Source of the DNA: Flavobacteriales bacterium
Lineage (GTDB): Bacteria > Bacteroidota > Bacteroidia > Flavobacteriales_E > Vicingaceae
Reading direction: 5' to 3'
Length of the DNA: 64,000 nt
Assembly (NCBI GenBank): GCA_015075325.1
Contig: JABTUP010000002.1
Coordinates: forward strand, 186,001 to 250,000
Shown here: positions 1 through 64,000 of the stretch, piece by piece
Layout of the letters: each line of letters begins with the position of its first letter
Position numbering within the stretch: position 1 is the first letter of the stretch
Position numbers and translations under genes: made by a program
Notes under the pieces: generated by a model
The model's database searches: none
Told to the model about the DNA's origin: nothing
What the model saw: only the letters and a program-made list of their open reading frames with translations

Positions 1-3
1 GCT

Positions 4-939
4 TTAATTATAAGCCGGACAAGCGTGTTGCTTATTGCTTCCACCATCGCCAATACCACCACCACCGCATTTACTAAAGCTAATCATAAATTCATGGGTA
101 TAATTTCCATAAATTTTATTTAAAGGAAAATCAAATGCATAACCAATTGCAATTGATTCAAAAATTCTAAGTTTTAGTTGTGCAATTACAGCTTCACCTA
201 CCCTATATCCTAATCCAAAACCAATATTGTTTTGGTAGTCAAAATTCATATTTAAATCAAGTGCAGGAGGACCCATTACATTGGCTTTTAATAAAAATGA
301 TTTAAAAAAAGTCCAATTTCCTAAAGGAGATTTGTGTCCCCAACCAAAATAATATTGATTAATTTGTTTGTTTTCAGGACCTCCAACACCAATATTTTTA
401 AAATAAAGTTGATTAACAGCAAAGCTATAGTACACTTTATTGCTATAAATTAAAATACCTGGCATAATATCAGGGTATTTAAGAGCCGAACCCGAAGCAC
501 TTGCTAAAACTGGATCTGGGTCGTTTGGCGAAAATGCTGTATTAATTGCATATTGCTGAATTCCAGCATAAACACCAACACCTCCAGTAAATTTACTTGA
601 TAATTTTTTATGGTAAGCATAACCCAATTTAACATAAGTTCTGGTTGTTATGTGAATTTCGTCTTGTTCAACATAAAGTCCAATAGCGTGTTTTCCGTTT
701 TGATGAAAGTTTCTGGCCTTGAACGTGTGTTGTAAACTTGCAAAAGAAGTTCGAGGAGCACCTCTAAATCCCATCCATTGTAAGCGAGTACCTGCTTTAA
801 ATTCTAAACACTTGGTTGTTCCAATAAAAGCTGGATTATACCACATGTTGTTAAAAGAATATTGCGAGTATTGCTCGGATTGCTGGGCAACCAAAACTCC
901 AGAAAAAAAGAAAAATAATATGACAAAAATCTTTCTCAT
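4..939 (-). CDS. PorP/SprF family type IX secretion outer-membrane protein
   Basis: This 311-residue protein begins with a signal peptide (hydrophobic core about residues 4-17, ending VAQ) and then shows the hallmark region of the PorP/SprF family around residues 24-42, with the NMWYNPAFIGT motif. The remainder is a run of amphipathic beta strands typical of a small outer-membrane barrel, and the C-terminus is a short Gly-rich tail. SprF-like proteins of Flavobacteria help individual type-B-sorted proteins reach the cell surface. The gene starts inside the stop codon of the upstream gene (ATGA, 936-939), and that gene encodes exactly such a type-B substrate, so the two form a translationally coupled pair. 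The family assignment is firm; which substrate it serves is inferred from adjacency. Confidence 0.88.
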   Translation of the reverse strand: MRKIFVILFFFFSGVLVAQQSEQYSQYSFNNMWYNPAFIGTTKCLEFKAGTRLQWMGFRGAPRTSFASLQHTFKARNFHQNGKHAIGLYVEQDEIHITTRTYVKLGYAYHKKLSSKFTGGVGVYAGIQQYAINTAFSPNDPDPVLASASGSALKYPDIMPGILIYSNKVYYSFAVNQLYFKNIGVGGPENKQINQYYFGWGHKSPLGNWTFFKSFLLKANVMGPPALDLNMNFDYQNNIGFGLGYRVGEAVIAQLKLRIFESIAIGYAFDFPLNKIYGNYTHEFMISFSKCGGGGIGDGGSNKQHACPAYN

Positions 940-1775
940 CTTAATATGGATACAGGTCCTTTTACCACTATTTTATCTTGTTTTTCAAACTCCAATTCTA
1001 TCACATAATAATAAGTTGATACTGGCATATTGGTTCCTGTGTATTTAGCATCCCAACCGTCAACATTATCATATTTTTCTTTATAAAAAACACGTTGTCC
1101 CCACCTGTCAAAGATATAAACCTTGTTGTTGGGATAAAATTCAATGTTGTTTATTCTCCACTTATCATTAAAACCATCTTCGTTTGGTGTAAAAACTTCT
1201 TGCGGAATAATGGGAGGGCAATCAATAGCTGTAACATCAATCCATGAAGTATCCACACAATTTTCGCTATCAGTTATTACTAATGGATAGCTACTAATAG
1301 GTAAATCTTCAATAAAATCAGTTCCAGAAATTTGTCCTCCATCAGTAACTAAATAGTAAGAATATGGTTCTGTTCCACCTTGTACATTGGTTATTTGCAC
1401 ATCTGCAACTGGTTGATTACACTCTTCAATTATTACTTGATAGGTAGCTTGTAGAGTTATTGAATTGATATATGATGAGGCATAAGCTGTGTCTTGCGTA
1501 CAACCAGAATTACCTATTAAATAAAGCTCTACATGTGCTCCATTAACTGCTGATGAAAAATTAGGAGTATTATTTAAAACCGTATCGCCATTTAAAACCC
1601 AAATATAAGTTGGATTAACCCCTGCATTTGTTGGTGTTGCATTAAAATTAACCACTGTGTTTTTGCATAATGAACCAGTTGGAGTATCTGTAATAGCAAC
1701 GCTTACAGGGCATTGTGCAAAATAATTATTTACTGCACAAAACAAGAATAATAAAATACCTGCTTTTTTATTCAT
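936..1775 (-). CDS. Secreted protein with T9SS type B (gliding-motility-associated, CHU_C) sorting domain
   Basis: The 279-residue product has an N-terminal signal peptide ending near residue 20 (NYFAQC), then one or two Ig/PKD-like beta domains (residues about 25-180), and a C-terminal module of about 85 residues. That module contains FTPNEDGFNDKW, VYIFDRWGQRVF and YYYVIELE, the standard signature of the type B sorting domain that directs passage through the T9SS. It is short for a type B substrate; these are often over 1,000 residues, so it is a minimal cell-surface protein. The ATGA overlap with the downstream PorP/SprF-like gene supports a substrate-chaperone pair. The adhesive or other role of the N-terminal domains cannot be told from sequence. 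Confidence 0.85.
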   Translation of the reverse strand: MNKKAGILLFLFCAVNNYFAQCPVSVAITDTPTGSLCKNTVVNFNATPTNAGVNPTYIWVLNGDTVLNNTPNFSSAVNGAHVELYLIGNSGCTQDTAYASSYINSITLQATYQVIIEECNQPVADVQITNVQGGTEPYSYYLVTDGGQISGTDFIEDLPISSYPLVITDSENCVDTSWIDVTAIDCPPIIPQEVFTPNEDGFNDKWRINNIEFYPNNKVYIFDRWGQRVFYKEKYDNVDGWDAKYTGTNMPVSTYYYVIELEFEKQDKIVVKGPVSILR

Positions 1776-1902
1776 TCGGCTAATTTACCATTAAATTCTA
1801 AACACAAATCATTTTTTTTGTAACCCGAAAATTAGCAATAAATATATTTTGGCAAATAATCTGAAATTAATTATCTTGGCTACAAAATTAATGGCATTGG
1901 CT

Positions 1903-2751
1903 ATGAACATAAAAAACACCTTTTTACCCCTACTATTTTCAGTAATTATTAACTCCGTTTTTGCTAATAATGTTGAAGTAGAAAATAGAATTTTAAAATC
2001 AGAAGAAAACAAATACCACATTTCAACTACCATATTTAGTAAAGAACATTCTGGGGTTTTACGACTTACAATTACAATTCCTGATGAATACACTTTTGTT
2101 TTATTTAATGACCCAAACCTATTAATTGATTCGAGAAACAATGTAATTAAGTTTTACACTAATTTTGAATCGGAAAATAAAATTGAAATTCATTTTCAAT
2201 TGATAAAAAAATCTGACGAAGCAACAGAAGCTTCTATTCCAACTCATACCGAATTTACTTTAAATGGCGAAATGGTAGTAATTGACAAAGAGATTGTTCT
2301 TTCGTCGAGTGAGTTTATATCAAACAATGAAATGGATAGTATTTCGAATTATTTTGAAGAAAAATCAAAAAAATACGCAAGCAAAGATGTTGTTGCTTTA
2401 AACAACATGAAAAACCTTCCTTCTTCCTCTCCTGAAACTAAAGAAAAATCGAAAAAAGAAGATTTAACTTCTATGGCCACAGGCTATAACTCATCAACCA
2501 GTAGTGGCTTATCTAATGACAATAAATTTTACTCAGTTCAAATCTTATCACTTCAGTTTTATAACGAAAAACGTTTTTTAGATTTTCTAGCTTCATATAA
2601 AATAAAACCTTCTGAAACCTACAAAAAAGAAATTAATGGTGTGGTAAAAATTTATGTAGGAAAGTTTCAGAGTTATGAAGAAGCAAAGTTGTTAAAAGAA
2701 AAACTGGTTAAAGAAAAAAATCTAACGGACTCTTTTATTGTGAGTTATTAA
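1903..2751 (+). CDS. Exported protein with C-terminal SPOR-like domain
   Basis: I place the start at ATG 1903, which gives a clean signal peptide (MNIKNTFLPLLFSVIINSVFA); the longer frame would need a TTG start at 1849 and an extra 18 residues ahead of it. The mature part has a beta-rich domain (about residues 22-140), a low-complexity Ser/Lys linker (about 165-205) and a C-terminal region of about 75 residues. That region starts FYSVQILSL and holds VKIYVGKFQSYEEAKLLKEKL, a good match to the SPOR fold that binds denuded peptidoglycan at division sites. Its stop codon overlaps the stop of convergent corA by 3-4 bases (2748-2751). The role of the N-terminal domain is unknown. Confidence 0.68.
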   Translation: MNIKNTFLPLLFSVIINSVFANNVEVENRILKSEENKYHISTTIFSKEHSGVLRLTITIPDEYTFVLFNDPNLLIDSRNNVIKFYTNFESENKIEIHFQLIKKSDEATEASIPTHTEFTLNGEMVVIDKEIVLSSSEFISNNEMDSISNYFEEKSKKYASKDVVALNNMKNLPSSSPETKEKSKKEDLTSMATGYNSSTSSGLSNDNKFYSVQILSLQFYNEKRFLDFLASYKIKPSETYKKEINGVVKIYVGKFQSYEEAKLLKEKLVKEKNLTDSFIVSY

Positions 2752-3815
2752 AACCATTTTTTAATTTTAAAATAAATAATCATCATTAAAGTTAGCAGTC
2801 CCATTACTATTAATGCAATTGGATAACCCCATTTGTGTGTAAGTTCGGGCATATAGTGAAAATTCATACCATACACGCCTGCAATAAAAGTAATTGGAAT
2901 AAAAATAGTTGATATAATCGTTAATACTTTCATCACCTCATTCATTCTATTGCTCATCGAAGTCATGTACAAATCCATTAAACTGGAGGTTAAGTCTCTA
3001 AAAGTTTCTATGCTATCGATAACTTGAACACAATGGTCATAAACATCGCTTAAATATAAATTTGTATCTTTAGAAATCAACCCATCTTCTTCCTTATTTA
3101 ATTTTCCAATTGCTTCTCGCAATGGGTAAACTGATTTTCGTAATAAAATCAACTCACGTTTTAATGCTTGAATCGATTTATGGTCATTTTTTGTTGGATT
3201 ATCATGAATTTCATCTTCTAACGCCTCAATTCTATCACTTATTTTTTCTAAGGTGTAATAATAACTATCAACAATAGAATCTATCATTCTGTAAAAAAGA
3301 TAATCAATATTCGACTGTCTGAGTTTAGATTCTTTTTTACTTAATCGCTCACGGAGTGCGTCAAAAACATCTCCATCTTTTTCCTGAAAAGTTAAAACAA
3401 AATTTTTGCCTAGAATAATGCTTATTTGTTCAAAATGACTGCCTCCTGTTTCTGTTGAACAGAACATTTTTGCTATAAAAAAGAAGTACCCATCTTGTTT
3501 TTCAGCTTTTGGTCGATGGTCGGTATTCAAAATATCTTCTAAAACCAAATGATGAATGTTATATTTATTACCAATTGCTTTGATGTGTTCAACATTATGA
3601 AGCCCAACTACATTTATCCACTGAAAATTTGATGAATTAATAGCAGAAAAAATTTCTTGGACATCAGGACTTACAAGCCTTTTATATTCATCTTTTGAGA
3701 AATCAATAAGTTCAATTGAAGTATTTTCTGTTAAAATCACTCCATGAAAATCTAAATTACCTGGAGGTAATCCTTTTTTTCTTGAAAATTTATTTTTTGT
3801 AGATTTCGTTCTCAA
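2748..3815 (-). CDS. corA: CorA-family magnesium/cobalt transporter
   Basis: The 355-residue protein has the large cytoplasmic N-terminal alpha/beta domain and long stalk helix of CorA. Two C-terminal membrane segments follow, with the invariant YGMN motif at the end of the first (IAGVYGMNFHYMPEL) and a short basic tail (KIKKWF). CorA forms a pentameric inner-membrane channel for Mg2+. There is no internal ATG before residue about 260, so the start must be TTG at 3813-3815. This overlaps the mscS-like stop (TTGA) and suggests translational coupling within a two-gene unit of ion and osmotic homeostasis. Family assignment is certain; the ion preferred (Mg2+, Co2+ or Ni2+) is not visible from sequence. 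Confidence 0.93.
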   Translation of the reverse strand: MRTKSTKNKFSRKKGLPPGNLDFHGVILTENTSIELIDFSKDEYKRLVSPDVQEIFSAINSSNFQWINVVGLHNVEHIKAIGNKYNIHHLVLEDILNTDHRPKAEKQDGYFFFIAKMFCSTETGGSHFEQISIILGKNFVLTFQEKDGDVFDALRERLSKKESKLRQSNIDYLFYRMIDSIVDSYYYTLEKISDRIEALEDEIHDNPTKNDHKSIQALKRELILLRKSVYPLREAIGKLNKEEDGLISKDTNLYLSDVYDHCVQVIDSIETFRDLTSSLMDLYMTSMSNRMNEVMKVLTIISTIFIPITFIAGVYGMNFHYMPELTHKWGYPIALIVMGLLTLMMIIYFKIKKWF

Positions 3816-4693
3816 TTTTTCTGTTTTATTAGGTCGTTTTTATAAACAATAGTACGATAAGGAAATGGTATTTCAATTCCATTTTTATCAAATTGTTCTT
3901 TTACAGATTTTAGCATGTCACACTTTAAAATAAAGGCATTATCGTTGCCAAAGCACCACACGTAAGCTTTTAAACGAACAGCAAAATCGGTAAGTTCAAT
4001 CACCCGAACAACTACTTTGGGCTCGTTTGCTTTTTTAGCTTCTGTTGTTCGATGATCAATAAAAAGTGGATGTTTTTCTGCTTCCTGTTGTATTATTTCA
4101 ATAGCCTTATTTATGTCAGCATCAAAGCTTATGCTGAATTCTATATTTTGTCGAATAAGCTCATCAATAATATCACTATTGGTAATAATATCCTCACTAA
4201 TAAAACTGTTTGGCACAACAATTCTTCTGTTTTCGTAATCTTTTATTGCGGTATGTCGAAGTGTAATTTCCTCAACAACTCCTTTTCTGCCCGAAAATTC
4301 AATAGTATCGCCAACTCTAAATGGTTTAAAGATTAAAATAAAAATGCCACTAACAATGTTAGAAAACGCCTTTTGAGCTGCAAAACCTAAAATAGCGGCA
4401 AATACACCAGCACCAGCAAATAAAGCTGCTCCCAACGATTTAAAAAATGGAATTTTATAAAAAATAAATGAAATTGCAATGGAAAAAATGATAAAGCTTA
4501 GTGAGTTTTTTAGAAATGAATAATTGGTGGGATCAACTTTTATTCTTTCCGAATACTTGTTAATTGCTACTTGAGCAATCTTTCTAATAATAGTGGAAAC
4601 AATAAATGCGACTAAAATGGTTCCGAAAATTAACACAGTATGCCGAAGGTAATCAGAATCAATCTGAGCTATATAATTTTCCAATTTATGCAC
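3812..4693 (-). CDS. MscS-family mechanosensitive ion channel
   Basis: The 293-residue protein has three predicted membrane segments (about residues 18-36, 60-80 and 90-115). The third is the Gly/Ala-rich pore helix of MscS (LGAALFAGAGVFAAILGFAA). The beta domain motif FKPFRVGDTIEF follows, and then the cytoplasmic vestibule (VVEEITLRHTAIKD, RRIVVPNSFI). It is the size of small-conductance MscS proteins and would release solutes on osmotic downshock. The start is GTG at 4691-4693. It is upstream of and overlaps corA by 4 bases. The 183-base gap to the next gene (divergent, 4877) must hold promoters for both directions. Confidence 0.92.
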   Translation of the reverse strand: MHKLENYIAQIDSDYLRHTVLIFGTILVAFIVSTIIRKIAQVAINKYSERIKVDPTNYSFLKNSLSFIIFSIAISFIFYKIPFFKSLGAALFAGAGVFAAILGFAAQKAFSNIVSGIFILIFKPFRVGDTIEFSGRKGVVEEITLRHTAIKDYENRRIVVPNSFISEDIITNSDIIDELIRQNIEFSISFDADINKAIEIIQQEAEKHPLFIDHRTTEAKKANEPKVVVRVIELTDFAVRLKAYVWCFGNDNAFILKCDMLKSVKEQFDKNGIEIPFPYRTIVYKNDLIKQKN

Positions 4694-4845
4694 TTTTTTA
4701 ATTTTTAGTAAAGGTATTAAGTTTTGATTAAAGAAACATAAATATTATTTTAAAGCTATAAAACATCAGTATTTTTCGATTAACCAGCTAATTTGCCGTA
4801 TGTGATTTTTTTTTAAAAAAATGTTTTTTATTTTAATTTAAAATT

Positions 4846-4853
4846 TATATTTG
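4846..4853 (+). promoter_or_regulatory. Bacteroidota -7 promoter element (TATATTTG)
   Basis: TATATTTG matches the TAnnTTTG consensus and lies 23 bases ahead of the ATG at 4877. No clear TTTG lies about 19 bases upstream, so only the -7 half is convincing. Confidence 0.5.
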
Positions 4854-4876
4854 AACCCGTTAATAACAAGATATTT

Positions 4877-5287
4877 ATGAAAAAAATTGTAGTTAAGTAT
4901 TCAAAGCTATCTGCCGATTTCAAAAAAGCAGTTAGAGAAAAACTTGAAAATGAAGATGTTAAATTTTTTAGCTTCCCTTACCAAGGAAATATGGAAGAAG
5001 GTTTTTTAATGGAGGGATTAACCATTGATGGTGAGGCTGTAAATTATCTTGTTATACTTGATACTGAGAAAAAAACAAAATACAAACCAACAGAAGACGA
5101 TGACGATGATGACGATTTAGATGACTTGGCAGCTGTTGCTGAAGACATTCCAGAAGTTGATGTTGATGACGACTTTAAAGATGATGAGGTGGATGATGTT
5201 GATGTTGATGATGCTGACGACTTTGATGATGAAGATGACGTTGATGATGTTGCCGATGAAGAGTTCGACGATGACGATGAAAAATAA
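4877..5287 (+). CDS. Small protein with an Asp-rich acidic C-terminal half
   Basis: The 136-residue protein has two parts. Residues 1-73 form a compact alpha/beta segment (MKKIVVKYSKLSADFKKAV, then FFSFPYQGNMEEGFLMEGLTIDGEAVNYLVIL). Residues 74-136 are almost entirely Asp and Glu with spaced Val and Ala, giving a strongly negative tail. I do not recognise a function. Flavobacteria carry many short proteins with a similar start and acidic tail that are labelled DNA primase without good reason; I see no primase motif here. The acidic tail could mimic nucleic acid or bind cations or basic proteins, but this is speculation. The gene is monocistronic, with a -7 element upstream and a strong bidirectional terminator downstream. 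Confidence 0.75.
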   Translation: MKKIVVKYSKLSADFKKAVREKLENEDVKFFSFPYQGNMEEGFLMEGLTIDGEAVNYLVILDTEKKTKYKPTEDDDDDDDLDDLAAVAEDIPEVDVDDDFKDDEVDDVDVDDADDFDDEDDVDDVADEEFDDDDEK

Positions 5288-5307
5288 CTAATAAAATAAT
5301 AAAATAC

Positions 5308-5342
5308 AAAATAGCTTACAAGTTTAATTTGTAAGCTATTTT
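5308..5342. terminator. Bidirectional intrinsic terminator
   Basis: A perfect 14-bp inverted repeat (AAAATAGCTTACAA, 7-base loop) ends in a T run on both strands. It serves the acidic-protein gene from the left and the convergent mce gene from the right, and touches the mce stop codon. Confidence 0.85.
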
Positions 5343-5743
5343 TATTTAATCTCTTGACACAATTCTATTAATACCCCGTTTGCAGATTTTGGGTGTACAA
5401 AGCAAACCAGTTTATTGTCGGCACCTTTTTTTGGATTTTCATTTAAAATAATAAATCCTTCTTTTTTTAATCGTTCCATTTCTACGTAAATATCATCTAC
5501 ATCAAATGCGATGTGATGTATTCCTTCACCTTTTTTTTCAATAAACTTTGCTATTGCACTCTCTGAATTTGTTGCCTCTAATAACTCAAATTTACTTTGT
5601 CCTACTTTAAAAAAAGAGGTGCTTACATGTTCGCTTTCAACGCTCTCGGTTTTATAGGGTTGTTGGTTAAATATTTTACTGTAAACAATGTTAGCTTCAT
5701 CAAGGTTTTTTACAGCTATTCCGATGTGTTCAATTTTATTCAT
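5342..5743 (-). CDS. mce: Methylmalonyl-CoA epimerase
   Basis: This 133-residue VOC-superfamily protein interconverts (R)- and (S)-methylmalonyl-CoA, linking propionyl-CoA and succinyl-CoA metabolism in the cytoplasm. The two beta-alpha-beta-beta-beta modules carry the metal ligands expected for the family: His in EHIGIAV (residue about 5), His in GIHHIAFD and Glu in GVLIEL. Length is normal. The start is ATG at 5741-5743; the ORF could be extended by two codons to a TTG, which I reject because ATG sits just after a TAATTTTG promoter element. No mutase gene lies in this window. Confidence in the family is high. Confidence 0.9.
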   Translation of the reverse strand: MNKIEHIGIAVKNLDEANIVYSKIFNQQPYKTESVESEHVSTSFFKVGQSKFELLEATNSESAIAKFIEKKGEGIHHIAFDVDDIYVEMERLKKEGFIILNENPKKGADNKLVCFVHPKSANGVLIELCQEIK

Positions 5744-5746
5744 GTG

Positions 5747-5754
5747 CAAAATTA
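5747..5754 (-). promoter_or_regulatory. -7 element of a probable leaderless mce promoter (TAATTTTG)
   Basis: On the minus strand TAATTTTG is followed after only three bases by the ATG of mce. A transcript starting the usual few bases after this element would begin at or next to the start codon, and the terminator of the upstream gene ends just before it. Confidence 0.55.
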
Positions 5755-5758
5755 GGGT

Positions 5759-5787
5759 AAAAAAAAGTCCCGAATTAACTTCGGGAC
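5759..5787 (-). terminator. Intrinsic terminator after the secreted-protein gene
   Basis: A perfect 8-bp stem (GTCCCGAA / TTCGGGAC, 5-base loop) is followed on the minus strand by eight T. It ends the transcript of the gene at 5812-6597, directly before the mce promoter. Confidence 0.88.
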
Positions 5788-5811
5788 CTTTAATTGTTCA
5801 GCTTAGTTGAA

Positions 5812-6597
5812 TTATTTTTTTACAAAAGTATCAGTTTTGTTGTCGTAGTTTAAGTAATAGATTCCTTTTTTAAGGTTTGTTACATCAACTTTTTCTCCGA
5901 ATCCTTTTTTAACGATGTTTCCAAAGCTATCATACACTTCAAAAAGAGTTTCTCCAGTAAAAGTAATAATATCTTTAGCTTTTATTGGACTAAATGTAAT
6001 TTCACCAGTTGTAGAAATATATCTTGAAGCTTGAGAATATCTTGGTTTACCAGAGTAATCAACTTGTTTCACTCTAAATTTGTTTTCACCTGAGTGAGGA
6101 GTTATTTTAAATTCGTATTTATTTTCTTCGGCAGAGCCATTTCCATCAACTTCACCAACTTTTATCCATTTGTTCCATCTGTATTGCTCAACTACATAAG
6201 CTAATTTTCCAGTTTCATTTTTTGTTGTCCAAACAAAATTTCCATCTTTTGAAATATCCATTGAAGCTATTTCAAATGTACTTTTTGGTTTTAAAACCTC
6301 AGGATTTAAAACTTTTGGTTTACAATCGTCTTTGTGTTTAATTTTAACAATAACAGGGTCGCCAACTTTTAATTGAAAGTTTGCAAAGTCAATCTCAAAA
6401 GCACTAGAGTTAACCTCATCTGTGGTAACATCACCATTAATGGTTACTTCGAAAGTACAAAAACCAACTCCGCTACCAGCAAATGGATTTTGAACATAAA
6501 GGTTTTTACCTTGATAATGACCTTCTAAAACGATAACACCAGCGTTTGCGTTAAATGCTAAAGCAACAGTTGTTAATATGGTTAAAATTCGTTTCAT
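5812..6597 (-). CDS. Secreted beta-rich protein with T9SS type A-like C-terminal domain
   Basis: I choose ATG 6597, giving a signal peptide MKRILTILTTVALAFNANA; the longer frame adds 12 unlikely residues. The 261-residue product has a beta-sandwich N-terminal domain, a fibronectin-like stretch (about residues 120-190, with FVWTTKNETGKLAYVVEQYR and KFRVKQVDYSGK) and a C-terminal segment of about 70 residues. This last part, ITFTGETLFEVYDSFGNIVKKG ending in KKGIYYLNYDNKTDTFVKK, resembles a type A sorting domain, so the protein is probably exported by the T9SS and anchored or released at the surface. No enzymatic motif is visible. Function unknown. Confidence 0.75.
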   Translation of the reverse strand: MKRILTILTTVALAFNANAGVIVLEGHYQGKNLYVQNPFAGSGVGFCTFEVTINGDVTTDEVNSSAFEIDFANFQLKVGDPVIVKIKHKDDCKPKVLNPEVLKPKSTFEIASMDISKDGNFVWTTKNETGKLAYVVEQYRWNKWIKVGEVDGNGSAEENKYEFKITPHSGENKFRVKQVDYSGKPRYSQASRYISTTGEITFSPIKAKDIITFTGETLFEVYDSFGNIVKKGFGEKVDVTNLKKGIYYLNYDNKTDTFVKK

Positions 6598-6761
6598 TGT
6601 TATTTGTATAGTATTAAAGAATTTAATGTGCAATATTAAAGCCTTATTTATTTATTTCAAAATTTTTTTTCGGTTTTATCTAAAATAAAACCCTTTTAAT
6701 CGATTTTGTTAAACTATTCAACTTTAAATCAGTGCAATATTTCCAAAGGTACAAATAAATT

Positions 6762-7967
6762 TTAATTTTCAAAATTGTTTTTTCTTATTAGCAACAAGCC
6801 TAAACCAATTGTCATTAAAATACTAAAAATAAAAATAGCTATTTGATAGAGTTGACTTGATATAAAACCTGATGTAACTAAGAGTATTTCTGTGATAACA
6901 AAACCAAATATTAAAAACAGAATACCAATTTTTGTTAAGCTATTTTTTAGTGAAAAAATTTCAAATTTTATAAAAAAGCCTATTAAAGAAAGACTAACGA
7001 AACCCAACATAACAAGATGAATAAATGCAATGATGATATTTCTATTAGTGAACGCAATTTGCTGAAAAATTTCTAAAACTGACAAGGATTGACTAACCAA
7101 TTTTAAAAGAAATGAACATGCGGTAATTACAATTATCCAACTAAACAAGTTGTTAAAATTTTGAAACAAAACCGAAATACTCGATTTTATTGAATTAATA
7201 AAGAAAATGATTGAAACAAGTTGTAAAATAGCTGCGAAATAAGCAACATATAGAATACTTGTTTTATACGACATTCCTAACAAAGAAAGCGAATAAGCAG
7301 GCACTACAGATACAACCAAAAAAATAAAAAAATTAGTTGCAGATTTTATGTGGTATGAAATATTGAACTTTTCAAGAAGCAAAAAAAACAAACCAAAAAT
7401 GGCAAAAGTAAACCAGCCGTTGTACTGAAAATGAAGAAAGAAATAAATTGCAGAGTGATAGGCTTCGCTACCCGACAGCCCTTTTGCCGAGATAATTCCA
7501 ATTGCCCATGGAGCCATTGTTGACAAAAGATTAAACCATAAACTTGCTTTAATAAACCTTAAGGGCAAAGAATTTAGCTTAACTAGCTCGTTTTTTTTAA
7601 CATCATTAAAAAACCGAATAATGAACCAATAATTTAGCAACTGAAATAGTGTTGAAAACACAATAGAAAACAAACCATACCCTTGATATGTAAATGAAAT
7701 TAATATACAAGTTACAACTGCAACCGTAAGCATGAATTGTAATTTATATTTACCCGAACTAATTTCTTTTTCATTTAAGTATTGCTTTACAATTAAATAA
7801 AATAATGAAAGGTAAACCCATCCCTGAAAAGCCACATGAGAGTGTGCGTGTAAAATATTAGGGTAATTAAAAGGCAATGTTTGCAATGGAAAAAATCGCA
7901 TTATAGAACCCAAAACAGCAATAAAAAAGAGAAAAATAAAATTGTATCGAATTAGTTTTACATTCAA
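6762..7967 (-). CDS. Polytopic membrane protein with conserved-looking His motifs
   Basis: The 401-residue protein is hydrophobic throughout, with about 11-12 predicted membrane segments and a short Lys/Asn C-terminus. Three segments carry suggestive polar residues: LHAHSHVAFQGWVYL (about residues 40-54), YFFLHFQYNGWF (about 176-187) and IIAFIHLVMLGF (about 312-323). His-containing helices with a Gly-Trp pair recall haem-copper oxidase subunit I and NnrS-type proteins, but the full set of ligands cannot be confirmed, so I do not name it. The start appears to be TTG (7965-7967) because the next Met is residue 23. It lies six bases after tadA on the same strand and may be the last gene of a pssA-tadA unit. 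Confidence 0.72.
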   Translation of the reverse strand: MNVKLIRYNFIFLFFIAVLGSIMRFFPLQTLPFNYPNILHAHSHVAFQGWVYLSLFYLIVKQYLNEKEISSGKYKLQFMLTVAVVTCILISFTYQGYGLFSIVFSTLFQLLNYWFIIRFFNDVKKNELVKLNSLPLRFIKASLWFNLLSTMAPWAIGIISAKGLSGSEAYHSAIYFFLHFQYNGWFTFAIFGLFFLLLEKFNISYHIKSATNFFIFLVVSVVPAYSLSLLGMSYKTSILYVAYFAAILQLVSIIFFINSIKSSISVLFQNFNNLFSWIIVITACSFLLKLVSQSLSVLEIFQQIAFTNRNIIIAFIHLVMLGFVSLSLIGFFIKFEIFSLKNSLTKIGILFLIFGFVITEILLVTSGFISSQLYQIAIFIFSILMTIGLGLLLIRKNNFEN

Positions 7968-7973
7968 AATATT

Positions 7974-8417
7974 TTATCTTTTTGATTTAAAAAATGTAGT
8001 AATTAACTCGCTAGCTTCTTGTTGCAAAACACCTCTAACAAGTTCTGTTTTTGGATGAAGTATATTTTTTTCAAGTGTGCTAAAACCTCTTTTTACATCT
8101 GGTGAGGCAAAAACAACTTTTTTAATCTGACTCCAATATAAAGCTCCTCCACACATTACACAGGGTTCTAAGGTAACATATAAAGAACATTCGTTTAAAT
8201 ATTTCCCTCCTAAATAATTAGTTGCAGAAGTAATAGCCAACATTTCAGCGTGAGCTGTAACATCATTTAATTTTTCAGTCATATTGTGAGCTCGAGCAAT
8301 AATTTTATTTTCACACACCACAATAGCTCCAACAGGAACTTCATCTTCATCAAAGGCTTTTTGAGCTTCTTTGAGTGCTTCCTTCATAAAATATTCGTCA
8401 GAAAAAACAGATAACAT
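7974..8417 (-). CDS. tadA: tRNA-specific adenosine deaminase / nucleoside deaminase
   Basis: The 147-residue protein is a zinc-dependent CDA-fold deaminase. The catalytic motif HAEMLAI (residues about 56-62) and the zinc-binding PCVMC motif (residues about 85-89) are both intact, with the upstream EVPVGAIVV strand. TadA converts A34 to inosine in tRNA-Arg(ACG). Related guanine deaminases share these motifs, but the length and GGALYWSQIKKVVFAS segment fit TadA. The ATG start is at 8415-8417, seven bases after pssA, so the two are probably cotranscribed. Confidence 0.9.
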   Translation of the reverse strand: MLSVFSDEYFMKEALKEAQKAFDEDEVPVGAIVVCENKIIARAHNMTEKLNDVTAHAEMLAITSATNYLGGKYLNECSLYVTLEPCVMCGGALYWSQIKKVVFASPDVKRGFSTLEKNILHPKTELVRGVLQQEASELITTFFKSKR

Positions 8418-8424
8418 GTTCAGG

Positions 8425-9174
8425 TTAACTAGTTGGCTTTTTATTGAATGCAGTAATTGCTGAAAAAATGATATAAACCAATAATATTAATGGAAACGCA
8501 GTAATATTTAGCGTTAATAGAAAAAATAAAAACAAACCTACAAATATTATTCTGAGTTCATTTCCTTTCCATTTTAATGATTTTGCTTTTAATGAAAACA
8601 TGGGGATTTCCGAAACCAATAAAAACGAAAAAACAACACCTAATCCCAACATAATTAGTGGGTTTGAAATAATTGGTAATACCAAGTTTTTAGTATTTAT
8701 TACTTGAGGCAAATCCGGAAAAAAATAAACCAACACAACAAAAATAAAAAACCCAGCATTAGCAGGTGTAGCCAAGCCTAAAAACCCATCGGTTTGACGT
8801 GTGTCGATATTAAATTTTGCCAATCTAAATGCTGAAAATATGGGAATAATTAATGCAATATAAAAAATCCATGGGTTTTCCGTTAATAATGGTATTTCAT
8901 TTACAGAATGAAGGTGTTTAGTGTATTGAAACAAAATAATTCCAGGAGCTAACCCAAATGAAATCATATCTGCCAATGAATCTAATTGCTCGCCTAGTGG
9001 GTGCGACACCTTCAATAAACGTGCAGCCATACCATCCATAAAATCGAAAATTGCAGCAAGAAAAATTAATATACAAGAGATATATAAAGTATTGTCGTCA
9101 AAAGCATTTGCAATTGCTAAGCATCCACAAATAATATTTAATGTAGTAATTGCATTTGGAATGTGTTTTTTCAT
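8425..9174 (-). CDS. pssA: CDP-diacylglycerol--serine O-phosphatidyltransferase
   Basis: The 249-residue inner-membrane enzyme makes phosphatidylserine, the precursor of phosphatidylethanolamine. It has the CDP-alcohol phosphotransferase signature: DFMDGMAAR at about residues 44-52, then eight residues later GEQLDSLAD, which supplies the metal- and CDP-binding aspartates. There are about seven hydrophobic segments. It starts at ATG 9172-9174, divergent from the acyltransferase at 9249, and reads into tadA. Confidence 0.93.
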   Translation of the reverse strand: MKKHIPNAITTLNIICGCLAIANAFDDNTLYISCILIFLAAIFDFMDGMAARLLKVSHPLGEQLDSLADMISFGLAPGIILFQYTKHLHSVNEIPLLTENPWIFYIALIIPIFSAFRLAKFNIDTRQTDGFLGLATPANAGFFIFVVLVYFFPDLPQVINTKNLVLPIISNPLIMLGLGVVFSFLLVSEIPMFSLKAKSLKWKGNELRIIFVGLFLFFLLTLNITAFPLILLVYIIFSAITAFNKKPTS

Positions 9175-9248
9175 TTATTAAATTAATTAGGTTTGTAAAA
9201 GTATTAAACTTAAACTTAAGTTTGAAAAATGATTTTCAATTATGTCAA

Positions 9249-10247
9249 ATGAAAGATTATAAAGAACATTATTTTCATTTTTTAGATGTTTTACGGTTCA
9301 TCGCAATATTACTTTCTTTTCTTCATCACTCAGAGATTATTTTCTTTTTACATGGACACACTTTTTTCTTTGTTTTGTCGGGTTTTGTCCTAACTTATCA
9401 AGCAAGTAATGAGTATAATAGAAAAGCTAGTTTTAATTGGTTTAATTTTACCATAAGAAGAGCTCTAAGGATTTTACCTCTTTATTTTATTATTGTTTTT
9501 ATAAGTTATTTTATTCTTCCTAAACTTACCTCACAAAATATTACACTTGCACCAATTGGTTATTACCTATCTCTAACTGCAAACTACTATTCAATCGATC
9601 ATATTTTTATTTTAATGATTCTATGGTCTGTTGCTGTACAAGAACAATTTTATCTTTTTATCTCTTTTTGCTATAAATTCTTTTATAATTATTTATACCA
9701 GATTGCTTTTTTTATGATTACAATTTCTATTTTTTATAATATTTATGCCGAAATAAATAACATAAAAATATATGCTCATACTTTAAATCATTTTTCTTCT
9801 TTTGGTGTAGGTATTATTTCAGCGAACCTATTTAACTCTGGATATTTAATAAACTCAAAATCAATCAAAAACATCATTATATTAATTTTATCAATACTTT
9901 TTTTAAGTTTAACTCCATTATTTTCGGGGTTTTATTGGTCAATAATTGATAATCCTATTGTCTCAATATTCTTTGGGTTTATTATTTTATTTCTATGTAA
10001 TATAGATGTTAATTACAATAATATTCTTATTGGCTTTTTTAAGAATTTAGGTCAATTTTCATACGGAATGTATTGTTTTCAAGGGTTGGTTATTACTTTT
10101 GGGAATAAAATTTTGGTACAACAATTTGGATTATCCAACAATTTCCTTTTGTCAATTATAAATTTTTTAATTTTAATCTTCGTTGCCTTTCTAAGTTATC
10201 ATTTTATTGAACAAAGAATTTTAAAGTTAAAGAAGTTTTACAGATGA
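9249..10247 (+). CDS. Acyltransferase family 3 (OafA/YrhL-like) membrane protein
   Basis: I choose ATG 9249 (MKDYKEHYFHFLDVLR); the frame is open further upstream to a TTG, but that extension lacks the family start. The 332-residue protein has about ten membrane segments, the N-terminal FLDVLRFIAILLSFLHHSE motif with the His pair typical of acyltransferase 3, the HTFFFVLSGFVLTY segment and the Arg-rich loop RRALRILPLYF. Such enzymes O-acetylate surface polysaccharides or lipids. No polysaccharide genes adjoin it, so the acceptor is unknown. It is monocistronic, between divergent pssA and porV2. Confidence 0.85.
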   Translation: MKDYKEHYFHFLDVLRFIAILLSFLHHSEIIFFLHGHTFFFVLSGFVLTYQASNEYNRKASFNWFNFTIRRALRILPLYFIIVFISYFILPKLTSQNITLAPIGYYLSLTANYYSIDHIFILMILWSVAVQEQFYLFISFCYKFFYNYLYQIAFFMITISIFYNIYAEINNIKIYAHTLNHFSSFGVGIISANLFNSGYLINSKSIKNIIILILSILFLSLTPLFSGFYWSIIDNPIVSIFFGFIILFLCNIDVNYNNILIGFFKNLGQFSYGMYCFQGLVITFGNKILVQQFGLSNNFLLSIINFLILIFVAFLSYHFIEQRILKLKKFYR

Positions 10248-10364
10248 AAAAATTAAGTATTTTCTACAATAATAATTTATGTATTAAGTTATTTCATGTT
10301 TTAATATAAGTAACTATTATGTTTTTAATTAAATTCGTTAACTTTCATCTCTCTTTAGTTTTTT

Positions 10365-11462
10365 ATGCTTAAAATAAAAGTTACATTTCTGTTGATTATT
10401 ATCACAATGGGTTTATTTGCACAAACCTCAGCACCAAAATATAGTAATGAATTCTTGGCAATTGGTGTTGGAGCAAGAGCTTTAGGAATGTCAAATTCGT
10501 ATGTAACTTCTGTTAACGATGTAACAGCAGGTTATTGGAACCCAGCAGGATTAACACGAATTGAAAAAGATTTCTCATTGGGATTAATGCATGCCGAATA
10601 TTTTGCTGGCATTGCAAAATATGATTATGGTGGGTTTGCTGCAAAAATTGATAGCATGAGTTCTTTTGGAGTTTCTGTTATTCGATTTGGAGTTGATGAT
10701 ATCCCAAATACAACTCAATTGATTGATGCTGATGGAAATATTAATTACGATAGAATTTCATCATTTTCTGTTGCTGATTACGCATTTCTTTTTTCTTATG
10801 CTCGAAAATCAACTATTCCTGGATTAAGATATGGAGCTAATGTTAAAATTATTTATCGAAAAGTTGGCGATTTTGCAAAAGCTTATGGTTTCGGATTAGA
10901 TTTAGGAGGTCAATACGATTATAAAGGCTGGAACTTTGGTTTAATGGCTCGAGATGTTACGTCAACTTTTAACGCTTGGAGCTTTTCACTTGATGAAAAA
11001 ACTGTTGATGTTTTTGAAGCTACAGGAAACGAAATCCCTGAAAACTCTACAGAAGTTACTTTACCAAAAGTGATTATAGGTGTAGGTAAAAATATTATGA
11101 TAAGTAAAAAGTTTAATTTTTTAGGAGAAGTTAACTTTGATTTATCAACCGATGGCAAGAGGAATGTATTAATCACCGGAGACCCTGTTAGTATTGATCC
11201 TCATGCAGGTATAGAAGTTGGTTACGACAATTTAATTTTCTTAAGATTAGGTGTTGGAAACTTCCAAAAAGTTACTGACATCTATGCAAATGATAAAATT
11301 TCGTACCAACCCAATTTTGGTATAGGCATTAAATTCAAAGGCATTTCGTTAGACTACGCATTGTCTGATATTGGCGACCAATCAGAAGCTTTGTATTCAA
11401 ATATTTTCTCGCTTCGTTTTGATTTCAATAAAATTGTACAATCAAAGGAACAAAATCGATAA
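10365..11462 (+). CDS. porV2: PorV2-type outer-membrane protein of the type IX sorting system
   Basis: The 365-residue protein has a signal peptide ending at FAQ (residue about 19), then the PorV/PorQ family opening: EFLAIGVGARALGMSNSYV and DVTAGYWNPAGLT (residues about 28-62). The rest forms a FadL-like beta-barrel. In characterised T9SS, PorV partners the PorU sortase to deliver substrates to the surface. This copy lies 44 bases upstream of a PorU2-type C25 sortase gene, the arrangement named PorV2-PorU2, distinct from canonical porV-porU. The family is secure; the 2 subtype rests mainly on the neighbour. Confidence 0.82.
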   Translation: MLKIKVTFLLIIITMGLFAQTSAPKYSNEFLAIGVGARALGMSNSYVTSVNDVTAGYWNPAGLTRIEKDFSLGLMHAEYFAGIAKYDYGGFAAKIDSMSSFGVSVIRFGVDDIPNTTQLIDADGNINYDRISSFSVADYAFLFSYARKSTIPGLRYGANVKIIYRKVGDFAKAYGFGLDLGGQYDYKGWNFGLMARDVTSTFNAWSFSLDEKTVDVFEATGNEIPENSTEVTLPKVIIGVGKNIMISKKFNFLGEVNFDLSTDGKRNVLITGDPVSIDPHAGIEVGYDNLIFLRLGVGNFQKVTDIYANDKISYQPNFGIGIKFKGISLDYALSDIGDQSEALYSNIFSLRFDFNKIVQSKEQNR

Positions 11463-11506
11463 GCATTTTTAAAATTTGTGTAATTTTCTACATTAATTTA
11501 AATTGA

Positions 11507-14500
11507 TTGAAACAAAATTTGTTTAAATATTATCTGATTAACAGGTTATTAGTATTAATGTTGATTCTGTTTTCATTAGCAGGATTATCTCAACCCTACA
11601 ATAATAGTTGGATTAATTACAATCAACAATACTATAAGTTTAAAATTGCTGAAAATAGTTTATATCGAATTGACTCATTAACCTTATATAATGCAGGGGT
11701 TCCCGTTAATTCAATTGACCCTCGAAACATACAAATTTTTGCTAAAGGACAAGAAATACCATTATTTATTGATGGAGAAAATGATGGCGTATTAAACACC
11801 TCAGACTATATTGAATTTTATGCACAAAAAAATAACGGTTGGTTTGACGAAGGATTTTATGGAGCACCAAACTTACATCCCAACCCGTATTACAGTTTAA
11901 TAAACGATACCATCAATTATTTTCTAACATGGAATAATTCCATTAATAACTCAAGGTATATTGTTGAAAACGACACTAACTTTTCTTTATATAATTCAGC
12001 TGCCTACTTTGAAAAAGAAGTTTTAAATCCTTATTCATCATCATATTTTGTTGGAAAAACGCTTTTAATTGGCACAACATCAGAAAAGCTTTTTGGCTAT
12101 GATTCAGCTGAAGGTTGGTTCGACGGTGGATACAGCTTAGGTGGTGATAAACCATATACTATTTCAACACCAAATAGTTATACTTTAGCAGGAGATGCCG
12201 TGCTGAAAACTACTGTATTAGGACAATCCAATTATGCTTCTGTTTATCTCGATCAACACTTGCGGTTGCAATTGGGTTCGGTAACTGTTGATACTATTTT
12301 TGAAGGATATCAAAAAATAGATTTGGAATTACCTATTCCAATTAGTCAATTAAGTAGTCCAACAACTACTGTTAACTTTTCTAGCATAAACGACTTGGGT
12401 TCAACAGTAGGGCGACAAACCGTTGCATACACCAAACTTAATTATCCACACACCACCGATTTAGAGGGTTTAACAAAATTTGAAAAAATTTATGTCGATG
12501 ATGATTTAACCCAAACAAAAACATACTTTCAGTTTTCGAATTTCTCTGGTAGCGGAGCCATTCGTTTTTATGATTTAACTAACAATAAAAAAATTGAAGT
12601 CGTTGATAATGCTGCTGATTTTGAATGTTTAATTCCAAATGCTGGAAACAAAAAAGAATGTATTGCTTATCGCGAATCAGCGGTTAAAAATATTGTTAAT
12701 CTATTTCCTGTAAATTCTACTGGATTTTTTACAGATTACAGCTCAACCGTTGATACCGCTTTTATTATTATTACCCACCCCCAGCTAATTACTGAGGCAA
12801 ATGCTTATGCAAATTACAGATTATCGAGTTTTAACAATCCGCAAAACAGTTTTGTAGTAAACATTAATGAACTTTACGACCAATTTGCTTATGGTATTGA
12901 AAAACATCCTTATGCAATTCGAGGTTTTGTTGATTATGTTCTAGATAATTGGTCTAGTCAGCCCAACTATTTGTTTTTACTTGGTAAATCGGTAAAAGCT
13001 GATTTAGCCAGAAGCGGAGCAAATTTTCATCAAAATCTTGTTCCTTCATTTGGAAATCCAGCTTCCGATTTAATGTTAACTGCAGGCTTAAATGGTTCCA
13101 TAACAGAATCGCCAATTCCAATGGGAAGAATAGCTGCTACTAATCCAAATCATGTAAATTGGTATCTAAACAAAGTCATACAACACGAAAATCCTGTTCC
13201 AAACACATCTTCTTCGCCATACGGTGAAACCGATTGGATGAAACAAGCGTTGCATTTTGCTGGAGGAGACGATGCAAGTTCTGCTTCACAATTTATGGGA
13301 TATTTAAATGGATATAAAAACACATTAGAGGATGATTATTTTGGAGGAATTGTAAGGTCTTATGCAAAAACATCAACAGCGCCAATTCAAACAACCATGT
13401 CTGACTCTATTAGAAATGCCATAGGAAATGGAGTAGCATTAATGACATTTTTTGGTCATGCATCAGCAACAGGAGGTTTTGACCAAAACATTGATAATCC
13501 TGCTGATTGGCCCAATCAAAATGGAAAATATCCATTTTTGTTAGGAAATGCTTGTTTGGCTGGAGACATTCATTTACCTACTGCGAATAGTGTAAGTGAA
13601 ACGCATGTATTAATTGAAAACAAAGGAGTTATAGGGTTTTTAGCTTCGGTTGATTTTGGCTTACCTGGTAATTTAAATACGTATTCATCAGAGTTTTATA
13701 GAAACATTTCGTTTAAAAACTACGGAGGTAGTGTTGGTCGGCATATTAAAAACACCATTCAAGCTATACAGGGTTCTGGTTCAAACATATTAACTACTTC
13801 TACAACTTTAGGAATGACGCTACATGGCGACCCTTCCATTTCTCTTCATTCATACTCAAAACCCGATTACATGATTAAAAACACTTCGGTTTATTTTACA
13901 CCAAGTGTTGTTACTTCCGATTTAGATTCGTTTGAAGTAAATATTGTAATAGCAAACCTAGGAAAAGCTATTGACACTACCATCGCAGTAGAATTAAATC
14001 GAGTATTTCCATCGAATGCATTAAATTTTGGAGATACTACTTACTTTAAAATAATATCCGCACCAAAATACAAAGACACCATCAGTTTTACTCTTCCAGT
14101 AGATTTAATTAGAGGATTAGGAACAAATGCCTTTACTATTTTTATTGATGCCTTAAGTGAAGTTGATGAAATTTATGAATCAAACAACCAACTCACTGTT
14201 CCTTTGGAAATAACCTCAGGAGAGATTATCCCAATTTATCCTTACAAATATGCAATTGTTCCTAACCAAGGCATTGTATTAAAAGCTTCAACTGCATTTC
14301 CGTTTGAACCAGCTAAAAATTACATTTTTGAAGTTGACACCACCGACTATTTTAATAGTCCGATAAAAGAAACAACAACCATTTATAGTGCAGGTGGCGT
14401 ATTAACTTGGCAACCCAATTTATTACAAAATATGCCAGATAGTACCGTATATTTTTGGAGAGTTGGAAAAGATTCGGTTGATGCAACTGGTTATAAATGG

Positions 14501-14602
14501 AGAAACAGCTCGTTTCAATACATTAATGGAAAAGAAGGTTGGGAACAAGCTCATTTTTTTCAATTCGATTACAACAACTACGAATTTTTAAAACACAATT
14601 GA
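11507..14602 (+). CDS. porU2: N-terminal part of a PorU2-type C25 sortase (gene interrupted)
   Basis: This frame encodes 1,031 residues: a signal peptide (start TTG at 11507; next Met is residue 18), an N-terminal beta domain and then a gingipain-like C25 peptidase domain (about residues 405-760). The catalytic pair is visible: His in TFFGHASATGG and Cys in LLGNACLAGD. A CARDB-like beta domain follows (about 780-910), then YFWRVGKDSVD. It ends abruptly after YNNYEFLKHN. The rest of the protein resumes at 15339 beyond about 0.7 kb without an open frame, so the gene is split in the middle of the region between the CARDB-like and C-terminal domains. The peptidase domain itself is intact. It follows porV2 by 44 bases and would be cotranscribed. 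Confidence 0.8.
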   Translation: MKQNLFKYYLINRLLVLMLILFSLAGLSQPYNNSWINYNQQYYKFKIAENSLYRIDSLTLYNAGVPVNSIDPRNIQIFAKGQEIPLFIDGENDGVLNTSDYIEFYAQKNNGWFDEGFYGAPNLHPNPYYSLINDTINYFLTWNNSINNSRYIVENDTNFSLYNSAAYFEKEVLNPYSSSYFVGKTLLIGTTSEKLFGYDSAEGWFDGGYSLGGDKPYTISTPNSYTLAGDAVLKTTVLGQSNYASVYLDQHLRLQLGSVTVDTIFEGYQKIDLELPIPISQLSSPTTTVNFSSINDLGSTVGRQTVAYTKLNYPHTTDLEGLTKFEKIYVDDDLTQTKTYFQFSNFSGSGAIRFYDLTNNKKIEVVDNAADFECLIPNAGNKKECIAYRESAVKNIVNLFPVNSTGFFTDYSSTVDTAFIIITHPQLITEANAYANYRLSSFNNPQNSFVVNINELYDQFAYGIEKHPYAIRGFVDYVLDNWSSQPNYLFLLGKSVKADLARSGANFHQNLVPSFGNPASDLMLTAGLNGSITESPIPMGRIAATNPNHVNWYLNKVIQHENPVPNTSSSPYGETDWMKQALHFAGGDDASSASQFMGYLNGYKNTLEDDYFGGIVRSYAKTSTAPIQTTMSDSIRNAIGNGVALMTFFGHASATGGFDQNIDNPADWPNQNGKYPFLLGNACLAGDIHLPTANSVSETHVLIENKGVIGFLASVDFGLPGNLNTYSSEFYRNISFKNYGGSVGRHIKNTIQAIQGSGSNILTTSTTLGMTLHGDPSISLHSYSKPDYMIKNTSVYFTPSVVTSDLDSFEVNIVIANLGKAIDTTIAVELNRVFPSNALNFGDTTYFKIISAPKYKDTISFTLPVDLIRGLGTNAFTIFIDALSEVDEIYESNNQLTVPLEITSGEIIPIYPYKYAIVPNQGIVLKASTAFPFEPAKNYIFEVDTTDYFNSPIKETTTIYSAGGVLTWQPNLLQNMPDSTVYFWRVGKDSVDATGYKWRNSSFQYINGKEGWEQAHFFQFDYNNYEFLKHN

Positions 14603-15338
14603 TGTTAAGAAATTGAGCTAATGTTAAGCTTAAATGTAATCAATTGTTGCAGAAGGAGGTATAATCTCTTGCTAAATATCCATTAGATTGATTGTTTGCT
14701 ATAATTTGGACAACAAAGATTCTTTTGTTACTCATTTTGAACCTTTTAATGATTTCAAAAAAATTATCTAATGCTGATAAAATGGATAATAAGTCAATCA
14801 AATTTCTGCAACTATATTGGTAAACCGAATTTTTTATTTTAGGCAAGACAATAATCAATGGATAGAAACAACTGATGTTAATGATATGTTCCAAAGTTTA
14901 TTATGTATAATCTAATGGTATTAAGTAGGTTTGAAGTTTGTAACATTAATAAAATCAAAAATACCAGAATTTGGGTCCGGGAAATATTACTTTCAATGAT
15001 TCATTAACTTCCAATTATATTCTTGCTCAAAAGCAAATCCTGCTTCAGCTATAAAGTTATTGTAATTGCGATTAAACATAAGCATTACCTTTCCTACGAT
15101 CAAGTTATCTGATCAGCTGAATAATCATCAATTTTCGCTTTGAAATATTATTATTTTTAGCAGTTGATTCAATTCGGGAAACAAAAATGATAATTAAATG
15201 CCTTTATAAGCCTATTTTATTCAATGTATTTCAATTGAAATTTGGGTCTGAAACTTTATTGTGGTTGAAAAAACCTACAGATTCAACCTGTTATTAAACT
15301 GTTAAAATGACCGAGTTGATGCGTCAACTTATCCTTAC
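14603..15338 (+). other. Degenerate core separating the two halves of porU2
   Basis: These 736 bases have stops in every frame. Short plus-strand runs still look coding. One at about 14837-14910 reads YFRQDNNQWIETTDVNDMF, which resembles the Phe-Arg region expected in the missing PorU2 middle domain. Another, about 14698-14767, contains LDNKDSFVTHFEPFNDFKK. Just before 15339 the frame reads DASTYPYMKLNAYL, continuous with the downstream half. A minus-strand run at about 14997-15110 (NRNYNNFIAEAGFAFEQEYN) also looks coding. The length is close to what the missing domain would need. I read it as porU2 sequence riddled with frameshifts or replaced locally, or as poor consensus sequence. Confidence 0.65.
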
Positions 15339-16496
15339 ATGAAGTTGAATGCTTATTTATCAGACAATACTGATTTTACAGCTCCACAGCTAAATCGTTG
15401 GCAAATTACTTACGAAGATATTCCTGAATGTGCTTTAGAACCAAAAATTCATTTTAGTTTTCACAACGACACTCTACAAGAAGGTGAAAAAGTTAAACTA
15501 GCTATTGCAGTTAAAAACATTAGCCGACATGATATGGATAGCTTGTTAATCTCTTTTAAAGTTTTAGATAAAAACAACCAAACACATGTTATTCCTTATC
15601 CTCGTCAAAAACCATTGTTAGCAGATAGTGTACTGATTGCTGAAATCGAATTTTCAAGTTATGGATATCCTGGTTTAAACTATTTATTGGTTGACGTTAA
15701 TCCAAATAACGACCAATTGGAAAAACACCATTTTAACAATGTTGCTCAATTGCCATTTTATGTTGGAGTGGATAGAATTAACCCAATTTTAGATGTAACT
15801 TTTGATGGCATTCATATTTTAAATGGAGATATTGTTTCGCCAAAACCCGAAATTGTGATTGAATTAACAGATGAAAATAAATACCTAGCATTAGACGACA
15901 CAACAAATTATGCCATTTACATTAAACATCCAAATGGTAGTGAGCAACGTAAATATTTTAATTCTGGCGGAGTAAACGAAATTCGATTTTATCCTGCTTC
16001 CTTGCCAAAAAATAAAGCAAAAATTGTATTTAAAGAAAACTTTCCAGTTGATGGAACTTATCAACTTCGTGTACAAGGAACTGACAAATCAAACAATCAA
16101 TCTGGCTCAAATGATTATAGAATTGCTTTTGAGGTAATTAATAAATCAACTATTACCAACCTTTTAAATTACCCCAATCCGTTTTCTACTGCCACTAAAT
16201 TTGTATTTACATTAACTGGAAGCGAAATACCCGAAATTTTCAAAATCCAGATTATGACTATTACGGGTAAAGTGGTTCGTGAAATTCATAAAGATGAGTT
16301 AGGTTCAATTAGAATTGGGAGAAACATAACTGAATTTACTTGGGATGGAACCGACACATACGGCGATAGATTAGCTAATGGATTGTATCTTTATCGGGTA
16401 TTTACCAAAATAAACTCCAACGATGTTGAACTAAGAGAAACAGAAGCAGATAGTTATTTTAAAAAGGGATTTGGGAAGATGTATTTGTTTAGGTAA
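15339..16496 (+). CDS. porU2: C-terminal part of the PorU2-type sortase (gene interrupted)
   Basis: This 385-residue frame is the continuation of the split sortase. It opens with the conserved AYLSDNTDFTAPQLNRWQITYEDIPE segment, carries a CARDB-type domain (about residues 30-125), a beta domain (about 140-250) and a FlgD-like C-terminal domain (about 258-385). The last shows LLNYPNPFSTATKFVFTL, IQIMTITGKVVREI and ANGLYLYRVF. The same frame extends in coding style back to 15306, where TAA ends it, so ATG 15339 is an internal Met rather than a true start. There is no signal peptide. If expressed alone it would stay in the cytoplasm; I treat it as a pseudogene fragment. Confidence 0.75.
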   Translation: MKLNAYLSDNTDFTAPQLNRWQITYEDIPECALEPKIHFSFHNDTLQEGEKVKLAIAVKNISRHDMDSLLISFKVLDKNNQTHVIPYPRQKPLLADSVLIAEIEFSSYGYPGLNYLLVDVNPNNDQLEKHHFNNVAQLPFYVGVDRINPILDVTFDGIHILNGDIVSPKPEIVIELTDENKYLALDDTTNYAIYIKHPNGSEQRKYFNSGGVNEIRFYPASLPKNKAKIVFKENFPVDGTYQLRVQGTDKSNNQSGSNDYRIAFEVINKSTITNLLNYPNPFSTATKFVFTLTGSEIPEIFKIQIMTITGKVVREIHKDELGSIRIGRNITEFTWDGTDTYGDRLANGLYLYRVFTKINSNDVELRETEADSYFKKGFGKMYLFR

Positions 16497-16500
16497 TATA

Positions 16501-17520
16501 ATGAAGCAAATCGTAACCATATTATTAATCGTTACATCTATTCCATTATTTGGATTCAACTTTAATAAACACAAAAAAGAGCAAGACACAACGGTTATTT
16601 ATTATAACGATTTATCACATCGGTTACTTATTAAAGCAGGAATAAACTCCTCATTTTCAAACCTTAGTATTATTAATACTCGTGATAATAGAGAGTTAAT
16701 AATAAAACCTCTTGGACAAGTAAGTTTAGCTGCTGCTGTAAATTATAAATGGTTTGGGATAGGTGTTGGTATTGGTTTACCTCCAAACGAAAAAGAAAAA
16801 AATAAAAAAGGGAATACCTCTAAATTAGATTTGCAATTTAATTTATATACCAAAAAATTTGGAGGAGATGTTTTCTTTCAAAAATACAATGGATTCCATT
16901 TATCAAACCCAGGAAATACTTGGAAATCAGATACACTTCCTCAGTTAGGAAAGATGCAACAATTTGCAGTTGGAGCAACGGCATTTTACATTTTTAACCA
17001 TAATAAATTTTCATATCGAGCACCATATGTAAGAAACACTATTCAAGTAAAAAGTGCTGGAAGTTGGTTGGGAGGATTGTTTTTTAACCTAGATGCAGCT
17101 GCTGTAGATGGAGGATTTGTGCCTTTTGATAGTCTTCTTATTAATTTAAGAGATTCTTTTCCTGTTTATGCTTATTCTTCTTCTTCATTTGGTCTATCCT
17201 TTGGTTATTCTTATACAGTTGTCATTTCTCCTAGTTTGTTTTTTAATGCCACTTTAATGCCTGGTTTTGGGTTAAAAAATGTAAGTTTAGAAACCTATAA
17301 ATTTGAAAAAGGAAAAGTTGTTACTAATGCAGTTTCATCTAAAAGTGGAGCAGCTGGCAGGGTTATGTTAAGACTTTCATTAGGATACGAAAAAAATAAT
17401 TTTTTAATAGGAGCAACATTCCATAGTAGTCAAGGAACAATTGCTATTGAACACTTTGAGTTTAAACCTGGCTTAGGGAGTTTTAAGTTTTTTATTGCTA
17501 AACGGTTCGGTAAGAAATAA
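16501..17520 (+). CDS. DUF4421-like outer-membrane protein
   Basis: Start ATG 16501 gives a signal peptide MKQIVTILLIVTSIPLFGF; the upstream frame overlaps porU2 and is not needed. The 339-residue product opens with YYNDLSHRLLIKAGINSSFSNLSI and runs as alternating amphipathic strands, including KWFGIGVGIGLP, GGDVFFQKYNGFHL and SFGLSFGYSYTVV, ending in an aromatic C-terminus (FFIAKRFGKK). This resembles the DUF4421 family of Bacteroidota outer-membrane proteins, whose function is not known. It follows the split sortase gene by four bases and may share its transcript. Confidence 0.75.
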   Translation: MKQIVTILLIVTSIPLFGFNFNKHKKEQDTTVIYYNDLSHRLLIKAGINSSFSNLSIINTRDNRELIIKPLGQVSLAAAVNYKWFGIGVGIGLPPNEKEKNKKGNTSKLDLQFNLYTKKFGGDVFFQKYNGFHLSNPGNTWKSDTLPQLGKMQQFAVGATAFYIFNHNKFSYRAPYVRNTIQVKSAGSWLGGLFFNLDAAAVDGGFVPFDSLLINLRDSFPVYAYSSSSFGLSFGYSYTVVISPSLFFNATLMPGFGLKNVSLETYKFEKGKVVTNAVSSKSGAAGRVMLRLSLGYEKNNFLIGATFHSSQGTIAIEHFEFKPGLGSFKFFIAKRFGKK

Positions 17521-17636
17521 AACTTTCATTTTTGAAAGAACAATAAAAGCTAACAAAACACTGTTTACAAATTTAGAAGAGCCATAACTCTATGGGTATT
17601 TCGATGTAGTATTTTAGCTTATCTAAAAATTAATCT

Positions 17637-18350
17637 ATGTTCAATCAATTATTACTTCAAATAACTGTTGGTAATACACCTGTTCAGCCAATGCAAAATC
17701 CTATAACAACAGAGAAAACATTATCTATATGGGAATTGATTTCTTCAGGAGGTATTGGTGGAAATATTATTATGCTTTCACTTTTAGTATTATCAATAGC
17801 TGCTGTTTACATTATTATCGAAAGATATTTAGCTATTAAAAAGGCAAGTAAAGAAGATGCAAATTTTATGAATCAAATTAAAGATTTTATTTTGGATGAT
17901 AAAATTGACGCTGCTAAAAGCTTATGCAAAATGAACCAAACTCCCGTTGCTAAAATGGTGGAAAAAGGAATTAGTAGAATTGGAAAACCTTTAAGTGATA
18001 TCGGCACAGCTGTAGAAACTACAGGGAAATTAGAACTAAACAAATTAGAAACAAATCTTTCTACATTGGCAACAATCTCTGGAGCTGCTCCAATGATTGG
18101 TTTCTTAGGAACAGTAATAGGTATGATTTTGGTTTTCCATAAAATGGCTGCTGCTGGTGGAAATATTGATGTTGAAATGTTATCTGAAGGTATCTATACA
18201 GCTATGATTACTACGGTTGCTGGGTTAATTGTTGGTATTATTGCTTATGTAGCATATAATATTTTGGTTGCAAAAGTTGAAAAAATTGTTTTTGTAATGG
18301 AGGCAAGAACAACCGAATTTTTAGATATTTTACACGAACCAGCTGCATAA
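17637..18350 (+). CDS. exbB: MotA/TolQ/ExbB proton channel family protein
   Basis: The 237-residue inner-membrane protein has three membrane segments (about residues 42-64, 148-170, 185-210) with the typical TISGAAPMIGFLGTVIGMI and EGIYTAMITTVAGLIVGI stretches. With ExbD it forms the proton-driven motor that energises TonB for uptake through outer-membrane receptors. It is followed after a single base by exbD and then by a TonB-like gene, a complete ExbB-ExbD-TonB set. The N-terminus is slightly long for ExbB, as is common in Bacteroidota. Confidence 0.9.
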   Translation: MFNQLLLQITVGNTPVQPMQNPITTEKTLSIWELISSGGIGGNIIMLSLLVLSIAAVYIIIERYLAIKKASKEDANFMNQIKDFILDDKIDAAKSLCKMNQTPVAKMVEKGISRIGKPLSDIGTAVETTGKLELNKLETNLSTLATISGAAPMIGFLGTVIGMILVFHKMAAAGGNIDVEMLSEGIYTAMITTVAGLIVGIIAYVAYNILVAKVEKIVFVMEARTTEFLDILHEPAA

Positions 18351-18351
18351 T

Positions 18352-18744
18352 ATGGCATTACGATCAAAAAATAAGGTTAGTACTAATTTTAATATGGCGA
18401 GTATGACAGATATTGTATTTCTGTTACTCATCTTTTTTGTTATTACATCAACATTAATAAGTCCGAATGCATTAAAACTATTGTTACCTAAAAGTTCAAG
18501 TAAAACCTTGAGTAAACAAACCATTTCGGTTTCTATAACAAAAGAATTAGAGTATTATATCAATCAAGATAAAGTGGCCTTTGAAAACATTGAAGCTATT
18601 TTAAAGCAACAATTGGCAAACGAATTAGAACCAGGTATAATTTTACATGCAGAAAAATCGGTACCTATTGAAGAAGCAGTTAAAATAATGGATATTGCCA
18701 ACAGAAATAAATATAAGTTGGTATTAGCTACCGCTCCCGAATAG
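18352..18744 (+). CDS. exbD: ExbD/TolR biopolymer transport protein
   Basis: The 130-residue protein has one N-terminal membrane helix (about residues 22-42) with the proton-carrying Asp in MASMTDIVFLLLIFFVITS. A periplasmic domain follows, with YYINQDKVAFENIEAIL and the ILHAEKSVPIEEAVKIMDIA segment of the family. Length is normal for ExbD. It starts two bases after the exbB stop codon. It would form the stator with ExbB. Confidence 0.92.
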   Translation: MALRSKNKVSTNFNMASMTDIVFLLLIFFVITSTLISPNALKLLLPKSSSKTLSKQTISVSITKELEYYINQDKVAFENIEAILKQQLANELEPGIILHAEKSVPIEEAVKIMDIANRNKYKLVLATAPE

Positions 18745-18778
18745 TTTATGGAAAAAACCATTTTTTTTCATCCATAAA
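18745..18778 (+). other. Inverted repeat between exbD and the tonB-like gene
   Basis: TTTATGGA just after the exbD stop pairs with TCCATAAA seven bases before the tonB-like ATG (8-bp stem, 18-base loop). It could adjust the relative expression of the two genes; there is no terminator T run after the stem. Confidence 0.3.
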
Positions 18779-18784
18779 ATAAAA

Positions 18785-19573
18785 ATGCAAATCTTAAAAG
18801 AAAAAAATAGTAGAGCTGGACTGATTGGAACAATTTTGTTTCACGCACTACTTCTTATTTTATTTTTATTTGTTGGAATGTCATACCCTGACCCTCCACC
18901 ACCAGAAGAGGGAATTACCATAAATTTTGGGGATAGTGATGAGGGTATGGGCGAAATTCAAACCGAAGAATTATCAAGTTCGTCGAATGCTTCAACCGAA
19001 GAAATTGTTAATCCAAACAATACAAGCTCATCAACCGAAACTAATTTAACTACACAAAACACAACTGAAACGGTAAATGTAAACGCATCAAACAACAGTT
19101 CGCAACCAAAAAATACAACACAACAAACTACTACTACACAACAACAATCAACTAGTCAAAATTTATCGGAAGCTTTAAATGCTTTTAATAATTCTGGTAG
19201 TTCGTCAACTAGTGACGGAACAACTGGAAACCCTGGAAATCAAGGAAGTTTAAATGGCGACCCAAACAGTAATAATTACATTGGAGGAGGCTCTGGAGAA
19301 GGTGTTAAATGGAATTTAGCAGGTAGAACACCTTTGAGCTTACCTAAAATAGATGACAACTCACAAGAACAAGGAACAGTTGTTGTTGATATTGTTGTAG
19401 ATAAAAATGGCAAAGTAATTAAAGCAACTCCTGGCTCTAGAGGTTCTACTACTACCAGCCCAATTTTATATAAAAAAGCTGTTGAAGCCGCATTAAGAAC
19501 AAAGTTTAATGCAAAACCCGATTTAATTACCGACCAAAAAGGAACAATGACCTTTGTTTTCTTGCTTAATTAA
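18785..19573 (+). CDS. TonB-like energy transducer
   Basis: The 262-residue protein has a cytoplasmic start, one membrane anchor (about residues 12-33, GTILFHALLLILFLFVGM) and the short Pro patch DPPPPEE. A long low-complexity Asn/Ser/Thr/Gln-rich spacer follows (about residues 55-165), standing in for the usual Pro-Lys spacer. The C-terminal domain (about 185-262) has GTVVVDIVVDKNGKVIKA and AVEAALRTKFNA, as in TonB C-terminal folds. It transfers ExbBD energy to outer-membrane receptors. It lies 40 bases after exbD and abuts folC directly. Confidence 0.82.
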   Translation: MQILKEKNSRAGLIGTILFHALLLILFLFVGMSYPDPPPPEEGITINFGDSDEGMGEIQTEELSSSSNASTEEIVNPNNTSSSTETNLTTQNTTETVNVNASNNSSQPKNTTQQTTTTQQQSTSQNLSEALNAFNNSGSSSTSDGTTGNPGNQGSLNGDPNSNNYIGGGSGEGVKWNLAGRTPLSLPKIDDNSQEQGTVVVDIVVDKNGKVIKATPGSRGSTTTSPILYKKAVEAALRTKFNAKPDLITDQKGTMTFVFLLN

Positions 19574-20791
19574 ATGAATTATCAACAAACATTAGATTAT
19601 TTGTTTAGCCAACTACCCATGTTTCAAAGGGTAGGAGCATCTGCATATAAAGCAGATTTAAACAATACCATTGAACTATGTAAACTACTTCATCATCCTG
19701 AAAAAAATTTCAAATCAATTCACATTGCTGGAACAAACGGAAAGGGTTCTACATCTCATATGCTGGCTTCGATATTACAAGAAGCGGGCTATAAAGTTGG
19801 TTTATACACATCGCCACATTTAAAGGATTTTAGAGAAAGAATTAAAATTAATGGTGTGATGATTAGCGAACAAGAAGTGGTTGATTTCGTAATTAAACAC
19901 CAATCAGAATTTGAGCAAATTAACCTATCATTTTTTGAATGGACAGTTGGTTTAGCTTTTGATTATTTTTCAAAAAAACAAGTTGATATAGCCGTTATAG
20001 AAACTGGTTTAGGAGGTCGGTTAGATTCTACAAACGTAATTACACCATTAGTTTCCGTAATTACTAATATTGGTAAAGATCACACACAATTTTTAGGAGA
20101 AACTTTAGCAAAAATTGCTTCTGAAAAAGCCGGTATAATTAAAAAAAATATTCCAATTGTGATCGGTGAAACTCAGCAAGAAACTCAGCAGATTTTTACA
20201 GATAAAGCTATAGAAATGAGTGCTAAAATTTTCTTCGCAGATAAAATAATAACCACGAATTATGAATCTGATTTAAAAGGTATTTATCAAGAAAAAAACA
20301 AAAAAACGGTTTTAGCCGCTATTCAACAATTGATGAATAGTGGTTTTTCTATTGCTGAAGAAAATATAAAAAATGGATTATTAAATGTGGTTAAAAACAC
20401 TGGATTATTGGGGCGATGGCAAATTTTATCAGAAAATCCGTTAACAATTTGTGATACTGGACACAATGAAGCAGGAATTAAAGAGGTGTTAAAACAAATA
20501 TCATTAACCAAACACAACCATTTACATTTTGTATTTGGAGCAGTAAACGATAAAGAAATTGATTCAATTTTATCGTTGCTGTCAAAAAACGCTACCTATT
20601 ATTTTTGTCAAGCAAAAATACCAAGAGCATTAGATGTAAATGTTCTTTATACTAAAGCAAAAGAATTTGAATTAAAAGGGAATCCATACGATTCGGTTGA
20701 AAATGCTATAAAACAAGCAAAAGTGAATGCATCTGTAAACGATTTAGTATTTGTTGGAGGCAGCACTTTTGTTGTTGCTGAAGCTATTTAA
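19574..20791 (+). CDS. folC: Bifunctional folylpolyglutamate synthase / dihydrofolate synthase
   Basis: The 405-residue cytoplasmic Mur-ligase-family enzyme adds glutamate to dihydropteroate and folates. The ATP loop HIAGTNGKGSTSHMLA (residues about 50-65), the folate loop YTSPHLKDFRERI (about 78-90) and the IETGLGGRLDSTNV motif (about 142-155) are intact. The C-terminal domain has DTGHNEAG, and the end FVGGSTFVVAEA is normal. Length is at the short end for the family. Its ATG follows the tonB-like stop codon immediately, so it is probably translated from the same mRNA, although its function is unrelated. Confidence 0.93.
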   Translation: MNYQQTLDYLFSQLPMFQRVGASAYKADLNNTIELCKLLHHPEKNFKSIHIAGTNGKGSTSHMLASILQEAGYKVGLYTSPHLKDFRERIKINGVMISEQEVVDFVIKHQSEFEQINLSFFEWTVGLAFDYFSKKQVDIAVIETGLGGRLDSTNVITPLVSVITNIGKDHTQFLGETLAKIASEKAGIIKKNIPIVIGETQQETQQIFTDKAIEMSAKIFFADKIITTNYESDLKGIYQEKNKKTVLAAIQQLMNSGFSIAEENIKNGLLNVVKNTGLLGRWQILSENPLTICDTGHNEAGIKEVLKQISLTKHNHLHFVFGAVNDKEIDSILSLLSKNATYYFCQAKIPRALDVNVLYTKAKEFELKGNPYDSVENAIKQAKVNASVNDLVFVGGSTFVVAEAI

Positions 20792-20832
20792 TTTTACGCT
20801 ATTGTATCTCTAAAATAATTTTTAAAAAAAAG

Positions 20833-20863
20833 TTTGCAGTAAATTATAATAAGTATATATTTG
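20833..20863 (+). promoter_or_regulatory. Promoter of tRNA-Val
   Basis: TTTG at 20833-20836, a 19-base spacer and TATATTTG at 20856-20863 match the Bacteroidota primary sigma factor consensus exactly. Transcription would start about 7 bases later, some 15 bases before the tRNA. Confidence 0.85.
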
Positions 20864-20885
20864 CAGCCGCTTTCAAAGAAAGTAA

Positions 20886-20960
20886 GGGCGATTAGCTCAG
20901 CTGGTTCAGAGCATCTCGCTTACACCGAGAGGGTCGGGGGTTCGAATCCCTCATCGCCCA
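20886..20960 (+). tRNA. tRNA-Val (anticodon TAC)
   Basis: A full cloverleaf can be folded: acceptor GGGCGAT/ATCGCCC, D arm GCTC..GAGC, anticodon stem TCTCG/CGAGA with loop CTTACAC (anticodon TAC at 20921-20923) and T arm with GGTTCGAATCC. The discriminator is A and CCA is not encoded. It has its own promoter and terminator, so it is a single-tRNA transcription unit. Confidence 0.95.
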
Positions 20961-20961
20961 C

Positions 20962-20995
20962 AAAAAAACCCAAATGAAATCATTTGGGTTTTTTT
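20962..20995 (+). terminator. Intrinsic terminator after tRNA-Val
   Basis: A perfect inverted repeat (AACCCAAATGA / TCATTTGGGTT extended by A and T runs) directly follows the tRNA and ends in a run of seven T. Confidence 0.9.
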
Positions 20996-21113
20996 ATTTC
21001 CATATTTTTCATTCAATCACTTTTGTTAAAAAACATTACAAAAATCATAATTTTTTGACAATCTAACTAATAGAAGCTAATACTAAAAAATATTTGGAAA
21101 AAGGCAACTATAG

Positions 21114-21314
21114 TGGCATATTAGCATCTATAAATACAAAAACACAATTGCACAACGAGGTTATCCTGAGGCTAATTGGTTTTACTCTAAAACAAGAGAT
21201 TACAATTATGTTTACATGTATGTAGAAGGAGATTTAAAAGCTGGTCCTCAAAAAATAGTTGAAGCACGAGCAAAAGGTTCTAAGCAAGCATGGATTATTA
21301 TTTTAACCGATTAA
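21114..21314 (+). pseudogene. C-terminal remnant of a SPOR-like domain protein
   Basis: Between the tRNA-Val terminator and the aldolase gene an open stretch after a stop at 21111 encodes about 66 residues with no start codon. It contains AQRGYPEANWFYSKTRDYN, YVYMYVEGDL and KQAWIIILTD. The order (Gly-Tyr-Pro-Glu-Ala, aromatic Tyr-Val-Tyr strand, Ala-Trp-Ile-Ile end) resembles the C-terminal SPOR-like segment found at the end of many Bacteroidota T9SS-associated and OmpA-like proteins. Everything upstream is missing or frameshifted, so I call it a decayed 3' end. Bases 20996-21113 hold nothing I recognise. Confidence 0.5.
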
Positions 21315-21324
21315 TTGCTTTTAT

Positions 21325-21921
21325 TTACAATTGTGCTAAAATAATATTGGCTGCTTCGTTTAAATTTTCTCCAAAAGCAATAATGCCTTCATCATGACCA
21401 GCCATCACAATAATTTTATCTTGGCTAACTGATGTTTCTTTGAATAACCTAAAAATTTCATTTGCCATTTCGGGAGTTCCATAAGGAACAGTTTCTTTTG
21501 TTGTAGGAACTTTATTCATTAATTTGAGCCACAATTCTTTGTTGTGAATATGAATAATTGCTTTAATAGTAGTATCTGCTTCATAAATTGCAGCATGTGT
21601 CATCGACTCAGAAGAAGCCTTAATAGGCCCTTTACAAACCACTGAATTATTATTGATATGGTATTGAGTTACTAAGGTAAAATGTTCGTTTTGAATAGGG
21701 TAAATATCTCCAGTTTGAGTTCCCGAAATTATCATTCCATCAGGAGTTTTTACACTAATATTTCCATAGCCAATATTGATTTCGGAATAATGCCCAATTT
21801 GTTTCAATTCGTGCATTTTATCACGCCAAAATTTTAAATCTAAAGGTACATTAACCGACAATGGTTGATTTATCCATTCGCAATTAAACTTTATGTAACC
21901 TTCATCAATAAATTTACTCAT
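21325..21921 (-). CDS. Class II aldolase/adducin family protein (DHAP-shunt Ald2-like or MtnB-like)
   Basis: The 198-residue protein has the zinc-aldolase fold: GYGNISVKTPDGMIISGTQTGD, then ASSESMTHAAIYEAD with a candidate catalytic Glu in the SSES motif, then IIHIHNKELW with two zinc His residues and a third His in AGHDEG. It lies three bases downstream of mtnA. Two established roles fit such a neighbour: MtnB (methylthioribulose-1-phosphate dehydratase, methionine salvage) and Ald2 (aldolase of the DHAP shunt that salvages 5-deoxy- and 5-methylthio-pentose phosphates to DHAP and an aldehyde). No other methionine-salvage genes are in the window. I lean to the DHAP-shunt role but cannot decide from sequence. 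Confidence 0.8.
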   Translation of the reverse strand: MSKFIDEGYIKFNCEWINQPLSVNVPLDLKFWRDKMHELKQIGHYSEINIGYGNISVKTPDGMIISGTQTGDIYPIQNEHFTLVTQYHINNNSVVCKGPIKASSESMTHAAIYEADTTIKAIIHIHNKELWLKLMNKVPTTKETVPYGTPEMANEIFRLFKETSVSQDKIIVMAGHDEGIIAFGENLNEAANIILAQL

Positions 21922-21924
21922 TAC

Positions 21925-23031
21925 TCAAAATTTTTCTGGAAACAATTGTCGAATACCTTCTTCCGATGCTTCACAAACACCTCTTTCAGTTATTAATCCA
22001 GTAACCAACCTAGCTGGAGTAACATCAAATCCATAATTTATTGCTGGGGTAGTTTCGGGGCAAATTAACACCGATTTTAATTCGCCATTTTCAAACCCTT
22101 GAATGTATTTTACTTCGTTCTGATCGCGGGTTTCAATAGGAATGTTTTTTACTCCATCTTCAATAGAACAATCTAATGTTGAAGAAGGCAACGCTACATA
22201 AAACGGGATGTTGTTATCAAAGGCGGCTAAAGCTTTTAAATAAGTACCAATTTTATTAGCAACATCGCCATTACGGGTTGTTCTATCGGTTCCAACAATA
22301 ACCATGTCAACCATACCGTGTTGCATCAAATGACCACCAGTATTATCATTAATTAACGTGTGTTTTATGTTTTGTTGATTTAATTCAAAAGCAGTTAAAC
22401 TAGCTCCTTGATTTCGTGGCCTGGTTTCATCAACCCAAACATGCACATCTATACCCTTTTGCTGTGCTTGGTAAATTGGCGAAGTTGCCGTACCCCAATC
22501 AACTGTTGCTAACCAACCAGCATTACAGTGAGTTAAAATATTAACCGTTTTACCTTTTTTATTTTCGGCAAGCTGCTGAATTAACTTTAACCCATGTTTA
22601 CCAATGTTGTAACAAATATCAATATCTTCATGTTTTATTTCGTTTGCTCGATTTAATGCACTTTTTATACGTTCATCAGCATCGTTTATTTTTAAAATAA
22701 CTTCGAGCATTTCTGAAATTGCCCAAGCAAGATTTACCGCAGTTGGTCGAGTAGAATTTAATTTTTGAGCAACTTCTTTTAAATAACTTGTTTCGTTTTG
22801 TTTTTCTTTTGCTTCAATACAAGCCAAATACATTCCGTAAGCAGCAGTAACGCCAATTAATGGAGCTCCTCTCACAACCATTTCTTTTATTGCATAGGCT
22901 GCTTCATCGGTAGTTGTAATCGAAAAAATTTCAATTTTATGAGGTAAAATTCGTTGGTCGATAACCTCAATGGTTTTTCCATCAGTTTTATTTAACCAAA
23001 TGGTGTGATGATGTATTCCGTTAATGTTCAT
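21925..23031 (-). CDS. mtnA: S-methyl-5-thioribose-1-phosphate isomerase
   Basis: The 368-residue cytoplasmic enzyme isomerises methylthioribose-1-phosphate (or 5-deoxyribose-1-phosphate) to the ribulose form. Family motifs are intact: MVVRGAPLIGVTAAYG (residues about 51-66), ILTHCNAGWLAT with the catalytic Cys, VDETRPRNQGASLTA and VGTDRTTRNGDVANKIGTY with the catalytic Asp. Length is normal. The eIF2B-like relatives lack this combination. It is the first gene of a tight pair with the class II aldolase. Confidence 0.92.
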   Translation of the reverse strand: MNINGIHHHTIWLNKTDGKTIEVIDQRILPHKIEIFSITTTDEAAYAIKEMVVRGAPLIGVTAAYGMYLACIEAKEKQNETSYLKEVAQKLNSTRPTAVNLAWAISEMLEVILKINDADERIKSALNRANEIKHEDIDICYNIGKHGLKLIQQLAENKKGKTVNILTHCNAGWLATVDWGTATSPIYQAQQKGIDVHVWVDETRPRNQGASLTAFELNQQNIKHTLINDNTGGHLMQHGMVDMVIVGTDRTTRNGDVANKIGTYLKALAAFDNNIPFYVALPSSTLDCSIEDGVKNIPIETRDQNEVKYIQGFENGELKSVLICPETTPAINYGFDVTPARLVTGLITERGVCEASEEGIRQLFPEKF

Positions 23032-23208
23032 TATTTATAAACTAAAAAACTCAAATTTATCTAAATATTTTCTCTAATAGACTGCATGTTTGAAATATCT
23101 AACTTAAATTCTGATACATCAAACAAAGTAAGTGCTTATGACTTTACTAAACACACATCCATCCCTCAATGATTGCATTATAGAACCAAATTCTATAAAA
23201 TAAAGTTG

Positions 23209-23261
23209 AATTATAATTCGCCAAAACTTATATTTTTTCGTAGTTTTGGCGAATTATAATT
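23209..23261 (+). promoter_or_regulatory. Perfect 20-bp inverted repeat overlapping the promoter of the AAA/DUF234 gene
   Basis: Arms at 23209-23228 and 23242-23261 are exact reverse complements around a 13-base loop; the core of each arm is TCGCCAAAAC / GTTTTGGCGA. The right arm contains TAGTTTTG (23241-23248), a match to the -7 consensus, and TTCG 20 bases upstream could be a weak -33 element. The repeat ends seven bases before the start codon. A protein bound here would block the promoter, and a transcript hairpin would cover the ribosome site. A related repeat follows the gene. Confidence 0.8.
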
Positions 23262-23268
23262 GATTTAT

Positions 23269-24684
23269 ATGTCAAACATTGTTGGTAGAATAGAGGAACA
23301 AAATATATTGAGGCAGGCCTTTGAGAACGATAAGTCCGAATTAATTGCTCTTTATGGAAGAAGAAGAATCGGAAAAACTTTTCTGATAAGAGAGTTCTTC
23401 AAGAAGAGTATAGTTTTTGAAGTCACAGGATTGTACAATGGCAATATGAAAGACCAGTTCGAAAACTATATAAAAGAAGTAAAAAAGAGAACTAAAAATT
23501 CGGACATTGAACTACCAAACTCGTGGCTTGATGCATTCACGTTGCTGGAGGAATACCTTGACTCCTTGAAGGGAAGTAATAAAAAAGTAGTTTTCATAGA
23601 TGAATTCCCATGGATTGCAACTGCTAAATCTAAATTTTTAATGGCATTCGAAAACTTCTGGAATACATACTGCACAAAGAGACAAGATATTATAGTTGTA
23701 ATCTGTGGCTCCGCAGCCTCTTACATGGTTCAAAAAATAATTAAGAACAAGGGTGGGCTGCATAATAGAATTACAAGAAAAATTCGACTGCTATCATTTA
23801 ACTTGCATGAAACAGAGTTGTTTTTAAAAAAGAATAGTATCAAATACACCAGATATGATATAATTCAAATATACATGACTCTTGGTGGAGTTCCTCATTA
23901 CTTAGAGAAGTTAAGCAAAGGTAAAAGCGTTCCACAAAACATTGATTCACTTTGCTTCAGCAAAGATGGTCTTTTAAATGATGAATTCAATCAGTTATAT
24001 GTTTCCCTATTTGATGACTCTGAACGCCATATGAAGATTATTAGAACATTGGCAGGAACGAATAAAGGACTTACAAGAAATGAGTTGATTGAGAAAAGCG
24101 GAATTTCATCTGGAGGTGATTTTACATTAAAACTTGACGAACTAGTGGAATCTGGATTTGTAACAGAATATCCATACTATCAGAATAAAAACCAACTTAC
24201 TCTATATCGTTTATCTGATGAGTACTCAAAATTCTATCTAAAATTCATCGATAATAATAAGGATGGTGGAGAAGGGACTTGGCAACGACTCAGTACCACT
24301 CCGTCATATAACTCTTGGTCGGGTTTTGTTTTTGAAACCCTTTGTCTCAAGCATATTTATCAAATAAAAAAATCATTGCGAATTGATGCTATCTATTCTA
24401 CAAATAGTAGCTGGTTCAATGATAATGCACAAGTGGATTTATTGATAGATAGGGATGACAATGTGATGAATTTATGTGAAATAAAGTTTTATAATGCTCC
24501 ATATACTATTGACAAAAAGTATTATTTAAACCTAAAGAACAAAGTTGCTGAGCTACAAAAAGACACAAATACTAAAAAGAACATCTTCATCACTATGGTT
24601 ACAACCTACGGAGTTAATGATAATGAGTACAGTAAAGAGCTGGTTCAGAACAATCTGGATATGGATGCTTTATTTATTGAGTAG
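23269..24684 (+). CDS. AAA-family ATPase with C-terminal DUF234-like domain
   Basis: ATG 23269 gives a 471-residue protein; a TTG three codons earlier lies inside the inverted repeat and is rejected. The N-terminal domain is an archaeal-type AAA ATPase with Walker A LYGRRRIGKTFLI (about residues 28-40) and Walker B VVFIDEFPW, followed by the sensor-like ICGSAASYM. A winged-helix region follows (about residues 255-310, with GLTRNELIEKSGISSG). The C-terminal part has VDLLIDRDDNVMNLCEIKFY, the Asp..Glu-x-Lys pattern of PD-(D/E)XK nucleases that many DUF234-type proteins carry. The physiological role of the family is unknown. It stands alone between mtnA and tRNA-fMet, with related palindromes on both sides. 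Confidence 0.82.
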   Translation: MSNIVGRIEEQNILRQAFENDKSELIALYGRRRIGKTFLIREFFKKSIVFEVTGLYNGNMKDQFENYIKEVKKRTKNSDIELPNSWLDAFTLLEEYLDSLKGSNKKVVFIDEFPWIATAKSKFLMAFENFWNTYCTKRQDIIVVICGSAASYMVQKIIKNKGGLHNRITRKIRLLSFNLHETELFLKKNSIKYTRYDIIQIYMTLGGVPHYLEKLSKGKSVPQNIDSLCFSKDGLLNDEFNQLYVSLFDDSERHMKIIRTLAGTNKGLTRNELIEKSGISSGGDFTLKLDELVESGFVTEYPYYQNKNQLTLYRLSDEYSKFYLKFIDNNKDGGEGTWQRLSTTPSYNSWSGFVFETLCLKHIYQIKKSLRIDAIYSTNSSWFNDNAQVDLLIDRDDNVMNLCEIKFYNAPYTIDKKYYLNLKNKVAELQKDTNTKKNIFITMVTTYGVNDNEYSKELVQNNLDMDALFIE

Positions 24685-24734
24685 TTATAACTCGCCAAAA
24701 CACGAAAAAAACAAATAGTTTTGGCGAAATATAA
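24685..24734 (+). repeat. Imperfect inverted repeat directly after the AAA/DUF234 gene
   Basis: Arms 24685-24701 and 24718-24734 pair over 17 bases with two mismatches. The repeat starts at the base after the stop codon. It shares CGCCAAAAC and the exact 13-mer TAGTTTTGGCGAA with the upstream repeat (23241-23253 and 24716-24728). It lacks a T run, so a plain terminator is not a full explanation. Confidence 0.75.
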
Positions 24735-24783
24735 GTAATATATTAAGTCAATCTTTCGCAGCTTCACGTGTTTTTTTTAAACT

Positions 24784-24811
24784 AAAAAAGCCTCAGATTT
24801 CTCTGAAGCTT
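24784..24811 (-). terminator. Intrinsic terminator after tRNA-fMet
   Basis: On the minus strand AAGCTTCAGA, a GAAA loop and TCTGAGGCTT form a 10-bp stem with one G-T pair, followed by six T. It ends the initiator tRNA transcript. Confidence 0.85.
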
Positions 24812-24819
24812 TTCTCTAG

Positions 24820-24892
<73 letters not shown>

Positions 24893-24929
24893 ATATATTT
24901 TAAGAACTATACTTTCGTTTATTGGGCTG

Positions 24930-24961
24930 CAAATATAATATTTTGTTTCTTTGTAATCAAA
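24930..24961 (-). promoter_or_regulatory. Promoter of tRNA-fMet
   Basis: On the minus strand TTTG (24958-24961), a 20-base spacer and TATATTTG (24930-24937) followed by CAGCCC match the Bacteroidota consensus. The same TATATTTGCAGCC string precedes tRNA-Val. Confidence 0.82.
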
Positions 24962-24976
24962 TTTTATCCATAAATA

Positions 24977-25855
24977 ATGCACAAATCAGGTTTTGTAAAC
25001 ATCATTGGCAACCCAAACGTAGGAAAATCAACACTTATGAACGCTTTGGTTGGCGAGCGTTTATCCATTATTACGTCAAAAGCTCAAACCACACGTCACC
25101 GAATTTTAGGAATTGTAAACGATGAAAATCATCAAATTATCTTTTCTGACACTCCTGGCGTTTTAGAACCCGCTTATAAAATGCACCAAAGCATGATGAC
25201 TTTTGTAAAATCGGCTTTAACCGATGCCGACATCATTTTGTTTATGGTTGAAGTGAAAGAAAATAGGTTTAAAGACGAAGATATTTTAAATAAACTTAAA
25301 AAAACCTCAACACCTATTTTGCTGTTAATCAACAAAATTGACGAGGTTGACCAACAATTTTTAGAAGAAAAAGTGGCTTTTTGGAAGAAAGAAATTCCAG
25401 CAGCAGAAATCTATCCGCTTTCGGCATTACACCATTTTAATATCGACAATATTTTTGAACGTATTAAAGAACTGTTGCCCGAAGGAGAACCATATTACGA
25501 AAAAGATGCTTTAACTGATAAACCCGAAAAGTTTTTTGTTGCCGAAATTATTCGTGAAAAGATTTTATTGAATTACCAAAAAGAAATTCCCTATTCGTGT
25601 GAAGTAGAAGTAGAAGAATACAAAGAATTTGCCGACATCATAAAAATTAGAGCAAACATTATTGTTGCCCGCGATTCTCAAAAAGGAATAATTATTGGGC
25701 ATCAAGGTAAAAGCTTAAAAAAAGTAGGCACCGAAGCTCGAAAAGACATTGAAACTTTTGTGCAAAAAAAAGTTTTCTTGGAGCTTTATGTAAAAGTTAG
25801 CAAAGATTGGAGAGATAACGACAACCAACTCAAACGATTTGGATATAATCAGTAG
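24977..25855 (+). CDS. era: GTPase Era
   Basis: The 292-residue protein is the ribosome-maturation GTPase that binds the 3' end of 16S rRNA. It has G1 [14 protein letters not shown] (residues about 10-23), the effector region SKAQTTRHRILGI, G3 DTPGVLEP, G4 NKID, and a C-terminal KH domain with the GxxG loop in IIIGHQGKSLKKVG. Length is normal. It is transcribed away from tRNA-fMet and lies upstream of a second GTPase, der. Confidence 0.95.
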   Translation: MHKSGFVNIIGNPNVGKSTLMNALVGERLSIITSKAQTTRHRILGIVNDENHQIIFSDTPGVLEPAYKMHQSMMTFVKSALTDADIILFMVEVKENRFKDEDILNKLKKTSTPILLLINKIDEVDQQFLEEKVAFWKKEIPAAEIYPLSALHHFNIDNIFERIKELLPEGEPYYEKDALTDKPEKFFVAEIIREKILLNYQKEIPYSCEVEVEEYKEFADIIKIRANIIVARDSQKGIIIGHQGKSLKKVGTEARKDIETFVQKKVFLELYVKVSKDWRDNDNQLKRFGYNQ

Positions 25856-25856
25856 T

Positions 25857-25920
25857 TAGTTTTCAGTCGTCAGTTCACAGTTCCCAATCGACCAGAAACC
25901 AGCAACCAAAAACTAACATA
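25857..25920. repeat. Intergenic word-repeat tract (CAGTT and AGAAACCAGC words)
   Basis: Right after the era stop the sequence runs through TTTTCAGT, GTCAGTTCACAGTT, AGAAACCAGCAACC and AAAAACTAA. Similar words recur at other gene ends in this window (34888-34925, 35295-35345, 44866-44959, 60174-60240). The function is unknown. Confidence 0.5.
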
Positions 25921-25972
25921 CTGTACCTAAAAAATCGTTAATTTCGTAGCCTCAATAAATTACCAAAACAAC

Positions 25973-27286
25973 ATGAGCAACATTGTAGCAATAGTAGGAC
26001 GTCCGAATGTAGGAAAATCTACCCTTTTTAACAGATTAACCGAAAGCAGACAAGCCATTGTTGACGAAGCAAGTGGTGTTACTCGTGATAGGCATTACGG
26101 AAAAGTGGATTGGAATGGTAAGGAATTTACATTAATCGACACTGGTGGATACATTAAGGGGTCGGACGATATTTTTGAAGAGGAAATCCGTAAACAAGTA
26201 CTTATTGCTATTGACGAAGCTGATTTAATAATTTTTGTGGTTGATGTAACCAGTGGATTAACCGACCTCGACCAACAAGTTGCCAATGTATTAAGAAGAT
26301 CAAAAAAGAAAATAGTATTGGTTTCAAATAAAGTTGATAACAGTGGTCGAATTCCAGAATCGAGTATTTTTTACCGATTAGGAATTGCCAACGAAATACA
26401 TCATGTTTCGGCTATTAGTGGAAGTGGAACTGGCGAACTGCTTGATGAAATTGTTGCAAACCTAGATGATAATCCAGTTAGTGAAGACCAGGAAGATGGC
26501 TTATTAAAATTAGCGATTGTTGGTCGACCAAATGTTGGTAAATCGTCGTTAACCAATGCATTATTGGGCAAAGATCAAAACATAGTAACCAATATTGCTG
26601 GAACAACAAGAGATGCCGTTGCAACACGTTTTAACGCATTTGGTTTCGATATGCAAATTATTGATACAGCGGGATTAAGAAAGAAAACAAAAGTTGAAGA
26701 AGACATTGAGTTTTACTCCGTAATGCGTTCGATAAGAGCCATCGAAAATGCTGATGTTTGTTTGTTAATGATTGAAGCTAACGAAGGAATTATGGCTCAA
26801 GATTTAAATGTGTTAAACCTTGCTATAAAAAACAAAAAAGGATTAGTAATTGTGGTAAACAAGTGGGATATAGTTGAAAAAGAAAGCAATACCGCAAAAG
26901 CCTACGAAGAAGCCATAAAACAACGTATTGCTCCGTTTACAGATGTTCCAATTGTTTTTACTTCAGTAATTAAAAAACAACGTATTCTTAAAGCACTTGA
27001 AGAAGTAGTAAAAGTTTACGAAAACAGAACCCGAAAAATACCAACTTCAAAACTTAACAATGTAATGTTAGATGTGGTTGCAAAAAACCCACCACCAGCT
27101 ATTAAAGGAAAATACATCAAGATTAAGTTTGTTAATCAACTACCTACACTTGCTCCAACCTTTGTGTTTTACTGTAATTTACCACAATACGTAAAAGAAC
27201 CTTACAAGCGGTTTTTAGAAAATAAAATACGCGAAAACTTCGATTATACTGGTGTGCCGATTCAAATTTTTATGAGAAAGAAATAA
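25973..27286 (+). CDS. der: Ribosome biogenesis GTPase Der (EngA)
   Basis: The 437-residue protein has the tandem GTPase arrangement unique to Der: first G domain with [14 protein letters not shown] (residues about 8-21) and DTGGYI, second with [16 protein letters not shown] (about 180-195) and [12 protein letters not shown] and NKWD are the base-recognition motifs. A C-terminal KH-like domain (about 355-437) ends [11 protein letters not shown]. It acts in 50S subunit assembly. An intrinsic terminator follows immediately. Confidence 0.95.
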
Positions 27287-27289
27287 CTA

Positions 27290-27320
27290 GAAGTAAAGCT
27301 TTTTAAAAAAGCTTTGCTTC
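27290..27320 (+). terminator. Intrinsic terminator after der
   Basis: A 15-bp stem (GAAGTAAAGCTTTTT pairing with AAAAAGCTTTGCTTC, one G-T pair) lies three bases after the der stop, followed by TTTATAAAAT. Confidence 0.75.
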
Positions 27321-27342
27321 TTTATAAAATTCTTGAAGATAG

Positions 27343-27693
27343 ATGAAAATATTCGTTACCGTTTCCATGCTTATTGTTTCCAATGTTTTTATGACTATTG
27401 CTTGGTATGGTCATTTAAAATGGTTTAACAAATGGAACTTGCTTTGGGTTATTTTAATCAGCTGGAGTTTTGCTTTGGTTGAATACATGTTTCAAGTTCC
27501 TGCAAACAAAATAGGATTTGAAGGCAACAACGGGCCTTTTAGCTTGGTTCAATTAAAAGTCATTCAAGAAGTTATTACTTTAATTATTTTTTCTGCATTT
27601 TCTGTTTTGGTGTTTAACACAAAAATTACCACCAATCACATCATTGGATTCTGTTTTTTAATACTTGCCGTTTATTTTATTTTTAAAAAATAG
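27343..27693 (+). CDS. DUF486 (DMT-like) small membrane protein
   Basis: The 116-residue protein has four predicted membrane helices and matches the DUF486 family: FMTIAWYGHLKW near residue 20, the central SWSFALVEYMFQVPANKIGF motif (about 48-67) and FSLVQLKVIQEVITLIIF (about 73-90). It is a short drug/metabolite-transporter-like protein of unknown substrate. It starts only 22 bases after the der terminator, so it likely has its own promoter or relies on read-through. Confidence 0.85.
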   Translation: MKIFVTVSMLIVSNVFMTIAWYGHLKWFNKWNLLWVILISWSFALVEYMFQVPANKIGFEGNNGPFSLVQLKVIQEVITLIIFSAFSVLVFNTKITTNHIIGFCFLILAVYFIFKK

Positions 27694-27749
27694 CTTATTA
27701 TTATTGAAGTCTTAAAATTAGTTCCGTTTACAATTAATTGTATCCACAA

Positions 27750-27781
27750 TTGCTTTCCAACAAAGAGTTTAACTACTTTTG
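27750..27781 (+). promoter_or_regulatory. Probable promoter of the lipoprotein gene
   Basis: TTG at 27750-27752, a 21-base spacer and TACTTTTG at 27774-27781 fit the Bacteroidota consensus apart from a slightly long spacer. The ATG follows 11 bases later. Confidence 0.55.
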
Positions 27782-27792
27782 GTAAAACTGAT

Positions 27793-28206
27793 ATGAAAGC
27801 TAAAAACACAATCTTTTATTATTTGAGTTTATATGTATTGTTGATGCTACTTTTTTCGTGTAGCACAACAAAAAAGGAAGCAGTTAAAACTGTTCCTGAA
27901 AATTGCATCACATCAAAAATAAAATTTAGGTTAGCAAACTTTGATAAACAAGGTCTTTTAAGAGAAGATGATTTAAAAAATCCGATTGATTACGAGTTTT
28001 GTATTCCAAACACACCCGAAGCACTAAATAAGATTAATGAAATTGATTCGAGCATTAAACCAACCAAAAGCAAAGGCAGAACAAAATGCAATGACGATTA
28101 TGTGTTAATGATGGGAAACAGCTATGGAAAAGACATTAAAAAAATATTATGTACTCTATCTCAATTAGACTTTGTCACTGAAATAAATCGGGTTTATTGG
28201 GAATAA
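27793..28206 (+). CDS. Small putative lipoprotein of unknown function
   Basis: The 137-residue product starts with a hydrophobic signal (about residues 6-21) that ends in LLFSCS, a lipobox placing the acylated Cys at residue 23. The mature part is about 115 residues and mixed in charge. It has four further Cys residues (NCITS, EFCIPN, TKCNDD, ILCTLS) that could form two disulphides in the periplasm. I recognise no domain. Its end overlaps open frame upstream of the carboxypeptidase gene but not that gene's likely start. Confidence 0.72.
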   Translation: MKAKNTIFYYLSLYVLLMLLFSCSTTKKEAVKTVPENCITSKIKFRLANFDKQGLLREDDLKNPIDYEFCIPNTPEALNKINEIDSSIKPTKSKGRTKCNDDYVLMMGNSYGKDIKKILCTLSQLDFVTEINRVYWE

Positions 28207-28262
28207 ATATAAAAAAGATGAACACGAAGTCTCACGAATACAAAAATTTAAGATTAAAAATA

Positions 28263-30674
28263 ATGAGTAACAAATCAATTCTAATCGCAATTCTAATTTC
28301 TATAACTACAATTGCATCAGCTCAACAAAACGAAGTTTATAGTAAAGCCCGAATTTATTATAATACTCCCGAAGATTTTCAAAAATTAATGCAAAGTGGA
28401 ATTGCTATGGATCATGGCAAACACAAAAAAGGTGTATTTTTTGAAAGCGATTTTTCGGCTTCAGAAATTAGTATAGCTCAAAGTTTAGGTGCAACAGTTG
28501 AAATTCTTATTGATGATGTTCAACAATTTTATGTTGAACGAAATAAAACCAATCAACCCTCGGTTTTAAAAAATGCAACTTGCTCTGGTTCTGGCGGAGG
28601 AACTCCTTCTTATACTAACCCAAGCAACTACAACCATGGTTCTATGGGAGGTTTTTTAACCTATGCCGAAGTAATGCAAGAAATTGATAGCATGGCTTTA
28701 TTGTACCCAAATTTGATTACTACAAAAGCTCCAATCGACACTTTTACTACTCACGAAGGCAGAAACTTATTTTGGGTACGAATGTCGGATAATGCCAATA
28801 TTAACGAAAATGAACCTGAAATTTTATTTGATGCTGTTCATCATGCCAGAGAGGCAATTTCAATTCATCAAATGATTTATTACATGTGGTATTTATTAGA
28901 AAATTATGCAACAGACCCAAAAATTCAAGCTATTGTGGATAATACCGAATTGTATTTTGTTCCGTTTGTTAACCCTGATGGATTTTTATACAACGAAACA
29001 ACCAGTCCGAACGGTGGTGGAATGTGGAGAAAAAACAGAAGAGTTCATGGAAATGGCGATTTTGGTGTAGATAACAACAGAAACTATGAATTTACTGATG
29101 GGGCGAATGGTGCCACTTGGGGAACTGTTGGAATTTCACACGCTACAAATAGCGACGTACACTGTGGTCCTTATGCATTTTCGGAACCAGAAAACAACGC
29201 CATGCGATGGTTTGTAGAACAACACGATTTTAAATTAGCATTAAATTTTCATTCATACAGCAATTTACTGCTTTATCCTTATGGATTTGAAACAGGTAGA
29301 TATTGCCCAGACGATAACATATTTAAAGCTATTTCAGACGAAATGGTTGCCGAAAATAACTTTGCTAACTCTCCAGGTTGGGCTCTTTATGAAACATCAG
29401 GTGGGTCAGACGACTGGATGTATGGAGAAACACAAAATCACAACAAAATATTTTCCTTTACTCCAGAAATTGGAACTGCAACTCAAGGTTTTTGGCCCAT
29501 TGAAGCCGATATCGACCCACTTTGCCAAGGCATGATGCACCTCAACTTAACAGCTGCACATTTAGTTAATAATTATGCCATAGTAGAAGATTTACAACCG
29601 TTAATGATTGAAAATCAAACAGGGTTTTTATACTACAATATTGAGCGGTTGGGATTAACAGGTTCAGGCGATTTTACTGTTACTATTACTCCCGTTACAT
29701 CAAATATTCAAAGTGTTGGAAGTTCAAATACACACACAAGCATGAGCTTGCCACAACTACTACTAGATTCGATAAGTTATACTTTAAATCCATCAATTAA
29801 TACTGGCGATTTGATTACTTACGTCATTTCAGTTGATAATGGCTTATTTGTGCAAAACGACACCATAACCAAAACTTATGGAACTCAACAAACCATTTTA
29901 ACAGATAATGCAAACAATCTTACCAATTGGACAGTTTCTCAAACATGGAACACTACTACAACTAGTTTTTATTCCCCCTCAAGTTCAATAACCGATTCTC
30001 CTTCAGGAAACTATGCCAACAACATAAATAAAATCATTACGCTTACAAATGCAATTGATTTAAGTAATGCAGTATCTGCAAACCTATCGTTTTATGCAAA
30101 ATGGGCTATTGAAGCAGGTTGGGATTATGTTCAGGTAGAAGTTTCTACCAACAATGGAGCTAGCTGGGAACCTCAATGTGGAAAATACACAAAACCAGGA
30201 AACTCCGACCAAGATAATAATAAACCACTTTATGATGGTTATCAATCTACTTGGGTTCTTGAGGAAATTGATTTGAGCCAATATTTAAATCAAAACATTA
30301 AAATTCGTTTTCAAATTGTTTCTGATGGAGGTGTAACCGATGATGGTTTTTATTTTGATGATTTAAAAGTGAATGTTGTTTATGGTTCTACTGGAATTGA
30401 AAACTTAACTGAAAATGGTGCTTTTCTTGGTAATAGCTATCCTAATCCCACTAAAAACAATGCAACAATAAATTATGTTTTACCTAAAAATACTTCTTCT
30501 GCATTTTTAGTGTTAACCAACACCTTAGGGCAAGTTATAAGCAAAACTCCCATTACAACCGAAAAAAACAAAATAACTATTTCTACTAATTTATTAGAAC
30601 AAGGTATTTACTTCTATTACATTGAAAGTAATGACAATAGGACTTCAAGTAAAAAAATGATGGTTTTAAAATAG
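28263..30674 (+). CDS. M14 zinc carboxypeptidase with T9SS type A sorting domain
   Basis: ATG 28263 yields a signal peptide (MSNKSILIAILISITTIASA); the frame is open further upstream without a better start. The catalytic domain (about residues 120-450) has zinc ligands in DAVHHAREAIS (His and Glu) and LNFHSYSN (His). It also has substrate-binding PFVNPDGF, MWRKNRR and GVDNNRNYEF, and the catalytic Glu in FTPEIGT. A jelly-roll-like domain follows (about 560-720, DFYFDDLKV-like strands), then a C-terminal type A sorting domain (NSYPNPTKNNATINYVL, TNTLGQVISK, EQGIYFYYIE). It is a secreted peptidase delivered by the T9SS, in keeping with the sortase genes at 10-17 kb. Confidence 0.92.
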   Translation: MSNKSILIAILISITTIASAQQNEVYSKARIYYNTPEDFQKLMQSGIAMDHGKHKKGVFFESDFSASEISIAQSLGATVEILIDDVQQFYVERNKTNQPSVLKNATCSGSGGGTPSYTNPSNYNHGSMGGFLTYAEVMQEIDSMALLYPNLITTKAPIDTFTTHEGRNLFWVRMSDNANINENEPEILFDAVHHAREAISIHQMIYYMWYLLENYATDPKIQAIVDNTELYFVPFVNPDGFLYNETTSPNGGGMWRKNRRVHGNGDFGVDNNRNYEFTDGANGATWGTVGISHATNSDVHCGPYAFSEPENNAMRWFVEQHDFKLALNFHSYSNLLLYPYGFETGRYCPDDNIFKAISDEMVAENNFANSPGWALYETSGGSDDWMYGETQNHNKIFSFTPEIGTATQGFWPIEADIDPLCQGMMHLNLTAAHLVNNYAIVEDLQPLMIENQTGFLYYNIERLGLTGSGDFTVTITPVTSNIQSVGSSNTHTSMSLPQLLLDSISYTLNPSINTGDLITYVISVDNGLFVQNDTITKTYGTQQTILTDNANNLTNWTVSQTWNTTTTSFYSPSSSITDSPSGNYANNINKIITLTNAIDLSNAVSANLSFYAKWAIEAGWDYVQVEVSTNNGASWEPQCGKYTKPGNSDQDNNKPLYDGYQSTWVLEEIDLSQYLNQNIKIRFQIVSDGGVTDDGFYFDDLKVNVVYGSTGIENLTENGAFLGNSYPNPTKNNATINYVLPKNTSSAFLVLTNTLGQVISKTPITTEKNKITISTNLLEQGIYFYYIESNDNRTSSKKMMVLK

Positions 30675-30817
30675 CCGTATTATTTCAACAAAACTTATTG
30701 TTTTTGTATATCTTTAGAAAATGAAAAAATTAACATTGCCTAAATCCACAATTGGTTATTTTAATTTATATTTGTTCGTTAATAATATTTAATCACTTAT
30801 TTAAAATAATTAAAATT

Positions 30818-30976
30818 ATGAAACTAAAAGCAATTTTAAAAAAAGAAAAAAAAAATTCTAAGACTAACTTTCAAAAGTTAGACCAAAAACAATCAGAGAA
30901 AATAATTGGAGGAAAAAGTGGAGATATTGAAATAACTGAATATAGAAATGGTGATGCTACCGTTAAAAATTCATAG
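30818..30976 (+). CDS. Small peptide with a double-glycine leader (RiPP/bacteriocin-like precursor)
   Basis: ATG 30818 gives 52 residues. Residues 1-32 look like a Bacteroidota double-glycine leader: basic N-terminus (MKLKAILKKEKK), then FQKLDQKQSEKIIGG with Leu and Ile at the positions used for recognition by peptidase-containing ABC transporters. Cleavage after Gly32 would release a 20-residue core beginning KSGDIEITEY, which is rich in Glu, Asp, Thr and Asn and has no Cys. A longer frame from 30752 is rejected because it adds a membrane-like segment ahead of this leader. No transporter or modification enzyme is encoded nearby. A strong terminator follows, consistent with a real monocistronic gene. 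Confidence 0.65.
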   Translation: MKLKAILKKEKKNSKTNFQKLDQKQSEKIIGGKSGDIEITEYRNGDATVKNS

Positions 30977-30996
30977 TTAGTTTTTTTCTACTCTTT

Positions 30997-31034
30997 AGGA
31001 GTTACATAGCAAATGTAACTCCTATTTTATTTTT
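30997..31034 (+). terminator. Intrinsic terminator after the double-glycine peptide gene
   Basis: A perfect 11-bp stem (AGGAGTTACAT / ATGTAACTCCT, 5-base loop) is followed by ATTTTATTTTT. Confidence 0.87.
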
Positions 31035-31173
31035 AAACTTTCCTTTTTTAATTGCCATGATATTTTAATTATTTAAATAAGTCCATTTTAACTGCTAATA
31101 AATTATAATAATTACACTTAATCTTAAAATTATTTTTAAACGTATAAAGTGTTTTTATACAAAAAGATTCTAA

Positions 31174-31341
31174 TATGAATTGTTAATTTCCATTCAACAT
31201 CTTAGCATGGACGAACAGCGAGTAGAACTAAATTCGAATTTCCATAATTGGAAAAAAGATTTAGAACAAGTAGATGACATCTTTATTATTGGCGTTAGAG
31301 TGCAATCTAGTAAACCTTTCAAAAAATATTTTAAAACATGA
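31174..31341 (+). pseudogene. C-terminal remnant of a SpoIIE/PP2C-type phosphatase
   Basis: After an in-frame stop at 31171 an open stretch of about 55 codons contains HLSMDEQRVELNSNFHNWKKD and LEQVDDIFIIGVRV. This order (short acidic helix, Asn-Trp-Lys, Glu-Gln-Val-Asp-Asp, then a hydrophobic Val-Ile-Gly-Val strand) is the usual C-terminus of Bacteroidota response proteins with SpoIIE phosphatase domains. The rest of the phosphatase is absent, so this is a 3' remnant. It sits just before a cNMP-binding protein. Bases 31035-31173 hold nothing I recognise. Confidence 0.55.
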
Positions 31342-31410
31342 CACAAATCATTTTTCAACAATTCGATTTCGAGTAGCTTTACTCTTACAATTAGAGTGAA
31401 CCTTTGAGTT

Positions 31411-31821
31411 TTGAATAGAAAAAAAATAAATACCTTATCGCTAGATTTAATTAATCGAATTAAGTCGATTGCCAAAAACGACACCTCTTTAAATAAAGGA
31501 GAATTATTGTTTAAAGAAGGCGATAAGAATGAATACATTTATTTGATTGAAAAAGGAGAAGTAGCATTAGTTAAAAAAAACAACAATAAAAATGTTGAAG
31601 TAATGAACCAACACGAAGGCGAAATTGTTGGTATCGACTTAATTTTTAACGAAAAAGAGTGTGAATATACTGCTCTTGTTACCGAACCCACTAAACTTTA
31701 CAAAGTTTTAATTTCTGATTTTAAAGATTTCTTGTCTCTCAACAACAATTCGTCTTTAGAATTATTAAAATACATCAGTTCATTAATTAACAAAATGGAA
31801 AACCAAGCAGTTAACGGTTAA
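31411..31821 (+). CDS. Stand-alone cyclic-nucleotide-binding-domain protein
   Basis: The 136-residue protein is a single Crp-like beta-roll: KGELLFKEGDKNEYIYLIEKGEVAL (about residues 29-53), then VMNQHEGEIVGIDLIFNEKE and TEPTKLYKVLISDFKDFL, ending in a helix. The DNA-binding helix-turn-helix of Crp is missing. The canonical Arg of the phosphate-binding cassette is not evident, so nucleotide binding is uncertain. The start must be TTG (31411), as a stop lies two codons upstream and the next Met is deep in the domain. It overlaps convergent ddl by 4 bases. It may once have worked with the phosphatase whose remnant lies just upstream. Confidence 0.7.
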   Translation: MNRKKINTLSLDLINRIKSIAKNDTSLNKGELLFKEGDKNEYIYLIEKGEVALVKKNNNKNVEVMNQHEGEIVGIDLIFNEKECEYTALVTEPTKLYKVLISDFKDFLSLNNNSSLELLKYISSLINKMENQAVNG

Positions 31822-32798
31822 CCTTTTTGACTAAAAGCAACATCAATTACATCATTAAACAAATCTTTTAAAGCAATGCCTTCATAAGCTGCTTGCTGAG
31901 GAATAATACTTTGTGCCGACTGACCAGGAACGGTATTAATTTCGATTAAATGTGGTTCTTCATTTACAACAATGTAATCTATTCTACAAATACCCGATAA
32001 ACCTAAAATTTCGTATGCTTTTTGTGTAGTTTGTTTAATCTTTCTTTCAATAACTGTAGGCAATTCGGCAGGTGTAACTTCTTTCGATTCGCCAGCATAT
32101 TTGGCATTAAAATCAAAAAACTCGTTGTTAGAAATAATCTCCGTTATTGGCAATACCTTAATGCCGTTTTTTCCCTTAAAAATACCGTTGGTAAACTCCC
32201 TGCCTTGTAAAAAAGATTCAATAATGGCTTGCGAACCATGTGTTATAGCTAAGTTTATCGCATCTTTTAATTGCGAAGCTTCTTTTACTTTGGTTACTCC
32301 AAAACTACTACCTCCGTCGGCTGGTTTAACAAAACAAGGCAATCCTACTTTTGCTAAAATAGCCTGTTCGTTAATTACTTCGTTTTTTCTTACTAAAACT
32401 GCTTCTGCAACAGGAATATCAAAGTTTTTAAGGAATTGATTGCAAACAAATTTATTGAATGTAACTGTTGATGTTAACTGATTACATGTGGTGTAAGGTA
32501 TAGTTAACATGTCAAAATAAGCCTGTAATTTACCATCTTCACCTGGAGTTCCGTGTATCACAATAAAAGCCAACTCAAAAGTTATTTTATTGCCTTTATG
32601 CTCTATCGAAAAATCATTACGATTTACCTCTACTTTGCCTCCATCAACAAAAGCAAACCAACCTTCTTCGTCAATTCTAACTTTTATAGGGTTATACTTT
32701 TCTCTATCAATGTGTTGAAAAACGGTTTCAGCACTTCTTAATGAAATTACTTTCTCGTGGCTGTAACCACCTTCTAACACGGCAATATTTTTTATCAT
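31818..32798 (-). CDS. ddl: D-alanine--D-alanine ligase
   Basis: Start ATG 32798 (MIKNIAVLEGGYSHEKVISL) is chosen over the longer frame because it sets the family's N-terminal GG-S motif. The 326-residue ATP-grasp enzyme joins two D-Ala for peptidoglycan. It has FIVIHGTPGEDGKLQAYFDML (about residues 72-92), LPCFVKPADGGSSFGVTKV and the metal-binding LIEINTVPGQS near the C-terminus. Length is normal. It is divergent from the glycosyltransferase gene at 32921. Confidence 0.92.
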   Translation of the reverse strand: MIKNIAVLEGGYSHEKVISLRSAETVFQHIDREKYNPIKVRIDEEGWFAFVDGGKVEVNRNDFSIEHKGNKITFELAFIVIHGTPGEDGKLQAYFDMLTIPYTTCNQLTSTVTFNKFVCNQFLKNFDIPVAEAVLVRKNEVINEQAILAKVGLPCFVKPADGGSSFGVTKVKEASQLKDAINLAITHGSQAIIESFLQGREFTNGIFKGKNGIKVLPITEIISNNEFFDFNAKYAGESKEVTPAELPTVIERKIKQTTQKAYEILGLSGICRIDYIVVNEEPHLIEINTVPGQSAQSIIPQQAAYEGIALKDLFNDVIDVAFSQKG

Positions 32799-32920
32799 TG
32801 TTTTTAAAAATTGGTAAATCAAATGTATTTAGATAATTGCATGTTCTAACTGTTCATCAAAATAAATATTCATACTCCAATGTTGATAGATTTAAGATAT
32901 TCAAGTAGCTTTACAATATC

Positions 32921-34027
32921 ATGAGCAAGGGCAAAATTATAGTTTCTGTTACCAACGATTTGGTTACCGACCAAAGGGTAAATCGTGTATGTAGCTCATT
33001 ATTAGCCTTAAATTTTGAAGTGCTTTTGGTTGGAAGAAAACTCAACAACTCGCTTCCAATTAATCGAAAATACCAAACCAAACGATTTTCCTTGTTATTT
33101 AATAAGGGATTTTTGTTTTATGCCAACTACAATATTCGGTTGTTCTTTTTCTTGTTATTTTCGAAATCTACCATTCTGTGGAGTAACGATTTAGATACTT
33201 TACCTGCCAATTACCTGGTTTCCAAACTAAAAGGTGTAAAATTGGTTTACGACAGCCACGAATATTTTACTGAAGTACCCGAATTGGTAAATCGACCACG
33301 AGTACAAAAAGTTTGGCAACAAATAGAAAAGTGGATATTTCCAAAGCTAAAAAATGTAATAACCGTTAGCAATGAAATTGCAAATGCTTACCACAACAAA
33401 TACCACGTAAAAAGTACTGTTATTCGAAACTTACCATTTAAAAACAAAACATTTTATAAAGTTAAAGACATTAAAAAGGAAGGTTATCATTTGGTTATTT
33501 ATCAAGGTTCGGTTAATGTAAACAGAGGCATTAAACCGTTGGTTAAAGCCATGAAATTTGTTGACAAAACAAAGCTTTACATTATTGGCGATGGCGATAT
33601 TTTTGATGAAATTGTTTCCATAGTTAGAACCTTAAACCTTGAAGATAAAGTAACCTTACTCGGAAAAATTCCATTTGAATTGTTGCCCCATTATACTTTC
33701 CAGGCAGATTTAGGTGTGAGTTTAGAAGAAAATGTAGGTTTAAATTACAAATACGCTTTGCCCAATAAGTTGTTCGATTACATCAACGCCGGATTGCCTG
33801 TTTTAACCTCAAACCTCCCTGAAATGGAAGCTGTTGTAAAAAAATATGAGATTGGCGAAACCATTTCTCTTGTTAATCCGAAAACAATTGCAGAAAAAAT
33901 AAATGAGTTGTTTAGCAATAAAGAAAAATTGAACATTTATGCACAGAATAGTTTAAAAGCAAAAGAAGAGTTGTGTTGGGAAAACGAAGAACAAAAGCTT
34001 CAGGATTTTGTTAACGAAATTAAATAA
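32921..34027 (+). CDS. Glycosyltransferase family 4 protein
   Basis: The 368-residue protein has the GT-B fold: N-terminal domain with SVTNDLVTDQRVNRVCSSL and VYDSHEYFTEVPEL (residues about 108-121), and a C-terminal nucleotide-sugar domain with YQGSVNVNRGIKPLVKA and KYALPNKLFDYINAGLPVL. The second carries the E/D-x7-E-like donor region seen in family 4. It would be a cytoplasmic retaining sugar transferase for a surface glycan; donor and acceptor cannot be told. Its 3' end overlaps the convergent GT2 gene by 28 bases. Confidence 0.87.
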   Translation: MSKGKIIVSVTNDLVTDQRVNRVCSSLLALNFEVLLVGRKLNNSLPINRKYQTKRFSLLFNKGFLFYANYNIRLFFFLLFSKSTILWSNDLDTLPANYLVSKLKGVKLVYDSHEYFTEVPELVNRPRVQKVWQQIEKWIFPKLKNVITVSNEIANAYHNKYHVKSTVIRNLPFKNKTFYKVKDIKKEGYHLVIYQGSVNVNRGIKPLVKAMKFVDKTKLYIIGDGDIFDEIVSIVRTLNLEDKVTLLGKIPFELLPHYTFQADLGVSLEENVGLNYKYALPNKLFDYINAGLPVLTSNLPEMEAVVKKYEIGETISLVNPKTIAEKINELFSNKEKLNIYAQNSLKAKEELCWENEEQKLQDFVNEIK

Positions 34028-34887
34028 CCCAGTTTATATAAATCGAACCACTTTAAGTTGGGCTTATCTTTCTTAAATTTTTCCTCTAACTTGTTTTTGT
34101 TCTTGTTGTAGTAACTTAATATTTTAGTCTCTAACCCTACTTTCTTTGCTAAGTTGTAAAATCGATACAATTTTACAGTTTTATCTACTTTGCCCGAATT
34201 TATCAATTGATGAAGATTTTTTATTCCCTCTTTTGTTTTTTGAAGATACTCATCAACACTTTCTAAACCAATGTGGCAAAGCGGATTATTGATGTGGTGA
34301 ATTACGATGTTTTTTTTCTTTAACTCAATACCAAACAACGTATCTTCATGTCCATAACCGACTAGTTTTTCATCCAATTGAATGGAAAGAAAGAGTGTTT
34401 TAGGAATCAAGAAATTATTGGTCATAAAAGAGTGATAAGGATTTCTTTCTCTTTCGGCAACTGAAATAGTTTCTCTATTTATGCCATACCACCATCTAAA
34501 AAAAAGATTCTTTTCCTTTGGAGGTTTACTCTCATAATTTCTCCCGCCATAAACCACGGTATTTGGTTTGGCATGCTTAAGGTAATTAACAATAAACTGC
34601 GATGAATTGGTTTTAGAGTCGCAATCTAAAAAAAGTAAGTATTCAAACTTGGCTTCTGTTGCTAATAAATTTCTAATTTTTGAACGACCAATATTTTGAG
34701 GTAATTCTATGTAAGTAACATTTGTAAACTTTTTCAACGATTGGTTTTTCAACTTAAATTCTTCATCAGAACCATCATCAAAACACAATATCTCAAAATC
34801 AAGTCCACAAGTTTTAGCTTGTTGTGATAAATCGGCAACAAAATTAGTTACATCAAAGTTGTATGTGGGAATTAAGATGGATAACAT
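34000..34887 (-). CDS. Glycosyltransferase family 2 protein
   Basis: The 295-residue protein has the GT-A fold: MLSILIPTYNFDV start, CFDDGSDEEFK (nucleotide-binding Asp pair, residues about 35-45), the LLFLDCDSKTN metal-binding Asp-x-Asp motif, and a C-terminal half with GYGHEDTLFGIELKKK, which is the acceptor-side Glu-Asp motif of galactosyl- and GalNAc-transferase-like members. No membrane anchor is visible. It converges on the GT4 gene with a 28-base overlap, so each reading frame constrains the other's last nine codons. Confidence 0.88.
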   Translation of the reverse strand: MLSILIPTYNFDVTNFVADLSQQAKTCGLDFEILCFDDGSDEEFKLKNQSLKKFTNVTYIELPQNIGRSKIRNLLATEAKFEYLLFLDCDSKTNSSQFIVNYLKHAKPNTVVYGGRNYESKPPKEKNLFFRWWYGINRETISVAERERNPYHSFMTNNFLIPKTLFLSIQLDEKLVGYGHEDTLFGIELKKKNIVIHHINNPLCHIGLESVDEYLQKTKEGIKNLHQLINSGKVDKTVKLYRFYNLAKKVGLETKILSYYNKNKNKLEEKFKKDKPNLKWFDLYKLGYLISLTKS

Positions 34888-34901
34888 CTATTGGTTGTTG
34901 G
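34888..34901. repeat. Short word-repeat tract upstream of the GT2 gene
   Basis: Between the four-helix-bundle gene and the GT2 gene the sequence runs CTATTGGTTGTTGG and the same style continues into the neighbouring 3' end (GCTACTTGTTACTAGTTTC). This belongs to the dispersed word family described under findings. Confidence 0.35.
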
Positions 34902-35294
34902 CTACTTGTTACTAGTTTCTTGTTTCTGTTGAATGCTACGTTCAATTGCTTGAATAAATAGGTTAAGCTTTTTTCCTAAAACATCGACTTTTTTATGAAG
35001 TTCTTCATACAATTCTTGATTTTTTAAAGATTCGGTTTCATAAAGTGTTTCCAAATGGTCTATGGTTTCATCGTTTGATGCAATTGAAAAAGTTAGAAAT
35101 CGAATATATTCAACCGTATATTTTCTTCTACCATAGCCTTCTACAATATTTGATCTAACCGATTTTGATGACCTTCTTATTTGACTTCCAACTTCGTATG
35201 TTTCAAATCTAGGAAGTTCAGTTAGTGTCATTTTATGAATAGCAATACTTATTTCTCTTGCTCTCTCCCATATCTCTAATTTCCTATAACTCAT
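34902..35294 (-). CDS. Four-helix-bundle protein (23S rRNA intervening-sequence type)
   Basis: The 130-residue protein matches the S23/four-helix-bundle family: start [20 protein letters not shown], the central [19 protein letters not shown] (about residues 58-76) and [23 protein letters not shown] (about 82-104). Family members were first found inside 23S rRNA intervening sequences, but most, like this one, lie elsewhere in the chromosome and their function is not known. It is unusual here in being bracketed on both sides by the word-repeat tracts, which suggests that it may have arrived with them. Confidence 0.88.
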
Positions 35295-35345
35295 CAGAAT
35301 ACATTTTTTTACTAGAAACCAGCTACTAAAAACTAGCTGCCAGTA
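35295..35345. repeat. Intergenic word-repeat tract between ftsE and the four-helix-bundle gene
   Basis: The tract contains AGAAACCAGCTACTAAAAACTAG, very close to AGAAACCAGCAACCAAAAACTAA after era at 25900-25919. Confidence 0.5.
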
Positions 35346-36083
35346 TTACAAATTCTCACCACCCGCTCTTTCTCCATCTTGAGTCAAATCAGTTCTCACA
35401 GCAGCTCGTTTAAGATGCACATTAGGTGTATCTATAACAACTCCGTTTTCGCATTTTAATGTTCTTGATGGAAATTTTTCCATTAAATGAAAATCGTGAG
35501 TTGCCATTAAAATGGCTTTTCCTTTTTTACTGATGTCAACTAACAATCTCATAATTTCTTCCGAAGTTTCTGGGTCAAGGTTACCAGTTGGCTCATCGGC
35601 TAAAATTAAATCTGGTTCGTTTAACATGGCTCTTGCAATTACCACTCGTTGCTGCTCTCCGCCTGATAACTCATGAGGAAATTTAAACCCTTTTGTTGCC
35701 AAACCAACACTGGTAAGCACTTCATTAATACGTTCATCCATTTTTTGTTTATCATTCCAGCCAGTAGCTGTTAAAACAAACTTTAAATTATCAGTAACAT
35801 TTCTATCGGTAAGCAATTGAAAATCTTGAAAAACGATGCCTAATTTTCTTCTCAAAAATGGAATTTTGTTGCGTTTTATAGTGTTTAAATCAAAATCGAC
35901 AACTGTTGCATTTCCTTGTTTAAGCGGTAGTTCGCCATACAATGTTTTGAGTAAACTACTTTTTCCAGAACCCGTTTTTCCAATTAAATAAACAAACTCT
36001 CCTGAATCTATTCTAATGTTTACATTTTGCAATACTTGATTGTCTTGCTGAAAAATGGTTGCTGATGAAATATCTACTATCAT
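35346..36083 (-). CDS. ftsE: FtsE-like ABC transporter ATP-binding protein
   Basis: The 245-residue ATPase has Walker A LIGKTGSGKSSLL (residues about 33-45), Q-loop VFQDFQLL, signature LSGGEQQRVVIARAML and Walker B LILADEPTGNLD, with the switch His in MATHDFHLM. The sequence and length match FtsE, which with FtsX regulates peptidoglycan hydrolases at division. The FtsX gene is not adjacent, as is common in Bacteroidota. Lipoprotein-release ATPases (LolD) are close relatives and cannot be wholly excluded. Confidence 0.83.
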   Translation of the reverse strand: MIVDISSATIFQQDNQVLQNVNIRIDSGEFVYLIGKTGSGKSSLLKTLYGELPLKQGNATVVDFDLNTIKRNKIPFLRRKLGIVFQDFQLLTDRNVTDNLKFVLTATGWNDKQKMDERINEVLTSVGLATKGFKFPHELSGGEQQRVVIARAMLNEPDLILADEPTGNLDPETSEEIMRLLVDISKKGKAILMATHDFHLMEKFPSRTLKCENGVVIDTPNVHLKRAAVRTDLTQDGERAGGENL

Positions 36084-36299
36084 GCTTTTTGATTTACAAT
36101 ACCTTAAACGTTAAACAAAGATATTATATTTTATTCCTCTTAAGGTGTTAACCTATTTTCTATTACAAAATAATTTCAACATTGCCACGTTGAAAACTTG
36201 ACAGTATGATAATAGTACGATGGTTTTATCATTCTAATTTTAACCTGAATTTAAATATCCTGTTCATAGTCAAAAACAAGAAATAAGAAGTAAAAAAAA

Positions 36300-39200
36300 T
36301 TGAATTACAAAAAAGTCATATCAATTCTTGTTTTAACGATGGTTTTTAGTGTTTCGCTAAAAGCTCAGAAAACAACCATTTACACTCACCAAAATGTTGA
36401 TTATAACAGTGCGTTAGAGTTATTCGACAAAGAAAAATACAGTGCCGCTCAAGATAGATTTTCGATGGTTTACAAATCAACAACCGATAAAAAATCGGAA
36501 GTTGCTGTAAATGCTAAATATTACATGGCATTGTGTGGTTTAAACCTTTTTAATACTGATGCTGAAAATTTATTCATCGAATTTATTAACGATTATCCTG
36601 ATAGTCCGAAAACCAAACAAGCTTATTATCACTTAGGAAACTACCATTTTAGAGGAAAAAAATACGAAGAAGCTATTGCTTGGTATAGCAAACTCGACCC
36701 GCTTGATTTGTCTGCTGATGATTTGGTGGAATACCGTTTTAAAATGGGCTATTCGTATTTCTGTTTAGAGCAATTCGAAAAAGCTTCAAGCTATTTATAC
36801 GAAATCAAAGACAGCGACAATCAATACACCTCTCCTGCTCGATATTACTACGGACACATTGCTTATTTACAAAAAAAATACGAATCGGCATTACAAACTT
36901 TTTTGTTGTTGAATAACGACGAAAAATTTTCGCCCATCACACCTTACTACATTGCTCAAATCTATTATTTACAAGGAAAATACGACGAAGTGATTAGCTA
37001 TGCTCCAGCACTATTAGATACCGCAATGCCTGCAAGAGGTCCAGAAATAGCACGTATTATTGGCGAATCGTATTACCGAACAAAAAAATACAACCAAGCT
37101 ATTCCTTATCTGTTACGTTTTAACAAAGAAAAAGCGGCATTGGCAACCCGAGCAGATTATTATCAATTGGGTTATGCTTACTACAAATCCGACAGTTGCC
37201 AAATGGCAGAAGATTGGTTTAAAAAATCGGTTGGAGAAGCCGACAGCATTTCGCAAGCTGCACACTATCATTTAGCAGAATGTTACATTAAACTCAACAA
37301 AAAAGCTTACGCAAGAAGTTCGTTTAGAGAAGCTTATAAACAAGATTTTGATGATCAAATAAAGGAAGATGCCTTGTTTAACTTTGCGAAAATATCTTAC
37401 GAATTATCGCTTCATCCCTTTAATGATGCTATTGTTGCTTTTGAAGAATTTATCAATACTTATCCTAATTCTACAAAACTTAACAATGCTTACGAGTATT
37501 TGGTAGCCGTTTATTACACCACAAAAAACTACGAAGCAGCTTTAAAATCGCTAGAAAACATTAAAGTTTTAGATGCCAAACTGCAAGAAGCATATCAAAA
37601 AATTGCACATTACAGAGGATTGGAACTGTTTAATAACCAAAAGTTTACTGATGCCATTACTCACTTTAACAAAAGCGACCAATACCTTATTAGCAAAAGT
37701 TTAAAAGCGGAAAATACCTACTGGAGAGCAGAATCTTATTATCGTTTAGACGACTTTCAGAAAGCAATTGGCGAATACAAAAAGTTTATTTTCGAACCAG
37801 AAGCCAGTTCGTCGAAAAACAACAACAATGCGAATTACAATTTAGGTTATTCATATTTTAAATTAAAAGAATACGAAGATGCCAAAAACTGGTTTAGAAA
37901 ATACACTCAGAATGCTCCAGAAGAAAATTCGAAAGTTAAAAACGATGTGTTAAACCGTATTGGAGATTGCTTTTTTATCCAAAAACAATACAAAGGAGCT
38001 ATTGAGTTTTATGATAAAGCAGCCATGATGGGCATTTATCAACCCGATTATTCGCTCTACCAAAGTGCTATTTGCAACGGAGTAATTGGCAACTACAACG
38101 ATAAAATAGATTTGCTTCAAACCTTACTTGCTAAAAAAGAAAAATCACATTTATTGGACGATGCTCATTTTGAACTCGGACAAACCTATTTAATTGAGAA
38201 CAACAACGAAAAAGCTCTTGCAAGTTTCAAAAAATTAATTGCCGATTATCCAAACAGTCCATACATTAGTAAAGCCAAAGTTAAAGAAGGCTTAATTTAT
38301 TACAACAAAAAACAAGATAGCGAAGCCTTAATTGTGTTTAAACAAGTGGTGGCAACCTATCCTGGAACCGACGAATCGAAAGAATCGTTAGAAAAAATTA
38401 AAAAGATCTACATTGACAAAGGTGATTTAGCTACTTACGAATCTTACTTAGGCTCTATTGGAAATGCTGACGAATCTGCTCTAATTTTAGATGCCGATTA
38501 TTATGAAGTTGCCGAAAACAGCTACATGGAAGGCAATTGCGACAAAGCAGTTGGTGATTTTACTCGTTACTTAGAAAAATACCCAAACGGAACTTATGTG
38601 TTGAATGCCCATTTCTATAAGGCTGTTTGCGAACAAAAAGCAGGATTTAACAACGAAGCTTTGCTCGATTACAATAAAGTTATAGCTCAGCCAAAAAATA
38701 AATTTACCGAACTTGCTTTGTTAAATGCTGCTAAAATAAATACCGAATTAGGCAATAATGAAGCTGCTCTTAACAACTACAACCAATTAGAGTACCTTGC
38801 AGATGTACCTACCAATGTGTTTAAGGCTCAAAGCGAACAAATGCGTTTAAGTTTTCAGTTAAACAATATTGATAATACAATAAAATATTGTGAAATTGTA
38901 CTAAATAAAAATACCGAAGATGCTAAACTAATTGCCGAAGCTCACTTAATTTATGGTAAATGTTTAATGGCTAAAGATGATTACAACTTGGCGTTAAAAG
39001 AATTTAAAACAGCATCTAGCTCGACAACTATTTTTGGAGCTGAAGCTAAATACAATGTAGCCTACATTCTACATTTACGTGGCGAATACGACAACTGCGA
39101 AACCGAAGTATTTAGCTTAATTAAGAAATTTGCAGCTTACGATTATTGGATGGGAAAATCGTTGATTTTACTAAGCGATAACTATGTAGCTAAAGATGAT

Positions 39201-39455
39201 TTGTTTCAAGCAAAAGTTACCTTAAAATCGGTTATCGACAACAGTAAACACACTGATTTGGTTGCTACTGCAAAAGACAAACTAAAAATAATTGAAGAAC
39301 AAGAAGCTGCAAAAAGAGTGGTTGCCCCAACTGAAGAATTGGACATTAATTTAGGCGATGATTTAGATGTAGATAAATTGTTTGCAGAACCCGAAAAAGC
39401 AGTTGAAGAAACTTTACCAACACCCCAAGAGCCCGAACAAAAAGAAGAAGAGTAA
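36300..39455 (+). CDS. Large exported tetratricopeptide-repeat protein
   Basis: The 1,051-residue protein starts at TTG 36300 with a signal peptide ending SLKAQ (residue about 22). About 20 TPR-like helix pairs then fill residues 30-1000. Typical units are AYYHLGNYHFRGKKYEEAIAWY, ARYYYGHIAYLQKKYESALQTF and AHFELGQTYLIENNNEKALASF. The last 50 residues are acidic and Pro/Glu-rich. It is probably periplasmic or outer-membrane associated and a scaffold for protein complexes. The gene for a beta-barrel partner begins two bases after its stop codon, so the pair is coupled. I do not know its role. The 216-base region upstream (36084-36299) is AT-rich with no feature I can name. Confidence 0.88.
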   Translation: MNYKKVISILVLTMVFSVSLKAQKTTIYTHQNVDYNSALELFDKEKYSAAQDRFSMVYKSTTDKKSEVAVNAKYYMALCGLNLFNTDAENLFIEFINDYPDSPKTKQAYYHLGNYHFRGKKYEEAIAWYSKLDPLDLSADDLVEYRFKMGYSYFCLEQFEKASSYLYEIKDSDNQYTSPARYYYGHIAYLQKKYESALQTFLLLNNDEKFSPITPYYIAQIYYLQGKYDEVISYAPALLDTAMPARGPEIARIIGESYYRTKKYNQAIPYLLRFNKEKAALATRADYYQLGYAYYKSDSCQMAEDWFKKSVGEADSISQAAHYHLAECYIKLNKKAYARSSFREAYKQDFDDQIKEDALFNFAKISYELSLHPFNDAIVAFEEFINTYPNSTKLNNAYEYLVAVYYTTKNYEAALKSLENIKVLDAKLQEAYQKIAHYRGLELFNNQKFTDAITHFNKSDQYLISKSLKAENTYWRAESYYRLDDFQKAIGEYKKFIFEPEASSSKNNNNANYNLGYSYFKLKEYEDAKNWFRKYTQNAPEENSKVKNDVLNRIGDCFFIQKQYKGAIEFYDKAAMMGIYQPDYSLYQSAICNGVIGNYNDKIDLLQTLLAKKEKSHLLDDAHFELGQTYLIENNNEKALASFKKLIADYPNSPYISKAKVKEGLIYYNKKQDSEALIVFKQVVATYPGTDESKESLEKIKKIYIDKGDLATYESYLGSIGNADESALILDADYYEVAENSYMEGNCDKAVGDFTRYLEKYPNGTYVLNAHFYKAVCEQKAGFNNEALLDYNKVIAQPKNKFTELALLNAAKINTELGNNEAALNNYNQLEYLADVPTNVFKAQSEQMRLSFQLNNIDNTIKYCEIVLNKNTEDAKLIAEAHLIYGKCLMAKDDYNLALKEFKTASSSTTIFGAEAKYNVAYILHLRGEYDNCETEVFSLIKKFAAYDYWMGKSLILLSDNYVAKDDLFQAKVTLKSVIDNSKHTDLVATAKDKLKIIEEQEAAKRVVAPTEELDINLGDDLDVDKLFAEPEKAVEETLPTPQEPEQKEEE

Positions 39456-39456
39456 C

Positions 39457-41139
39457 ATGATAAAAAACAACTTTCATATCTTGCTTTCGTTAACCTTTTC
39501 GCTAATTGGTTTACACTCTTCATTTGCACAAAAGTTAGATACCACTACCATTGTAACCGTTAAACCTTACGACCCTGTTTTGTCTGACGCCTTTAAATTA
39601 AAAGACAATCCAAGTATACAAGATACCGACAAAGTAATTCCAACTTTAAATTACACTTTCATCAACAAACAAGTTCCAGTCGATTTTGTGGTAGAACCTA
39701 TTTTACCTGCAAAAATTAAAGGTGAACCATTGGTAAAATTATATCATGGATATGCCAAAGCTGGTTTCGGTTCACAAAGCACTCCTTTAGCTGAATTGTA
39801 TTTTAACTCTACACGTTCAAAAGATTATTCGTTTGGTTTTTATGGAAAACACCTCAGTTCAAAAGGTATTTCAAATATCGATTATAGTGGCTATAGCGAC
39901 AATCATTTGAGTTTATTTGGCAAACGATTTTTAAAAGAGTTTACCCTCTACAGTAAAGTAAATCTTGATAGAAATGTGGTGCATTATTATGGTTTCCCAG
40001 AAGCTACCCGACCAGAAATTTCAAGTCAAAAAGACATTCGTCAGCGATTAACCAAAATATCTGCTAATGCAGGTTTAACTCGAAATTTTACTGATTCAGC
40101 ACAATTCGATTACCATTTCGATATGAATTACCACAACATTACTGACTTATACAAAGCAGAAGAAAACAACTTTAAGGTTGATGGTAGTTTTAGCAAATAC
40201 CACAAAAGAGAATTGTATGCCATTGGCACCGAAGTAAACTACAACAACCTTAATAATATCAGCAATTTAGGTCATAATTTAGTTGTTGGATTGCGTCCAC
40301 AAATTAGCACTACCGCTAAAAATTGGCAATTTAAAGTGGGTTTAGGTTTGTTTGTTAACCAAATGAACAACGAATCGAAATTCCATTTTTATCCCGAAGC
40401 TGAATTTAAATACAATGTAATGGAAAACATTATTATTCCTTATGTTGGAATAAAAGGAGGCATTTTGGCAAACAACCTCAACTCATATTTTTACGAAAAT
40501 CCGTTCATCAACACTCAAACACTTGCAGTTGCCAACACCAACCAAAAATACAACATTTACATTGGTATTAGAGGAAGTTTGAGCAAACACCTTACTTTTA
40601 ACACCAGTTTTAGCAAACAAAAATTAGAAACCACTCCGTTTTATACCAAAGACTTTAGCAATGTGCTACAAAACCAGTTTACAGTAATTTACGACACCAT
40701 GGGCGTAAACCAAATAAGTGGTGAATTGGCTTACCAAAAACTGGAAAAACTCAAATTGATATTACGTGGCGACTATTATCAATATTCTCCCAAAAACGAG
40801 CTAAAAGCTTGGCACAAACCCGATATGAAAATTAGTTTATCAGGTATTTACGACCTTGGCGACAAAATTATTGTTCGTGCCGATTTCTTTTTCATCAACA
40901 AACAATATGCTCAGAGTTTCGAAACCATTGCAGATGCAAATGGAGTGTTGGTAACAACCGAAAAAGCAAAAGAGCTAAAAGGTATTTTTGATGCCAACCT
41001 TGGTTTAGAATACCGCTACACTAAAAAGCTATCGGCATTTATCAACTTCAACAACATTGGTGCTGTACGTTACCAACGCTGGGAAGATTACCCTACGCAA
41101 CGTTTTAATTTCTTGGGTGGGTTAACATATTCTTTTTAA
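39457..41139 (+). CDS. TonB-receptor-like outer-membrane beta-barrel protein
   Basis: Start ATG 39457 gives a signal peptide ending HSSFAQ; the longer frame overlaps the TPR gene. The 560-residue product has a short N-terminal extension with TTTIVTVKPYDPVLSDAFKL and KIKGEPLVKLYHGYAKAGFG. About 20 amphipathic strands follow (for example YSFGFYGKHLSSKG, LYAIGTEVNYNNL, LSAFINFNNIGAVRYQRW), and the last residues end in Phe (GGLTYSF), the usual outer-membrane insertion signal. There is no plug domain or TonB box, so it is a barrel related to receptors rather than a full one. It is coupled to the TPR protein upstream; together they may form an envelope complex. Confidence 0.82.
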   Translation: MIKNNFHILLSLTFSLIGLHSSFAQKLDTTTIVTVKPYDPVLSDAFKLKDNPSIQDTDKVIPTLNYTFINKQVPVDFVVEPILPAKIKGEPLVKLYHGYAKAGFGSQSTPLAELYFNSTRSKDYSFGFYGKHLSSKGISNIDYSGYSDNHLSLFGKRFLKEFTLYSKVNLDRNVVHYYGFPEATRPEISSQKDIRQRLTKISANAGLTRNFTDSAQFDYHFDMNYHNITDLYKAEENNFKVDGSFSKYHKRELYAIGTEVNYNNLNNISNLGHNLVVGLRPQISTTAKNWQFKVGLGLFVNQMNNESKFHFYPEAEFKYNVMENIIIPYVGIKGGILANNLNSYFYENPFINTQTLAVANTNQKYNIYIGIRGSLSKHLTFNTSFSKQKLETTPFYTKDFSNVLQNQFTVIYDTMGVNQISGELAYQKLEKLKLILRGDYYQYSPKNELKAWHKPDMKISLSGIYDLGDKIIVRADFFFINKQYAQSFETIADANGVLVTTEKAKELKGIFDANLGLEYRYTKKLSAFINFNNIGAVRYQRWEDYPTQRFNFLGGLTYSF

Positions 41140-41201
41140 CGAATATGAATATTTTGTTTATATTTACTACTATCTAAATTAAATAAGAAAACCTATTAAA
41201 G

Positions 41202-42458
41202 ATGACAGCTGTTGCAGGAATACTAAACAAACAAGGGGTTGCTATTGCAGCAGATAGTGCTGTAACTGTCAGTGGACTACAAAATAGAAAAGTATATAAT
41301 TCTGCAAATAAAATCTTTACTCTTTCAAAATTTCACCCAGTAGGAATTGCTATATATAACAACGCTCAATTTATGGGAATTCCATGGGAAATTTTGATAA
41401 AAGAATATAGAAAATTCCTAGGCAACAAAAGTTTTTCAAAACTATCAGAGTATAAAGATAGTTTCTTTGAATGGCTGAGCGATAATAACTACTTTATTAT
41501 CGAGAATAATAATGATTTCCTATTCTCGGATTTACTGTCATTTTTACAAGTAATATTAAATGAAGCATTAAAGAAGAATAATGGAAATAAAGAAAATCTT
41601 GAGGATGAACTTCTGAAACTTCTTAATACCTATGTTAAATCTGAAATTCCTAAACATAGCAAAATTGAAAGTCTAAAAAATCTAAATAAGAAAAATACAG
41701 AGGCATTAATTAAAACATTTATACCAAATATTATCAATATACTTTATCAAAACACTTTAGTTTCCTTTAAGAAAGAAAAAATTGAACCTCTTTTAATAGA
41801 AGCATATTACGCTTATATAACACACGATCAGTTCATTCAATATACTGGTTTAATTTTTACTGGATATGGTGAAACAGAATTATTCCCACAATTACTACCA
41901 GTAAATGTTTCGATTGTTATTGATGGAAAGTTAAGATATAATATTGACCAAAATAAAACTGCAACTATTAACAATAAACAAAATGCTTGTATAAGACCCT
42001 TTGCTCAAACTGACGTAATTGACACAATATTACAGGGTGTGAGTCCTGAGCTAAACAACCTTTCTGCAATTGTTTTTGGGGACTTCATAAAAAGTTTTAT
42101 TGAGGAGATAAAATCAATACATGGTATGCCTCAAATTGTTCAAAAGCATCTCAATACATTAAATACTAATGAATATGTGAAGAAGTATCAAATACAATTT
42201 AATAATATTGTAAGTCAAAAATACGTAAATCCTCTAATGGGTGCTGTTTCTCAGTTATCAAAAGAAGATCTTGCTGAAATGGCTGAAAGTTTAGTTTATC
42301 TTACTTATTTAAAGAGAAGATTCACGATGGCTGAGGAAAGTGTAGGTGGTCCTGTCGATATAGCCGTCATTACTAAAGGAGATGGTTTTATTTGGATTAA
42401 AAGAAAACACTATTTTAATCCTGAATTAAATCAACCTTTTTTTCAAAAATATTTCTAA
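41202..42458 (+). CDS. Proteasome-like Ntn-hydrolase of unknown family
   Basis: The 418-residue protein begins MTAVAGILNKQGVAIAADSA. If the initiator Met is removed, as is normal before Thr, the N-terminus becomes Thr1 and the AAD motif places Asp at position 17, the spacing of HslV and 20S beta subunits. A Lys follows at position 36 in NKIFTL, close to Lys33. The next strand, VGIAIYNNAQFMGIPWEILIKEYRKFL, also follows the beta-subunit pattern. About 230 residues, Lys/Asn-rich and helical, then replace the short loops of HslV, and the C-terminal part has LIFTGYGETELFP and VGGPVDIAVITKGDGFIWI. It is longer than HslV or Anbu. I infer an autoprocessing or Thr-dependent peptidase/amidase. No ATPase partner adjoins. 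The 74-residue gene follows nine bases later. Confidence 0.6.
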   Translation: MTAVAGILNKQGVAIAADSAVTVSGLQNRKVYNSANKIFTLSKFHPVGIAIYNNAQFMGIPWEILIKEYRKFLGNKSFSKLSEYKDSFFEWLSDNNYFIIENNNDFLFSDLLSFLQVILNEALKKNNGNKENLEDELLKLLNTYVKSEIPKHSKIESLKNLNKKNTEALIKTFIPNIINILYQNTLVSFKKEKIEPLLIEAYYAYITHDQFIQYTGLIFTGYGETELFPQLLPVNVSIVIDGKLRYNIDQNKTATINNKQNACIRPFAQTDVIDTILQGVSPELNNLSAIVFGDFIKSFIEEIKSIHGMPQIVQKHLNTLNTNEYVKKYQIQFNNIVSQKYVNPLMGAVSQLSKEDLAEMAESLVYLTYLKRRFTMAEESVGGPVDIAVITKGDGFIWIKRKHYFNPELNQPFFQKYF

Positions 42459-42463
42459 CTTTG
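42456..42463 (+). promoter_or_regulatory. -7 element TAACTTTG overlapping a stop codon
   Basis: TAACTTTG matches TAnnTTTG and begins with the TAA stop of the Ntn-hydrolase gene. The next ATG is only four bases downstream, so a transcript from this site would be leaderless or nearly so. Confidence 0.5.
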
Positions 42464-42467
42464 CATT

Positions 42468-42692
42468 ATGTTAACTCTTTTAACAGATTATAGCTCAAAC
42501 TCAATGTTTGAAGATAATTCAACTCAAATCATCCTTGACTTGAGTTGTATCGAAACTCCTACGGAGAAGCCACAAAAACATATTGATATTACGAAAGCCT
42601 CAATTGAAGATTTAAGTTCTTTGATTGTTAAAGACATGATCTCTTCTGTCAAAAAGGATCTAGCAAAGATTGTTTCAAAGAGTAAAAAATAA
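42468..42692 (+). CDS. Small hypothetical protein following the Ntn hydrolase
   Basis: The 74-residue protein starts MLTLLTDYSSNSMFEDNS and ends in a basic stretch (KKDLAKIVSKSKK), with a Thr/Pro/Lys segment (IETPTEKPQKHIDIT) in the middle. I recognise no domain, signal peptide or membrane helix. It begins nine bases after the Ntn-hydrolase stop, so the two may be cotranscribed, although it also has its own -7 element. A substrate, tag, regulator or unrelated protein are all possible. Confidence 0.55.
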   Translation: MLTLLTDYSSNSMFEDNSTQIILDLSCIETPTEKPQKHIDITKASIEDLSSLIVKDMISSVKKDLAKIVSKSKK

Positions 42693-42765
42693 TCTCTTTT
42701 AGTTTTTAGCATTCTTTGTTTATTAATAAAACTTAGATTTTTTTTAAATCTAATAAAATTGTCAT

Positions 42766-43143
42766 ATGAAACCCGACATCTCCTCCCAAGAAGACATTAA
42801 ATTATTGGTTGATACTTTTTACAACAAAGTACAAACAAACGCCACGTTGGGTTATATATTTAACGATGTGGCAAAACTCAATTGGGATGAGCATTTACCA
42901 AAAATGTATTCGTTTTGGGGCAGTTTGCTTTTGCAAGAACATTCTTATCAGGGCAACCCCATGCAAATACATGTAGAATTGAGCAAAATAACAACCATGA
43001 GTTCCGTAGAGTTCTCCGAATGGATAAATCTATTTTACCAAACCGTTGACGAATTGTTTGAAGGTGAAATTGCCTCTGAAGCAAAAATAAGAGCAGCAAA
43101 CATTGCTCGTTTAATGCAACATCGAATTGAAATAATCAAGTAA
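42766..43143 (+). CDS. Group III truncated haemoglobin
   Basis: The 125-residue globin has the group III features: LVDTFYNKVQTNATLGYIFNDVA, FWGSLLLQEHSYQGNPMQIHVEL with the proximal His in the last motif (residue about 68), and FSEWINLFYQTVDELFEG. Group III globins bind O2 or NO and are thought to take part in redox or nitrosative stress. It is cytoplasmic, and the ATG start is unambiguous. It ends 9 bases before recJ, suggesting cotranscription without a known functional link. Confidence 0.9.
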   Translation: MKPDISSQEDIKLLVDTFYNKVQTNATLGYIFNDVAKLNWDEHLPKMYSFWGSLLLQEHSYQGNPMQIHVELSKITTMSSVEFSEWINLFYQTVDELFEGEIASEAKIRAANIARLMQHRIEIIK

Positions 43144-43152
43144 ATTTGTTTC

Positions 43153-44865
43153 ATGGCAATTCGTTGGGAAATAAAAGAAAAAGCTAATGCAGAAGCAATA
43201 AAAAAACTTTCGCAGGAATTAAACGACCTTAACGAAACACTTACCAACATACTGCTTCAACGTGGCATTACCAATTTAGAAGAAGCCAAAACATTTTTTC
43301 GTCCTGATTTAACTAATACACACCATCCTTTTTTAATGAAGGACATGGACAAAGCAGTTGAAAGACTCGATGATGCCATAAAAAACAACGAAAAAATTCT
43401 AATTTTTGGCGATTACGATGTTGATGGAACCACTTCAGTAGCTTTGGTTTATTCCTATTTATCCAACTATTATCCCAACATGGGTTATTACATTCCAGAT
43501 AGATACAGCGAAGGTTACGGAATTTCGTATCAAGGAATTGACTTTGCAGCAGAAAACAATTATCAGTTAATTATTGCATTAGACTGCGGAATTAAAGCCA
43601 TAGACAAAGTAAATTACGCCAACCAAAAAGGAGTTGATTTTATCATTTGCGACCACCACCAACCTGGAGATGAAATACCGAATGCCGTTGCTGTTTTAGA
43701 CCCAAAAAGAATCGATTGCGATTATCCATACAAAGAACTTTCGGGGTGTGGTGTTGGATTTAAACTAATGCAAGCTTGGAGTATTAAAAACAAAAAAGAC
43801 AACCACCTACTTTTAAGCTACTTGGATTTATTGGCAATAAGCATTTGTGCTGATATAGTTCCGATTACTGATGAAAATAGAGTTTTTGTTCATTTCGGTT
43901 TAAAAGAAATCAACGAAAACCCTCGTGCTGGAATAAAAGCCATGATTGATGTTGCTGGATTAAAAAAAGAACTTACCGTAATGGATGTTGTTTTTACTAT
44001 TGCTCCACGAATTAATGCCGCAGGACGATTAGAAACCGGCAATAAAGCTGTTGAATTACTAATTGCTCCAACTACGGAGTTAGCAGAAATAGCAGGCAAA
44101 TCGATAAACATACTGAACACCGACAGAAAAGACATTGACAAACTCATTACACAAGAAGCGTTACAGCTGATTGAGGAAGATGCGTTTTTTCAAGAAAAAA
44201 TAACAACGGTAGTTTTTAAAAACGATTGGCACAAAGGTGTAATTGGTATTGTTGCCTCGCGATTGATTGAAACGCATTACCGACCAACGGTGGTTTTAAC
44301 CGAATCTAACGGAAAGGCAACTGGTTCGGCACGTTCGGTTAAAGATTTTGATTTGTACCAAGCCATTGATGCTTGTAGCGATTTGTTAGAACAATTTGGC
44401 GGTCATAAATACGCTGCAGGATTAACACTAAAATTAGAAAATATTGAAGCCTTTTCGGAACGATTTAATGAAGTGGTTCGCCAACAAATTAAACCAGAAA
44501 TGCTGATTCCTCAAATTTCAATTGATGATGAACTCATGCTCCATGAAATTAATCAAAAATTTGTGCGTGTATTAAACCAGTTTGCCCCCTTTGGCCCTGG
44601 AAATATGAAACCCGTTTTTGTTTCACATTTAGTATTTTGTGAAGAAAACATTTACACCGTTGGCGATAATCATTTAAAAATGACTGTTTTTCAGGAAAAT
44701 AATCCAAGCAAAAAATTCGCTTGTATAGGTTTTAACTTAGGGAATTTTGTTAACCAGCTTGCTCCAGGAGTTCCTTTTAGCATTGCATACACTATTGAAG
44801 AAAATACGTGGAACAACTCCACTACCATTCAGCTAAACATAAAAGATATTCGGTTGGAAGACTAG
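43153..44865 (+). CDS. recJ: Single-stranded-DNA-specific exonuclease RecJ
   Basis: The 570-residue protein is the 5'-3' single-strand exonuclease of recombination and mismatch repair. The DHH phosphoesterase motifs are complete: IFGDYDVDGTTSVAL (residues about 75-89), IALDCGI, ICDHHQPGDE with the DHH triad, and VLDPKR. The DHHA1 domain has TGSARSVKDFDLY and FGGHKYAAGL, and a C-terminal OB domain ends at residue 570. Length is normal. It lies 9 bases after the globin gene. Confidence 0.94.
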   Translation: MAIRWEIKEKANAEAIKKLSQELNDLNETLTNILLQRGITNLEEAKTFFRPDLTNTHHPFLMKDMDKAVERLDDAIKNNEKILIFGDYDVDGTTSVALVYSYLSNYYPNMGYYIPDRYSEGYGISYQGIDFAAENNYQLIIALDCGIKAIDKVNYANQKGVDFIICDHHQPGDEIPNAVAVLDPKRIDCDYPYKELSGCGVGFKLMQAWSIKNKKDNHLLLSYLDLLAISICADIVPITDENRVFVHFGLKEINENPRAGIKAMIDVAGLKKELTVMDVVFTIAPRINAAGRLETGNKAVELLIAPTTELAEIAGKSINILNTDRKDIDKLITQEALQLIEEDAFFQEKITTVVFKNDWHKGVIGIVASRLIETHYRPTVVLTESNGKATGSARSVKDFDLYQAIDACSDLLEQFGGHKYAAGLTLKLENIEAFSERFNEVVRQQIKPEMLIPQISIDDELMLHEINQKFVRVLNQFAPFGPGNMKPVFVSHLVFCEENIYTVGDNHLKMTVFQENNPSKKFACIGFNLGNFVNQLAPGVPFSIAYTIEENTWNNSTTIQLNIKDIRLED

Positions 44866-44959
44866 GGTTGAAAGACCGATGTTCGAAGTCAGAGGCTAGA
44901 AGATTGACCCTAAAAACTTTTTGGGGGCGAACTGAAAACGGTGAACTAATGACTGTAAA
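44866..44959. repeat. Intergenic word-repeat tract between recJ and the flippase-like gene
   Basis: The tract contains GTTCGAAGTCAGAGGCTAGAAG and GAACTGAAAACGG...GACTGTAAAC. The 11-mer GAAGTCAGAGG (44885-44895) recurs inverted at 60213-60223. Confidence 0.5.
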
Positions 44960-45934
44960 CTAAATTTTATTCATTCGTGGCAATAAAATAGAAGAAACCA
45001 AACCTGCAAGAACTAGCATTATGGTTTGTCCTGTCCAAACCACCCACCCAAAAGCATAACCTTGGCTTTGTGTAACTCCATACAACGCTAAAACCCCTGC
45101 AATAGCTAACGGATAAGCACCAATACCACCATTGGTTACTGTAACAGCTATTCCACCCATAACGAAAGCTGTAACAACTCCTGTAAATGGAACATTTTCG
45201 ACAGATGACAAACTGAAAAAAGTAACATAAAACATGGCTAAATATAAAACCCAAATAAACAATGTATGAGCAATGTACAACCATTTATCTTTCATGGTAA
45301 GAATGGTTTTTAAGCCTTCGTATATTCCCAGTAAAAATTCACGAACTTTTATTGCAAATTTGTTTCTAGAGCGTTTTAAAATAAGTATGCCAACTATTCC
45401 CAAAAACGCCAAAACAAGTAAATATGTAATGAGTTTTAGTGGAGAGAATTTTTCGGCTAAGCCAATTTCAACTGCGTAGTTGGTAAGTGTTTCTAACTGA
45501 ATAATAAAAACAAAGAAAATACAAGAACCTAAAATAATTAAATCGGCAACACGTTCGGCAATTACTGTTCCTACTAATTTATTAAACGGTATATTTTCGT
45601 ATTTCGCCATCAATCCGCAACGCATAATTTCGCCACTTCGGGGAATTCCCATGTTAGCAAAATAGCCAATCATAACGGTATGGTAGCTATTCCAAAATTG
45701 AGGTGTATAACCCATTTCTTTTAATGGATACCTCCAACGCCATGCTCTACTCATGTGGCTAATTAACCCTATAAATACCGAAAGGAAAATATAAAGATAA
45801 TTCATTTCCTTAAAGGCCGATTTGATATCGGAAATATCTTCTGGAGTAAGATCTTTGTAAACCAACCAAATTAATAACACTCCTAAAGCTAATGGAATTA
45901 CTATTTTTAGGAATGGAATTAGAAATTTTTTCAA
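44960..45934 (-). CDS. Lysylphosphatidylglycerol synthase TM-region / flippase-like (UPF0104) protein
   Basis: The 324-residue protein has about eight membrane segments and motifs of the LPG_synthase_TM family: HMSRAWRWRYPLKEMGY (residues about 61-77), ANMGIPRSGEIMRCGLMAKYENI (about 93-115) and GGIAVTVTNGGIGAYPLAIAGVL (about 264-286). The catalytic aminoacyltransferase domain of MprF is absent, so it is the stand-alone integral membrane type, thought to act in lipid or glycan-lipid transfer. It follows panD at a 9-base distance on the same strand. Confidence 0.87.
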   Translation of the reverse strand: MKKFLIPFLKIVIPLALGVLLIWLVYKDLTPEDISDIKSAFKEMNYLYIFLSVFIGLISHMSRAWRWRYPLKEMGYTPQFWNSYHTVMIGYFANMGIPRSGEIMRCGLMAKYENIPFNKLVGTVIAERVADLIILGSCIFFVFIIQLETLTNYAVEIGLAEKFSPLKLITYLLVLAFLGIVGILILKRSRNKFAIKVREFLLGIYEGLKTILTMKDKWLYIAHTLFIWVLYLAMFYVTFFSLSSVENVPFTGVVTAFVMGGIAVTVTNGGIGAYPLAIAGVLALYGVTQSQGYAFGWVVWTGQTIMLVLAGLVSSILLPRMNKI

Positions 45935-45943
45935 AATGGGGTT

Positions 45944-46294
45944 TTATTTTAATCGATTGGTATTTTCGTCGGGAAAGATAAGTGTTGGCTTAAAGGTTTT
46001 AGCCTCTTCAAAATCTAAAATACAGTAGCAAATTATTATAATGATATCATTTACAGCAACTCTTCGTGCTGCAGGTCCGTTCAAGCAAATTTCTCCTGAA
46101 CCTCTTTTACCTTTAATTACATAAGTTTCTAATCGTTCTCCATTGTTAATGTTTACAATTTGAACTTTTTCTCCTTCAATAATATTTGAAGCTTCCATCA
46201 AATCTTCATCAATGGTAATGCTGCCAATATAATTTAAGTCGGCCTCAGTAACTCTTACTCTGTGTATTTTCGATTTTAAAACGTGTACCTGCAT
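45944..46294 (-). CDS. panD: Aspartate 1-decarboxylase
   Basis: The 116-residue zymogen makes beta-alanine for pantothenate. The self-cleavage site Gly24-Ser25 is present in YIGSITID; cleavage yields the pyruvoyl group. Other motifs are [34 protein letters not shown] with the catalytic Tyr and Arg, and NDIIIIICY. It lies next to panC, the enzyme that uses its product. The -7 element at 46303-46310 suggests its own promoter. Confidence 0.95.
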
Positions 46295-46302
46295 ATTGGC
46301 AG

Positions 46303-46310
46303 CAAAATTA
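46303..46310 (-). promoter_or_regulatory. -7 element upstream of panD (TAATTTTG)
   Basis: TAATTTTG followed by CTGCC lies eight bases before the panD ATG on the minus strand, giving a very short leader. Confidence 0.45.
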
Positions 46311-46370
46311 ATTAAATATACCGCAAAAATATAAGTTTAATTAAAAAGTTGGTTTTTTGATTGCGGCATA

Positions 46371-46416
46371 ACTCCAACTAATCAGACACGCTAAGGTGTG
46401 CTAGTTACGTTGGAGT
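46371..46416 (-). other. Hairpin spanning the panC stop codon
   Basis: ACTCCAAC (46371-46378) pairs with GTTGGAGT (46409-46416), with weaker inner pairing around the panC stop. There is no T run, so it may protect or process the mRNA rather than terminate it. Confidence 0.4.
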
Positions 46417-47245
46417 ATATTGTTAAATTATCTATCAACCTAACTTTTCCAATAATTACCGTAACAAAAGCAACACAATAATTGGTTTCATTCCATTCTT
46501 TTATTGGTTGTAGTGTTGTTCCATCAGCAAACTCAATGTATTCTAAATTCATTTTTTCCTGTTCAACCGCAGTTTTAAACATTTTTTTAGCCTGTTCGAT
46601 TGTACTGGTTTTTTGGTTGTTTTTAATTTGAATTAATGAACGGTAAATAATGGCAGCACGATTTCGTTCTTCAGCAGTTAGCCTTTCGTTTCTCGAACTC
46701 ATGGCTAACCCATTATTTTCGCGTAAAATAGGACAACCAATTATTTCTGTTGACAAGCCAAGTTGTTTGGTTAAATCTTTAACTATTGCCAATTGTTGAA
46801 AATCTTTTTCGCCAAAAAAAGCATACGTGGGTTGTATTATATCAAAAAATCGTTCAATAACATTGGCAACTCCATTAAAATGACCTGGGCGGTGTTCGCC
46901 TTCCATTACAGTGGCTAATGTTCCAAAATCATAATTTTTGTATTGTTTTGTTGGGTACATTTCGTTAACCGATGGTAAAAACAATACGTCACAGGCAACA
47001 TCTTCTAACAATTGAATATCTCTTTCAATGGTTCTTGGGTAATTTTCTAAATCTTCTGGTTTGTTAAATTGAATAGGATTTACAAAAATGCTACAAATGG
47101 TTAGTTCTGCTTTGTTTTTCGACTGATTGATTAACGACAAATGACCTTGATGTAATGCACCCATAGTAGGAACAAAACCAATTGTTTTATGCTTGTTTTG
47201 AAACAAAAACTGCTTTAATTCATTAACGCTTTTAAAAACAAGCAT
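46391..47245 (-). CDS. panC: Pantothenate synthetase
   Basis: The 284-residue enzyme condenses pantoate with beta-alanine using ATP. The nucleotidyltransferase motif is FVPTMGALHQGHLSLI (residues about 24-39), followed by SIFVNPIQFNKPEDL, GHFNGVANVIERFF, YAFFGEKDFQQL and the KMSKS-like AMSSRNERLTAEER. Length and order are normal. It precedes panD on the same strand with a 96-base gap. Confidence 0.95.
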   Translation of the reverse strand: MLVFKSVNELKQFLFQNKHKTIGFVPTMGALHQGHLSLINQSKNKAELTICSIFVNPIQFNKPEDLENYPRTIERDIQLLEDVACDVLFLPSVNEMYPTKQYKNYDFGTLATVMEGEHRPGHFNGVANVIERFFDIIQPTYAFFGEKDFQQLAIVKDLTKQLGLSTEIIGCPILRENNGLAMSSRNERLTAEERNRAAIIYRSLIQIKNNQKTSTIEQAKKMFKTAVEQEKMNLEYIEFADGTTLQPIKEWNETNYCVAFVTVIIGKVRLIDNLTIYSNVTSTP

Positions 47246-47334
47246 AACATTTTTTTAATTTGGGGCTGCAAAATAAATAATTTATTTGGCTAAACTACCA
47301 TAATGTTAATTGTTTCGACAAATAAAACTATCAG

Positions 47335-47361
47335 CAATACAAACAATATTTCGCTTCATCA
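47335..47361. repeat. 27-bp direct repeat, distal copy of the AddB-like gene end
   Basis: These 27 bases are identical to 48075-48101, the last codons of the AddB-like nuclease gene. Read on the minus strand this copy also encodes DEAKYCLYC and then a stop (TGA instead of TAG). The segment 47362-48074 between the copies holds a single gene. Confidence 0.85.
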
Positions 47362-47416
47362 AGTAGATTTAAGTATTAGATGTAATAAGGGGAATTTATT
47401 AAAAAAAACCTTGAAA

Positions 47417-48049
47417 TTATGGATTTTCAACCTCTTTAAAAGACTGCTTATTAATATTTAAGCAATATTTAAGCACAATTGAACTCGAAAGCAGAATTTC
47501 ATGTTTATTAAAATTTATTGTGTTCATAGAGCCAAGACTAAAAGACTTGTTTATTTTGTAGAACACCGTACCATTTAGTAGTAGAGAAAATGAACTCACT
47601 CTAATTCTTTCATAATCTTTGATATCGCCAAAAAGAGTAGATTTCGTTGATATGTAATTTCCTCTTAAAATTCCATTTATATAACCAACGCCACCTTCCA
47701 TTTGAATGAATATACGATTAGCTATTCTTTGTTCAAATCCATAAGTTAACCCATATTCTGCAATTTCTTCAAAAGGTTCCGCATGAGAAAATAATACTAA
47801 TGATTCCTTTAATACTTCCTTTGATTTAACATATCTTACAGCATAAATATTTTTTTTATACTGAAACGATACATTAGAATAATACATTGGAAACCCAATA
47901 GAACTTGCTCCAAGTCCTATTGAGATGTTCAATTTTTTTGTTTGTAATAAATCTACTTCATTATTTATTTTCTCTGGTTTAGTAACTTGAGAAAACAATC
48001 CACTTAAATTACAAAGCAACAGTAATATGAGAAAATAGAAACTTTTCAT
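47417..48049 (-). CDS. Outer-membrane-like orphan protein
   Basis: The 210-residue product has a signal peptide (MKSFYFLILLLLCNLSGLFSQ) and a mature part with alternating strands such as LNISIGLGASSIGFPMYYSN, IFIQMEGGVGYINGILRG and SFSLLLNGTVFYKINKSFSL. This looks like a small outer-membrane barrel, and I cannot place it in a named family. It is the only gene in a 713-base segment bracketed by 27-bp direct repeats that duplicate the 3' end of the neighbouring nuclease gene, so it is probably an insertion. Confidence 0.7.
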   Translation of the reverse strand: MKSFYFLILLLLCNLSGLFSQVTKPEKINNEVDLLQTKKLNISIGLGASSIGFPMYYSNVSFQYKKNIYAVRYVKSKEVLKESLVLFSHAEPFEEIAEYGLTYGFEQRIANRIFIQMEGGVGYINGILRGNYISTKSTLFGDIKDYERIRVSSFSLLLNGTVFYKINKSFSLGSMNTINFNKHEILLSSSIVLKYCLNINKQSFKEVENP

Positions 48050-48070
48050 TTTTAACTTAATAGATACACA

Positions 48071-50848
48071 CTAACAATACAAACAATATTTCGCTTCATC
48101 ATCATGTTCAAAAACCAATTCGGGGTTGGCAATATCAGTTAAAATTTGAAATAGCAATTCCTCAAATTCTGCTAAAATAGCGTTGGTAATAAATTCGCTT
48201 TTATTAATAAACAATGGCATAAAACCGTTGCTCGGCTTACGAAGTGAAACAATACCTGATGTTATAGCTACATTTTCTAGTTGATGTTCTTTCGCATACA
48301 AATAAGCGTAAAACAATACTTGAAAAGCTTTTGGTTTTTCTAATACCTCAGCAACTGTATCAATTTTTAAATCTTTAGCGTCAACACTACCCGTTTTGTA
48401 ATCTACAATTCGAAGTTGGTTATTTATCACATCAATTCTATCGGCTTTACCTTTTAAAAACACCTTGTTATCATTTACTATTACATCAACACCAAGCTGT
48501 TTTTCAAGCATTTTAATTTGCAGTTCGGTTTTGGTATCTTTTAGTAATTTAATTTCCTGATTTAGAAAATTATCGATGTAGTTTAACGCCATTTTAAAAG
48601 TAATCAGGTTTTTGCCCGATTGCAATTCTCTTTCGCTAAACTTTTGCTCAATAAAAGCTGCCTTTGTAAGTTCTTCAATCTGACTTTTCATTTTACTCAC
48701 GTCGTGCGAAGTAACCAGTAAATGGTTTGTTGCAAATGGTTTGTACAACTCTTCCAACACATTGTGTATTACAGTTCCAAAAGTGCTGCTTTCAACGGTT
48801 TCTTCTACCTCATCTACTTCATTTATTCGTAATACGTATTTGTTGTAAAAATCTAACGAACAGTTCATAAACGTATTTAACGCCGATGGAGAAACTCCTC
48901 CCTGAAAAAATTCGTTGATTTTTGCATTTACTTTTTCCGATTTCGCAATTTTATTTGCAACAGGTTTTTCTGTTAAAGTTGGGTAAGTTATTATTTTATG
49001 ATTTATTTCGATATTAGAAAAATGTACCAATTCGTTTTCCAACTGAGTTACAAAACGGCTTTTTTCTCCGCTACCAAACTCATTGGTTTCGGTATTATAC
49101 AAAATAAATACGTTTTCGGCATTTTGTATTAATCGATAGAAATGGTAGGCATAAACAGCATCTTTTTCGATGTGTGTGGGCAATTTAAATTCTCGTTTAA
49201 CATCAAACGGAATAAAGGAATTGAAGGTTTTACCTGCAGGCAATACTCCTTCGTTTATCGAAAGCATGACCACATTTTTAAAATCGATGTTACGGGTTTC
49301 TAACATTCCCATAACTTGAAGGCCTTGTAGTGGTTCTCCATAAAGTTCAATGGATAAGTTAGCGAGTAATTGTCGGTAAATTGTAACAAAGGTTTTTACT
49401 CCGTCAATTACAGGATAAGTATTTTGTAAAAGTTTAATCTGATTAAATAATTTGGAAAAATGGAATAAATATTCCAACTCCATTTTTGATGTAACGGCAG
49501 AAGTTTCTTTTGCAGTAAAGTATTTTTTTCCAGCATCAATAAATGCTAATGATTGCTCCAGAGATTGGTTAATGTCAAATGTTTCGTGAAGTTTAAAAGG
49601 CAACCTATTGTTGAGGTATTCCAATTTTTCTTTATTGATAAAAACCCAATTGTGTTTAACGATGTGTTGCAGCACCTCATTAATACATTCCTCGCCAAAA
49701 ATGAGTTGGCTAATGGGCAATTTCAACAACTTGGTAATGTCTTTATAATGATACGTTAATTGTTTTCCTTTTCCAAAACGGTTGGCATTAAGCAATAGGT
49801 TAAAGTAAATTTCAAAAAAATTGCTCAACGGAGCATTTTTTATGGGATAACCCATGGTTACATTTATGCTGCTTATATCGGTTGGAATAGATTCAAGAAC
49901 TGGAACCAAAATGTTTTCTTCGGCCAAAACCACTGCCGTATCTTTATAATTGTTTTCGCTTTTAAGCTGATTAAAAATGGTAGACAAATACTTTGCCTGA
50001 CCAATGTTTTGAGGAATACCAATGATGTTGATTTGTTTTTTTTCTGTTTTAAATTTATCCGAAACCCACTGAAATGGATAGAAAACAGTTTTCTGTTTAA
50101 ATGCCCTTAAAAACAAACCACTCTCTTGCATTTCATCATTTAAATAATATTCATCGGCATCCCAAAGTATTTCTGCTTTGTTGTGGTTTTTTAGTAGCGT
50201 AATAATGGTTTCTTCGGCAAGTGTAAGTGCATTAAAACCAACAAAAATTACTTTTTCCCACTTGATGTTTGCTTGTATAAATTCCGTTGGATTTGCTGCT
50301 AATTTTTCGGCAACAATCCGAAATGCTTTACCCTGATAGGCAAAATTATTTTTAATTAAATGTTCGTGAAAAGCTTGATACAAAGCACCCATTTGTTTCC
50401 AAAAAGCCAGGTAGTTTTGCTGTATGGTGGTCAATTCTCCATCGCCCAAATTCCAAACTTCAATTGCACGCACATTGTTCATGGTGGTAAAAAACGAATT
50501 GGTTGGAATAAGATATCGATCAATTTCATTAAAATCGTGCAGTAGAATCTGTCCCCACTTACTAAATTCTTCAAACGATTCGGGATTTGGAGTTATCTTC
50601 TGATATACCTCGAACAACTCAAACAATTGGGTTAAATTATCTATTACTTGCGTATTTGATAATTTCTCTATCAAATCTTCGGCTCCCATAATTGGTGGAA
50701 GCCAAATGGGTTTGTCAATAAGCTTGCTCAACTCTTGTTTTAAAAACAAACCAGCCCGTTTGTTTGGCAACACTATACAACAATTGCTTAAGCTATTGCC
50801 ATAAGTTTGTATAAGATGCTCGGCTGTTTTTGCTAAAAAAGTGGTCAA
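48071..50848 (-). CDS. AddB-like PD-(D/E)XK nuclease/helicase-fold repair protein
   Basis: The 925-residue protein has the AddB-type helicase-like N-terminal half (CCIVLPNKRAGLFLKQEL, residues about 23-40; VVLAEENILVPVLESIP; GYPIKNAPLSNFFEIY). The C-terminal nuclease domain has FMNCSLDFYNKYVLRI with a probable Fe-S Cys, GTVIHNVLEELY, and the catalytic LKGKADRIDVINNQLRIVDYKTG. It ends KYCLYC, two Cys that could be further cluster ligands. It would process double-strand breaks with an AddA partner encoded elsewhere. The start is TTG at 50848 (ATT also possible). The stop lies inside the 27-bp repeat. Confidence 0.85.
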   Translation of the reverse strand: MTTFLAKTAEHLIQTYGNSLSNCCIVLPNKRAGLFLKQELSKLIDKPIWLPPIMGAEDLIEKLSNTQVIDNLTQLFELFEVYQKITPNPESFEEFSKWGQILLHDFNEIDRYLIPTNSFFTTMNNVRAIEVWNLGDGELTTIQQNYLAFWKQMGALYQAFHEHLIKNNFAYQGKAFRIVAEKLAANPTEFIQANIKWEKVIFVGFNALTLAEETIITLLKNHNKAEILWDADEYYLNDEMQESGLFLRAFKQKTVFYPFQWVSDKFKTEKKQINIIGIPQNIGQAKYLSTIFNQLKSENNYKDTAVVLAEENILVPVLESIPTDISSINVTMGYPIKNAPLSNFFEIYFNLLLNANRFGKGKQLTYHYKDITKLLKLPISQLIFGEECINEVLQHIVKHNWVFINKEKLEYLNNRLPFKLHETFDINQSLEQSLAFIDAGKKYFTAKETSAVTSKMELEYLFHFSKLFNQIKLLQNTYPVIDGVKTFVTIYRQLLANLSIELYGEPLQGLQVMGMLETRNIDFKNVVMLSINEGVLPAGKTFNSFIPFDVKREFKLPTHIEKDAVYAYHFYRLIQNAENVFILYNTETNEFGSGEKSRFVTQLENELVHFSNIEINHKIITYPTLTEKPVANKIAKSEKVNAKINEFFQGGVSPSALNTFMNCSLDFYNKYVLRINEVDEVEETVESSTFGTVIHNVLEELYKPFATNHLLVTSHDVSKMKSQIEELTKAAFIEQKFSERELQSGKNLITFKMALNYIDNFLNQEIKLLKDTKTELQIKMLEKQLGVDVIVNDNKVFLKGKADRIDVINNQLRIVDYKTGSVDAKDLKIDTVAEVLEKPKAFQVLFYAYLYAKEHQLENVAITSGIVSLRKPSNGFMPLFINKSEFITNAILAEFEELLFQILTDIANPELVFEHDDEAKYCLYC
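48075..48101. repeat. 27-bp direct repeat, proximal copy inside the AddB-like 3' end
   Basis: Identical to 47335-47361. This copy forms codons for DEAKYCLYC of the present nuclease gene, ending at its TAG. Confidence 0.85.
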
Positions 50849-50876
50849 AATATGGTTTTTAGTGTTTGTTAATAGA

Positions 50877-50941
50877 AGTTAGGCAAAGGCGTAAGGCGTA
50901 AGGCATAAGGGGTTAGAGGTAATTTTCAAATCTTCAAATTA
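50877..50941. repeat. Intergenic word-repeat tract (GTAAGGC repeats)
   Basis: Between the response regulator and the nuclease gene the heptamer GTAAGGC is repeated (GGCGTAAGGCGTAAGGCATAAGG). It is another class of intergenic word tract. Confidence 0.45.
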
Positions 50942-51646
50942 TTACATTTTCACCTCTAATTTAAAACCAACACCGTGAATGTTGATGATTTGAATGTGCT
51001 CATCTTCTGCAAGGTATTTACGAATTTTAGAAATGAATACATCCATGCTTCTGCCGCTAAAATAATCGTCGTTGCCCCAAATGTTTTTTAAAATTTGTTC
51101 ACGAGAAGCGATATCATTCATGTTTTCACACAAAAAAGTGAGTATGCGAGTTTCTTTTTTAGTCAATTTTTGTTCAACATTGCCTAGTTTTAAAACTTGG
51201 TTTTTTATGTCGAAATGATATTTTCCAATATCGTATGAAAAAACTACCTCTTCTTCTTTTTCAGTAATTAATTTACTTCTTTTTAAAATAGCATTGATTC
51301 TTAAAACCAACTCTTGAAAATCGAAAGGTTTGGTAATGTAATCGTCGGCTCCAACAGTAAACCCTTTTACCTTATCCATTTGCATGGTTTTAGCTGTTAA
51401 AAACACAATTGGAATGTCTTTATTTAATTCTCTAATGGTTTCTGCAACAGTAAATCCGTCTTTTTTTGGCATCATTACGTCGAGCAAACACAAATCAAAA
51501 GGGTTGTTTGCAAATGCTTTTAATGCTTCTTCTCCATTTGGACAAAGTGTTACATCAAATCCGTTTGATTTTAAGTTATCTTGAACCACAAAGCCTAGAT
51601 TGTTATCGTCTTCAGCCAAAAGGATGTGTATTTTCTTTTCTTGCAT
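50942..51646 (-). CDS. OmpR-family response regulator (RprY-like)
   Basis: The 234-residue protein has a receiver domain (about residues 6-120) with the acidic pair in LLAEDDNNL, the phosphorylated Asp in LCLLDVMMPKKDGF and Lys in VFLTAKTM. A winged-helix DNA-binding domain follows (about 140-232, KLTKKETRILTFLCEN and FSGRSMDVFISKIRKYL). It begins four bases after the cognate histidine kinase. The pair resembles RprXY of Bacteroides; that match is from memory of the family and the regulon is not known. Confidence 0.92.
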   Translation of the reverse strand: MQEKKIHILLAEDDNNLGFVVQDNLKSNGFDVTLCPNGEEALKAFANNPFDLCLLDVMMPKKDGFTVAETIRELNKDIPIVFLTAKTMQMDKVKGFTVGADDYITKPFDFQELVLRINAILKRSKLITEKEEEVVFSYDIGKYHFDIKNQVLKLGNVEQKLTKKETRILTFLCENMNDIASREQILKNIWGNDDYFSGRSMDVFISKIRKYLAEDEHIQIINIHGVGFKLEVKM

Positions 51647-51650
51647 GGTG

Positions 51651-52925
51651 TTATGTGTTAAATGGGAGTTTTACAATAAACGTAGTTCCCTCGTTTTCTT
51701 TACTTATTAACTTAATTTTACCGTTGTATGCCTCCACAATGGTTTTAATGTAATTTAATCCTAAACCAAATCCTTTTACATTATGCACATTTCCTGTTGG
51801 AACGCGGTAAAATTTTTCAAAAATATGTTTCTGATGTTCTTTAGGAATACCTATTCCGTTATCTTTTACTGTAATTTCAATTCCTGAAAAATAATTTTCA
51901 GTTGAAATTTCAATGCGTGGATTATTCGGTGAATATTTAATTGCATTGTCGATTAGGTTATATAAAATATTGGAAATATGTACTTTATCGCCAATTAGTT
52001 GTGTTTTTTTAGCTCCCAAATAAGTAGTTATTTTTCCTTCTTGATGCTCAATGATTACTTCAAAACTTTTTACCGATTCATTAATAAGCTCATGAATATC
52101 AATAGGTTCGTTTTCAAGTTTTAGCTTATCAATTTCAAGTGTTGCCAGTTGCAATACTTTATCTACCTGATTTTTTAATCGATTATTCTCGTCTTTAATA
52201 ATGTTTGCGTAATTTTTTAATCGTTCTGGTTCGTTTACAATGTTTGGCTGCATCAACACCTCTGCCGATAATGAAATGGTTGAAATTGGGGTTTTAAATT
52301 CGTGCGTTATGTTATTGATAAAATCGTTTTTAATCTCCGACAATCGCTTTTGTTTAAGAATAACATTTATGGTGTAAGCAAAGAAAATAACAATGATTAA
52401 AATAATTGAGGATGAGAATACCCAAATCCCCATTTCATTCATAATATAAGTTCGTTTGGAAGGAAAATAAACACCGAAATAATGTCCGTCTCTGTCCCAT
52501 TTCATTTCTTGCGATTGCGATTGCAATTCGTTTTTATCCTCTTTATCGATAGCAACATAATCATCAAAAACAATGGAATCGGTAAAACAGTCGTAAATAA
52601 CATATTCAAAATCGATATTGATATTTCGTGCATTAAATTCCTTTTTTAATAATGTTTTCAGCAAAAAGGGGTGAACGGTATCGTTTATAAAAGCAATATA
52701 ATAATTAGAGCTCATTTGTTTAACCGGATTAACTATTTCCGATTCATCTTTATTCATCTTCAATAATTTCCTGCTCACATTTCGAAGAGCGAAATGCACC
52801 TGTTCGTTAAACTGCTTTTCTTCAAGATTATAGGCGTTTTTTACCCAAAAATATTGCGTAGCAATAATGCCCACCAACGAAACGGTTGCTAAAAAAATTA
52901 TGGTTCTAATAGATGCTCTGTTCAT
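51651..52925 (-). CDS. Sensor histidine kinase (RprX-like)
   Basis: The 424-residue inner-membrane kinase has two membrane helices (about residues 7-27 and 168-190) around a periplasmic sensor of about 140 residues. The DHp domain has NDFINNITHEFKTPISTISL with the phosphorylated His. The ATPase domain has the N box LYNLIDNAIKYSPNNP and G boxes VKDNGIGIP and KGFGLGLNYI. It is upstream of and nearly touches its response regulator. It is divergent from fabD. Confidence 0.93.
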   Translation of the reverse strand: MNRASIRTIIFLATVSLVGIIATQYFWVKNAYNLEEKQFNEQVHFALRNVSRKLLKMNKDESEIVNPVKQMSSNYYIAFINDTVHPFLLKTLLKKEFNARNINIDFEYVIYDCFTDSIVFDDYVAIDKEDKNELQSQSQEMKWDRDGHYFGVYFPSKRTYIMNEMGIWVFSSSIILIIVIFFAYTINVILKQKRLSEIKNDFINNITHEFKTPISTISLSAEVLMQPNIVNEPERLKNYANIIKDENNRLKNQVDKVLQLATLEIDKLKLENEPIDIHELINESVKSFEVIIEHQEGKITTYLGAKKTQLIGDKVHISNILYNLIDNAIKYSPNNPRIEISTENYFSGIEITVKDNGIGIPKEHQKHIFEKFYRVPTGNVHNVKGFGLGLNYIKTIVEAYNGKIKLISKENEGTTFIVKLPFNT

Positions 52926-52981
52926 TGTTGCATAAAATTAATAATTGTAAAGATATGTTTAGGGCAAGTTGTAGTTTTTAT

Positions 52982-52989
52982 TATTTTTG
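52982..52989 (+). promoter_or_regulatory. -7 element upstream of fabD (TATTTTTG)
   Basis: TATTTTTG fits TAnnTTTG and lies 42 bases before the fabD ATG; no clear -33 TTTG is at the expected distance. Confidence 0.4.
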
Positions 52990-53031
52990 AGGCTGTAAAA
53001 TTTAGTCAACAGTAAACAAAACACAAAAAAT

Positions 53032-53907
53032 ATGAAAGCATACGTATTTCCAGGTCAGGGTTCGCAATTTGTAGGAATGGGAAAAGACCTTTATGATAAT
53101 TCACCTCTTGCAAAAGAATTGTTTGAAAAAGCAAATGAAATTCTAGGATTCCGTATTACAGATATTATGTTTTCAGGAACTGATGAAGAATTAAAACAAA
53201 CCAAAGTAACACAACCTGCTATTTTCTTACACTCTGTTATTCTTGCCAAAACTTTAGGTAACGATTTTAAACCCGAAGCTGTTGCTGGCCACTCGTTAGG
53301 AGAATTTTCGGCATTGGTAGCAAATGGCGTATTAAACTTTGAAGACGGATTGCGTTTGGTTTCTCAACGTGCTTTAGCTATGCAAAAAGCCTGTGAAGCA
53401 GTGCCAAGTACTATGGCTGCTATTTTAGGAATTGATGATGAAATAGTAGAAAAAATATGTGCTGAAGTAGATGGCGTTGTTGTTCCTGCTAACTACAACT
53501 GTCCTGGTCAGTTGGTTATTTCTGGAAGTATTGATGCCGTAAATATGGCTTGCGAAAAATTAAAAGAAGCTGGAGCAAAACGTGCATTAGTGTTGCCTGT
53601 TGGCGGAGCTTTTCATTCGCCTTTAATGGCTCCTTCAAAAGAAGAATTAGCAAAAGCAATTCATGCAACAACATTTAACCAACCAACTTGTGCTGTGTAT
53701 CAAAATGTAAATGCTTTGCCTATTACTAATGCTGAAGAGATTAAAATCAATCTTATTGAACAACTTACCGCCCCTGTTAAATGGACACAAATCATGAACA
53801 ATATGTTGGCTGATGGCGTAAATTCTGTGACAGAAGTTGGTCCTGGAAAGGTGCTTCAAGGTTTATTCAAAAAAGTAGATAGAGATTTGGAAACTTTTAG
53901 TGCTTAA
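53032..53907 (+). CDS. fabD: Malonyl-CoA--ACP transacylase
   Basis: The 291-residue cytoplasmic enzyme loads malonate onto acyl carrier protein. It opens YVFPGQGSQFVGMGKDLYD, has the nucleophile elbow AVAGHSLGEFSALV (catalytic Ser about residue 89), the RALAMQKAC Arg region, and the catalytic His in PVGGAFHSPLM. The C-terminus has TEVGPGKVLQGL. Length is normal. Its stop lies two bases from the convergent YwqK-repeat gene. Confidence 0.95.
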   Translation: MKAYVFPGQGSQFVGMGKDLYDNSPLAKELFEKANEILGFRITDIMFSGTDEELKQTKVTQPAIFLHSVILAKTLGNDFKPEAVAGHSLGEFSALVANGVLNFEDGLRLVSQRALAMQKACEAVPSTMAAILGIDDEIVEKICAEVDGVVVPANYNCPGQLVISGSIDAVNMACEKLKEAGAKRALVLPVGGAFHSPLMAPSKEELAKAIHATTFNQPTCAVYQNVNALPITNAEEIKINLIEQLTAPVKWTQIMNNMLADGVNSVTEVGPGKVLQGLFKKVDRDLETFSA

Positions 53908-53909
53908 AA

Positions 53910-55697
53910 TCACTTTCCTTCTTCTACCCTAACTCCATCTTTGTAAACTACAATCTGTTTGATTTTACCAGCTTGCTTGGCGTAATATGTCCATGTTCCG
54001 TGTGGTTGTCCGTTTTTAAAGTTTTTTACACTTTCTAATGGTCCTTCGGGATACCACGATGTTACCACTCCTTCTTGACGACCATTTACTAAGGTTTGTT
54101 CATACATTTTTTTCCCATCATCGTAATAGTAAGTCCATTTTCCGTGCTGAACATTATCTAAATAATTGCCTTCTTCTTTTGGTTTTCCATTTTCAAACCA
54201 TTCAAAGTATGGTCCTTCCAACACAGACAACTCTTCTGTCCGTAATACTTCTGCATATTTTTTAGCATCTTGTCTAAAATAGTCTTTCTTTTCTACGGTT
54301 TTAATCACATAGGTTCTCATTAATTCTTGATTTCCATTGTCGAACCAATGTTTCCAAGTTCCATCTTTCAATCCATTTTTATAAAAACCCTCGTAGTCTT
54401 TCTGCCCATTTTCGAACCAACCCTCCCATTTGCCGTTCATTAATCCTTGACTAAAATTACCAACGTCTTTTTTCTTTCCGCTATCGTACCACGAAAACCA
54501 TTCGCCTTCTTCTTTTCCAGCTTTAAAACTTCCTTTTATAACCAACACTTCTTCTTCGCTGTTGGTTCTCCATTCACCTTCTTTCAAATCGTCAGTATAG
54601 CTTCCTTCTTTCCATACTTTTCCATTGGGATACCAATACGTCCAAAATCCATTTTTTTTATCGTTTTTGTAAGTTCCTTCGTAATCTTTTTTGCCGCTGG
54701 TTTTGTTATAAAATGTCCACATTCCATCACGTAAACCCATGTTAAAACTTCCTACAATATCTTTTTGTCCGTTATCATGAAGAAAAATCCATTCGCCATG
54801 TTTTTCACCATTAACATATTTGCCTTCTACGCTCAACTGCTCGTTGGCAAACCATTCTAAAAAAGGTCCATTTTCTTTACCATCAGTATAAGTTACTTGT
54901 TTTAATTTTTTTCCATCTGGATACCAATAGTTCCATAATTGGTCGTTTTTTCCATTTTTTACATTTCCTTCTAAGCGTTTATTGCCATTATCCCAAAAAT
55001 AAACCCACTTGCCTACCATCATACCGTTTTCGTAGTTGCCTTCCGAAAGTTTTACCATGTTATCGTTGTGCTCCACCCACAAACCTGTTCTTTTTCCACC
55101 AAGGTATTTCCCTTTTACTTTAATTTTTCCCGAAGGGGTTACTTCGGTGTATTCTCCTTTTCCATCTTTAATTAATTGTTTGCCTTTTTCATCGTAGTAT
55201 TCTAATAGTTTTGCATCGTTATTCGAAAACTCTCTAACACTTTTAAGTTGTTTGTTGGGATAATAATTTTTCCAAATACCTATGCGTTCATCTTTTAAGA
55301 AATGTCCTTCTTCTTTTACGCTGCCATCTTCGTAATAGTATGTCCAAAGGCTATCGTTGTAACCATTTTTGTTGTAACCAACCAGTTCTAGTTGTCCGTT
55401 GGCGTACCACATTTTGCAAATACCTTCTTTTTTTCCTCTTATAAAAGTTCCTTCTTCCTTTTTCTTGCCTGTCTCGTCATAGTTCACATATAACCCGTTG
55501 TAATCGCCATCTTTGTAGGTTACCTCTTGTTGAATAACACCTTCTTTGCTCCAAAATGTCCATTTTCCTTGCTCTAATCCGTCTTTAACAACGCCTTCAG
55601 CTTTTTTGTTGCCGTTGGTCCAGTTGTAGGTATGTAGTTGTGCGTTTGCTGTAAAACCGAAGGTTAAGAGCATTACTATGATAAAAAGAATTTTCAT
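53910..55697 (-). CDS. Long YwqK/MORN-like repeat protein
   Basis: The 595-residue protein has a signal peptide (MKILFIIVMLLTFGFTANA) and about 24 tandem repeats of roughly 22-24 residues. The core is GxWxxWYxNGKKxxEGxYxNGxxxG; examples are GEWFSWYDSGKKKDVGNF and GKWEGWFENGQKDYEGFY. This is the MORN-like YwqK fold, a long beta meander. Database labels such as toxin-antitoxin YwqK antitoxin apply to short relatives and are unproven here. It is likely a surface or periplasmic repeat protein. Repeats are diverged enough to be old. Confidence 0.85.
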   Translation of the reverse strand: MKILFIIVMLLTFGFTANAQLHTYNWTNGNKKAEGVVKDGLEQGKWTFWSKEGVIQQEVTYKDGDYNGLYVNYDETGKKKEEGTFIRGKKEGICKMWYANGQLELVGYNKNGYNDSLWTYYYEDGSVKEEGHFLKDERIGIWKNYYPNKQLKSVREFSNNDAKLLEYYDEKGKQLIKDGKGEYTEVTPSGKIKVKGKYLGGKRTGLWVEHNDNMVKLSEGNYENGMMVGKWVYFWDNGNKRLEGNVKNGKNDQLWNYWYPDGKKLKQVTYTDGKENGPFLEWFANEQLSVEGKYVNGEKHGEWIFLHDNGQKDIVGSFNMGLRDGMWTFYNKTSGKKDYEGTYKNDKKNGFWTYWYPNGKVWKEGSYTDDLKEGEWRTNSEEEVLVIKGSFKAGKEEGEWFSWYDSGKKKDVGNFSQGLMNGKWEGWFENGQKDYEGFYKNGLKDGTWKHWFDNGNQELMRTYVIKTVEKKDYFRQDAKKYAEVLRTEELSVLEGPYFEWFENGKPKEEGNYLDNVQHGKWTYYYDDGKKMYEQTLVNGRQEGVVTSWYPEGPLESVKNFKNGQPHGTWTYYAKQAGKIKQIVVYKDGVRVEEGK

Positions 55698-55772
55698 CGG
55701 AAAAGGTTTTATTATATAACTTATTTATTACAAAGATATTTTGAATACAGTAAAAAGAAAGCCCTTCGTTTA

Positions 55773-55801
55773 TTTAATATCAACAGTTTGTTGTGGAGCA
55801 A
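55773..55801. repeat. 29-bp direct repeat, left copy
   Basis: The sequence beginning TTTAATATCAACAGTTTG is repeated at 57157-57185 with 28 of 29 bases identical. The copies bracket the AAA_14/DUF4143 gene and its promoter. The centre CAACAGTTTGTTG is itself an inverted repeat. Confidence 0.82.
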
Positions 55802-55830
55802 CCCGATTTATTCAGTTTCTAACATTTTTA

Positions 55831-57036
55831 TTAATTTGTGGAACTCGTGATTGAAGAATGTTTTGCTCTAATCATTTCAATATCGTTGTAATTTCTAACA
55901 ATGTATTTTTCGGTTGCTTTAAAGTTATCAAATAGTAGCTGTTGCTTTTCGCTCAACATTTCATTATGAAATTTACATTCCATTAATACTTTATTTTGAG
56001 ATATAAAATCCAATTCGATAGTGTTTTCATAAATGTAACTTAAGCTCATGTGTTTTAATCGAAGAAAGGCGTAGTTTTCAAACAAAGCTCCCCAATCTCG
56101 TTCTCCTGTATAAAAAGTTCTAATTCCTGTATCGCAACAATATATTTTTTTGGGAGAAACCAATTGTTCGTTTAGTTTCCCAAATCTAGTAACCGGGCTA
56201 ACAATAAAAGTATCGCAAAACATATCAAAATAGCGTTTTGAAGTTTCGGTTGAAATACCCAATACTTTAGCAACTTTGTTGATGCTCATGGTTTTACCAC
56301 TTCGTTCCATCAACAATAAAAAATATTCTTTTAATTGCTGTGTTTGCCTAATACCATTTATAGCTGCAATATCTTTATAAATTATATTATCCATTAACTC
56401 ATTAATATACACAGCATCATTGGTTAGCACATATTCAGGAATACCCCCAGTTAATAAATAATCTTTAAAATAAGTTTCTAGTAGATGTTCGTCGGATTTA
56501 GAAACAACAATATTTTTAAATTGTAAATACATTTCAAAACTCAAAGGCAACACTTCAAGAGTAATGCTCCGACCTGTTAAATAGCCTTTTTGCTTTTTCA
56601 ACAATGATGCACTTGAAGATGATGCAAAAATTTTTGAATTTCCTTTATCATATAGGTTTTTTAATTGCAATTCATACTCATCAACAAAGGTTATTTCGTC
56701 TAACAACAGATATACTTGTTCTTCATTTTTAATTTTATGGATGGTTTTATAACTTTCAACAATTTCTATGATTGATTTCCCAATAAAAAGAAAATCATCC
56801 ATGCTAACATATAAGATTTGAAGAGGGTTTATTTTTTTTTCATTAATCAAATGTTTAATGCAAAGTTTCATCAAACTAGTTTTTCCAATTCTTCGCAAGC
56901 CAGTTAAAAACACCACTTGTTTATTGGAAATGTTTGGTAAAATAGCGTCAAAACTTTCTGTTCTATCTAATAAATTAGACCATAATGGAGTATTGTTTTC
57001 CCACCAAGGATTGTATCGGTATAATTCTTTTTCCAT
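55831..57036 (-). CDS. AAA_14/DUF4143-type ATPase
   Basis: Start ATG 57036 (MEKELYRYNPWWENNTPLW) gives 401 residues; a longer frame is rejected because it runs through the promoter palindrome. The ATPase has Walker A FLTGLRRIGKTSLM (residues about 43-56) and Walker B VYLLLDEITFVD, followed by SSSSASLL. A winged-helix segment lies at about 255-290 (SINKVAKVLGISTETSKRYF). The C-terminal DUF4143 part has IELDFISQNKVLMECKFH, the Asp..Glu-x-Lys pattern of PD-(D/E)XK nucleases. The family's role is unknown; members are frequent solitary accessory genes. Here the gene has two palindromes at its promoter and flanking 29-bp direct repeats, like a mobile cassette. Confidence 0.83.
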   Translation of the reverse strand: MEKELYRYNPWWENNTPLWSNLLDRTESFDAILPNISNKQVVFLTGLRRIGKTSLMKLCIKHLINEKKINPLQILYVSMDDFLFIGKSIIEIVESYKTIHKIKNEEQVYLLLDEITFVDEYELQLKNLYDKGNSKIFASSSSASLLKKQKGYLTGRSITLEVLPLSFEMYLQFKNIVVSKSDEHLLETYFKDYLLTGGIPEYVLTNDAVYINELMDNIIYKDIAAINGIRQTQQLKEYFLLLMERSGKTMSINKVAKVLGISTETSKRYFDMFCDTFIVSPVTRFGKLNEQLVSPKKIYCCDTGIRTFYTGERDWGALFENYAFLRLKHMSLSYIYENTIELDFISQNKVLMECKFHNEMLSEKQQLLFDNFKATEKYIVRNYNDIEMIRAKHSSITSSTN

Positions 57037-57057
57037 AATTGCTACATTAATTATTCT

Positions 57058-57089
57058 CAAAAATACAAAAACCATTTGTTTATAGCAAA
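57058..57089 (-). promoter_or_regulatory. Promoter of the AAA_14/DUF4143 gene
   Basis: On the minus strand TTTG (57086-57089), a 20-base spacer and TATTTTTG (57058-57065) fit the consensus. The TTTG is inside the right arm of the adjacent palindrome. Confidence 0.65.
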
Positions 57090-57097
57090 TGGTTTTT
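57067..57097 (-). promoter_or_regulatory. Palindromic operator I
   Basis: A perfect 12-bp inverted repeat (AAAAACCATTTG / CAAATGGTTTTT, 7-base loop) overlaps the -33 element and spacer of the promoter. Its core ATTTG-N7-CAAAT is shared with operator II. Confidence 0.7.
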
Positions 57098-57103
57098 TAA
57101 AAT

Positions 57104-57126
57104 AGTATTTGATTGTAGCAAATACT
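57104..57126 (-). promoter_or_regulatory. Palindromic operator II
   Basis: An 8-bp inverted repeat (AGTATTTG / CAAATACT) with core ATTTG-N7-CAAAT and TAG at the same place in the loop as operator I. The two centres (57082 and 57115) are 33 bp apart, about three helical turns. Confidence 0.65.
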
Positions 57127-57156
57127 AATAATATAGAATTTCTGATTCAATAATTT

Positions 57157-57185
57157 TTTAATATCAACAGTTTGTTGTGAAGCAA
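57157..57185. repeat. 29-bp direct repeat, right copy
   Basis: Matches 55773-55801 in 28 of 29 bases and in the same orientation. It lies 47 bases from the end of a T9SS sorting-domain pseudogene. Confidence 0.82.
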
Positions 57186-57231
57186 AAAAACCCTATGCAA
57201 TGCACATGGCTTTTCATAAACTATAGCGTAT

Positions 57232-57521
57232 TTATTCTTTTACAAATTTACTTTGAAACACTTTACCTTCTTTATTGGTAGCGGTAATAAAATACATACC
57301 ACTTGAGTATTTGCTTACATCAATGGTGGTATTGCCATTAATCGTTTAGCTTCAATTATTTTACCATCAATAGCAGTAATTTGTAGTTGGTAAAGTTCAT
57401 TTTGCTTAAATACTACATTTAGTACACTACCTGTTGGATTTGGATAAATTTCTATCCCAAAATCATTAACTACATCATATGTTCCAACACTCATTATAGA
57501 TATGCATTGATTAACAACCAA
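57232..57521 (-). pseudogene. T9SS type A sorting-domain fragment with a frameshift
   Basis: On the minus strand the frame from 57521 encodes IEIYPNPTGSVLNVVFKQNE and LQITAIDGKIIEAKRL, a type A sorting domain. A one-base frameshift near 57343 then moves the reading to INGNTTIDVSKYSSGMYFIT and the terminal FQSKFVKE with stop at 57232-57234. Both parts together make a full C-terminal domain. The body of the exported protein is missing upstream, so this is a truncated, frameshifted remnant. Bases 57522-57640 hold nothing I recognise. Confidence 0.8.
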
Positions 57522-57640
57522 ATATAGTTAAAAAGAGGATAGCATTTACCAATGTTGTGGTTTTTCTCTTGAGTGGTAGGTTTTGAGGTGGTTTTGTGCA
57601 AAAAAAGGTGTTTTTTGGTTTTTGTGTATGTTTTATTTTT

Positions 57641-59116
57641 TCACTCTATTTTAAGAACTCCTTTATCCGATTCTTTAAAAGCATTACAAGTTTCCAAATA
57701 TTTTTCCGTTTCGTTCATATCGTTTGCTATTATTGAAGCACTAAATTTTTGTGCTTTTTGCAACATTTTTACATAAATGGCGGCATCTTTTTGTCTTGTC
57801 AAGTGTCTTAATGCTCCTAAATAGTCATCACGAAAAACTGTTGGAATAATTATTTTGGTTTGGTTTCCTTTTACAAGTTCTGCATTCATCATTATCCTAG
57901 CTATTCTTCCATTTCCGTCTAAAAAAGGATGTATTTCGCTAACCATAAACATTATAAAAGCAGCTTTAGCGAATGAATCATTTAATGCCCGATAATAATC
58001 AAATCCTTTAATAAACGTACCTCTTACCAAGTTGAAATCAACAAAAAGAGTGTCGCCGGCTCTATTGTTTTTATCTTTAAACTGTCCTGGTTTTTTTGAT
58101 TTTCTGGCTTCTAAAAGAATTTGATGCCTGTATTGCAGTATTTTTAAAAGTTCTTCATGTGTTGATGGAGTTTGTTTCATCTCTTTTAAATTACTCACAA
58201 TTTTATATGTGCCTAAAACATCGTGCGAATCTTCATCTCTATTAACAAGTGGCATTGCTGTTTTAATAATGTTTTTTGCATCTTCCAATTCGAAAATTGT
58301 TCCTTCAATATAATTTGAAAAATAGGCTTCAAAAAAAGCAAAATTTTTAAAAGCAGTTGGGTTTGTATTTATTTCAGGAACATTCTCAAATTCATTTTGT
58401 TTAAGATATTGAAATAATGTTTCAAATAATTCTATCCTAGCCGAATCATAAGGGTTGCCAAAAGCTCTCGCCTTTGCAATTGGAGATGTTAATATTTTTG
58501 ATGGTTTAGTTGACAACAAGGCACTTATTAACCTATTTAATTTAACAAACTCGCTTTGCATTCCCAGTTTTTCGGCAATTACTCTAGCATTATCTCTAAA
58601 TTGATTTAACCCGTCCTCTCCTTTTATACGAATTATTTGCTCTAATTTAGTTTCAATTTCAGGTAAGGTTAATGTTTTGGATTCAGAACCTGGTTGCCTT
58701 GAAACTTGCAAATTTTCAAGAAAAGCCCTTTCTTGTTGTGAAACAAATAATTCACCAATGAAAGAATTATCACCTTCTATCGGACCATTACCTTCCATAA
58801 AACGGATGGTAATACCTGGTAATTTAATTTTTTTTGTGTAAGTATAGGTAACAAAAATATGACCTTGACTAGTTGGTTTAAATTCTAGAGCTGATCTATG
58901 ACTCAATACAGCATTTGGATACAATGAACCAATAATTGTAAAGATGTTTTTGGCTATTATTACTTCTGGTTGGTCAATAAAATTCGCAGAATATATTCTT
59001 GGAGCAATTTTTCTGATTTGTCCAGCCTTTTCTAATTTCGAAATTTGCTTACTCAAATTTTTATCACTTGAAGAAAAAATAATTTCTTGAAGTTGAATAG
59101 GGAGAATATTTTCCAT
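57641..59116 (-). CDS. Fic-domain protein with AbiEi-like N-terminal domain
   Basis: The 491-residue protein has three parts. Residues 1-110 resemble the winged-helix and following domain of AbiEi-type antitoxins (ISKLEKAGQIRKIAPRIYSA, AVLSHRSALEFKPTSQGHIF). Residues about 215-290 hold the Fic inhibitory helix SNYIEGT, matching [ST]xxxE[GN]. The Fic core (about 380-440) has the full catalytic motif HPFLDGNGRIAR. Fic enzymes transfer AMP or related groups to proteins; the inhibitory Glu lies N-terminal, so this is class II and self-restrained. The fusion to a possible DNA-binding domain suggests autoregulation, and copies of a repeated site lie in its promoter. Confidence 0.87.
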   Translation of the reverse strand: MENILPIQLQEIIFSSSDKNLSKQISKLEKAGQIRKIAPRIYSANFIDQPEVIIAKNIFTIIGSLYPNAVLSHRSALEFKPTSQGHIFVTYTYTKKIKLPGITIRFMEGNGPIEGDNSFIGELFVSQQERAFLENLQVSRQPGSESKTLTLPEIETKLEQIIRIKGEDGLNQFRDNARVIAEKLGMQSEFVKLNRLISALLSTKPSKILTSPIAKARAFGNPYDSARIELFETLFQYLKQNEFENVPEINTNPTAFKNFAFFEAYFSNYIEGTIFELEDAKNIIKTAMPLVNRDEDSHDVLGTYKIVSNLKEMKQTPSTHEELLKILQYRHQILLEARKSKKPGQFKDKNNRAGDTLFVDFNLVRGTFIKGFDYYRALNDSFAKAAFIMFMVSEIHPFLDGNGRIARIMMNAELVKGNQTKIIIPTVFRDDYLGALRHLTRQKDAAIYVKMLQKAQKFSASIIANDMNETEKYLETCNAFKESDKGVLKIE

Positions 59117-59188
59117 TTAAATAGCTTTATTATTCAAATGTATGTATTATTTTCCATTATAAATTATGTTTTGGAGAATATTTTCCAT
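59101..59188 (-). promoter_or_regulatory. Promoter region with repeated operator-like sites
   Basis: The 16-mer ATGGAAAATATTCTCC occurs exactly twice on the minus strand, at 59101-59116 (covering the Fic start codon) and at 59173-59188. A partial third copy, TAATGGAAAAT, lies at about 59149-59159. The site is nearly palindromic (GGAAAATATTCTCC). The copies end 41 and 31 bases apart, about four and three helical turns, and surround the -7 element TACATTTG at 59135-59142. Confidence 0.68.
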
Positions 59189-59238
59189 TATAATTATATA
59201 TAAACTTAAGATTGTGGTTCAAGCCCGCAATGATGCGG

Positions 59239-59272
59239 AAAAAAAAGTCCCACGCTAAAGCGTAGGACTTTT
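59239..59272 (-). terminator. Intrinsic terminator of the atp cluster
   Basis: A 13-bp stem (AAAAGTCCTACGC pairing with one G-T) is followed on the minus strand by eight T. It lies 21 bases after the atpG stop and separates the operon from the Fic gene. Confidence 0.85.
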
Positions 59273-59292
59273 AAATGAAAATTATGTTTAAA

Positions 59293-60171
59293 CTATTTCA
59301 ATGCCTCAGCACCAGCAACGATTTCTAAAATTTCGTTGGTAATGGCTGCTTGACGAGCTTTGTTGTAGCTTAGTTTTAATGCATTAATTAAATCGGTAGC
59401 ATTATCAGTTGCTTTGTGCATTGCTGTCATTCTAGCTCCGTGTTCTGATGCTCTTGAATCTAACAATGCTTTAAACAATTGTGTTTTTAACGATTTAGGT
59501 ATTAATTCCTGAACAATAAACTCTTTATTTGGCTCAAAAATATAATCGGTTGATGATGCCTTATCGTTTGTGTTTTGAATTGGTACTATAGGTAAAAATT
59601 GTTCAGCTTGTATTTCTTGTACTGCTGCATTTTTAAATTGGTTGTAAACTAATACCACTTTATCTAAATTTCTTGCAGCAAACTCATCCATGAAAATTTG
59701 AGCAAGTTCAGCAGCGTTATCAAAAGTTAAATTATCTACTATTTCAATACTTTTTGAAAAAAGCTCTCTTCCTTTTGCCGACCAAGGTGATGATTTAAAA
59801 GAATCAACACTTTTTTTACCAACAGAAACAACAGTAATGTTGCATCCTTTGTATTCACTATCAGCTATTCTTCTAATGGTTTTAATAACATTGTTGTTAA
59901 AACCTCCACACAGACCTCTGTTGGCAGTAATACTTACAAAAAGTACATTTTTTACTTCTCGTTCTTGGCTATAAACACCATCGGTGCTATCTAATCCAGA
60001 ACTTAAGTTTTCTAATATTTCTTGTAATTTTTTAGAATAAGGTCGCATTTGAGTAATTGCATCTTGTGCTCTTCTCAATTTTGCAGCAGATACCATTTTC
60101 ATGGCAGAAGTAATCTGTCTTGTAGATGATATCGAAACTATTCTGTTTCTTATTTCTTTTAAATTTGCCAT
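59293..60171 (-). CDS. atpG: ATP synthase F1 gamma subunit
   Basis: The 292-residue rotor subunit has the N-terminal coiled-coil start MANLKEIRNRIVSISSTRQITSAMKMVSAAKLRRAQ, the central VSITANRGLCGGFNNNV motif, and the C-terminal MTAMHKATDNATDLINALKLSYNKARQAAITNEILEIVAGAEAL helix that lies inside the alpha3beta3 ring. Length is normal. It is the last gene of the visible cluster; atpD and atpC are not here. Confidence 0.96.
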   Translation of the reverse strand: MANLKEIRNRIVSISSTRQITSAMKMVSAAKLRRAQDAITQMRPYSKKLQEILENLSSGLDSTDGVYSQEREVKNVLFVSITANRGLCGGFNNNVIKTIRRIADSEYKGCNITVVSVGKKSVDSFKSSPWSAKGRELFSKSIEIVDNLTFDNAAELAQIFMDEFAARNLDKVVLVYNQFKNAAVQEIQAEQFLPIVPIQNTNDKASSTDYIFEPNKEFIVQELIPKSLKTQLFKALLDSRASEHGARMTAMHKATDNATDLINALKLSYNKARQAAITNEILEIVAGAEALK

Positions 60172-60173
60172 CT

Positions 60174-60240
60174 TTAGTTTTCAGTTCACAGTTGTCAGTT
60201 CTCAGTTCTTTAACCTCTGACTTCCAACTTCATTCTTCCT
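60174..60240. repeat. Intergenic word-repeat tract between atpA and atpG
   Basis: TTTTCAGTTCACAGTTGTCAG and TTCTCAGTTC are runs of CAGTT words, followed by CCTCTGACTTC, the inverse of the 11-mer after recJ. Such a tract inside an operon is notable. Confidence 0.5.
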
Positions 60241-60242
60241 AA

Positions 60243-61820
60243 CTATTTATATTTTGCAGTTAATTCTGAAGCTGTTTTTTCTAATGTTGAAGTAATTTCA
60301 TCGTCGAATTTTCCAGCTTTTAATAAGTCTAACACGTTTCTGTGTTTGCTGTCTAAGAAAGCTAAATATTCTGCTTCGAATTCTTTTACTTTATCAACAG
60401 GAACGTTATTAATTAACCCTTTTGTTCCTAAATAAATAATAGCAACTTGTTTTTCAACTGGTAGTGGAGAGTTTTCTCCTTGTTTAAGGATTTCAACGTT
60501 TCTCTTACCTTTGTTTAATACAGCCATTGTAGCAGCATCCAAGTCAGAACCAAATTTAGAGAACGCCTCTAATTCACGGTATTGAGCTTGGTCAAGTTTT
60601 AATGTACCAGCAACTTTTTTCATTGATTTAATTTGTGCATTACCACCAACACGTGATACCGAAATACCTACGTTAATTGCTGGACGAATACCTTGGTTGA
60701 ATAAATCAGACTCCAAGAAAATTTGACCATCAGTAATAGAAATTACGTTGGTTGGGATGTATGCAGAAACGTCACCAGCTTGAGTTTCAATAATTGGAAG
60801 TGCTGTTAACGAACCTCCTCCTTTTACTAAATGCTTGATAGATTCTGGTAAATCGTTCATACTTCTAGCAATTTCGTCAGAAGCATTGATTTTTGCAGCT
60901 CTTTCTAATAAACGAGAGTGTAAGTAGAATACGTCTCCAGGATAAGCCTCACGCCCTGGTGGTCTTCTTAGTAATAAAGAAACCTCACGGTAAGCTACAG
61001 CTTGTTTAGATAAATCATCATAAATGATTAATGCTGGACGACCTGAATCTCTAAAAAATTCACCAATTGCAGCACCTGCAAATGGAGAGTAGAATTGCAT
61101 TGGAGCAGGGTCGGAAGCATTAGCGGCAACAACAACGGTATAAGCCATTGCTCCATTGTCTTCTAATGTTTTTACTATACCTGCCACAGTAGAACCTTTT
61201 TGACCAGTTGCTACATAAATACAGAAAACAGGTTCTCCTCTATCGTAAAATTCTTTTTGGTTGATAATGGTATCAATACAAACCGTAGTTTTTCCAGTTT
61301 GACGGTCACCAATAACCAACTCTCTTTGTCCCCTACCAACTGGAATCATTGCATCAATAGCTTTAATACCTGTTTGCATTGGCTCAGCAACTGGTTCTCT
61401 GTAAATAACACCAGGAGCTTTTCTTTCCAATGGCATTTCATATAATTCGCCAGCGATTGGTCCTTTACCGTCAATTGGATTACCTAACGTATCAACAACT
61501 CTACCCAACATTCCATCACCAACTTTGATAGATGCAATTTTATTGGTTCTTTTTACTGTATCGCCTTCTTTAATTCCTTTTGATGAACCTAAAAGTACAG
61601 CACCAACATTATCTTCTTCAAGGTTAAGAACGATAGCGTTTAAGCCATTATTAAATTCAATTAATTCACCCGATTGTACTTGAGACAATCCATAAATACG
61701 TGCAATACCATCACCTACTTGCAAAATAGTTCCTACTTCTTCAAGTTGTGCTTCGGTTTTAAATCCAGCTAACTGTTCTCTTAAGATAGCTGATACTTCT
61801 GCGGGTTTTACTTCGGCCAT
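60243..61820 (-). CDS. atpA: ATP synthase F1 alpha subunit
   Basis: The 525-residue protein has P-loop [15 protein letters not shown] (residues about 170-184), QMQ-like FEDDNGAM region, the conserved [50 protein letters not shown] block and the arginine finger in [11 protein letters not shown]. It forms the alpha3beta3 ring. Length is normal. Confidence 0.97.
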
Positions 61821-61842
61821 TTTTTATAATTTTTTGTTGTTT

Positions 61843-62397
61843 TTATAATGCTTTTTGGTAAGGGTTTTTATCAAACTCCATTACTAAGTTTTGTATTTTT
61901 CGTTTAATACTTTCGTCAACTTGTTTGTCGCCAACTCTTAAAATAATTCCACCAATAATAGATTCATCGATTACTTCTTCAAATTCTATGGTTGAATCGT
62001 ATGTTGCTCCAATTAGTTTTTTGATTTTATCTTTTTGTTCTGCAGTTAATGCAATTGCAGAAGTAACAAAAGCTGTTTTGATGTTTTTGTGAACTTTATA
62101 TGCTTCCTGAAATGCGTCAGCAATATCAACCAACAAACCTTCTCTTTTTTTAGCAACAATAATTTTGATAAAAGCAGCAGATATGTTGTTAATGTCTTTA
62201 AACACTAAGTTAATGATTGAAAGTTTTTTATCTCCTCTAACGATAGGGCTTTTTAACAAAGCAACAAACTCTCTGTTTTCTTGGCTAACACGGCTAATCA
62301 TCATCATATCTTGTTGAACTGCCTCGAGACATTTATTATCAAGGGCAATACCAAGTAATGACTTAGCGTAACGTGATGCAACTTTAATATCTTTCAT
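61843..62397 (-). CDS. atpH: ATP synthase F1 delta subunit
   Basis: The 184-residue stator protein has the delta-subunit helical N-terminal domain (VASRYAKSLLGIALDNK, FVALLKSPIVRGDKKL) and the C-terminal KLIGATYDSTIEFEEVIDESIIGGIILRVGDKQVDESIKRKI. It links F1 to the b-subunit stalk. Position between atpF and atpA is canonical. Confidence 0.94.
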   Translation of the reverse strand: MKDIKVASRYAKSLLGIALDNKCLEAVQQDMMMISRVSQENREFVALLKSPIVRGDKKLSIINLVFKDINNISAAFIKIIVAKKREGLLVDIADAFQEAYKVHKNIKTAFVTSAIALTAEQKDKIKKLIGATYDSTIEFEEVIDESIIGGIILRVGDKQVDESIKRKIQNLVMEFDKNPYQKAL

Positions 62398-62405
62398 CTA
62401 AAATA

Positions 62406-62906
62406 TTAGTTTAGATTAATTTCACTAACTGCATTATCAATTAATGATTTTTGTTTTTCAGCAGTTGATAATTCTTGTTTTATTATTTTTTCAGCAATTT
62501 CAATCGATAAAGTTGCCACTTGGTTTTTCAACTCAGTAATAGCAGCTAATTTTTCGTGTTGAATAGCTTCTTTAGCCGATGCAATAATTCGTTCTGCTTC
62601 AGCATTAGCAGTTACTTTTGCGTCGCTAATCATTTTGTCTTTTACCGCACGAGCATCTTTTAACATTTCGTCTCTTTCTGCTCTAGCTTGATTTAATAAT
62701 ACTTCGTTGTTAGCAGAAAGTTCTTGCATTTCTTTTTTAGCTTGTTCGGCAGCATTCAAAGCATTTTCAATTGATGCTTCTCTATCTTTAACAGCGTTTA
62801 ATATTGGTTTCCAAGCAAATTTTGCTAACAAGAAAAACAATATACAAAACACAATAGTTGACCAAATAATCAGACCAAGCTCGGGGGTTACTAATGGATT
62901 ATTCAT
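62406..62906 (-). CDS. atpF: ATP synthase F0 b subunit
   Basis: The 166-residue protein has one N-terminal membrane helix (about residues 10-27, GLIIWSTIVFCILFFLLAKFA) and a long charged coiled coil (about 38-160, rich in Ala, Glu, Lys), the peripheral stalk. Length is normal. It follows atpE after a 92-base gap that holds a stable hairpin. Confidence 0.95.
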   Translation of the reverse strand: MNNPLVTPELGLIIWSTIVFCILFFLLAKFAWKPILNAVKDREASIENALNAAEQAKKEMQELSANNEVLLNQARAERDEMLKDARAVKDKMISDAKVTANAEAERIIASAKEAIQHEKLAAITELKNQVATLSIEIAEKIIKQELSTAEKQKSLIDNAVSEINLN

Positions 62907-62956
62907 AACAAATTATTTATATATCTTTTTATTTATAATTAACTAATGTAAAATTT

Positions 62957-62991
62957 AAACAAACTCGCTGCCAACCGCAACGAGTTTGTTT
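62957..62991 (-). other. Hairpin in the atpE-atpF intercistronic gap
   Basis: An 11-bp perfect stem (AAACAAACTCG / CGAGTTTGTTT, 13-base loop) lies eight bases after the atpE stop. On the minus strand it is followed by only a short AAATTTT, so it is a weak terminator at most. It could stabilise the 3' end of atpE mRNA and raise c-subunit output. Confidence 0.55.
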
Positions 62992-62998
62992 GAGGTTT

Positions 62999-63235
<237 letters not shown>

Positions 63236-63242
63236 TTACTAA

Positions 63243-64000
63243 TTAATGATGTTCGTGTTCTGCTACAGCTGTTCCAATAAATAGTGCTGATAACATTGTA
63301 AAAACATATGCTTGTAAAAAAGCTACTAAAAGCTCTAATACTGAAATAAACAATGCAAATGGAACCGATACTGCTCCCATTGCTGCATTCTTAAAAATAA
63401 AAATTAACGAAATTAAACTAAGTACAACAATATGACCTGCGGTAATGTTTGCAAATAACCGCACCATTAATGCAAAAGGTTTAATTACTATACCTACTAA
63501 TTCAATTGGTATTAACATTATTTTTACTGGAACTGGTGCTCCTGGCATCCAAAAAATGTGTCCCCAATATTCTTTATTACCATTAAAATTAGTAACCAAC
63601 ATTGTAAACACTGCTAAAACAAATGTTACTGCAATGTTTCCAGTTAAGTTAGCACCACCAATCCATGGAATTAACCCTAATAAATTATTAAACCATATAA
63701 AGAAAAACACCGTTAACAAATATGGCATAAACTTCATGTATTTTTTCTCACCAATATTAACTTTTGCAATATCGTCGCGAACAAAAATTATTAAAGGCTC
63801 CATAAACGAAGCAATACCTTTTGGAGCAACTGCTCCATTTTTAGCATAATGAGAAGCTGTTTTAATAAATACGATAAGAATAATTAAAACAGACATTAAC
63901 ATTGCGAAAACATTTTTGGTAATAGATAAGTCTAATGGCTTAATGGTTGTTTCATAATCAAATCCAGCTGGTGCACCATCTTTTAATTGATAGATTTTTT
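63243..64000 (-). CDS. atpB: ATP synthase F0 a subunit (5' part beyond the window)
   Basis: The frame stays open to the window edge; before the internal Met at 63902 it still reads FDYETTIKPLDLSITKNVFA, so the true start lies beyond base 64000. The visible part has the a-subunit helices with FIWFNNLLGLIPW and the essential Arg in FALMVRLFANITAGHIVVL, and a C-terminus ending in EHEHH. It forms the proton half-channels with the c ring. Confidence 0.95.
   Translation of the reverse strand, partial: KIYQLKDGAPAGFDYETTIKPLDLSITKNVFAMLMSVLIILIVFIKTASHYAKNGAVAPKGIASFMEPLIIFVRDDIAKVNIGEKKYMKFMPYLLTVFFFIWFNNLLGLIPWIGGANLTGNIAVTFVLAVFTMLVTNFNGNKEYWGHIFWMPGAPVPVKIMLIPIELVGIVIKPFALMVRLFANITAGHIVVLSLISLIFIFKNAAMGAVSVPFALFISVLELLVAFLQAYVFTMLSALFIGTAVAEHEHH

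Follow-up and report, generated by a model that had tools for sequence, protein, structure and literature searches.

In 2021, Fuchs, Alva and Lupas reported 22 new homologs of the proteasome, among them the PMI proteins (proteasome homologs with multiple insertions), of which PMI-3 and PMI-4 are defined by insertions at two sites, after H1/H2 and between H3 and H4, with none at S3/S4 (PMC8665760). PMI-4 comprises about 500 uncharacterised sequences in bacteria, archaea and phages, spread over Bacteroidota, Firmicutes, Cyanobacteria, PVC, Euryarchaeota and phages, whereas the range of PMI-3 is narrow (PMC8665760). The authors found neither genomic contexts hinting at function nor an AAA+ partner, and ATPase-independent clearance roles were suggested for such homologs (PMC8665760). 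Among the branches of the proteasome family that are uncharacterised, PMI-4 is one of the largest; when listed in 2021 it had neither a partner nor a functional clue.

Here we analysed a 64,000-nucleotide stretch of a Flavobacteriales genome (contig JABTUP010000002.1; hereafter the window), which carries a hydrolase that fits PMI-4 and, directly behind it, a small second gene. The hydrolase family is already known, being catalogued and uncharacterised, while the near-constant partner and the evidence from genomic locations are absent from the literature found. Neither PMI proteins nor the hydrolase/small-gene pair were the subject of any later paper in our literature search, which also returned no published account of the small second gene.

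The hydrolase carries a conserved threonine-type triad

The hydrolase gene (41202..42458, + strand) starts with ATG and encodes 418 aa, and the small gene (42468..42692) follows 9 bases later, as the earlier note on this DNA had placed them. That note had also proposed a Thr1/Asp17/Lys36 triad close to that of proteasome subunits. For comparison we took the best 80 of 227 relatives (L003-L082, from bacteria and archaea) in a scan with one genome per species, and residue conservation was counted over 81 aligned hydrolase sequences. The catalytic Thr (Thr1 in mature numbering; codon 41205..41207, +) is Thr in 78 sequences and Ser in 2. Asp17 (41253..41255, +; Asp18 with the Met) and Lys36 (41310..41312, +; Lys37 with the Met), the latter equivalent to proteasome Lys33, are present in 81/81. 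Conservation of Thr2 and Asp18 among homologs was one of the two points on which the earlier note had staked its proposal, and the proposal survived this comparison. The C-terminal strands and tail (GDGFIWIKRKHYF) form the best-conserved stretch of the family; in residues 377-418 (42330..42455, +), which include GGPVDIAVITKGDGFIWIKRKHYF, 25 of 42 columns are at least 90% conserved. No obvious retention of the equivalents of proteasome Asp166 and Ser169 was seen in the 81-sequence alignment. Because the N-terminus aligns at the same point in nearly all relatives, the hydrolase needs no propeptide, and its mature N-terminus is expected from the sequence to be Thr1 after removal of the Met.

Scans against Pfam, NCBIfam and PADLOC matched neither the hydrolase nor the small protein to a family, and PADLOC models gave no match to either at E<=1. 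Across the whole window genome we found no Pfam Proteasome (PF00227) match and no HslU above the curated cut-off, and none adjoins the hydrolase, in agreement with the previous observation that no unfoldase lies next to it. Since the genome has no other Pfam proteasome-family protein and no HslU, the hydrolase is expected to work without a dedicated unfoldase. Its assignment as HslV was rejected on the same genome-wide results and on the lack of a Pfam proteasome match in the protein itself.

The predicted fold and two helical inserts fit PMI-4

A structure prediction, the check that had been proposed for a proteasome-like Ntn fold, upheld that fold. The AlphaFold2 model of the hydrolase (73-row alignment) reached a pLDDT of 90.1 and a pTM of 0.88, and Foldseek against the PDB gave 20S proteasome beta subunits and Anbu as the best matches (prob 1.00, E 8e-5 to 1e-3, target-normalised TM 0.34-0.54). 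As modelled, the protein is a proteasome-superfamily Ntn hydrolase with the alpha-beta-beta-alpha fold of proteasome beta. By sequence, phmmer with the window hydrolase against the PDB returned chance helical matches only. The family profile against PDB sequences returned mostly cullin-like helical matches, which fell on the insert, together with a weak match to proteasome beta at 386-403 (E 0.046). Because these PDB sequence searches are weak, we base the homology on the modelled fold, on the catalytic residues and on the family as published.

The model contains two helical inserts. Insert I (residues about 96-209; 41487..41828, +) lies after H1/H2, at the 'pore loop' site of the proteasome, and insert II (residues about 305-350; 42114..42251, +) lies between H3 and H4. 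Insert I is 112-130 aa long across the family, and both inserts are poorly conserved in sequence and nearly constant in length. The helical insertion reported earlier as Lys/Asn-rich consists of two inserts and not one. Secondary structure in the model showed no insert between S3 and S4. This arrangement excludes PMI-1, -2, -5 and -6 and does not exclude PMI-3. Relatives of the hydrolase occur in Bacteroidota, Firmicutes, Cyanobacteria, PVC, Euryarchaeota and phages, and PMI-4 is preferred over PMI-3 because of this broad taxonomic spread. The hydrolase thus fits the PMI-4 type, being placed by the insert sites and taxonomic spread described for that family (representative HDY66466.1). The suggestion that it founds a new family has to be dropped, as PMI-4 was already listed (PMC8665760). 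Connectase was also considered and rejected, since connectase lacks H1/H2 and has a two-helix S3/S4 insertion, and the hydrolase model shows the reverse.

A small gene under purifying selection follows the hydrolase

The small partner gene (42468..42692, +) starts with ATG on the same strand as the hydrolase and encodes 74 aa. To score such genes we counted ATG ORFs of 40-90 aa starting between -30 and +40 nt of the hydrolase stop. A small ORF (about 35-80 aa) was found behind the hydrolase in 149/159 loci from bacteria, archaea and phages, a set with near-duplicates among its viral loci, as compared with 182/1230 (14.8%) for the other genes of the same loci (Fisher p ~1e-92). In most of the 10 loci that failed the test, the ORF starts with GTG, is shorter or overlaps the hydrolase further. 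Moreover, each of the 109 usable pairs had a pN/pS below 1, with a median of 0.39 for the small ORF against 0.31 for the hydrolase, indicating that the small ORF is a real protein under purifying selection. The two-gene neighbourhood suspected in the earlier note is thereby confirmed. That the ORF is a chance neighbour with no functional link, as short ORFs behind genes might suggest given a background of 15%, is extremely improbable: at the level of gene linkage this idea is refuted by the above counts, by the purifying selection, by homology across phyla and by co-transfer in phages and plasmids.

The cross-phylum homology was seen by hhalign, in which the Bacteroidota, flavobacterial and archaeal/Planctomycetes-type profiles of the small protein matched mutually (E 1.3e-5 and 4.7e-4) and the small proteins of the window clade matched the Bacteroidota profile (E 4.9e-4), while reversed controls gave E 0.045 or worse. 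Gammaproteobacterial and Firmicutes small proteins were too divergent in this profile comparison for a sequence link to the others. The small protein diverges fast, and most versions have an amphipathic C-terminal helix; this helix and an aromatic N-terminal motif (e.g. EFEKxFFPKSF) are its common elements. In the window protein, the helix spans residues 46-73 (42603..42686, +) and is covered by the cross-clade profile match. We also modelled both window proteins as one read-through product across the intervening stop codon (48-row alignment, 15 rows joined). There the helix had a pLDDT of about 79-86, a range that a free helix can reach too, and the remainder of the small protein was mostly disordered. 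We hypothesize from this model that the C-terminal helix docks on the hydrolase. Docking by a common helix is opposed by the gammaproteobacterial small proteins, which lack the C-terminal helix and have an aromatic end instead.

Small proteins from gammaproteobacterial viral contigs (L144-L181) in many cases end in an aromatic C-terminus (SFSW, LFCW, YFNW) and carry no C-terminal helix; this end is possibly a docking tail. No hydrolase/small-gene fusion was found, and two long hydrolases, L251 (478 aa) and L133 (465 aa), proved to differ only in a longer tail at the C-terminus. The small ORF of L133 lies in another frame and overlaps the hydrolase; L251 yielded no small ORF. A distant relative (L094 1462-2259, minus strand; L267, IMGVR_UViG_2791354991_000001) has 265 aa, no helical inserts and the sequence MSLILSVQTPDGIVIAGDS...TVGGAIDIALV, and its stop is overlapped by 8 nt by a 53-aa ORF, suggesting that the small partner may extend beyond PMI-4.

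A variable and mostly disordered protein beside a conserved Thr hydrolase could also be the substrate of the enzyme, cleaved or ligated to a target as connectase does with its recognition sequence, and connectase shows that the fold can ligate (PMC8665760). However, no cleavage or ligation motif is common to the small-protein clades, whose conserved parts resemble docking helices, and the connectase S3/S4 insertion is absent from the hydrolase model. We regard this role as very unlikely.

The hydrolase stop codon is overlapped by TAACTTTG (42456..42463, +), a Bacteroidota-type -7 element identified by consensus match only. It fits the Bacteroidota TAnnTTTG box, and L003 (TAACTTTG) and L004 (TAATTTTG), the two nearest relatives, have it at the same position. 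Judging from the sequence, transcription of the small gene probably begins at this box, with a short leader. Such boxes near an ATG are common in this genome, with 7 in the 64 kb window at a gap of <=12 nt, and the near-leaderless promoter of the small gene is therefore ordinary. The element described earlier over the stop codon is present; what had been singled out as near-leaderless is a usual Bacteroidota feature of the genome.

The pair is sparsely distributed and carried by mobile elements

The hydrolase is rare near the window genome. Among 60 relatives, matches were found only in the window genome and one other; in its own family the single positive of 36 sampled genomes was the window genome itself; and in the phylum 7/395 genomes were positive, one of the seven carrying a distant relative. 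It is encoded on at least 105 IMG/VR contigs and on ten plasmid records, and annotated phages carry it as cargo. The Streptococcus satellite Javan103 ends with the hydrolase and the small gene, and the prophage Javan85 record ends with the hydrolase, which comes after the lysin. A Porphyromonas phage has the hydrolase in the midst of its head genes, a Providencia phage has it between antiterminator Q and holin, and in a Stenotrophomonas phage it stands on the opposite strand next to the lysis genes. In E. coli it occurs in 22/5426 genomes, and both contexts read were prophages, one with the hydrolase beside antiterminator Q and the other with it directly behind the helix-turn-helix repressor gene of a RecE/RecT prophage. 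In related E. coli prophages, these positions are taken by different small cassettes. These results show that the hydrolase/small-gene pair is mobile cargo, moving between bacteria, archaea and phages.

At the antiterminator-Q side site, two E. coli prophages (L255 3226-4953 and L256 2595-4987) have other opposite-strand cassettes. The cassettes of the E. coli sites encode TIGR04255 with two unknowns, and a nucleoid-associated protein with an unknown; they had no match in PADLOC. On Rhizobium and Mesorhizobium plasmids (L249 5274-11751 and L251 4733-9437), the hydrolase lies beside multiubiquitin and ThiF-type E1 genes, in R. gallicum with Clp-protease-like genes too, a setting of bacterial ubiquitin-like operons.

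Carriage on plasmids, prophages and satellites, two genes with the small partner nearly always there, and a window small gene that may have its own promoter would also suit a toxin-antitoxin or addiction pair, in which the free hydrolase is harmful, the small protein inhibits it and the benefit is stabilisation of the carrier element. The very strong conservation of the hydrolase active site across phyla speaks against such a pair, as do the gene order, with the enzyme first, and the Pfam, NCBIfam and PADLOC scans, which matched no antitoxin family; nor is the hydrolase known to be toxic. We consider it quite unlikely.

The immediate neighbours of 80 hydrolase loci were mostly housekeeping genes with only scattered defence homologs in a simple tally, and no recurrent partner beyond the small gene was found among them. 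The many chromosomal copies between housekeeping genes, the same upstream neighbour position in four Flavobacteriaceae species and archaeal copies in many lineages are consistent with a general hydrolase for protein quality or peptide turnover, and the ATPase-independent clearance suggested for such homologs (PMC8665760) points the same way. The small protein would then be an adaptor that feeds substrates or links a host unfoldase such as ClpX, and spread by phages would reflect mild usefulness only. However, the sparsity of 7/395, the hot-spot and satellite sites and the fast-diverging partner are unusual for quality control, and we hold this explanation to be unlikely, if worth bearing in mind.

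The window pair occupies a variable defence-type site

Comparison with two genomes of the same genus, G003 and G001, delimited a variable insertion site between an outer-membrane-protein gene upstream and recJ downstream (41140..43152). In the window it contains the hydrolase, the small gene and a truncated-haemoglobin type gene (42766-43143), the last lying between the cassette and recJ. In G003 the site is empty, and about 75 bp separate the two flanking genes. In G001 the same gap holds 4.2 kb. Three of its genes, for a reverse transcriptase, a regulator and a small protein, match the PADLOC type VI retron models (RT_VI, HTH_VI and SP_VI), and a type II methyltransferase and a restriction enzyme follow; the retron and restriction-modification genes together lie at L245 2557-5884. 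The gap is thus a variable defence-type site in the genus. The truncated-haemoglobin homologs of relatives sit elsewhere in their genomes, so the window copy may be an insertion too; this gene was therefore unsuitable as a flank of the empty site, and the outer-membrane-protein and recJ genes worked.

The presence of known anti-phage systems of a sister species at the site of the window pair is, although it concerns one site, the strongest single pointer to function. The mobility of the pair and this insertion hotspot go beyond what the earlier note had recognised.

Proposed function

We propose that the pair is a two-component mobile accessory module of a threonine hydrolase and a dedicated small controlling subunit, most likely employed in phage-host conflict, and assign this reading a probability of about 0.5. 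Phage-host conflict is the most likely task because the pair is cargo of prophages, phage satellites, plasmids and chromosomal defence-type sites, locations that suggest a role in conflicts with phages. The hydrolase would be a threonine-nucleophile enzyme, most likely a peptidase or protease, active after Met removal and without a dedicated ATPase, and its helical inserts probably form a private entrance or assembly. The small protein would be a dedicated subunit, largely disordered, whose amphipathic C-terminal helix probably docks on the enzyme, with the aromatic N-terminal motif also taking part in many lineages. It would control the hydrolase as an inhibitor, a gate or a sensor, and a phage or competing element that disturbs it would release or redirect the enzyme. 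The fold, the conserved catalytic residues, the near-constant pairing under selection and the sparse, mobile distribution are observed here, while proteolysis, docking, the direction of control and an anti-phage function are inferred. Against a defensive role, the pair has no PADLOC match, nor have the cassettes that take its place in E. coli prophages; its chromosomal neighbours are mostly housekeeping genes, and phage cargo may serve otherwise.

More tentatively, and with somewhat less confidence than an even bet, the pair may represent a widespread, previously undescribed bacterial and archaeal phage-conflict system built on the proteasome fold. In it, a fast-evolving small subunit encoded alongside would hold and trigger a free-standing threonine protease, and the system would travel with prophages and phage satellites and be swapped at defence sites. 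The near-constant small partner gene provides the first concrete biochemical handle on PMI-4, and the satellite, prophage-cargo and retron/R-M exchange locations make its role testable as phage defence.

Comparison with known systems

The window hydrolase shares with PMI-4 the proteasome-like core, Thr1/Asp17/Lys, the inserts after H1/H2 and between H3 and H4 with none at S3/S4, the occurrence in bacteria, archaea and phages and the lack of an unfoldase, while neither the small partner gene nor the evidence from the insertion site appears in the paper that described PMI-4 (PMC8665760). With the 20S proteasome beta subunit and HslV it has the Ntn fold, the catalytic triad and the N-terminal Thr in common. 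It differs from them in being about twice as long, in two helical inserts, a possible obstacle to double rings, and in having no propeptide and no HslU or proteasomal ATPase partner. Anbu is among the best structural matches and likewise has no known unfoldase, but it is about 240 aa long, carries a C-terminal coiled-coil helix and no inserts, and stands in another genome context. Similarly, connectase is a proteasome homolog with a specific substrate partner.
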